This document shows positions 1-24,492 of a DNA stretch of 24,492 bases, piece by piece. Source of the stretch: a virus; the IMG/VR virus record IMGVR_UViG_3300031885_000110, positions 1-24,492 of that record; one strand, given 5' to 3'. The position numbers and the translations under genes are program-made. The first letter of the stretch is position 1, and the number at the start of each line of letters is the position of its first letter. The notes below the pieces were generated by a model. That model had not been told where the DNA came from. It worked only from the letters and a program-made list of their open reading frames with translations, and made no database searches.

Positions 1-14
1 GAAGGAGGGATAAG

Positions 15-257
15 ATGCCTCATGATCCAGAAATAGATTTGAAGCGTGCTGGATTCAAAGTGGCGCTACGAAGCGATGAATTGCTCGCGGCGACGATGAC
101 CCTGCTCCGGGCACACGACGAATTGTTTCGAGCAGTTCACTCAGCGTTTCAAGCGGAAGTAGCAGTGCAGATCGCGCTGGAGAGAAAGTTCGGAATGGGT
201 ATCGCGGAGATCCTGAAGATCGAGCGAGCGGAGCGCGAAGAGAAAGGCGGCAAATAA
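15..257 (+). CDS. small helical protein of unknown function
   Basis: An 80-residue acidic/basic, probably all-helical protein with no cysteines, no membrane segment and no family I recognise. A very strong ribosome site (GGAGGG) sits six bases before the ATG, right at the window edge, so the gene is complete and well translated. Its stop is one base before the next start, so the two are co-transcribed. The C-terminal half is rich in Glu/Arg/Lys and could form a coiled coil. It belongs to the accessory block upstream of the packaging genes. No function is assigned. Confidence 0.75.
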   Translation: MPHDPEIDLKRAGFKVALRSDELLAATMTLLRAHDELFRAVHSAFQAEVAVQIALERKFGMGIAEILKIERAEREEKGGK

Positions 258-258
258 G

Positions 259-654
259 ATGAACTGTACTCCGCTGCGCATCGCCATTGAATGTGCGATT
301 TGCTTTTCAATAATTTGGGCAGTCAGAAATTTCTATAAACAGCAGGCTTTCGATAAAATGCAGAACGTAGATGACTGTGTTCAATTACAAAAGAATCTCG
401 ATGAGGCTCAGCCGGTAAAGGAAGAGTCTTCCGGAGCAGTGCAGGAGTCTGATACCTCGGCGCAGGTATTTGGAGACGCAGGTCCGGAAGACCCTCGGCA
501 TGATAAAAGTATGCACGATCTAGAGTATCTGGGTCGATGGATCGATCAGTGCAAGGAAGACAGGTTCATCTATAAATCGTTGCTGGAATTGTGCACGCGG
601 CGAGAGAAGAGGGCAAAAAAAGATTCTATCGACAAAGATGGAGGAACACACTGA
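259..654 (+). CDS. small membrane-anchored protein, unknown function
   Basis: A 131-residue protein. Residues about 6-24 form one hydrophobic stretch (IAIECAICFSIIWAV) followed by basic residues, which fits a single N-terminal signal anchor. The rest is hydrophilic and charged, with a Glu/Ser/Asp-rich middle and a basic C-terminus. This one-anchor architecture occurs in phage inner-membrane accessory proteins and spanins, but no holin or endolysin is adjacent, so a lysis role is only a possibility. The ribosome site is weaker (AAAGGCGG). The DNA here is more AT-rich than the structural genes. Confidence 0.65.
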   Translation: MNCTPLRIAIECAICFSIIWAVRNFYKQQAFDKMQNVDDCVQLQKNLDEAQPVKEESSGAVQESDTSAQVFGDAGPEDPRHDKSMHDLEYLGRWIDQCKEDRFIYKSLLELCTRREKRAKKDSIDKDGGTH

Positions 655-659
655 AATGA

Positions 660-780
660 CCGGCAGTGGCGAAAATGGGAGACGCGGAGCGGCACAAAGA
701 TGATCCCTCCTTCGAATTGTGATGCTCCGGTCGGGAAAGGTGCCAGCCCGACCATGGGAGTTCGAGCCTTCCCTGCCGGA
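660..780 (+). tRNA. class II tRNA-like gene with enlarged anticodon arm
   Basis: Cloverleaf elements fold in order. The acceptor stem CCGGCAG (660-666) pairs perfectly with CTGCCGG (773-779). A 3-bp D-stem (669-671/683-685) has a GGG-containing loop. A long variable arm GGTCGGG (729-735) pairs perfectly with CCCGACC (747-753). A 5-bp T-stem (756-760/768-772) carries the canonical loop TTCGAGC. The oddity is the anticodon arm: 687-691 pairs with 723-727, then after a G/A mismatch CACAA (693-697) pairs with TTGTG (717-721), leaving a 19-base apical loop instead of 7. No anticodon can be assigned. No CCA is encoded. Variable-arm length puts it in the Leu/Ser/Tyr class. It may be a true tRNA with an insertion, a decayed tRNA, or a tRNA mimic. 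Confidence 0.55.
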
Positions 781-783
781 AAC

Positions 784-882
784 GTGGCGATGGTGGAATG
801 GTCACACAGCCCTACGTTAGAGGGTGCCGATAATGGGTACAACGTAACCACGGCAATGGGGGTTCGAATCCCTCTCGCCACA
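784..882 (+). tRNA. class II tRNA-like gene, apparent anticodon GTT
   Basis: Acceptor GTGGCGA (784-790) pairs perfectly with TCGCCAC (875-881). Two bases separate it from a 3-bp D-stem GTG/CAC (793-795/805-807) with a GG-containing loop. The anticodon stem GCCCT/AGGGT (809-813/821-825) closes a 7-base loop ACGTTAG, giving apparent anticodon GTT (816-818, Asn codons). The T-stem GGGGG/CCCTC (858-862/870-874) carries loop TTCGAAT. Two features are abnormal: position 33 is C rather than the near-universal U, and the variable region is 32 bases (826-857) with its own stem GCCG/CGGC, whereas Asn tRNAs normally have short variable loops. The body looks Leu/Ser-like. It begins three bases after the preceding tRNA-like gene. 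No CCA is encoded. Confidence 0.62.
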
Positions 883-883
883 C

Positions 884-978
884 CGATGCCAGGACGCATG
901 GTGCGCCACGAGGTGCCGTCGACCCAACCCGAGCGAGGCGGAGATAGAACAACGTCCACAGTAACAGGGCTGGCATCG
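884..978 (+). ncRNA. stem-closed structured element next to the tRNA pair
   Basis: CGATGCCAG (884-892) is the perfect reverse complement of CTGGCATCG (970-978), enclosing 77 bases; GACG (893-896) can extend the helix inward against CGTC (953-956). The size and position, two bases after a tRNA-like gene, suggest a third small structured RNA or a processing hairpin. It lacks the TTCGA T-loop on either strand, so it is not called a tRNA. Its 3' end lies just upstream of the ribosome site of the next gene, so it could also act as a leader structure. Confidence 0.35.
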
Positions 979-1007
979 AATTACATGGGCGAGGAAAGGG
1001 CAAAGCG

Positions 1008-1229
1008 ATGAAATACAAAATGAAGTTGATAAGGATCGCCATCGAGGACTTTCACAAGAGAGAGATTTGGCAGTGCGAAGACTGCGAGCGGTGGCACGGT
1101 TTCGATCATGGCGCAATGGACGACCATCCCAACCTTTGTGACGAGTGTTGGGCGAAGGTGAACAAGCGCTACGAAATGTTCGAAAAATACAGTGTCGGCG
1201 CTACAAAGAAGGTGACCGATGCCCGATAA
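1008..1229 (+). CDS. small zinc-finger-like protein
   Basis: A 73-residue protein with two CxxC pairs (C23/C26 and C44/C47) separated by a His-rich stretch (H30, H34, H40), the usual look of a small structural zinc finger. The basic N-terminus and C-terminus fit nucleic-acid binding, but nothing more specific can be read. The start is supported by GAGGAAAGG about eight bases upstream. The gene overlaps the next by 11 bases. Its exact partner or target is unknown. Confidence 0.7.
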   Translation: MKYKMKLIRIAIEDFHKREIWQCEDCERWHGFDHGAMDDHPNLCDECWAKVNKRYEMFEKYSVGATKKVTDAR

Positions 1230-1482
1230 ATTCACGCTGCATACTCAGATGGCGGCTCAAGCATACGAGGACATGCTGGCCGATCTCGGGAAGCAACGGG
1301 ACAACCTGTTTGAGAGGTTGGGTAGTCTGAAGATAGAACCGGCAGCAAGCTTCAGCTTTTACATGGTGATAAAAGAGTTAGAGTTCCGGCAAAAAACCCT
1401 GGTCATGAAGACGGCGGTGGAAATCGATCTTATGGTCAAGGCGCAACTTTTTGCCGCTAACAACTTGCTGAAGGGTGAATAG
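1219..1482 (+). CDS. hypothetical helical protein
   Basis: An 87-residue, predicted helical protein without cysteines or membrane segments. The start overlaps the preceding zinc-finger gene by 11 bases and has a modest AAGGTG site, suggesting translational coupling. I do not recognise a family. Confidence 0.65.
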   Translation: MPDKFTLHTQMAAQAYEDMLADLGKQRDNLFERLGSLKIEPAASFSFYMVIKELEFRQKTLVMKTAVEIDLMVKAQLFAANNLLKGE

Positions 1483-1491
1483 GGAGGCGCT

Positions 1492-1959
1492 ATGGACGGC
1501 GAATACGATCTTTACGGAGGCACACCGCCCCATCAGGTGACAAGCGCTACCTCGGAGGCGGCAGCGGAGACAATGACCGAGGAAGCTCTTACCTTGCGGC
1601 TCCGGGTGTATGCCTTCGTTGTGCGGCGAGGGAGCCAAGGAGCTACCGATTGGGAGATCCAGAAGGCGCTGGGCATGGCCGTGAGCACGGAGGTTCCCCG
1701 CAGGCGAGAACTGGTGTTGAAGGGACTCCTAAAGGACGGAGGCTTTTGTCGTCTGACGCGGACCAGGCGGCAGGCAACAGTCTGGGTAAGAGCCGAGGAG
1801 CCAGAGCAGAAAGTTCAGGGACCGCTGGAATCTCTGAAGCAGAGATACGACAAGACGCTCGAGCGGCTGGCCAAATGCGAAGCCGAGCTTGAGGAATGCA
1901 GAGCGATGCTCAGGCGGTATCAGAAAGAGGAGCCGAGGCGGCAGATGTCGCTGTTTTAG
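1492..1959 (+). CDS. winged-helix protein with C-terminal clamp-binding-like motif
   Basis: A 155-residue protein. Residues about 30-98 read as a winged helix-turn-helix: a helix-rich start, then SQGATDWEIQKAL, a recognition-helix-like VSTEVPRRRELVLKGLL, and a basic strand-turn-strand wing (RLTRTRRQATVWV). Residues about 110-147 are a charged coiled coil. The protein ends with Q151-M-S-L-F155, which closely matches the bacterial beta sliding-clamp-binding consensus QL(S/D)LF at an exposed C-terminus. The layout is therefore a DNA-binding head, a stalk and a clamp-docking tail. That reading is inference; the winged-helix assignment is firmer than the clamp assignment. A GGAGGCG site supports the ATG start. 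Confidence 0.72.
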   Translation: MDGEYDLYGGTPPHQVTSATSEAAAETMTEEALTLRLRVYAFVVRRGSQGATDWEIQKALGMAVSTEVPRRRELVLKGLLKDGGFCRLTRTRRQATVWVRAEEPEQKVQGPLESLKQRYDKTLERLAKCEAELEECRAMLRRYQKEEPRRQMSLF

Positions 1960-1969
1960 GAGAAAGCAA

Positions 1970-2125
1970 ATGTGGATTAAAATAGCATGTCGCTTGTTCG
2001 GTCACCGCTGGAAGAATTTTAATTGGCGCACCGGTATGAGGGGACCGTTCTACTGCGACAGATGTTTCGATGCAGTGTGGCAGGGTATCACATGGCCTCC
2101 TCCGCCAAGGAGAAAGGAAGAGTAA
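1970..2125 (+). CDS. 51-residue zinc-ribbon-like miniprotein
   Basis: The protein carries C7 and H12 near the N-terminus and C29/C32 further on (CRLFGH then CDRC), a plausible four-ligand zinc site, followed by a proline-rich basic tail (PPPPRRKEE). The ATG at 1970 was chosen over an in-frame upstream ATG at 1889 because AGGAGA lies seven bases before it and because the longer version would lie inside the preceding gene. Short CxxC proteins of this kind are common in phage accessory regions. Function unknown. Confidence 0.65.
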   Translation: MWIKIACRLFGHRWKNFNWRTGMRGPFYCDRCFDAVWQGITWPPPPRRKEE

Positions 2126-2128
2126 TTC

Positions 2129-2836
2129 ATGGAACTGACTGAGAAAAACAAACAGCACATCGATTCTCTGACCTATGAAGAATTGCTTTTCAGATGGAGA
2201 TTCGCGGTAGATGCTTACTGGTTTCGGGGTCCAACCAGCGAGTATTGGGAACAGCGCATGAACGAGCTTCGGGACAGTGTGGACCATGCGGCCATTTCGA
2301 AGCGCATCGGCTGGGAAAGGAAGACGAACGGCGAACCTGTAAAAGTAACCCGATCCGAGGCAGCGGAGATTGAAAAGCAATCCAGAGAGAGAATAGAGAT
2401 TGGGTTACAAGGAGAGGTGGTCCGAGATGCTGCTGTCCCGGCGATGTGGGAAGAAGACGATGATGTTGAAACGCTGAGGGACAAACTGGTTTTCGTCAAC
2501 GAAGTGGCGCGGTTGCGTTCGGGTGGGATTACAGAAATTTGTGCTGAACTCGAAGCGGTGAAGGCGGAGAATACAAAATTAAAAGAGCAGATGTCTATCG
2601 AGAAAAAGTATGATGACCCTAGACTTCTGAAAGGCATAGAGAAAATTATTCCCCAAGACCTGCTTATTTTACTGGACGAGTTATGGAATGCCACTGTTGC
2701 TTGGATATGCATTTCGGGGAGTTGTGATGACGAAGCAAACAGGGTGAAAAGTGCTAAATTGGCCATTGCAGATTATATGCAGCACCGCGCCCAAGCGGAG
2801 CGCGAGAGAGAGGCGGGAAATGAAAGTAATCATTGA
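2129..2836 (+). CDS. phage coiled-coil protein of unknown function
   Basis: A 235-residue protein. The N-terminal stretch (IDSLTYEELLFRWRFA, then a short aromatic segment ending in EYWEQRM) resembles a short conserved segment seen in many phage hypothetical proteins. From memory, related proteins read roughly DIDSMSYEQLL...WR. The middle and C-terminal parts are charged and helical, with a coiled-coil candidate near residues 150-180. The second half of the gene is AT-richer than its neighbours. It overlaps the next gene by 17 bases. No enzymatic motif is visible. Confidence 0.72.
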   Translation: MELTEKNKQHIDSLTYEELLFRWRFAVDAYWFRGPTSEYWEQRMNELRDSVDHAAISKRIGWERKTNGEPVKVTRSEAAEIEKQSRERIEIGLQGEVVRDAAVPAMWEEDDDVETLRDKLVFVNEVARLRSGGITEICAELEAVKAENTKLKEQMSIEKKYDDPRLLKGIEKIIPQDLLILLDELWNATVAWICISGSCDDEANRVKSAKLAIADYMQHRAQAEREREAGNESNH

Positions 2837-3014
2837 ATTGTGTGCCGGGGACGGTGAGATGTCCAGATATAGGGTGGTGACAAAACGGGACATGGACCTG
2901 AATATAGAAGCGGTGGACAGAGCTATCAAAGGCAAACCTCAATGCAAGGACTTTGTGACGCTTCTCGACACGCGCTCGATACTTGAAGGAATCAGAGAGC
3001 AATTGCCAGACTAA
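2820..3014 (+). CDS. small hypothetical protein, last gene of the accessory block
   Basis: A 64-residue protein starting MKVIIELC. An in-frame ATG at 2751 exists, but starting there would bury 69 bases inside the preceding gene without a ribosome site, whereas GAGAGGCGGG lies just before 2820. The predicted fold is mixed alpha/beta. It is the last gene before an apparent transcription boundary. No family recognised. Confidence 0.6.
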   Translation: MKVIIELCAGDGEMSRYRVVTKRDMDLNIEAVDRAIKGKPQCKDFVTLLDTRSILEGIREQLPD

Positions 3015-3040
3015 CTCCGCTCTTCGACAAGTCTCTTTTT
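3008..3040 (+). terminator. possible weak intrinsic terminator
   Basis: AGACT (3008-3012) can pair with AGTCT (3030-3034), followed by CTTTTT (3035-3040). The stem is only 5 bp with a 17-base loop and overlaps the stop of the preceding gene, so this would be a weak terminator. Its place just before a promoter-like motif is the main support. Confidence 0.28.
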
Positions 3041-3042
3041 GT

Positions 3043-3057
3043 ATATACTTGACACGC
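3043..3057 (+). promoter_or_regulatory. promoter-like motif, copy 1 (upstream of packaging genes)
   Basis: ATATACTTGACACGC contains a -10-like TATACT (3044-3049) abutting a TTGACA (3049-3054). Fourteen of its fifteen bases recur at 14511-14525, the only other sizeable operon boundary in the window. In both places the motif ends 26-29 bases before a start codon. This spacing suggests that TATACT acts as the -10 element with transcription beginning within or just after the motif. A TTCGAC (3023-3028) could serve as a poor -35 element. An operator role for the TTGACACGC half is also possible. Confidence 0.5.
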
Positions 3058-3086
3058 CATAATCTGTGGTGTTACCAATATGGGTG

Positions 3087-3290
3087 ATGTCTATACGCCC
3101 CAAGGTACGCACCGAGCAGATTAATCTTCGGGTCACACCAACGGAGCTGGAAGAGATTCGCTCGGCGGCGGAGCGCAACGATACTTCCGTCACCCAGTAC
3201 ATCATGACCGCAACCCTTGACAAGATCGCCAAGGAGAAAAGGCCGTTTATCGGGACGCTGCGTCGCATGAGAGAGCAAGGGTTGCTATGA
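3087..3290 (+). CDS. ribbon-helix-helix DNA-binding protein
   Basis: A 67-residue protein. After a short basic arm, residues about 7-50 match the ribbon-helix-helix pattern: a strand (EQINLRVTP), helix one (TELEEIRSAAERND) and helix two (SVTQYIMTATLDKIA), as in DUF1778/TacA-type antitoxins and MobC-like regulators. No toxin gene lies beside it, so a transcription regulator is more likely than an antitoxin. The ATG at 3087 is preferred over 3066, which would leave only eight bases after the upstream motif. As first gene behind that motif it may regulate the packaging operon (inference). It overlaps the next gene by four bases (ATGA). Confidence 0.68.
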   Translation: MSIRPKVRTEQINLRVTPTELEEIRSAAERNDTSVTQYIMTATLDKIAKEKRPFIGTLRRMREQGLL

Positions 3291-3925
3291 CAAACGGCGA
3301 CACGATAGATAAAAAGCCCAACGACGGATCGCTCATACCGTCGTCAACCAAAAAGGGTGTCAAAAAGGTGCGGAAGCCACCCCTTCGCAAGTCGCCTTTC
3401 ATATCCATCGATAAATACAACGCTTTGCAGGATGCGTACTACAAGAAGCAGAACATAAATGCGGCAGCAGAGGCGGCGCATGTTACTTTTAAAACAGCCA
3501 AGTACTACATCGAAGGTCCGGGTAAGCCAGAGGCTGGGCTGGTAGCGATCAAGCAACTTTGGTTGGATGTGCAGGTAGAGGCGCAAGAGCAAAAGCAGAT
3601 GACCTTGCTCAAGTTCCACGAGGAGCAGGCGAAGGAGTTGTCTGAGATAATCAACACAGCATTGGCAGAGTTGAAACTGATACGAGCGGAGACGACACAA
3701 CGGCTGAAGCGATTCAGGGACAGCGGAGGATCGGCCATAGAGACAGGAGCCACGCTTTCGGCAGCGCTCATGAGTTATGAGCGAGGGGTGAGGCTGATGG
3801 AACGTTTCCTCGGTGCGCCAGACGCAACATTGGAACATCGTGGCGAGGACAGATACAAGAATTGGACGGACGACGAAATAACGGAATACATGACTACCGG
3901 CAAGGTGCCGGAACACGCGAGGTAG
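3287..3925 (+). CDS. terS: probable terminase small subunit
   Basis: A 212-residue protein. After a disordered basic N-terminus, residues about 38-80 (DKYNALQDAYYKKQN, AAAEAAHVTFKTAKYYI) look like a helix-turn-helix. A long coiled coil follows (about 95-145), then a helical segment. The C-terminus has the hallmark of many phage small terminases: acidic residues, then WTDDEITEYMTTGKVP. Small terminases bind the packaging site and load the large subunit onto DNA. Position at the head of the packaging operon, with the large terminase 1.7 kb downstream, supports the call. The separation of the two subunits by three genes is somewhat unusual. Confidence 0.6.
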   Translation: MTNGDTIDKKPNDGSLIPSSTKKGVKKVRKPPLRKSPFISIDKYNALQDAYYKKQNINAAAEAAHVTFKTAKYYIEGPGKPEAGLVAIKQLWLDVQVEAQEQKQMTLLKFHEEQAKELSEIINTALAELKLIRAETTQRLKRFRDSGGSAIETGATLSAALMSYERGVRLMERFLGAPDATLEHRGEDRYKNWTDDEITEYMTTGKVPEHAR

Positions 3926-3928
3926 GCA

Positions 3929-4744
3929 ATGGCGGACAGCGACAAGACGAAGAAATCAAAGGCCGTACCGAAGGCCAGCGGAATCAAGGTGTATTGCGCC
4001 TTTGACGAGGTGGTGGACATCACCAAGATAATCCCCAATCCGCGCAATCCCAACAGACACCCGGAGCGACAGATTGAATTGCTGGCGAAGATCATAAAGA
4101 ACCAGGGGTGGCGAGCGCCCATCACTATCTCCCGCAGGTCCGGGTTTGTTGTGCGTGGAGGAGGCAGGTACGAAGCGGCCAAGTTGCTGCATTCTACCGA
4201 GGTACCGGTAGATTTCCAAGACTATGCGAGCGACGCCGAGGAATGGGCCGATCTCATCGCCGACAACAGGATCGCCGAACTAGCCTACATCGATGAGACT
4301 GTGCTGAAGGACTTGGTGTCGGAGATAGACGTTGGCGACTTCGACATGGACCTGACAGGGTTCGACAACGAATCGCTCGAGAAGCTTATGACTTGGGTCC
4401 CGGACGAGTCCAACCTGCCGGACGATCTGCCTCCGCCCGAAGTGGAAGGCTTAGACACCAGCATGGGCAGGCTCATCCTGGTATACGGCACTCCGGAAGA
4501 GAAACAGCGATGGTTCGATCTGCTCGGTTTGGAAGGGCAGACCAACCAGGTAGTCTTCTCTCTCGCCGACCTTAAAGCCAAGGAAGAGGAACCGACAGAA
4601 CAGAAGGTACTCGCCCCTGACCACGGATTTAACAGCGAGAGAAGTAACATGATCGCCCACAAGGCGGTAAATGCCGAGCAATCAAAAAGCATTACCGAGA
4701 GCCATACTTCAACAGCAAGCCTAACCAACCATCTAGGAGAATGA
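3929..4744 (+). CDS. ParB/Srx-like domain protein
   Basis: A 271-residue protein. Residues about 26-120 form a ParB N-terminal-type domain: DITKIIPNPRNPNRHP (30-45), a helix (QIELLAKIIKNQGW), PITIS, and the Box II region VVRGGGRYEAAKLL (74-87). In phages this domain is usually fused to, or next to, a DNA methyltransferase. None is present here. The C-terminal part (about 170-220) has a proline/acidic linker, then RLILVYGTPEEKQRWFDLLG, a small alpha/beta domain that often trails these proteins. A Lys-rich N-terminus could contact DNA. Likely roles are DNA binding or nicking near packaging, but the biochemical activity is not established. It lies between the terminase genes. Confidence 0.72.
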   Translation: MADSDKTKKSKAVPKASGIKVYCAFDEVVDITKIIPNPRNPNRHPERQIELLAKIIKNQGWRAPITISRRSGFVVRGGGRYEAAKLLHSTEVPVDFQDYASDAEEWADLIADNRIAELAYIDETVLKDLVSEIDVGDFDMDLTGFDNESLEKLMTWVPDESNLPDDLPPPEVEGLDTSMGRLILVYGTPEEKQRWFDLLGLEGQTNQVVFSLADLKAKEEEPTEQKVLAPDHGFNSERSNMIAHKAVNAEQSKSITESHTSTASLTNHLGE

Positions 4745-4745
4745 A

Positions 4746-5048
4746 ATGAATCCAGAAACCAACAAATTCGAGCTACTCAAACCATATACAGACCAGAACG
4801 AAGGCCCAGGAGGATTACAGCATGTGGTGGCCGGAGACCTCTCTCTGGCCAGCGTCGGCCTGTTGAAGCGCGTGGTGATGAAGCAATCGTTGCTGCGCCC
4901 GAACGGCGAGCCCGTGCCAGAGCACTGGACACAATTTCAGATCGGCGAGTGCGTAGTCATCAAAAATTATACGTTCAGGGTGGCCTACATTGGCGAAACA
5001 TCGATCTTGTTCGAGCCTGTCGGTATCCCGGATTTGGGGGTGAAGTGA
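4746..5048 (+). CDS. small phage protein of unknown function
   Basis: A 100-residue protein. The C-terminal half (HWTQFQIGECVVIKNYTFRVAYIGETSILFEPV) reads as a small beta-barrel, a pattern I associate with short phage proteins lying near terminase genes. AGGAGAATG-type spacing supports the start. It has no catalytic motif and no cysteine cluster. Function unknown. Confidence 0.65.
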   Translation: MNPETNKFELLKPYTDQNEGPGGLQHVVAGDLSLASVGLLKRVVMKQSLLRPNGEPVPEHWTQFQIGECVVIKNYTFRVAYIGETSILFEPVGIPDLGVK

Positions 5049-5066
5049 TGGGCGAAGTCGCTCCCT

Positions 5067-5603
5067 ATGCTTTCGGATCTGGTGGGCTTCGATTACTTGG
5101 AGATGTATAGGCGATACAGCGTAGGATCGGGATACCTCCGGCTCAACCGGAATATCAAGCGCAAGTTCGTGGATGAAATGGAGGACGCAGCCAGGCGCAG
5201 CAACATGAGATTCTACGTGAGCGATGCGCACTTCAAGGAACGCTGCGACAACGGTTCCTGCTGCGGTTTGAGCGAAGATTGGAACTACAGCCGGGGACAG
5301 TACTGCGAAGCGCTCGTCCTTTGCAAAAAGAATGGCCGGGTGACATGGGGCGAGATCGGCCCGGAGATGGTCAAATCCGGGTTCGACAAGTTTAGATGGG
5401 GCAGTGCGGAGAACTACAACCAAGGAACCAGCGGAGCCAGAGCGAAATTTCTGTTTCACACAATGATGGATTTCCTGCGCTGGCACTGGAACAACCCCAA
5501 ATCGGCCAAGTCGCCTTATGTTATGTTCGAGGGCATCATGAAGCCGGTAGACAAAGACGAAAACGGTGATCTGATTTACGAATACGACGCGAGCAGGGAA
5601 TAA
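5067..5603 (+). CDS. protein resembling the C-terminal domain of phage radical-SAM-like proteins
   Basis: A 178-residue protein with the signature FYVSDAHFKERCDNGSCCG (residues about 49-67), then WNYSRGQYCEAL. From memory, this cysteine-rich segment resembles the C-terminal part of radical SAM proteins encoded near phage terminases. The radical SAM core itself (CxxxCxxC binding a 4Fe-4S cluster) is absent, and the frame is closed by a stop at 5046-5048, so no N-terminal extension exists. Either this is a stand-alone domain or the remnant of a truncated gene. The ribosome site of the 5067 ATG is weak. It overlaps the large terminase by one base. Confidence 0.55.
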   Translation: MLSDLVGFDYLEMYRRYSVGSGYLRLNRNIKRKFVDEMEDAARRSNMRFYVSDAHFKERCDNGSCCGLSEDWNYSRGQYCEALVLCKKNGRVTWGEIGPEMVKSGFDKFRWGSAENYNQGTSGARAKFLFHTMMDFLRWHWNNPKSAKSPYVMFEGIMKPVDKDENGDLIYEYDASRE

Positions 5604-7219
5604 TGTTGGCGGAAGCGATACAAATGGAATCGTTGGGCCGGAGCAAGGCGGGAGCGCTTGATGCGCGATTCCGGGAACCGATCATCCATTTGCCGCGTGT
5701 CAATCGGGACGCCTACGTGGAGACATATTCCAGAAAGCAACTCATCAAACGAGCCGAGGCAATGCGCTCAAGACAGTTGGTTCGGGCCAGAGAATCCGCG
5801 TCTGCTTTCATGGAGTACTGCTTCGTCGATGAATCGACCGGTATGCCGTACAAACAGCAATGGTTCCACGACGAATGGCACGAGGCATGGGACAAGCACC
5901 AGAGGGTGATGGTGATAGCGCCTCGCGACCACGCCAAGACTAGCAACGTAGTCGGCAGGGTGATTTGGGAACTGGGACGGAACCCGAACCTGCGGACGAA
6001 GATAGTTTGCGCCAGCGACGGCAAAGCCAAAGAACGCTTGTTCGAAATCGACCAGCACATCAGCGGCAACGACCGAGTGCGTGAGGTGTTTCCTCATTTG
6101 GAACCGGAGCCGGATTCCCCGTGGAATGCTCATCATCTCGTGCTCAGGCGGACGGCCAGGCACAGGGACTCATCGGTGGAAGCGCTTGGTATTACCTCAA
6201 CGGTAACAGGCGGACGCGCCGACCTGCTTGTGGCCGACGACGTAGTGGATCGGCGCAACGCGCTGTCCTTTCCGGCTCTGCGCGAACAGATCAAGCAAGC
6301 GTGGAAGTCCGACTGGACGAACCTGTTGGAGCCGGAGTCGCGAGTTTGGTACATCTGCACACTCTGGTCGCCATCTGATTTGTCGCATGAGTTGATGGAG
6401 AATCGCGCCTACAAGGTTTTCCGGTACGACATAGACGACTCCTTTGGATCTATCTGGCCGGGGAAGTGGAGCGAAGCATCTCTGCGCACACGGTACGAAG
6501 ATATTGGATCCATCGAGTTTAACCGTGCCTTCCGCAACCAGGCCATAGATACTGAGTCGGCGGCGATACAACCGGGTTGGTTCCGCTTCGCCAATCTGCG
6601 TAACGATGAACGTTTCAACAAGATTGTCGAAAGCGACCGAGCGGTATTCATTACCAGTTACGATCCGGCTGGCACTCCGACCGGAAATAAGGACCAGGAT
6701 TACACAGGGGTTTGCATCGGAGCGATAGACAGGGAGCTGGGGAATCTGTACATCGTAGACGCCTGGCATAAACGCATGACCGTAAAGGCTACAGCCGAAG
6801 CGATATTCCAAGAGGCAAACACCTACGAACCGTGGCAGATACTGATCGAAAAAGCCGGACTGTCTACGGTGGACGAATGGGTGGCCAATGAGTATCCGCT
6901 ACTCGTACCGATGGTGAAGGTGACAAAACCGAGGATGTCGAAGTACCAACGCCTTATGGGAGCGACACCATTGTTGGAGAAGGGCAAGGTGATATTTTCA
7001 GAACACCTCAATCCAAACGGGGAATTGTTTTCTGGCGGCAGAGGTTCGCTTGTGGACGAATTGACCGAGTTCCCGTTTGGGAAACACGATGACATGGTAG
7101 ACGCATTTTCGCAACTTGCAGCGGAGGCGCGAGCACACTTCCTTGACGTAGACGCAGATGGAGGCGAAAATATACCTGAGATCCGAATTGGCGAGGAGGA
7201 CGATGGTTATGCGTTCTAA
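5603..7219 (+). CDS. terL: terminase large subunit (packaging ATPase and nuclease)
   Basis: A 538-residue protein with both terminase domains. ATPase: deviant Walker A APRDHAKTS (residues 106-114, K112), Walker B LLVADD (208-213, D212/D213), and coupling motif CTLWSPSDL. RNase H-fold nuclease: first acidic residue in SYDPAGT (D354), then DYTGV, and a C-terminal HDDMVDA (495-501) supplying the last metal ligands. The length is typical. It powers DNA translocation through the portal and cuts concatemers. The ATG at 5603 overlaps the previous stop and has CAGGGA upstream. All expected catalytic residues are present. Confidence 0.93.
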   Translation: MLAEAIQMESLGRSKAGALDARFREPIIHLPRVNRDAYVETYSRKQLIKRAEAMRSRQLVRARESASAFMEYCFVDESTGMPYKQQWFHDEWHEAWDKHQRVMVIAPRDHAKTSNVVGRVIWELGRNPNLRTKIVCASDGKAKERLFEIDQHISGNDRVREVFPHLEPEPDSPWNAHHLVLRRTARHRDSSVEALGITSTVTGGRADLLVADDVVDRRNALSFPALREQIKQAWKSDWTNLLEPESRVWYICTLWSPSDLSHELMENRAYKVFRYDIDDSFGSIWPGKWSEASLRTRYEDIGSIEFNRAFRNQAIDTESAAIQPGWFRFANLRNDERFNKIVESDRAVFITSYDPAGTPTGNKDQDYTGVCIGAIDRELGNLYIVDAWHKRMTVKATAEAIFQEANTYEPWQILIEKAGLSTVDEWVANEYPLLVPMVKVTKPRMSKYQRLMGATPLLEKGKVIFSEHLNPNGELFSGGRGSLVDELTEFPFGKHDDMVDAFSQLAAEARAHFLDVDADGGENIPEIRIGEEDDGYAF

Positions 7220-7826
7220 ATCACCTCGGCTGATCGATACTGCGACAGGCTCTATATTCCAGCGCTGGGATTTGGGAGATGCGAAAATGATGACAGAAAT
7301 AAAACAGAGTCCATATGAGCAGGGCCAAGGTGCGGCGTTTGTCACCTTGGTTGAAGGCATCGAGGCACACGTAGTTGACGAAGCCTGGCAGTTAGTTGCG
7401 GGATCTCTGATATTGCTTCCGGGTGGTAGCGAGCTGGACAGCGATGATGCCGAGTTGGAAAAGATACGGAAGGACATCGGAGAATGCGACGAGGGTTGGA
7501 CCGATGCCGCAAATCGACGACCTGATTTATTTGGCATCAATACGAAGACGGATGATGACGAGGAGCGATTGTCTCCTATGATGCCGATGTTTCTGAACGA
7601 CGCCGACCTGCCTCCGGTTCAAGTGCTGGTCCGGTTCGATGATTTGAAACGATGCCAGAAAATTGGAGTCGGAGATGGTCCGCACGCGCGAGGCACAGCG
7701 GACGGCAGAGACAAGACGACGATATGTACGCATCCTGCGCAGGAGTTGATGATGAGAAAGTGTCGAGGTTGTCTCCGGAGAATGTGGATGAAAGTAGCGA
7801 TAGCAAAGGGACTCATCAATGGATAA
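7209..7826 (+). CDS. hypothetical protein with C-terminal CxH/CxxC site
   Basis: A 205-residue protein of unknown family. The ATG at 7209 was chosen over in-frame ATGs at 7158 and 7203 because AGGAGG (7194-7199) lies nine bases before it. The middle is acidic. The C-terminus carries C173-T-H175 and C185-R-G-C188, a likely small zinc site, followed by a basic helix. It overlaps the large terminase by 11 bases and the next gene by 8, so it belongs to the same operon. No known terminase-portal intervening family is evident. Confidence 0.62.
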   Translation: MRSKSPRLIDTATGSIFQRWDLGDAKMMTEIKQSPYEQGQGAAFVTLVEGIEAHVVDEAWQLVAGSLILLPGGSELDSDDAELEKIRKDIGECDEGWTDAANRRPDLFGINTKTDDDEERLSPMMPMFLNDADLPPVQVLVRFDDLKRCQKIGVGDGPHARGTADGRDKTTICTHPAQELMMRKCRGCLRRMWMKVAIAKGLING

Positions 7827-8355
7827 CCGGAATGCGCCTCCGCCGCGAGTGAGACTTGCCACGAGCATCGATTTAAGCAAGGCGAAGCCGGGTTGTAAAC
7901 GCTGCCACGGCTCCGGAGTGGTCGGTCACAAGGTTGCCGATTTGGGAGATGGCGAAGGCGAACAGAAGATACCGATCATTTGCAGATGTGTGTCTCGCAA
8001 CAAAGGAGTCAAGCCTGACGAGTTGGATCGGATCTTGGCCGAGGCCAAACGTCAGATGGACGAAGGGATCTTCCACGAAAATCTGGTGAAAGATATTTGG
8101 AACATCCCGCAGAACAAAAGAGCCAGAGCTATTTCCGCATTGATGCGGAGCCGGGTAGACGAAAGGAAAGCGTCGGAATCCAGAGACGCTATACGCAGAG
8201 CTTTGGTGCTGATGGCGGAGCGCAGCGAGTGGCCCGAGTTGAGAGGCGAAGCGCTGCAAATACTGTTACAAGAAAGCCTTGATCCGCTACGCGATGATGC
8301 GGAGCGAGAATTGGCCCGACGTGCCGCGACCGAGGCACATAAAGATATGAACTAA
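7819..8355 (+). CDS. hypothetical protein with DnaJ-type zinc site
   Basis: A 178-residue protein. The N-terminal part contains CKRCHGSGVVG (C26, C29), like one half of a DnaJ CxxCxGxG zinc site, and a second pair CRC (C55, C57) that could complete it. The remainder is a long, charged helical region (about 65-175) that may be coiled-coil. No J domain is present, so chaperone activity is not implied. It lies between large terminase and portal genes. Function unknown. Confidence 0.65.
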   Translation: MDNRNAPPPRVRLATSIDLSKAKPGCKRCHGSGVVGHKVADLGDGEGEQKIPIICRCVSRNKGVKPDELDRILAEAKRQMDEGIFHENLVKDIWNIPQNKRARAISALMRSRVDERKASESRDAIRRALVLMAERSEWPELRGEALQILLQESLDPLRDDAERELARRAATEAHKDMN

Positions 8356-8365
8356 GGAGGCAGAC

Positions 8366-8677
8366 ATGTCGTTCCCAGAATTGCGTATGATGGAGTTCCC
8401 GGCAGTGGTAGCAGGAAATCTGCAAACCGGAACAGGTCCGATATTCAACGCTCATCAAGAGAGCGAAAAAGGTTACAGCTTCCAGCGCGGAGCCGGAGCG
8501 GGTTACACAGCGGCATTGGAGGGCAGCGTGTCCGGCGACCTCTGGACTTCCGTTGTCGCGCTGGCCGCATCTGGTCAGGGAAGTATCTCGGAGCAGTACA
8601 ACTATCTCCGCATCAACTGTTCCGTAGCCGGAGCCTATGACGGCGACGTGCTGAAAATTGCTGGCAAGGTGCTGTAA
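8366..8677 (+). CDS. small beta-rich structural protein candidate
   Basis: A 103-residue protein with a strong AAGGAGG site. The second half (SGDLWTSVVALAASG, then SEQYNYLRINCSVAG, ending in a short valine-rich strand) has the alternating pattern of a small beta-sandwich seen in phage head or tail accessory proteins, where a strand-loop-RxN-strand repeat is common. It is immediately upstream of the portal gene and overlaps it by one base. Its exact place in the virion is not known. Confidence 0.6.
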   Translation: MSFPELRMMEFPAVVAGNLQTGTGPIFNAHQESEKGYSFQRGAGAGYTAALEGSVSGDLWTSVVALAASGQGSISEQYNYLRINCSVAGAYDGDVLKIAGKVL

Positions 8678-10704
8678 TGACTCGACACCGCAAGCAGGGA
8701 ATGACTGACGGAAGAACTCCTTTAGTCAAAGTGAACCCGGTAGAACCTTGGCCGGAGCCGCCTGCCGTGGACAAGCCGTACAGCGGCAAGAGGCGGAAGA
8801 AGGACGAGAGCAACAGAGTCGACATTCGCAAAGCTCTGGCCATGGCCTCAATAATGACAGGCCGGGAAATCAGCGAGTCGGCTGCGATTACCTCTCTGAA
8901 CAAGAGACGCGACGCTTATGGCAACGCAGGAGCCGTGGAGCCTCCGTATGACCCGGAATCGCTGCTGAACTATATCGAGTTGACTCCGCATGTTCTTCCC
9001 AACATCGCTTCGTACCAGACCAACATAGAAGGCTACGGATACCAGGCTGTACCGGTTGTGCCGTGGCTCGACGATCTGGACAGCAAAGAGGCCAGGGACG
9101 CAATCCGCAGTGCGCTCCAAATCGAGCAATGGATTGACGAGGAAGAAGCAGCGTTGGATGCCACGACGAAGAAGCAAGACGAAGAGCCGACGTTGCCTCC
9201 AGAGGGAGAGGACCCGAACCCTGAAACCGAACCGGGCAGTGCGCCGGAGGAGTCAGGGATAGATGGAGAGATCGGCGAGGAAGATGTCGATACCGCCATC
9301 GCCGAATTGAGAATACAACTCCGCCGAGACAAGTACCTGTTCGATTCGTTTTTTGCCAACTGCTGCTCGACCATGTCGTTTACCAAGTTGCGCAGCGTGA
9401 CTCGGTACGACATCGAGGCGCACGGCTGGGGAGCTTGGGAGATGTTAGTTGACGGTTTTGGCCGGTTGAAACGTCTCAACTACATCCCTGGCTACACGGT
9501 GCGACCGCTGAAGGACGAAGGCGAGTTGGTGAAGACCACAGAACCGGACCCGGTGACTCCTTTGTCGAGCGGACGTGAGGTTGTGGTCCATCGCAGGTTC
9601 CGCGTCTTTGTGCAGATCGTCGGCGACCAGAAGGTGTATTTCAAATCGCCAGGAGATCCGCGTGTGGTATCGCGCACCACGGGCAAGGTATATGAGTCGC
9701 TGGATAAGATGCGTGCCGAAAAGGACAAAGGCGGGGACGGCAAGAATGCGCAGCCTGCAAACGAACTAATCTACTTCGCACTTCACGATCCCAGGACTCC
9801 GTGTCCGCCACCGCGCTGGATCGGAAACCTGCTCGCCGTGCTCGGAGTGCGCGAGGCTGACGAAACCAACTATCACTATCTGGACTCCTCGGCGATTCCT
9901 CCCGGTATGTTGTTCATTTCAGGCGGCAGGATAAACCGAGATATGAAGGACCGGCTCGAACAGAGGTTGACGCAGGAGTTCGCGGGTTCCGACAACCGGC
10001 ACAAGATCCTGGTGGTGGAGGCACAACCGACAAAGTTGAAAGGCGAAGAGAAGACGATGCTGCCGTCGATCCATTTCGAGTCGCTTCGGGACGCGCAGCA
10101 GACAGATGCAACCTTTGTCAACTACGACACGAGGAGCGCGGATCGAATTGGCGCTTCTTTCCGCCTGCCGCCCATGTTGAGAGGATACACGCCGGACAAC
10201 CTGAACCGGGCCACGGCCATCGCCGCTTTGGATTTCGCAGAGACACAAGTCTATGAGCCGGAACGCGAGGACGAGGATTGGACTATCAACAAGTACATAG
10301 TGCCGCGCATCGGTGTGAAGCTCCACTCGTTCCGGTCCAACACTCCGCCCACGCGCTCGCCGGAAGAAATCAGCCAACTGATACAAGTCGCTGCTCCGCA
10401 TGGAGGCTTGCTGCCGCAAGAGATTCGAAGCTTGCTCAGTGATGCTCTGAACAAGTCGCTGGTGAAGGTCACAGAGGAATGGGCGAACTGGCCCATGCCG
10501 ATGACGCTGGCCGGATTGGGAGGCGGAACAGGCATATCGGTATCGCCCGAAGAGGAAGGAACCAACATGGGAGAGTTGGCAAACCGGATCGACCAGATGC
10601 AGCGCAGGGTAGAAGCGATACTGACCGATGAGTTGAGAAACGCAGGGTTCGACATGCAGGTAGCGCTCCGACCTGCGCCGGAAGGAATAGACAAGGACCA
10701 ATGA
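8677..10704 (+). CDS. portal protein
   Basis: A 675-residue protein, long for a portal. The clip/stem/wing region shows portal features: the DGFGRLKRLNYIPGYTVRP block (about residues 253-273), an ELIYFALHDP segment before the PPPRWIG motif, and the ISGGRINRD-to-helix stem region. Near residue 500 comes the common SADRIGASFRLPPMLRG stretch followed by NLNRATAIAALDFAE. These fit the PBSX/SPP1-like portal superfamily. Twelve copies form the channel through which DNA is packaged. An acidic, Pro/Glu-rich insert (about 165-205) is unusual and probably a surface loop. The start overlaps the preceding gene by one base. Confidence 0.88.
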   Translation: MTRHRKQGMTDGRTPLVKVNPVEPWPEPPAVDKPYSGKRRKKDESNRVDIRKALAMASIMTGREISESAAITSLNKRRDAYGNAGAVEPPYDPESLLNYIELTPHVLPNIASYQTNIEGYGYQAVPVVPWLDDLDSKEARDAIRSALQIEQWIDEEEAALDATTKKQDEEPTLPPEGEDPNPETEPGSAPEESGIDGEIGEEDVDTAIAELRIQLRRDKYLFDSFFANCCSTMSFTKLRSVTRYDIEAHGWGAWEMLVDGFGRLKRLNYIPGYTVRPLKDEGELVKTTEPDPVTPLSSGREVVVHRRFRVFVQIVGDQKVYFKSPGDPRVVSRTTGKVYESLDKMRAEKDKGGDGKNAQPANELIYFALHDPRTPCPPPRWIGNLLAVLGVREADETNYHYLDSSAIPPGMLFISGGRINRDMKDRLEQRLTQEFAGSDNRHKILVVEAQPTKLKGEEKTMLPSIHFESLRDAQQTDATFVNYDTRSADRIGASFRLPPMLRGYTPDNLNRATAIAALDFAETQVYEPEREDEDWTINKYIVPRIGVKLHSFRSNTPPTRSPEEISQLIQVAAPHGGLLPQEIRSLLSDALNKSLVKVTEEWANWPMPMTLAGLGGGTGISVSPEEEGTNMGELANRIDQMQRRVEAILTDELRNAGFDMQVALRPAPEGIDKDQ

Positions 10705-11054
10705 GCGAGACTTGGTACAGCGGTCCTTATCGCGTTCTGCCCGAGATAGACACGCTCGGTAAAAGGCCGCAGATCGGACAAGGCGATATTCTCGCGCACG
10801 CCAGCGGGGCAATCATACTGCGTTGTCCCAAGTGCGGAGCGATGCAATTCGCTCGGGCCAAGATTCTCAACGATCCTCAGACGCCGACCCTGGATAGACC
10901 GATTCAATGCGGCTCGGGACACTGCAAGAGATGCGGGATTTGGTTCAACATCAAAAACGGTAGGGCGGCGGAAACGAAATCGCCTGTGCCGACCGGCAGC
11001 GGCATCCCAGAAAGATTGGCGAGAGCCGGAGTTAAACCGCCTCCCAAGTTGTAA
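10701..11054 (+). CDS. zinc-ribbon protein between portal and MuF genes
   Basis: A 117-residue protein with CPKC (C42/C45) and CGSGHCKRC (C70, C75, C78), a clear zinc-ribbon ligand set. The N-terminus (WYSGPYRVLPEID) is aromatic and the C-terminus is Pro/Lys-rich. It overlaps the portal gene by four bases (ATGA) and the next gene by one. A role in DNA or RNA contact during head assembly is conceivable, but not shown by the sequence. Confidence 0.72.
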   Translation: MSETWYSGPYRVLPEIDTLGKRPQIGQGDILAHASGAIILRCPKCGAMQFARAKILNDPQTPTLDRPIQCGSGHCKRCGIWFNIKNGRAAETKSPVPTGSGIPERLARAGVKPPPKL

Positions 11055-14000
11055 TGCTCGGCGTCTACTCCAAACCTGTTTGCGGTTTCATGTCTCTGAA
11101 TCCGGTTTGCGATTTGGGACACGATGCGGCAGTAGCGTTGTGGCGAGCCGGTATTCGCAAAGGGCAGAGAATAACCAGAGCAAGGGGTCTGGCTCTGCTT
11201 GTGCTGGGCGGAGGGGCATCCTTGCCTATTCAGTTACCCGAAAAGAGCAGACAAGGAGCTAGACGTGTAGCAATTGGTTCTACGGCAAACGGCGAAGTGG
11301 TACTTTTAGAGGCGTCTTACCGAGGTCGTTTCACTGTTTATCGCAGATTAGAACTCCTGAAGGCGATGTCTCCAAGCGAGGCGGATCGAGATGGGGCCTT
11401 GTCGCTCGTGTCGCCTTCCGGGTACTTGATTGAGAAGACGCTTTCGCCTGCCGATCCTGTCGACGCCAAAAAAATCGCGAACAGATTGACCGGTCAATTG
11501 CTCTACGAGGAGCGCAAGGTTTTCGGGCCTAAGCTCGCCGAGTACGTTTCCAAGATGAAAGTCGACTGGCCGAACCTGACCGCAAATCAGATGAACGAGC
11601 AACTGTCGAAAGTCCGAACCGATCTGAAAAAGATGATGGGTGCATCGGCGGACAAGTTGTTCCCGACCTGGAAGACCAAGGTCGAGTCGACCATCAAAAA
11701 TATATTTACAGGAACCAGAAAAACGATCCGCAGCAACTTCCTGCCGAACGTTGGTTTGTCGATGCGGCAGCCGGATCTCGCAGCGGTCAAAGCGATAGGC
11801 GAGCAGCAGGGCTGGTGGATGCGCAACGCTTCGGGGATGCGCTGCGACAGGCTGACCGCGCAGGCCAGGAAGATTGTACAGCAAGGTCTGACAGACGGAT
11901 TGGGCCGAACGGAGATCGCCGCAAACCTGATGGACTCGCTACCGAATGCGTGGCAGGCCATGGGTCAGCGATACTTCAGCTCTGTTGCTTCTGTCGCGGT
12001 GGCGCGTGGCAGATCCTACTCTGAAGTTTCTGGCTACATCGAAGTCGGAATAGAATCGCTGGAGGTACAGGCCGTCCTCGATGAGCGCACCACAGACATT
12101 TGCCGCTGCCTGGACGGAACGATTATCGACACGAATGTCGTGAGCGAGCAGATAGTGGGCGCGATGAACGTGACCACTCCGGAAGACATCCGGGATGCCT
12201 CTCCGTTCTTGAAGGAGGTCACGAATCGAGAGACAGGTTTCAAAGACATCGTCACGTCGAATTCAGGAGACAGAATCGCGGAGGTGGTGCGTAGCGGATT
12301 CGGAAACGTCGACGACCGTGGGCAATTCAACACGTTTGTTTCCGGCAATCAACTCGTCGATCTGAAGATCGGTCCGCCTCCTTATCATTTTGAGTGCCGG
12401 TCCTATACGGTTCCCGTGATGTCCTCGGTACAGGTTCCGCGCAACTTCACACCGCAGGCTGACGAGACTCCTCCTGTGCCGCCACGAGTTGTGCCGGAAG
12501 GCGGAACGCCTCCTCCTGGAGTCGGAGCAAGGCCGCAGGTGATGAATCCGACACCGACGCCAGAAGCGCCAACCCTGATAGGAAATCAGGATATTACGGA
12601 ACGGTATCCATTTTCCAAAGATTTTGCGACGCCTCCGGAGTTGCCAGTCGACCTGTACTATCATCCTAAGCAGTTAAAGGACGGAGCGGTTTATCAACGG
12701 CATTATTTCGATTCGGGAAACGGAGTGATACGGCCTGCGGGTCCATTGGCGACGGTTCCCAAACCGACAGACGCCGAAAATTTTTTGAAAGCGTTGGCTG
12801 ATAATTTGTCCCTTGGCGCAGAGGTGCGCGGAGTGACGATGTATGTCGACTCGCTGGATTTCAAAACGCTACGAGACATTATTTTGGCAGAATCGAAACA
12901 GGCCATCGCAGCGAATCGCGTCTACTCGCTTCGAGGCACGCTGACGGATAGGCAACATTTTCTGAGGTTCAACCCGGCCAAAAAATCTTCGGAGGCGGTC
13001 AAGAGCGCTCTGTCAGAACTGGGCGCATCGGACAGCTTGGGAGCGGCGACCAAAGCGATGGCCAAATTGGAAGATGCCGGATATTTGTTGCAGGCGACAA
13101 AGGCGGAGAAATTAACCAGCGGTATAGTTTCGAGCGAAAAATTGCCTCCGTTGAAAGGACCGGGAATACCAAAGCCGAAACCGATTCCCAAACCGGCTCC
13201 GGGAGCGACGACGATTCCCAAACCCAAACCCGCTGCCGTGGTAGAGCCGACCATGCCCTACGGACAGGCTAGGCAATGGACACCTGCTCGCGATTATACC
13301 GAGCATGGGTTGCTACCTGAAATACCGGTTGAGCAACAGATGGCGAAACGAGTTGAGATGGAAACTGCTAAATTGCGAGATTATTTAGCAGCGAAGGAAA
13401 AGGCATCTCCGGGCGGTCTGTCTTATTCGGGACACGCCGACGCAATTCGAGATTATGTGACTCAGTCAACTGGTGCGGTTGAAAAAATCACCTCAAAAAT
13501 GGTACGTTCGAATATGTCGGTGGAAATTCCGCATGGACGCCAAGCCGCAGAGCATTCAACAATGAACAACGTGCGAAAAGGAACTATGGCCTTGGCACCA
13601 GGTTCAAAAATATCAGATGTTGTTTTAAAAACGGTCCCAGACGAAGAACTTGCCTCGCTGTACAATAAAGCTTTTCAGCATCTGAGTCAGCGCGTTTTGG
13701 ATGCTACTTTAAAGAAGGGATTTCCTAAGGTATTTTATGCGGAAGGTGTTTCGGGTGGTGCTTTTTATAACTCGGGGTATCGAGTAATGGTGCTGCCAGG
13801 CAAAGTCAAAAACGCTGGAGAATTGGAACGGTATTTTCGGCATGAGTTTGGACACTATGTCGATTCGTTAGGCCAGACAAAGCACGCCTCGGCAGCATTC
13901 CGCGACAGGTATAAAACATCAGAAAAGGTGTTTACTTCGTCGAACGGTTACGATTACGTACCGGGGAAGTGGGGCGATGAATATTCAGGTATGGTCGATT

Positions 14001-14149
14001 CAAAATGGAAATACAACACAGAAATTAATTCAACAATATCAGAAAGCATGTCGGAAAATTCGAAGATAAAATTAAATAATATGCACGCGGCAAATCCCGA
14101 TCACGTGGGCTATTTTATTTCTCAGGCGAAAGGAGATTTTATTCCATGA
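11054..14149 (+). CDS. MuF-type head protein with C-terminal metallopeptidase-like region
   Basis: A 1031-residue protein. The MuF/SPP1 gp7-like core lies at about residues 60-455, including DERTTDICRCLDGT (343-356) and the closing PPYHFECRSYTVP (442-454, C448). A proline-rich linker follows, then a middle domain (about 520-690), then a second linker with repeated PKP (about 703-735). The C-terminal region (about 750-1031) carries the zincin signature HEFGH (H930-H934), with a possible third metal ligand in GDEYSG. Typical MuF proteins are 300-500 residues, so the tail is an extra module. It resembles phage MuF polymorphic-toxin fusions and could be injected with DNA. Bases 13981-14100 are about one-third G+C, far lower than the capsid gene. 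Start ATG overlaps the preceding stop. Confidence 0.85.
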   Translation: MLGVYSKPVCGFMSLNPVCDLGHDAAVALWRAGIRKGQRITRARGLALLVLGGGASLPIQLPEKSRQGARRVAIGSTANGEVVLLEASYRGRFTVYRRLELLKAMSPSEADRDGALSLVSPSGYLIEKTLSPADPVDAKKIANRLTGQLLYEERKVFGPKLAEYVSKMKVDWPNLTANQMNEQLSKVRTDLKKMMGASADKLFPTWKTKVESTIKNIFTGTRKTIRSNFLPNVGLSMRQPDLAAVKAIGEQQGWWMRNASGMRCDRLTAQARKIVQQGLTDGLGRTEIAANLMDSLPNAWQAMGQRYFSSVASVAVARGRSYSEVSGYIEVGIESLEVQAVLDERTTDICRCLDGTIIDTNVVSEQIVGAMNVTTPEDIRDASPFLKEVTNRETGFKDIVTSNSGDRIAEVVRSGFGNVDDRGQFNTFVSGNQLVDLKIGPPPYHFECRSYTVPVMSSVQVPRNFTPQADETPPVPPRVVPEGGTPPPGVGARPQVMNPTPTPEAPTLIGNQDITERYPFSKDFATPPELPVDLYYHPKQLKDGAVYQRHYFDSGNGVIRPAGPLATVPKPTDAENFLKALADNLSLGAEVRGVTMYVDSLDFKTLRDIILAESKQAIAANRVYSLRGTLTDRQHFLRFNPAKKSSEAVKSALSELGASDSLGAATKAMAKLEDAGYLLQATKAEKLTSGIVSSEKLPPLKGPGIPKPKPIPKPAPGATTIPKPKPAAVVEPTMPYGQARQWTPARDYTEHGLLPEIPVEQQMAKRVEMETAKLRDYLAAKEKASPGGLSYSGHADAIRDYVTQSTGAVEKITSKMVRSNMSVEIPHGRQAAEHSTMNNVRKGTMALAPGSKISDVVLKTVPDEELASLYNKAFQHLSQRVLDATLKKGFPKVFYAEGVSGGAFYNSGYRVMVLPGKVKNAGELERYFRHEFGHYVDSLGQTKHASAAFRDRYKTSEKVFTSSNGYDYVPGKWGDEYSGMVDSKWKYNTEINSTISESMSENSKIKLNNMHAANPDHVGYFISQAKGDFIP
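13160..13240 (+). repeat. proline-lysine linker repeat inside the MuF fusion
   Basis: Degenerate repeats of AAACCC/AAGCCG-type codons encode IPKPKPIPKPAPG and IPKPKP, a flexible, extended linker separating the structural part from the C-terminal region. Base composition falls on the 3' side, so this stretch is a reasonable candidate for a module-swap junction. Confidence 0.6.
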
Positions 14150-14466
14150 AAGGCAGCATTCCCATAATAGACAAAAAGGGCGAACGGGTTGCAACGCTGA
14201 ATTGGGCAGGAACCCTGTGGGCAGGCAAAGGTAAGTGGGAAGCCGATGCGGAGATGATTGCTAAACTCGACGCCATAGTTGAAAGCCGAAAGGATTTGTC
14301 GAAGGTGCCGTTCTCTGATATGGCGACGGAATGTGGCGTTGGACAAGTCAAGGGATGGAAAGGTTTTTCTGGGTGGTTTCAGGCACTCTGTCAGGCTTTG
14401 CCCTCTTACGGTCTGGATGTTGATCGGGAGAATATTGCGTGGCCGTTTGCGCCGCCCACAAGATAG
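14146..14466 (+). CDS. small protein coupled to the MuF fusion; candidate immunity protein
   Basis: A 106-residue protein whose ATG overlaps the MuF stop (ATGA), with a GGAG site inside the end of the MuF gene, so translation is coupled. It has no membrane segment and no recognised family; tryptophans are frequent. Small genes in this position downstream of contact- or phage-delivered toxins commonly encode the cognate inhibitor. Here that is inference from position and size only. It is followed by the second promoter-like motif, so it closes its operon. Confidence 0.62.
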   Translation: MKGSIPIIDKKGERVATLNWAGTLWAGKGKWEADAEMIAKLDAIVESRKDLSKVPFSDMATECGVGQVKGWKGFSGWFQALCQALPSYGLDVDRENIAWPFAPPTR

Positions 14467-14510
14467 GAGTTGAATCCTCTGAAGAAGCATCCGAAATTCC
14501 AGTGATTATG

Positions 14511-14525
14511 ATATAATTGACACGC
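14511..14525 (+). promoter_or_regulatory. promoter-like motif, copy 2 (upstream of capsid operon)
   Basis: ATATAATTGACACGC contains TATAAT (14512-14517) preceded by TG one base upstream (14509-14510), a textbook extended -10, abutting TTGACA (14517-14522). No good -35 is seen 17 bases upstream, which fits an extended -10 promoter. It differs from the copy at 3043-3057 at one base. Transcription would start near 14524, leaving a leader of about 28 bases with GGAGGT before the ATG at 14552. Confidence 0.6.
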
Positions 14526-14551
14526 AACCGTTATGGAGGTAAATCTTAATA

Positions 14552-14920
14552 ATGGAAGCATTGATTCCGAATTCCTTCAGAGCGACATCTACACCTTTCT
14601 CCGACATGATGCTGTCGCCACGCCAAGCGATGCGAGCGGCAAAATTGTTCGAACGTGTGCTCAAGGAATCTTTCGATTACGATGAAAAAACAGTGGGCAA
14701 AGAATTTCGAAGGCGTATACAGACAGGGTCAGAAATGAAACGACGCGCCAACATAATTGCGCGGTGGTTCCGCGTCTTCCGAGGCGACCTGGGTTACTCG
14801 CTTGCGAGGATTGAAGTCGAACTGGGAAGTGCGCTCCGAAACGAACTTGATGGTGGAAAAATCTACACGCCGGACACGTCCCGTGCCTGTTACGGCGCGA
14901 AGGAGACAAGCAATGAATAA
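14552..14920 (+). CDS. hypothetical protein, first gene of the capsid operon
   Basis: A 122-residue basic, mostly helical protein, with a GGAGGT ribosome site 11 bases upstream. Lys/Arg-rich segments (KEFRRRIQ, MKRRANIIARWFRVFRG) could bind nucleic acid. I recognise no family. It is the first gene after the promoter-like motif and overlaps the next by 8 bases. Confidence 0.65.
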   Translation: MEALIPNSFRATSTPFSDMMLSPRQAMRAAKLFERVLKESFDYDEKTVGKEFRRRIQTGSEMKRRANIIARWFRVFRGDLGYSLARIEVELGSALRNELDGGKIYTPDTSRACYGAKETSNE

Positions 14921-15881
14921 GACGTTCATGAAAGTCGTAAAACGGCAGGCCGAGTTGGCGGCAAAAGCAGCCCATGGCGAAGCGACTGCGGGAGAGTTGG
15001 CGGAGTTGTCGAAACTGACCGCTGCGATCCAAGCCGCAACGAACACAGACGAGGGAGCGACAACCACGGAGTTGAAAACGATGACCCTCGCCGAGTACCA
15101 GCAGTGGCACGAGAAGGCGATAAAATCGATAGAGGACGGGCAAGCCGACTCGACGATGCTCGCACTGGTGAAGCGGAACCTGGCGGCCGTGAAGACCCAG
15201 GGCAAATCCAAATCCGATGACGTCATCGCCGTGGAGATGCCGGTAGAGAAAACGGAGCCGGACAGGATGGCTGCTCTGGAACAACGTCTCGCCGACGTAG
15301 AAACGAAGTTGGCTCCCTTGTCCGAAGCGAAGCAAAACGAGTTGCCAGCGACAGCACCGGCAACAGGCGCAGCCCTCAACAAACCGATTTCATCCGCATT
15401 GGCGATGGAAGCGATTGACACCATGTTAGCCAAGTATGCCCAGGTCAAGACGATGATCGAGTCAGGTAACATGGACGCCAAAAAGCTCTACGAGATTTGG
15501 GGCAACGACTGGGACCTGAAGCACATCATCGAACAGGCTTGCACGGTCATGGCGAAATCGGCAGAACTCAACAAGGCGAGCGAATCGGTAATTCCGGCTC
15601 TGGAGAAAATGAGCAAAGAAGAACCGGTAGCGACTCCGACTCCGACTCCGACACCGGCAACAGGCGACGCTCCGGCGACAGAAGAGCCTGCGGCGCAAGT
15701 CGCTCCGCAAAATACTCCGGAGACACCTGCTCCCGAAGGAGACAAGCCAAACGGAGAACCAGCCGAGAAGGGAGCGCCTCAGGTATCTCGCTGGCAATCG
15801 GGACTCGACATTGCTCCTTCCAGCAGTGCCAAAGACCAGCACAAGGCGATAAAGGCGAACACGAAAAGATACGGTTACTAA
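14913..15881 (+). CDS. scaffold-like acidic protein upstream of protease gene
   Basis: A 322-residue protein. The ATG at 14913 was chosen over an in-frame upstream one at 14757 because AAGGAGA precedes it and the longer form would overlap the previous gene by 164 bases. It has helical Ala/Glu/Lys-rich segments (about 1-60 and 105-125), a helical central part, and a low-complexity Pro/Thr/Ala/Glu tail (about 235-285). No enzyme motif is present. Low-complexity helical proteins just upstream of a prohead protease are often scaffold or head-assembly proteins, so that is my guess, at low certainty. Confidence 0.6.
   Translation: MNKTFMKVVKRQAELAAKAAHGEATAGELAELSKLTAAIQAATNTDEGATTTELKTMTLAEYQQWHEKAIKSIEDGQADSTMLALVKRNLAAVKTQGKSKSDDVIAVEMPVEKTEPDRMAALEQRLADVETKLAPLSEAKQNELPATAPATGAALNKPISSALAMEAIDTMLAKYAQVKTMIESGNMDAKKLYEIWGNDWDLKHIIEQACTVMAKSAELNKASESVIPALEKMSKEEPVATPTPTPTPATGDAPATEEPAAQVAPQNTPETPAPEGDKPNGEPAEKGAPQVSRWQSGLDIAPSSSAKDQHKAIKANTKRYGY
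15631..15654 (+). repeat. hexanucleotide tandem repeat in coding sequence
   Basis: Three copies of CGACTC followed by one CGACAC encode a short Thr-Pro run in the low-complexity tail of the surrounding gene. Such a repeat can vary in copy number without changing frame because the unit is six bases. Confidence 0.8.
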
Positions 15882-15894
15882 CCGGAGGTGCCTC

Positions 15895-16935
15895 GTGGGT
15901 ATTGGAATCTACGAAACTAGCCAGAAAAACAAGGACGGAATTGCCGTGGCTTTTTTTGGCTGTGATGACGCGCTGCTTTTGAAAGCACTCTATGCGCACG
16001 CCTCTAAGATCGCGGGTCCGGGGCTGGAACAGTACAATCCCAAAGCAGGCGAACGAGTTCGCAAAGTCGGAGAGATCCAAATTGTTGCGGTAGCAGACGA
16101 TGCCCAGTTCTACGTAGTCGCCGCAGACGAAGAGGCGGAGAAGCCAGAAGGCGGCAGGACTCCGTCTGGATCCAACGGGACCTGGGCCGTCCAGTCTTTG
16201 ATTTTCAGCAAAGACATTTTTTCGCTCGCGGAAGCGAAGACATGGATACAGGAGCATTCGGGTTTTGGCGACTACGGATACGATGAAACCGAAACCTCGT
16301 TCCGGTTCCGACAGTATGATCCTGAACACTTTTCCGAGTTCAAAACGATTTCTGTAACAGAAGGCATCAGCGCTGCGTATGGCAAGATCAGCAAAGAGGT
16401 TGAGAGTGAGGAAGAATCCAACAAGGCGCTCGCTCAATCAATCGCTCTTTGGGAGGCGGTACACAACGTCAACAAAGGCATCATGAACTCTGGCCTGAAG
16501 GTGTTGAGCGACACGGCGGTAATACGCAAAGCCGAAGACGGATCAGAGGAGGAGCGCTTTGTCCTGTCGTTGGTACTTGAGCCGAACGATGGCGGCAATG
16601 ACGCTCCTCTCAAGCCGGATACGCAGAAAGATATTTACAGTGAGGAAGAGGTTCGCAAGGCGGCTCATACCTGGATGGAACATCACGGAGCGGTAGATCT
16701 CAATCACTCGTGGAAAAGCTTGGGCAAAGAAAAAGTTCGGACCTTGGAATCCTACCTGGCTCCCGTGACTTTCAAATGTGGAAAGCCTGAAGACGAGAAG
16801 GCGTATGAAGTGGTGAAAGGGACATGGATGCTGGGCTTGCGGATCGTCGATGATGATCTGTGGACCGCTATCAAAGCTGGCGAGATCGGAGCATACAGCA
16901 TCGGAGGAGTCGCTACGAGAGAGCCAGTGGAGTGA
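15895..16935 (+). CDS. XkdF-like putative prohead protease
   Basis: A 346-residue protein starting with GTG, supported by GGAGGTG six bases upstream; no ATG lies nearby. Residues about 96-165 (SKDIFSLAEAKTWIQEH, SFRFRQYDPEHF) form a domain common in phage prohead proteases. Residues about 245-345 match the XkdF family: AAHTWMEHH, then VDLNHSW with candidate catalytic H271, a VKGTWMLGLRI segment, and GEIGAYSIGGVA with candidate nucleophile S335. It would cleave scaffold and capsid precursors during maturation. The final family residues are intact. It lies upstream of the scaffold candidate and major capsid gene, as expected. Confidence 0.8.
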   Translation: MGIGIYETSQKNKDGIAVAFFGCDDALLLKALYAHASKIAGPGLEQYNPKAGERVRKVGEIQIVAVADDAQFYVVAADEEAEKPEGGRTPSGSNGTWAVQSLIFSKDIFSLAEAKTWIQEHSGFGDYGYDETETSFRFRQYDPEHFSEFKTISVTEGISAAYGKISKEVESEEESNKALAQSIALWEAVHNVNKGIMNSGLKVLSDTAVIRKAEDGSEEERFVLSLVLEPNDGGNDAPLKPDTQKDIYSEEEVRKAAHTWMEHHGAVDLNHSWKSLGKEKVRTLESYLAPVTFKCGKPEDEKAYEVVKGTWMLGLRIVDDDLWTAIKAGEIGAYSIGGVATREPVE

Positions 16936-16944
16936 GGAGGCGAT

Positions 16945-17694
16945 ATGAAACGGAGCAAAAATAGCGCCAAGATCGCAAAGGCAAAAGACGATAAGAAGGG
17001 TGACAAATTGTTCAGGCTCACGGACATAGAGCCGGAATTCGTCAGCCTGGTACAAGCAGGAGCCAATCGTCAGAAGACTTTCATGGTGGTCAAGGAAGAT
17101 GCCGAGCAGGTAGTTCCCAATGCTGCCACCGACAACGATATTTGTGCTGCACTCCCTATCGACCCCAAGGAGTGCATTCAAGGGACGGACGACGCCAATA
17201 AAAATAACGATGGCAATGAGCCTCCAGGCAATGGGAGTCCCGAAAAGGATGCAGTCGATCTCGCATCCTGGCTCGATGAAGCAGGGACCAAAGTAGATGC
17301 GCTTGCGCTTGACCATGCGGTCGCAGCAGCGCTGAACACCCCAGCCGAAGTGCCTGCTGTCGATGTTGGCGAAACCTCCAAAGAGGCGCATGAGATCGAA
17401 GACGCGGCAGCGCCAGCCGCAACAGAGGTCGAGAAAAAGGCAGACGAGGAGCGACTGAGCAAAATGCATCAACTCGAAGACAAGTTGAAAAAAGCAGAGA
17501 GGGAAATTGTTTCTCTCAAAGCGAAGAATGCTCGTCTCTCTAAGGATGTCGGCAAGTCCAGCGTTATTCTCACAGGTGAGGTAACGGCCAAGGGCTTGCA
17601 AAACGAGGAAGACAACGAAAACACAAGTCCGTCACGCGGAGCGTTTCTGTCGGGTGGAGACATCGCGGCAGCGGTCGCAAAGAGTGGCGGCTAA
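16945..17694 (+). CDS. probable scaffold protein
   Basis: A 249-residue protein with a strong GAGGAGG site. Residues about 28-50 (DIEPEFVSLVQAGANRQKTF) match a short motif widely seen at the start of phage prohead protease or head proteins (VSLVxxGAN). The middle is acidic and disordered. Residues about 160-205 form a clear coiled coil (DEERLSKMHQLEDKLKKAE). The C-terminus is Gly/Ser/Ala-rich. Immediate position before the major capsid gene, small size and the coiled coil suggest the internal scaffold removed by the protease. No protease residues are seen, so it is not a second protease. Confidence 0.62.
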   Translation: MKRSKNSAKIAKAKDDKKGDKLFRLTDIEPEFVSLVQAGANRQKTFMVVKEDAEQVVPNAATDNDICAALPIDPKECIQGTDDANKNNDGNEPPGNGSPEKDAVDLASWLDEAGTKVDALALDHAVAAALNTPAEVPAVDVGETSKEAHEIEDAAAPAATEVEKKADEERLSKMHQLEDKLKKAEREIVSLKAKNARLSKDVGKSSVILTGEVTAKGLQNEEDNENTSPSRGAFLSGGDIAAAVAKSGG

Positions 17695-17707
17695 AAAAGG
17701 AAAGAAC

Positions 17708-18646
17708 ATGGCAACTCCGAACAAGTCAATAATGGCGAAAGCCGACATGGAAGTCGCAGACCTGATTGCGGACGGTGGATACCTCGCAGCGGAACAGGCG
17801 GAGCAGTTCGTCGTCGACGTGGTCAAGGAAAGCGTCCTGCTGCAACTCGTGACGGTGATGGGCCTGAAATCCCACACCAAGTTGATCGACAAGGTCGGCA
17901 TCGAAGGCCGAGTGCTCCGACCCGGAACCAGCGGTCACGCTCTTGCGGCAGCGGACAGAACGAAACCGACGACCGACCAGGTCACGCTCCATACGCACCT
18001 GATGAAAGGCGAGATCCGCCTGAACGACGAAACGCTGGAAGACAACATCGAGAACGGCAACTTCAAGACCACGGTAATGCAGATGATGGCCGAGCACGTC
18101 GCTCTGGATATGGACGACCTGCTCGCCAACGGCGACCTCACGTCGACCGATCCGCTGCTCGCATTGCTGGACGGCATGATCGTTTCAGCAGTGTCGCATC
18201 CCGTCAACGGAGGCGTGGCGTCTCTGGTAAAATCGATGCTGAAAGACGCCATCAAGGCGATGCCGAGCCAGTACAACCGGACCAAGCGCAACCAGCGTTT
18301 CCTCACCAGCGAAGACGCGGCAATCGACTACCACGACTACCTGGCCGACCGTGTCACGGGACTCGGCGACTCGAAGGTTCAGGACGATTCTCCGGATACC
18401 TACGGCAACAGGGCCATCCTGCCGGTGCCGGTATTCCCGGACGATCTCGGTGTCGGTCACAACTGTACCGCAGTGCTCCTGCTCGATCCGAAGATCGCAT
18501 GCTGGGGCATCTGGAGGAACGTGCGCGTCGAAACAGACCGAGACATCACCACCGGAGAGTGGATCATGGTGACCTCGCTGAGAGCCGGATTCGTGTACAG
18601 CGAGGAAGACGCGGTCGTGAAGGTGTACGGGGTAAAGACGCAGTAA
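17708..18646 (+). CDS. major capsid protein, HK97 fold
   Basis: A 312-residue protein. The ATG at 17708 was chosen over 17654 because AAAGGAAAG precedes it and the longer frame overlaps the previous gene. The layout fits HK97-type capsid proteins: an N-terminal helical segment, then SHTKLIDKVGIEGRVL, KGEIRLNDETLEDNIENG (E-loop to P-domain spine), a long helical P-domain (about 115-180), and a C-terminal A-domain ending with ITTGEWIMVTSLRAGFVY. There is no evident long N-terminal delta domain, so a separate scaffold is expected and is found upstream. Codon choice is GC-richer than in the accessory genes. Confidence 0.85.
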   Translation: MATPNKSIMAKADMEVADLIADGGYLAAEQAEQFVVDVVKESVLLQLVTVMGLKSHTKLIDKVGIEGRVLRPGTSGHALAAADRTKPTTDQVTLHTHLMKGEIRLNDETLEDNIENGNFKTTVMQMMAEHVALDMDDLLANGDLTSTDPLLALLDGMIVSAVSHPVNGGVASLVKSMLKDAIKAMPSQYNRTKRNQRFLTSEDAAIDYHDYLADRVTGLGDSKVQDDSPDTYGNRAILPVPVFPDDLGVGHNCTAVLLLDPKIACWGIWRNVRVETDRDITTGEWIMVTSLRAGFVYSEEDAVVKVYGVKTQ

Positions 18647-18651
18647 GCGCG

Positions 18652-18666
18652 GAGGCCGCAAGCCTC
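18652..18666 (+). other. small hairpin after the capsid gene
   Basis: GAGGC (18652-18656) pairs with GCCTC (18662-18666) around a CGCAA loop, shortly after the capsid stop. The run that follows has only four T bases at 18672-18675, so it is a weak terminator or attenuator at best. It may let capsid transcripts outnumber downstream ones. Confidence 0.4.
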
Positions 18667-18690
18667 AGAGGTTTTGATAAACAACTCAGA

Positions 18691-18710
18691 GCAGCATCGC
18701 AGAATGCTGT
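18691..18710 (+). promoter_or_regulatory. RNA hairpin abutting the next ribosome site
   Basis: CAGCAT (18692-18697) pairs with ATGCTG (18704-18709), with a further G-U pair (18691/18710), around a six-base loop. The Shine-Dalgarno AGGAGGA starts at 18711, the very next base. Such a placement could protect a processed 5' end or tune ribosome loading. Confidence 0.5.
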
Positions 18711-18726
18711 AGGAGGAAGATAGAAA

Positions 18727-19080
18727 ATGTCACTCGGAACTCCGACAATCAAATCCGTTCGCGAGACACGCGACGGTGGGCAGGAGATACTCATGAGCTG
18801 CGCGGGCGACAGCGCTTACCCGGCTGGTGGGACTCACGATTTCAACGCTTTCGTGCGGGCCGCAATCAAGGCCAAACACCTCGCAGCGACGGACAAGAAC
18901 GTGCGCGGCGAGGAAGACGTCGCGGTACAGCACGTCATCCCGGTAAGGGCTGGCGTCTACGTGCCGAGCTACGACATCACCAACGACAAGCTGTTCGTCT
19001 ACGACAACACGACCAACGTGGAATCTGTCGTGGCCGATATGCACGCGACCACGTTCGAGTTCGTCGCAGTCTGCAAGTAA
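18727..19080 (+). CDS. probable capsid decoration (cement) protein
   Basis: A 117-residue protein with AGGAGGA upstream. It is predicted beta-rich, with the GDSAYPAGG turn (residues about 27-35) and a C-terminal strand pattern (KLFVYDNTTNVESV, then ATTFEFVAV) that recalls phage decoration or small head proteins. Location directly after the major capsid gene is the standard place for a cement protein. I cannot name the family with certainty. Confidence 0.62.
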   Translation: MSLGTPTIKSVRETRDGGQEILMSCAGDSAYPAGGTHDFNAFVRAAIKAKHLAATDKNVRGEEDVAVQHVIPVRAGVYVPSYDITNDKLFVYDNTTNVESVVADMHATTFEFVAVCK

Positions 19081-19101
19081 GCAGAGGACACGTTTCGGTG
19101 A

Positions 19102-19146
19102 GCGGCAGTCCTGCTCGTAACACCAATCCCGAGTTGGGGCTGCCGC
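19102..19146 (+). promoter_or_regulatory. structured intergenic leader
   Basis: GCGGCAG (19102-19108) pairs perfectly with CTGCCGC (19140-19146). Inside, CTCG (19114-19117) can pair with CGAG (19130-19133), or alternatively CCAA (19123-19126) with TTGG (19134-19137). The element lies in the 101-base gap after the decoration gene and ends about 26 bases before the next ribosome site. No poly-T run follows, so it is not an intrinsic terminator. Confidence 0.5.
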
Positions 19147-19181
19147 AGATCCGAACCAGGGTATAGAAAAGGAGAACGAAG

Positions 19182-19691
19182 ATGCCAGTAATAGCAGTCA
19201 GATTGAGGCCGGTAGAAAAAAGACTCAACTACCTAATGAGAACGTACACGTCGGCCAGGAGCCGCACGAAGTACACAGCGGGGACGGATTCAAATCCGTC
19301 GTCGTTCCGTATCATCAAAGATGAGGCGGAGATAAAGGAGTTGAGCATTCTGCCGCAGTTTGAAATTCTTTCATTCAATGACATGGAGCATCTGAGAGAA
19401 TTCATCCAAGGCGAAATGGAAACCAGGGCGCGAGTAGGTTTGCCAGCGGTCAGAGCCGCAGTGATGAACGGCGCAGGGGTGGGGCAAATCATGGAAGTTG
19501 CGCCCAGGCCCAAAAAGACCGTCGTTGACCGGCTGCCGCCAGAAGCTTCTGGCATAACAAGCCCGCGAGCCAACACGGGCCGCGCACCGGTACAGCAGGC
19601 GGAGACTGCGGAGAGAACAGAGGTCAAGGAAGAAATTCAACCAAGACCCAAGAAAACGGGAAAAAAGAAATCCGGGAAATCAACCTCCTAG
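19182..19691 (+). CDS. hypothetical head-region protein with basic tail
   Basis: A 169-residue protein with an AAAAGGAG site. The N-terminal 100 residues look like a small folded domain; the C-terminal 65 are low-complexity, Pro/Lys-rich and strongly basic (RPKKTGKKKSGKS). I do not recognise the family. Position in the head-completion region suggests a minor virion or connector protein, but the sequence itself does not prove that. Confidence 0.6.
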   Translation: MPVIAVRLRPVEKRLNYLMRTYTSARSRTKYTAGTDSNPSSFRIIKDEAEIKELSILPQFEILSFNDMEHLREFIQGEMETRARVGLPAVRAAVMNGAGVGQIMEVAPRPKKTVVDRLPPEASGITSPRANTGRAPVQQAETAERTEVKEEIQPRPKKTGKKKSGKSTS

Positions 19692-19715
19692 ATACATCCA
19701 GTTAAGGAGGTTGAC

Positions 19716-19985
19716 ATGGGAGAAATGGAACCGCGCCATTCGGCGCACAGAGAGACTGGCGATTTAGCTCTGGCCGCCTACGCGCACATGCGAGGCTTCA
19801 GGGTTTTAAAGGCGGAGGAAATGAGACACGGTAGAGCCATAGAGTACAAATTCACCGTGGACGATCCAGGGGAGCGATGGGAAGCTCTCTGTATCGACTT
19901 CGCCAATTCAGAAGCGCAGCAACACGACGCTTCGGTGAGAACACTAAAACGACTTTGTAAGCGAGCAGGACAGAGTCAAGGCTAG
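19716..19985 (+). CDS. DUF5659-like small phage protein
   Basis: An 89-residue protein with a strong AAGGAGG site. The sequence ETGDLALAAYAHMRGFRVLKAEE, followed by a beta strand ending in YKFTVDDP, then IDFANSEA and a basic helix (RTLKRLCKRAG), matches in order the pattern I recall for DUF5659 phage proteins. Members occur in head and connector regions; the biochemical role is unknown. The following start is ten bases downstream. Confidence 0.65.
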   Translation: MGEMEPRHSAHRETGDLALAAYAHMRGFRVLKAEEMRHGRAIEYKFTVDDPGERWEALCIDFANSEAQQHDASVRTLKRLCKRAGQSQG

Positions 19986-19994
19986 GAGGGAACC

Positions 19995-21035
19995 GTGGCG
20001 ATTGCCAACCTGAGTTGGAGCGTAGACGAAGCGACCCTTCTGGCCCTGATAACCGCTGGCTACGATTGCTGGAAGGTGGAGCGAGGAGTCCTGACCGTCT
20101 GGACTGAGATTTCATTCCGCACTACCCGTCCTCCGTTGGTCGAAAACGTGTTGCAATATCTCTATTCAGACGGAGCCGCTCCGGTCGGCGTCGACCTCGC
20201 GCCCAATGCTTCGTACCGAGCCGTCCCGTGCCGAACTTCAGACGGAGGCTTGGGGACTCCTATCACCACGGTAGCAAAGAAGCGACGCGGATATGTGACT
20301 CCGGCTGATGTCGCTGCGGAAGGCTACGCCAATCCGCCTTGGACCGCTGAGAAGGTTTGGAGAGGCATTGATCGAGCCACGGCCACAATCGACGCGCTGT
20401 GTCGGCAATGGTTCGAACCGCGTTACGCTCAGTTCGTTTTTGATGGCACGAACCATGACCAGTTCTGGCTTGATCTTCCGATATGTGCGCTTCATGCAAT
20501 TTTACAAGATGATGTCCAAATAGACTTGGCCGATCTGGTAGTCTACAACCGGCATCTGACGCGAGGGCAACTCAACCCGGACGACCGGATGAATCCCAAG
20601 GTGACATATTCCTTGGACTTCCCTCCGGGATACCGTGGGCGGACTCAGAGGCTTTATGCCGATTCCGCGTTCTTTGGAACGGGTCGGCAGAATGTCGTGT
20701 TGAAAGGCGTGTTTGGGTTTACCGAACTTGGCGCTGGCGACTTCGCGGCGGAGACGGCGGAAGGGAGTCAGATCCCAATCAGTTACGGATCGGTTCCTGC
20801 CGAGATCGTTCGAGCAGCGTTGCTCCTGACCCTGACCTATATGCTGCCAGCCAGCGACCAACAGGAAGCGGCCTTGGAAAGTCGTCTCACGTCGGTTCAA
20901 ACAAGGGACCAGTCAATGGGCTTTTCCGCACCGAGCGGAGCCGATGCCGGTTATGGTTTCACAGGCAATATCGAAGTGGACAATATTCTTATGCGGTACT
21001 CGGGACCAATGAGGATGGGAGCGGCAGGTAAATGA
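19995..21035 (+). CDS. probable head-tail connector protein
   Basis: A 346-residue protein starting with GTG, supported by AGGAGGG six bases before. The helical segment KVWRGIDRATATIDALCRQWF (about 117-137), the central strand-rich part, and the C-terminal EIVRAALLLTLTYMLP helix are typical for connector proteins that sit under the portal (gp6/gp15-like adaptors). It is larger than the common 100-200-residue adaptors, so an additional domain is probably present at the N-terminus. It overlaps the next gene by four bases (ATGA). The call rests on position and general pattern, not on a diagnostic motif. Confidence 0.58.
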   Translation: MAIANLSWSVDEATLLALITAGYDCWKVERGVLTVWTEISFRTTRPPLVENVLQYLYSDGAAPVGVDLAPNASYRAVPCRTSDGGLGTPITTVAKKRRGYVTPADVAAEGYANPPWTAEKVWRGIDRATATIDALCRQWFEPRYAQFVFDGTNHDQFWLDLPICALHAILQDDVQIDLADLVVYNRHLTRGQLNPDDRMNPKVTYSLDFPPGYRGRTQRLYADSAFFGTGRQNVVLKGVFGFTELGAGDFAAETAEGSQIPISYGSVPAEIVRAALLLTLTYMLPASDQQEAALESRLTSVQTRDQSMGFSAPSGADAGYGFTGNIEVDNILMRYSGPMRMGAAGK

Positions 21036-21571
21036 GCTTAGCAACACGAGGCAGGCTCATCAATAAGTTCGTCGCCGTGATCTGTCGGCTAGATACCGTC
21101 GCCTCCGCTGCTGTGGTTGGGGGAGGGTACGATCCTGAGTTCGATTCGTTGAAGCCGGTAGCCAATGGCACGCAGATAGGTGCTACGTCGCGCAGGGAAA
21201 TGGCGGATCTCCGATTGCCGGTTCAACTCGACCGGACAAATTGGGGCGAGAACAATCCGATGCGCGGAGGCAGGCAGATCGTCGCCGACATCGTGTTGGT
21301 ATTTCATTGGCCCGATTTGGAGAACTCCGGCTTGATTGATAGCGATGGCGAACCTACACTCAAAGTAGGAGACAGAATTGCTAAGTTGGAAACGGTGAAG
21401 GGAGAGGTTGAGGCCACGTTTGATAATCCTCCAGGGATGTTCATAACAGGGTTCGAGCGAGCGGGCCACGGCCTGTCTCCGTTTGGAACACCTCGTACCA
21501 ACTTGTTGTTCGCATATTGCTCCTACGCCAAGGTCGCTATCGCCGGAGCTGTTGCTGCGGGAGGCATCTGA
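21032..21571 (+). CDS. probable head-closure or neck protein
   Basis: A 179-residue beta-rich protein sitting between the connector candidate and the tail-completion gene, where head-closure (stopper) proteins usually lie. FDNPPGMFITGFERAGHG and other Gly/Pro turns fit a barrel-like fold. No sequence motif clearly identifies the family. Start and stop overlap both neighbours, showing tight coupling. Confidence 0.55.
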   Translation: MSLATRGRLINKFVAVICRLDTVASAAVVGGGYDPEFDSLKPVANGTQIGATSRREMADLRLPVQLDRTNWGENNPMRGGRQIVADIVLVFHWPDLENSGLIDSDGEPTLKVGDRIAKLETVKGEVEATFDNPPGMFITGFERAGHGLSPFGTPRTNLLFAYCSYAKVAIAGAVAAGGI

Positions 21572-22101
21572 TGAGTATCAGCCTCACCATCACCGAGCAC
21601 GGCCTGGATCAAATCCACACCAGGATTATGGACTACTCCAAGAAGGTCAAAAAAGGTATTTCAAAGGCGACAGGGAAACTGGCGCACGACTTGCGTAAAC
21701 AGATCGTCACCGGCATCAGGAAGCAGGCACCAGCAGGAATTCAATTCAAACCTCTCCGGCCAGCCACGATCAAGAAAAAAGGCAGCAGCAAAGCGCTCAT
21801 CGATCACGGCGATCTGATTCGCTCCATCAATGTGACCAAGTTGGGCGATCTGGCCTACTTTGTAGGCGTGAATCGATCCGTGATGGCCAAGAACGGTAAG
21901 CCGATGGTGAACATCGCGGAGGTGCACGAGTTCGGGACAAAGGATGGACGCATCCCGGCTCGACCCTATCTGCGCCCGACCTGGAGAGTATGGAGCCACT
22001 TCGCGGAAGAAGAGTGGGTCAAGTTGGTGGCGAAAGAAATCGGTGTTCCGGTGAGCATCGCTCGCAAGGCTGCCGGTAAGCTTGTGGTGGGAGGAGACTG
22101 A
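21571..22101 (+). CDS. tail-completion/neck protein, HK97 gp10 or Mu gpG-like
   Basis: A 176-residue protein. The helical N-terminus rich in Lys is followed by ALIDHGDLIRSI (about residues 84-95) and the motif HEFGTKDGRIPARPYLRPT (about 124-142), the signature of phage virion morphogenesis/HK97 gp10-like proteins that join the tail to the head. The ATG at 21571 is preferred over 21517 because it overlaps the previous stop by one base, whereas the longer form would lie inside that gene. The HEFG here belongs to the neck motif and is not a protease site. Confidence 0.8.
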   Translation: MSISLTITEHGLDQIHTRIMDYSKKVKKGISKATGKLAHDLRKQIVTGIRKQAPAGIQFKPLRPATIKKKGSSKALIDHGDLIRSINVTKLGDLAYFVGVNRSVMAKNGKPMVNIAEVHEFGTKDGRIPARPYLRPTWRVWSHFAEEEWVKLVAKEIGVPVSIARKAAGKLVVGGD

Positions 22102-23063
22102 TGACTGTTCCGACGATAGTCAGCGTGACTCCGTCCAGCGGTTACACCGTGGGCCAGAACGTAGTGCGCATCGCAGGCACCGGATTCCGACTGCCCAACC
22201 CTCCGTCGCTCACTGGACCGATAATGGCGGATCAGCAGAAGACCGTATCGGTAAAGTTTCAAGGTGTTGAATCGGAATGGGCATACTCGGCCAGCGCCAC
22301 TTTGATACTGGCGCGAGTGCCAACCTGGACAGGAGCTTACGATGTCACTTTCCCGCTTGCTTTAAACGTGCGCGTCGCCAATCTCGATGACGCTGGCGTT
22401 GAGATACCAGGCGAGAACGCGACTCGAACAAATGCTTATTCCATTAACAGACCTGGCTTGGCTACAGAATCATATCTGCAACGAGTGATACGAGAAACCA
22501 TAGTTTTGTTCCGTCGCCATATTTTGAAAAATACGCATTACACCACATCGCGCGATTTCACTCTGACACCGGCACAGCAGGAGACGTTGAGAGCCGAAGG
22601 TCCGTTGGTTCAATTGACCGGTCCACGGCTGCTGTTGAATCGCTTCGATTCTTTGAACCGCGAAGAACCAGAGGCCGACCCGCTGGGAGGCTCAAGCGGA
22701 ATGATGCGCCGGAAACCTCCCGTGACGGTGGATGTTGAATTCACAGTAGCGTTGTGGGCGAACAACCCGGAGCACATCCATTCGTTGGTTCAGGCTTATT
22801 TGCTGTTCCACCGAGACATAAAGCATGTCAAGGTGGCTGTGAATCCGGCAGATTTAACACAAGGCACCAAGGACTACGAATTTGATTTGGCGTGGTCGGG
22901 CTATCCGGGCCTGAACACAGATCCGACAGCAGAAGATTTGATGTATGCCACGGCACAAAGTGTGATTCGCGGCGTGCATATAGACGAAGATTCTGGTACT
23001 ATTATCGAGAGAGGTTGGATTGTGACGCAGAACAACGGCGAACCCGTGCTGCAAGTGCAGTAA
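22101..23063 (+). CDS. tail-completion candidate with N-terminal IPT/TIG domain
   Basis: A 320-residue protein. Residues about 4-110 follow the IPT/TIG immunoglobulin-like pattern: PTIVSVTPSSGYTVGQNVV, an IAGTGF turn, then VKFQGVESEWAYSASATLI and a long strand region. The C-terminal two-thirds (about 120-320) starts with a helical segment and continues with RPPVTVDVEF-like strands, as in tail terminator proteins located just upstream of the sheath. The function of the Ig-like part is unknown; similar domains on phage virions bind carbohydrates or partner proteins. Stop and start overlap the preceding gene by one base. Confidence 0.6.
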   Translation: MTVPTIVSVTPSSGYTVGQNVVRIAGTGFRLPNPPSLTGPIMADQQKTVSVKFQGVESEWAYSASATLILARVPTWTGAYDVTFPLALNVRVANLDDAGVEIPGENATRTNAYSINRPGLATESYLQRVIRETIVLFRRHILKNTHYTTSRDFTLTPAQQETLRAEGPLVQLTGPRLLLNRFDSLNREEPEADPLGGSSGMMRRKPPVTVDVEFTVALWANNPEHIHSLVQAYLLFHRDIKHVKVAVNPADLTQGTKDYEFDLAWSGYPGLNTDPTAEDLMYATAQSVIRGVHIDEDSGTIIERGWIVTQNNGEPVLQVQ

Positions 23064-23076
23064 ATTGGAGATGGAA

Positions 23077-23481
23077 ATGGCGAAAATCATAATAACAAAT
23101 CGAACGGAACGGCATTTGCAATACCGCATCGATCATCAAGTCGTGTGCGTCAAAGCAGGCCGATGTCTGTGCAAGACGGGCAGACGCGGAGCAGTGGCAA
23201 TGTCCATTCATGTACCGGGAGGAAAAGGTTTGAAGACAGACGAGTTGCCGTCTGAGATCGCCTTGAGCCCGCAGATCAGAAAAGACCAAGACGAAGGCAA
23301 AATCGAGATTGCCTGGGCGCAGACAAAAACCGTGGCGAGAGTCACGAGTCAAAAGGCAGCGGCATCCGCTGAGGCAGAGGCAGGGTCCACCGAAACCAAG
23401 ATGGGAAAAAAGAGTGGCGGTGGTAGGAAGAAAACCAAAACAGACACGGGAGACGACCCGGAGAAAACCCTAGAGGGTTAA
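23077..23481 (+). CDS. small protein upstream of the sheath gene
   Basis: A 134-residue protein. The frame opens earlier with a TTG at 23065 and another ATG at 23071, but GGAG (23067-23070) lies six bases before the ATG at 23077, which is therefore preferred. Residues about 1-45 form a compact strand-rich segment. The C-terminal 45 residues are low-complexity, rich in Lys, Gly, Glu and Thr (GKKSGGGRKKTKT). Its place just before the sheath is common for small accessory or chaperone-like proteins. No family recognised. Confidence 0.6.
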   Translation: MAKIIITNRTERHLQYRIDHQVVCVKAGRCLCKTGRRGAVAMSIHVPGGKGLKTDELPSEIALSPQIRKDQDEGKIEIAWAQTKTVARVTSQKAAASAEAEAGSTETKMGKKSGGGRKKTKTDTGDDPEKTLEG

Positions 23482-23491
23482 GGAGGAGACG

Positions 23492-24492
23492 ATGGCAGCA
23501 GAACTTCTTGCCAGCAAAGTAGTCATTCTCGAAGAAGAGCCGTCAATCCCAACCATCGCTGCTCTGCCCAGTGCAGTAACGCTTTGCCTTGGGATTACCG
23601 AACGTGGACCTATCGCCGATCCACAGCTTTTGGCGGGATTCGAGGAGTACAACAGGATATTTGGCGGTTTCACACTCTACAGCGAAGTGACAGTCGCGGT
23701 GTACGGATTCTTCCGTCAAGGCGGAACGTTCATGTGGGTGTCGAGAACCTGTCATTTCACGGACAACACAGATCCCAGAACAGCAACGGCCACAACCGGA
23801 AGTGTGGAATTGCTGAACTCAGGAACGCTGCAAACGTATCCGACCGTGGGGCCATCCGATGCCGGACCTTGGAACTTGGCTCAAGACGGCGTGGAGGAAA
23901 AAAATCTCCGACTCAAATACGGACCCGTTGTTCATCCGGCGCTTCGCGTCCTGTATATTTCTGGCAGTCCGGCCAGAGGCGATCTGGTGGACGAATTCGG
24001 AGATCGCGTGTACGAGCCGTACAATCTGGTGGGCGGCGAAACCTACATCGCGGTTATCGACTACACAGGGTATCCGGTGCTGTTTGATGTTTCAGATTTT
24101 GCCGTTCCGGGAGCGGCTACCGCAGCGGAAGTGGCTTTGCGGATCAATGCCAGCATTCTAGGCGGCAAGTGTCTAGTAGGAGACGATGGCAGCAAGTACC
24201 TATATCTGGTATCGGACAAGGCCGGTTTGGATTCCCAGGTGAATGCTCCTATCTATGGCGGGACAGCAGTTCCGATCATCGGGTACATGCTGACCGAATC
24301 AACCGGAGGCGGCGAGGTTGGCAACATACGCAGTGTAACTGCGCTCGAAATGGAAGTTTTGATAGAGGCACTGGGCGTGGATTTGGGAGTGACCGTCGCC
24401 AGCAATCAACTCACGATGCGGTACAATACGCCAGGGGCAACCTATATGGTGCAAGTGCTCGGTACGTCGGATTACGATTTTGGCTTCGACAA
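23492..24492 (+). CDS. tail sheath protein, partial (cut by the window end)
   Basis: The first 333 codons of a tail sheath gene; the 3' end lies beyond the window. Start ATG with AGGAGGAG upstream. The N-terminus shows the sheath pattern: an initial strand (VVILEEE), SIPTIAALPSAVTLCLGITERGP (about 18-40), then FEEYNRIFGGF (about 50-60), and AVYGFFRQGGTFMWVSR (about 68-84). Residues about 130-290 appear to be a domain inserted in the conserved core, as in many long sheath proteins. Sheath proteins polymerise around the tail tube and contract to drive injection, so the phage is a myovirus. Confidence 0.9.
   Translation, partial: MAAELLASKVVILEEEPSIPTIAALPSAVTLCLGITERGPIADPQLLAGFEEYNRIFGGFTLYSEVTVAVYGFFRQGGTFMWVSRTCHFTDNTDPRTATATTGSVELLNSGTLQTYPTVGPSDAGPWNLAQDGVEEKNLRLKYGPVVHPALRVLYISGSPARGDLVDEFGDRVYEPYNLVGGETYIAVIDYTGYPVLFDVSDFAVPGAATAAEVALRINASILGGKCLVGDDGSKYLYLVSDKAGLDSQVNAPIYGGTAVPIIGYMLTESTGGGEVGNIRSVTALEMEVLIEALGVDLGVTVASNQLTMRYNTPGATYMVQVLGTSDYDFGFD

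Follow-up and report, generated by a model that had tools for sequence, protein, structure and literature searches.

Phage tRNAs are usually explained as helpers in codon usage or as replacements for tRNAs cut by host defences. Two further RNAs of phage T4, RNA C (139 nt) and RNA D (119 nt), lie at the end of its tRNA cluster; these phage-encoded, late, stable RNAs (species 1 and 2 RNAs) have a function that is still unknown (PMC9697503). Metagenomic sequences, partly from soil and Acidobacteria, have yielded irregular soil tRNAs and allo-tRNAs with abnormal cloverleafs, some of which are unusable in E. coli (PMC7609411, reviewing Mukai et al. 2017). The pseudo-tRNA tRNA-Other of Bacillus cereus is reported to be tRNA-like, not used in translation and linked to mobile DNA (PMC3399842). 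Here we describe a phage locus with two neighbouring tRNA-Leu-type RNAs, W1 and W2, and the wider class of viral genes that they resemble.

The window, as we call the whole 24,492-nt stretch of DNA that was analysed, is a 24.5-kb phage fragment from an IMG/VR virus record, and its genes include a large terminase, a portal and a capsid-type gene. W1 lies near its start (Table 1). Throughout its stems 33 of 33 pairs are standard, to which one internal mismatch is added. The D stem is GCG/CGC (669-671/683-685) and the strands of the variable arm are GGTCGGG/CCCGACC (729-735/747-753). At the position of the anticodon arm, a base of GGAGCG/TGCTCC (686-691/723-728), whose sixth pair is G-U, is followed by the single mismatch G692/A722 and then by CACAA/TTGTG (693-697/717-721). 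The RNA ends on A73 at 780, and CCA is not encoded. The preliminary description of this DNA had reported the pairing of the acceptor, variable and T arms and a canonical T loop, TTCGAGC; on re-reading, these coordinates hold, with one G-U pair in the T arm. Its further claim, that the anticodon arm runs on into CACAA/TTGTG and a 19-nt loop and leaves no anticodon, is borne out alike by the sequence, the minimum free energy (MFE) fold and the pair probabilities.

Table 1. Features of W1, W2 and related sequences. Coordinates are those of the window, except for the three siblings, which are given on their own sequences.
Feature	Coordinates	Strand	Basis or description
W1, tRNA-Leu-type RNA without anticodon, 121 nt	660..780	+	Fold, ARAGORN intron mode, independent covariance model
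W1 acceptor 5' strand, CCGGCAG	660..666	+	Pairs with 773-779 CTGCCGG, 7/7 Watson-Crick
W1 Leu-type D arm, GCG-AAAATGGGAGA-CGC	669..685	+	Sequence; fits model R1
W1 extended arm at anticodon position	686..728	+	6 bp + G/A mismatch + 5 bp
W1 apical loop, 19 nt, AGATGATCCCTCCTTCGAA, holding anti-Shine-Dalgarno CCTCCTT	698..716	+	
W1 long variable arm, 7 bp + 11-nt loop	729..753	+	Shuffle P ~0.0002
W1 T arm, GGGAG-TTCGAGC-CTTCC (one G-U), and acceptor 3' strand	756..779	+	
W2, second aberrant tRNA-Leu-type RNA	784..882	+	Rfam RF00005, ARAGORN intron mode
Candidate third structured RNA, no T arm (tentative)	884..978	+	9-bp inverted repeat
Sibling L010	3873-3989		Loop AGGTTAG; variable stem of 6 bp enclosing a long interior that forms a hairpin
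Sibling L091	16405-16524		Loop CAGGTAA; 6-7-bp variable stem
Sibling L100	79-266		188 nt; adjoins ordinary tRNA-Thr

Folded without constraints, W1 adopts as its MFE structure a cloverleaf with the extended arm. In the anticodon-position stem, the five Watson-Crick pairs each form with probability 0.99 and the G-U pair with 0.58; the values are 0.77-0.99 in the arm extension but only about 0.39 in the D stem, and positions 704-711 are unpaired with a probability of at least 0.89. In shuffled sequence, an extension of 5 bp arises with P ~0.009 and a variable arm of 7 bp with P ~0.0002. The folding energy of W1 is modestly better than that of shuffles and unexceptional (z -1.4 to -1.65), so the case for W1 rests on its specific tRNA pattern rather than on its stability.

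Run with default settings, ARAGORN found no tRNA gene in the window, neither W1 nor W2, and the Rfam tRNA model scanned over the window did not report W1. Allowing introns, a check proposed in the preliminary description, led to exactly two ARAGORN calls in the window (660-780 and 784-884), and to none in 200 dinucleotide shuffles of it. The covariance model from related phage contigs that had also been proposed there likewise recovered W1: model R1, built from W2 and the siblings L010 and L091 with W1 left out, matches W1 with a score of 36 bits (E = 1.3e-6 in a search of 1.35 Mb, a rough value given the small model). R1 covers the tRNA stems only, because in an alignment of the siblings MAFFT places the variable arms wrongly. 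With R1, an ordinary tRNA-Leu from a Terriglobia MAG obtains 33 bits, which identifies the core common to W1, W2 and the siblings as the tRNA-Leu core. In a Terriglobia MAG we also noted a 130-nt Leu-like tRNA-shaped stretch with an encoded CCA (L168; G031 C30 8227-8356), which matches the model weakly (16.9 bits) and whose acceptor and T arm pair by eye. An exact search of viral contigs for the T arm plus acceptor of W1 gave 0 matches, and BLAST of the W1 region against phages returned only T-arm matches to ordinary tRNAs. With no close homologue found in these searches, the evidence for W1's own extended arm is structural.

W2, which the preliminary description did not include, starts 3 nt downstream of W1. 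It scores 40.5 bits with the Rfam tRNA model RF00005, 29 nt being taken as an insertion, and it has a 7-nt loop ACGTTAG at the anticodon position with C33 rather than U33, a variable arm of about 31 nt, and A73. Directly after W2, a perfect 9-bp inverted repeat, CGATGCCAG/CTGGCATCG (884-892/970-978), surrounds 77 nt of apparently non-coding sequence; this stretch has no Rfam match and a fold z of only -1.2. Further along the window, ORF 3066-3290 encodes a small protein with a NikA-like or TacA-antitoxin-like match that is conserved in relatives near the terminase region.

Related phages were defined by their terminases (~48-77% identity). Most of these relatives carry no ordinary tRNA gene, and three of them carry odd genes similar to W1 and W2 (L010, L091 and L100; Table 1), whose genome position differs from one to the next. 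All siblings have a TGGYG D arm and A73. Across W1, W2, L010 and L091 the variable arm measures 25-51 nt and the total length 99-121 nt, and in L091 the T loop (TGCGAAT) has drifted, as has the D loop. BLAST of L010, L100 and one member of the wider class gave nothing useful. Searches with the loop patterns GTTAG and AGGTNAG returned only the known siblings and chance matches in coding sequence, and in 396 Acidobacteriota genomes the loop motif had one chance match, equal to the reversed control. One further candidate, L049 9246-9358, was rejected as a tRNA-like gene, as it reads as coding sequence. A search for the host by terminase yielded only weak relatives among MAGs and isolates. One relative, L002, carries a tmRNA (4555-4898; tag AENAWKLAA; Rfam score 81 bits), and its homologue of window ORF 3066-3290 lies just downstream of that gene. 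In another related phage, we observed a minihelix-like element (L118 ~1500-1545; G023 48733-48776) in which a 7-bp acceptor and a T arm are joined by a short linker, with neither a D arm nor an anticodon arm.

An intron-like insertion had been among the explanations first suggested for W1, and ARAGORN can indeed fit both genes as functional tRNAs whose anticodon loop is interrupted by a short intron: removal of 27 nt would make W1 a Leu(CAA) tRNA, and removal of 19 nt would make W2 a Val(UAC) tRNA. However, the W1 loop has no U33, and the proposed splice would destroy the variable arm. The bulge-helix-bulge is missing, W1 forming a continuous helix with one 1x1 mismatch, and its insert of 33 nt falls far below the >200 nt of a group I catalytic core and has no Rfam intron match. 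Across W1, W2 and their siblings, ARAGORN arrives at anticodons for Leu, Val, Pro, Leu and Ser with differing insertion sites, and these splices would break up variable arms that otherwise pair well. The tmRNA in L002 points to bacterial hosts. Together these observations make an intron extremely improbable.

In viral contigs we looked for a Leu-type D arm with a T arm placed 62-92 nt after it, a spacing too wide for a normal tRNA-Leu. This pattern gave at least 126 matches in at least 120 stretches, where about 14 would be expected by chance over the whole collection (an estimate). Among the matches listed, 113 of 126 have a fully paired T stem together with six or more of the seven acceptor pairs where these are predicted, and 108 show 7/7 acceptor and 5/5 T-stem pairing, the acceptor being no part of the pattern. 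At least 107 distinct sequences of 100-129 nt each are represented, and the acceptor AGTCAGG is common to 59 of the 107 among the matches listed. A cloverleaf scan of the listed loci found 117 genes with a length of 95-135 nt, and none once the loci had been mono-shuffled. W1 probably belongs to this class of long Leu-type tRNA-like genes in viral contigs, the borders of which are arbitrary since members were chosen by length and a Leu-type D arm. A long-gap Leu pattern in 151 genomes of G031's class hit mostly neighbouring ordinary tRNAs or chance sequences, as judged by eye. No published description of this class was found in the literature searched, most subscription papers lying outside it.

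A 5-bp stem with a 7-nt loop at the anticodon position occurs in 5 of the 111 class sequences among the matches listed (~5%), a count that rises to 6 with W2, whose D stem was misplaced by the script; 2-3 such arms are expected by chance, and U33 is present in two of those seen. CCA is encoded in 2/111 class sequences among the matches listed versus 21/124 ordinary tRNAs of the same contigs (Fisher P 9e-5). A C directly follows the discriminator base in 101 of the 111 members listed, and the flank often reads CAA or CTA. It could be supposed that these RNAs are active in translation as unusual tRNAs, for example as leucine-charged tRNAs that read non-Leu codons or cause frameshifts, by analogy with allo-tRNAs and their non-Ser anticodons. 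W2, L010 and L091 do combine a 5-bp arm and a 7-nt loop (formal anticodons GUU, GUU and GGU), and the anticodon is not checked by LeuRS; yet all three are missing U33, and an anticodon arm of canonical size is missing in W1 and in ~95% of the class members listed. We consider activity in translation very improbable.

Several individual genes deserve mention beside this class. Two non-Leu tRNA-like genes built on the W1 plan, L180 (minus strand from 3247) and L174 (minus strand from 945), combine normal acceptor, D and T arms with an 8-9-bp arm at the anticodon position and a 22-24-nt loop. The Brevundimonas phage Kabachok (L303 1002-1172) has a type I tRNA-like candidate of 171 nt, in which the D arm is canonical, the middle oversized and the acceptor paired at 6/7 positions. 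In the cultured Leuconostoc phage phiLM33_01, an unannotated long Leu-type tRNA-like gene (L302 1498-1604; PV780767.1 40337-40231) adjoins tRNA-Trp and has the T loop TGCAAAT; by eye, an H-type pseudoknot is possible inside it. That a class member is found in a cultured phage whose host is a food bacterium makes experiments feasible.

The inner sequences of the class are very diverse, with 88 clusters for the 111 class sequences listed, a divergence so great that one shared function is not guaranteed and the class may hold several. At least 15 families have two or more homologous copies, and in 7 of 15 we observed changes on both sides of inner pairs. L203 differs from L253 and L266 by five compensated pairs in one variable arm, the group L186/L190/L219/L243 has two compensated pairs in an anticodon-position arm of 8-9 bp, and L210/L269 has three. 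The inner arms of these members are thus conserved. In a further comparison by eye, L192 and L198 differ in one arm, GCTAC/GTAGC against ACCAC/GTGGT, and close to the T arm TGACA/TGGCA is a match for the loop segment TGTCA/TGCCA. This suggests that their inner regions may covary as a pseudoknot formed by the loop at the anticodon position and the variable region.

These compensatory changes argue against decay for the class. Decay of tRNA genes combined with random insertions would account for the absence of an anticodon and of CCA, for siblings without U33 and for the drifted loops of L091. However, drift would not create extended arms, and the stem pairs of W1 are all standard, with one internal mismatch. 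As for the hallmarks of pseudogenes, namely uncompensated stem mismatches and unconstrained insertions, W1 instead has intact stems and the class has compensated inner arms. The preliminary description had already thought decay alone a poor explanation, and we consider decay quite improbable. That description had named random substitutions in the stems of homologous contigs as evidence that would count against its own reading; the opposite is seen in the class, and W1 itself offers no close homologue for the comparison.

The apical loop of W1 holds an anti-Shine-Dalgarno motif, CCTCCTT, and lies one deletion from GATCACCTCCTT (shuffle P ~0.0003). The loop is a near-match to the 16S rRNA 3' tail (shuffle P 0.0003-0.0014) and is predicted to be unpaired. 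W1 might then be a tRNA-scaffolded antisense or ribosome-directed regulator, the loop of which would pair with mRNA starts, notably that of gene 15-257, or mimic the 3' end of 16S rRNA. The best pairing partner of the loop is the ribosome-binding site at window 1-11, and the duplex that it would form with the ORF 15-257 ribosome-binding site has a predicted energy of -21.5 kcal/mol, a value equalled by 1 of 300 shuffled loops. However, the motif was noticed post hoc and the siblings are without it. Among the matches listed, CCTCC appears in 4 of 88 class clusters versus 1.4 expected, which does not support an anti-Shine-Dalgarno function across the class, and complementarity of the inner regions to their own contig is at shuffle level (P<=0.05 in 7 of the 111 listed; P=0.4 for W1). 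Because the motif is post hoc and not a class feature, and antisense pairing is at chance level, we regard a regulator of this kind as distinctly unlikely, the loop being a weak lead to a partner of W1.

Without an anticodon, W1 should not read codons and is therefore most likely a tRNA mimic. With moderate confidence, we favour the interpretation that W1, along with W2, is a non-decoding tRNA-Leu-derived RNA of a widespread phage class, in which the acceptor/D/T half is kept and the anticodon/variable half is replaced by lineage-specific hairpins. More tentatively, W1 may belong to a large unrecognised class of phage RNAs, with at least 100 and probably many more members in public viral contigs. 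Such RNAs would use the acceptor/D/T half of tRNA-Leu as a scaffold on which structured modules evolve rapidly, their role would lie outside decoding, and T4 RNA C might be a distant case. Widespread tRNA-shaped phage RNAs without an anticodon need an explanation other than codon help or tRNA replacement.

Under this interpretation, W1 would be transcribed together with the surrounding genes and, because its elbow and acceptor are canonical, would be excised by the RNase P and RNase Z of the host; CCA would be added by the host enzyme, and the RNA would persist as a stable species. LeuRS does not read the anticodon, so leucylation could be possible, given A73 and the Leu-type core. The tRNA half may provide stability and occupy a tRNA-binding partner or the tRNA-handling machinery, and the large inner hairpins may make a specific, lineage-specific contact. 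Both the mimic and the decoy that the preliminary description had proposed are compatible with what was observed. A special case of such a mimic would be a decoy that soaks up a host tRNA-directed defence or toxin acting on the acceptor end, the elbow or the D/T arms, such as nucleotidyl- or acetyl-transferase toxins or RNases, with translation unaffected. An intact acceptor/D/T half beside a highly variable remainder would fit an arms race, and class genes often lie beside ordinary phage tRNAs. Anticodon nucleases are the best-known targets of phage tRNA countermeasures, and their usual cleavage target is the anticodon loop. They would see no such loop here, which makes a decoy for anticodon nucleases awkward, and no defence system is linked to these genes; on balance we think a decoy unlikely.

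Among known RNAs, type II tRNA-Leu shares with W1 the 7-bp acceptor, the D arm (TGGCG..), the long variable arm, the T arm and A73. In contrast to tRNA-Leu, W1 has no normal anticodon arm or anticodon, lacking the 5-bp stem, the 7-nt loop, U33 and a Leu anticodon. Allo-tRNAs resemble W1 in their abnormal cloverleaf (PMC7609411), but they have a 12-bp acceptor branch (8/4 or 9/3), an anticodon and a Ser-type D arm; the 12- or 13-bp branch of allo-tRNAs and tRNA-Sec (8/4, 9/3 or 8/5) is 7/5 in W1 and W2, W1 has no anticodon, and the D arm is of Leu type. Like W1 on the interpretation favoured here, tRNA-Other is reported to be a tRNA-like RNA outside translation (PMC3399842). Like W1, tmRNA keeps a tRNA elbow and has most of the anticodon side replaced; unlike tmRNA, which has a tag frame with pseudoknots and no D stem, W1 pairs its D stem, contains no tag reading frame and has no Rfam tmRNA match. 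RNA C and RNA D of T4 come closest to W1 among known cases. RNA C, which has no Rfam tRNA match at gathering level, differs from W1 in having no Leu-type D arm and, by eye, only about 5/7 pairs in the 7-position acceptor; the resemblance seen between the two is limited to a perfect canonical T arm (CCGGG-TTCGAAT-CCCGG in RNA C) and to size. A class that is invisible to default tRNA annotation may offer a handle on the unsolved role of the small stable RNAs of T4.

Follow-up and report, generated by a model that had tools for sequence, protein, structure and literature searches.

Why should a small phage protein terminate in a peptide that resembles a ligand of the bacterial sliding clamp? The question is raised by a linear fragment of 24,492 bases from one IMG/VR virus record (IMGVR_UViG_3300031885_000110), the whole of which is referred to here as the window. 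Located at positions 1492 to 1959 on the + strand is an open reading frame (ORF) for a protein of 155 residues, and its ATG start codon is preceded by a ribosome-binding-like sequence, GGGAGG, at 1482 to 1487 (+ strand). The original prediction, made from the DNA letters, was that of a winged helix, a coiled coil, and a terminal clamp-binding peptide, by which the protein would either be tethered to host replication forks or block access to the clamp. The C-terminus indeed reads ...EEPRRQMSLF*, and the protein ends exactly in QMSLF (residues 151 to 155; 1942 to 1956, + strand).

The gene order of the window, as judged from matches to Pfam and PHROGs profiles, is that of a packaging and structural region. 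The large terminase gene (5603 to 7219, PF17289) begins about 3.6 kb downstream of the end of the winged-helix gene. Beyond it lie genes for a portal protein (8677 to 10704) and a MuF-like protein (11054 to 14149), both with Pfam matches under the cut-off, an S78-type protease (15895 to 16935), and a capsid protein (17654 to 18646). No replication genes are visible within the 24,492-base fragment. A tRNA, 99 bases long, is matched by Rfam at 784 to 882 (40.5 bits) and is without an ARAGORN call. Directly after the winged-helix gene is a small ORF (1970 to 2125) that matches DUF1660, a prophage protein; its ribosome site overlaps the stop codon following QMSLF, with the start codon close behind. 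Further along are a 74-residue ORF (3066 to 3290), which matches NikA-like and TacA1-like models, and a gene (3929 to 4744) for a protein with a ParB-like N-terminal domain and a second match, to the N-terminal portion of a family of phage DNA methyltransferases.

By profile search, residues 14 to 106 of the window protein match PHROG 1123 with E=1.2e-9, and PHROGs lists this phage family without a function. No Pfam model scored above its cut-off against the window protein, and the sub-threshold matches are mostly to coiled coils. A single-chain AlphaFold2 model was calculated on a 37-sequence alignment, all 37 members of which, the window protein included, match PHROG 1123 when scanned. The model has a mean pLDDT of 85.1 and a pTM of 0.55. 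The core of the fold, delineated from profile alignment and the model, extends from residue 20 to residue 98 (TS...VW; 1549 to 1785, + strand) and is the part aligned over 113 relatives. Helices at residues 19 to 49, 53 to 59, and 71 to 76 and strands at residues 80 to 88 and 94 to 100 form a winged helix up to residue 100, complete with a helix-turn-helix and a two-stranded wing, and the pLDDT is over 90 across much of the domain. This is followed by a long C-terminal helix formed by residues 109 to 152 (1816 to 1947, + strand), a probable coiled coil that, on the basis of the model, probably serves for dimerization. Gln 151 and Met 152 are modeled as the end of this helix, whereas residues 153 to 155 lie outside of it in a tail of low confidence (pLDDT of 59 for the last block), such that the motif is accessible in the model. 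The architecture thus agrees with that originally proposed: a winged helix, a long helix, and a terminal peptide. A Foldseek search of the PDB with the winged-helix model gave no matches at E<=0.001. The best of the weak matches (E of about 0.02 to 0.1) are mostly to winged-helix regulators of the MarR and PadR types, along with the winged helices of ScpB and TFIIIC.

Relatives of the protein were gathered by domain rather than by tail. With the full window protein as the query, relatives were found in none of the 10 candidate stretches in viral_contigs, and the phages collection gave one weak match with E=0.3. A search with the terminase led to 24 loci, and 23 of these records were scanned for relatives, with L025 left out. 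A full-length relative was found in one of the 23 (G019). This protein, L028, is the nearest full-length relative, being 43% identical and similar in length; its C-terminus reads QTSFRF, and its gene comes after a RecT gene. An alignment of the window protein with L028, and subsequently domain-only alignments, yielded family members from viral_contigs and genome_contigs. The peptide patterns used in these searches were taken from the ATDxEIQ, YGGxPPHQ, and xMNPSTQ regions or their equivalents, and the tail was never employed. The domain family profile at E<=1e-5 gave 160 ORFs, 113 of them distinct, and none were dropped; clustering at 60% core identity reduced the 113 to 54 clusters. Five members belong to named phages, where they are annotated as "LamD-like", "DNA binding protein", or "hypothetical". 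Other members come from genomes assigned to the phyla of three named MAGs, namely Planctomycetota, Myxococcota, and Thermodesulfobacteriota. In the phages collection, no good member was found outside of the mycobacteriophages and the Mesorhizobium, Erythrobacter, and Pelagibacter phages. Note that the member from Erythrobacter phage ZS04 (L111, 2953 to 3360) resembles the window protein in architecture: MPELFDP is found at its N-terminus, and a C-terminal extension of helical appearance finishes in GIAF.

Two patterns based on the known clamp consensus, a pentapeptide (Q..[LM]F) and a hexapeptide (Q..[LMF].[FLY]), were counted in the segment of up to 45 residues that precedes the domain and in the segment that follows it. 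With definitions fixed after part of the family had already been seen, the pentapeptide occurs in a terminal segment of 9 of the 54 cluster representatives (shuffle mean 0.29), the hexapeptide in 7 (1.19), and either motif in 16 (1.45). At the exact C-terminus, Q..[LM]F is present in four, including the window protein, versus a shuffle mean of 0.0055. None of these four counts was ever reached in 2000 shuffles of the same segments. A second comparison was made with 1176 neighboring ORFs of the same loci, which were called mechanically and include some that are not real genes: the pentapeptide is at the exact C-terminus in none and within either 45-residue end in 15, and either motif is found in 60 (Fisher p, family versus neighbors, of 3e-6, 2e-7, and 3e-8, respectively). 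At the level of the 113 individual members, the pentapeptide occurs in 30, either motif in 38, and the pentapeptide at the exact C-terminus in 21.

The peptides themselves vary. Those at the C-terminal end are QMSLF (the window protein), QRTLF, QVGLF, QIGLF, QTGLF, and QKELF, with QPDMF in a C-terminal tail; those at the N-terminal end are QVDMF, QTNMF, QPGLF, QPMLF, QATLF, and QPTLF. Position 3, which is left unconstrained by the pattern, is Ser, Thr, Gly, Asp, Asn, or Glu in 13 of the 14 distinct cluster/peptide cases (p 8e-6, for a residue class picked post hoc), and a small or polar residue at this position is a trait of many clamp ligands as well. Within a subfamily comprising 19 distinct members, the final positions are conserved as Gln in 18 and as Gly, Leu, and Phe in all 19, whereas the preceding five are variable.

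To a hold-out repeat were applied definitions, and a prediction of at least 15% of new clusters, that had been set before two further domain-only scans. These scans gave 95 distinct family ORFs. Of these, 41 share 60% identity or more with known members and were set aside, and the 54 that were left fall into 12 clusters. The pentapeptide is present in 3 of the 12 representatives as compared with 0.085 in shuffles, and [LM]F in the N-terminal segment is present in 8 as compared with 1.3; neither value was reached in 2000 shuffles. Either motif occurs in 5 of the 12. The hexapeptide (2 of 12) is weak, being matched in 90 of the 2000 shuffles. No pentapeptide lies at the exact C-terminus in the 12 hold-out clusters; in L191 a QSRMF is situated one residue short of the end.

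Two trivial origins were considered. Chance matching is ruled out by the shuffles, the neighboring ORFs, and the hold-out. The other is a cause at the level of the DNA, given that the stop codon in the C-terminal group frequently lies across the ATG or the ribosome site of the following gene. Within that group the Leu and Phe codons, and the Gln codons over the group as a whole, vary synonymously, and hence the overlap does not explain the terminal residues.

The placement of the motif differs among relatives. Under relaxed and partly post hoc definitions, 24 of the 54 representatives carry it N-terminally, 10 C-terminally, none at both ends, and 20 at neither (Fisher p 0.0013); because the start codons of the relatives are guesses, some of the N-terminal matches may fall outside of the real protein. 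The domain tree is poorly resolved, low support leaving 35 of its 56 inner branches open. Placement labels are dispersed across it, and the number of label changes, 16, is not below that obtained with shuffled labels. The starred branches of the tree force at least three changes each for the N-terminal and the C-terminal label. In the window protein, EYDLY (residues 4 to 8; 1501 to 1515, + strand) is positioned near the site of the N-terminal clamp-like motifs of relatives such as L036 (QFDLL) and L170 (QPGLF) and, by comparison with these, may be a degenerate motif. The fourth position of the L028 peptide is Phe rather than Leu or Met, and Lys replaces Gln in three of the freshwater loci (L053, L055, and L056).

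Conservation of the last five residues among homologues, on which the original prediction hinged, therefore has two sides. The motif is strongly enriched across the family, but it is patchy. Homologues of the same fold without a conserved motif, which were to speak against the idea, do exist in part, for under the relaxed definitions they comprise the 20 representatives just mentioned. They include L031, which shares 57% identity with the window protein across residues 6 to 101; L035 is likewise a close relative without the motif.

With respect to the clamp itself, QMSLF displays the expected Gln at position 1, and its Leu at position 4 and Phe at position 5 agree with the Leu/Met and Phe/Leu looked for there. 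The revised consensus, as worded in the accessible portion of its source, calls for an aliphatic residue (Leu, Ile, Val, or Ala) at position 2 (PMC13254535). Since Met is absent from that list, QMSLF lies outside of it, and only 2 of the 54 representatives fit; indeed, position 2 is Pro or Thr in half of the peptides, unlike the aliphatic consensus. Other work, in the excerpts available, describes position 2 as tolerant and the glutamine as raising affinity without being essential, places known clamp motifs either at a disordered N-terminus, as in Hda, or in a C-terminal tail, as in Pol II and Pol IV, and notes that a free C-terminal carboxylate can contribute to binding (PMC11139829). None of the titles and abstracts searched, which took in few subscription journals, links the clamp to PHROG 1123 or to a winged helix from a phage. 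The proposal of clamp binding has gained family-wide support from the enrichment, the hold-out, the small or polar position 3, and the placement at either terminus, although the patchiness and the near relatives devoid of the motif count against it. On the basis of these sequence comparisons, QMSLF is quite likely to be a genuine, if still putative, clamp motif.

The genomic company of the relatives was examined using 79 neighboring proteins hand-picked from 266 called, a selection of longer, + strand neighbors that favors recognizable enzymes. Among these 79, Pfam identifies RecT (three), DnaB (three), and DNA polymerase A (two), together with Rad52, SSB, YqaJ, and methylases, and PHROGs adds replication initiation, primase/helicase, RecE, and Sak4 families. 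In the named phages, the family gene is near Cas4 and ERF genes in one, ligase and helicase genes in another, and HNH and DnaD genes in a third. Some of these neighbors carry similar peptides. In L150, where the family protein ends in QKELF, the DNA methylase encoded next to it, on the downstream side (PF01555; 5323 to 6285), terminates in ...SEQMSLFAEVV, the same QMSLF as in the window protein, and the helicase that is encoded next (6249 to 7745) contains EQERLF near its C-terminus. The same methylase/helicase gene pair occurs in L158, with QFALF and QERLF. In L179 the product of the gene directly after the family gene (5237 to 5725), which is without a Pfam match, has QQSLF near its C-terminus.

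The reading that we prefer, with a probability of roughly 0.58, is that the window protein is an adaptor that binds DNA and links the DNA transactions of the phage to the clamp of its host. The PHROG 1123 winged-helix adaptor would have a flexible tail with a short linear motif for binding the clamp; in the window version this motif would be QMSLF at the very C-terminus, following a helical and probably dimerizing stalk. With DNA bound by the winged helix, the free end would occupy the pocket in which the β clamp (DnaN) of the host receives its ligands. In this manner the phage protein would be concentrated at clamps remaining on newly replicated DNA, and it would bring to the host replisome phage replication and recombination functions, which in relatives would be RecT/Erf annealing proteins, DnaB-type helicases, and initiators. 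Clamp binding, DNA binding, dimerization, and the recruiting role are all properties that we infer for the window protein.

Tethering to host forks and blocking of the clamp, the two outcomes originally offered, are not separable by sequence. Of the two, tethering agrees better than pure inhibition with the replication and recombination neighbors that the relatives have. Were the protein a host-takeover inhibitor, it would fill the clamp pocket and keep host polymerases off, as with Twort gp168 and G1 gp240, which are listed in the accessible text of PMC3594737 as binding DnaN and shutting off replication in the host; a dimer bearing a strong C-terminal motif could also compete in this way. 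A plain inhibitor, however, needs neither a winged helix nor neighbors from a DNA module, and the motif in this family is varied and often degenerate, where strong competition would select otherwise. We regard inhibition as rather improbable. Still more so is a clamp-coupled transcription factor, with the winged helix on phage promoters and the tail on the host clamp of replicating phage DNA, by analogy to T4 gp33/gp55 and gp45. In that system, a feature of gp33 is essential for activation according to the portion of PMC7892883 available. In the window, some 3.6 kb separate the end of the gene from the terminase gene (PF17289) downstream of it, and the nearest folds, albeit non-significant, are regulators similar to MarR and PadR. 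Yet the relatives have genes for replication and recombination, not late genes, as their neighbors, and no result here suggests a contact with RNA polymerase.

It is also conceivable, albeit unlikely, that the peptide at the terminus is unrelated to the clamp, being instead some other short motif or an element of the fold. Common to the members is only a pattern of Gln, Leu/Met, and Phe, position 2 is often proline or polar, against the revised clamp consensus, and in short members the peptide comes close after the last strand of the wing. Retention of the peptide after tails of very different length argues otherwise, as do its location at the opposite terminus in relatives and the resemblance of its free positions to those of clamp peptides.

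A broader extension of the adaptor reading, which we put forward tentatively as possible rather than probable, is that PHROG 1123 is a widespread family plugging phage DNA onto the host clamp, with a motif repeatedly lost, regained, and moved between the ends, and that in some phages the whole module uses the clamp. Given the QMSLF of the L150 methylase and the QERLF of its helicase, host clamps would then act as a scaffold on which the machinery of phage recombination and methylation, and possibly of transcription coupled to replication, is assembled. The adaptor reading gives a testable function to a family listed without one. If it is true, a single binding assay with a peptide of ten residues would open up the family, and further phage proteins that use the clamp could be sought by means of the motif.

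Among known systems, Twort gp168 and G1 gp240 are similar in being staphylococcal phage proteins that act on the host clamp (PMC3594737, in the part accessible). They differ in that they are reported there as shutoff proteins, and they are likened here by description only. T4 gp33 and gp55 differ in their binding partners, which are RNA polymerase and the trimeric gp45 encoded by the phage itself. Hda, known as an AAA+ protein related to DnaA, is not a winged helix. The likeness lies in its clamp motif, located in a disordered N-terminus (PMC11139829, as excerpted), as in many of the relatives, for example L032 with QLGFGF. A parallel in motif placement is provided by IS1634 and other clamp-binding transposases, which, in the accessible text of PMC4549789, are DNA-binding proteins of mobile elements with a short β-binding motif, QLxLF, that is usually C-terminal. 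Their glutamine and hydrophobic positions are kept in varied context, and the motif turns up at different places in homologues (PMC4549789, same text), much like the scattered N- and C-terminal placement in PHROG 1123. PHROG 1123 proteins differ in having no transposase domain, since they consist of just the winged helix with its helical stalk, and in being encoded in phage replication and recombination modules. The adaptor reading suggests that phages dependent on the host replisome mark small DNA-binding proteins for delivery to the host clamp, in the manner of transposases.
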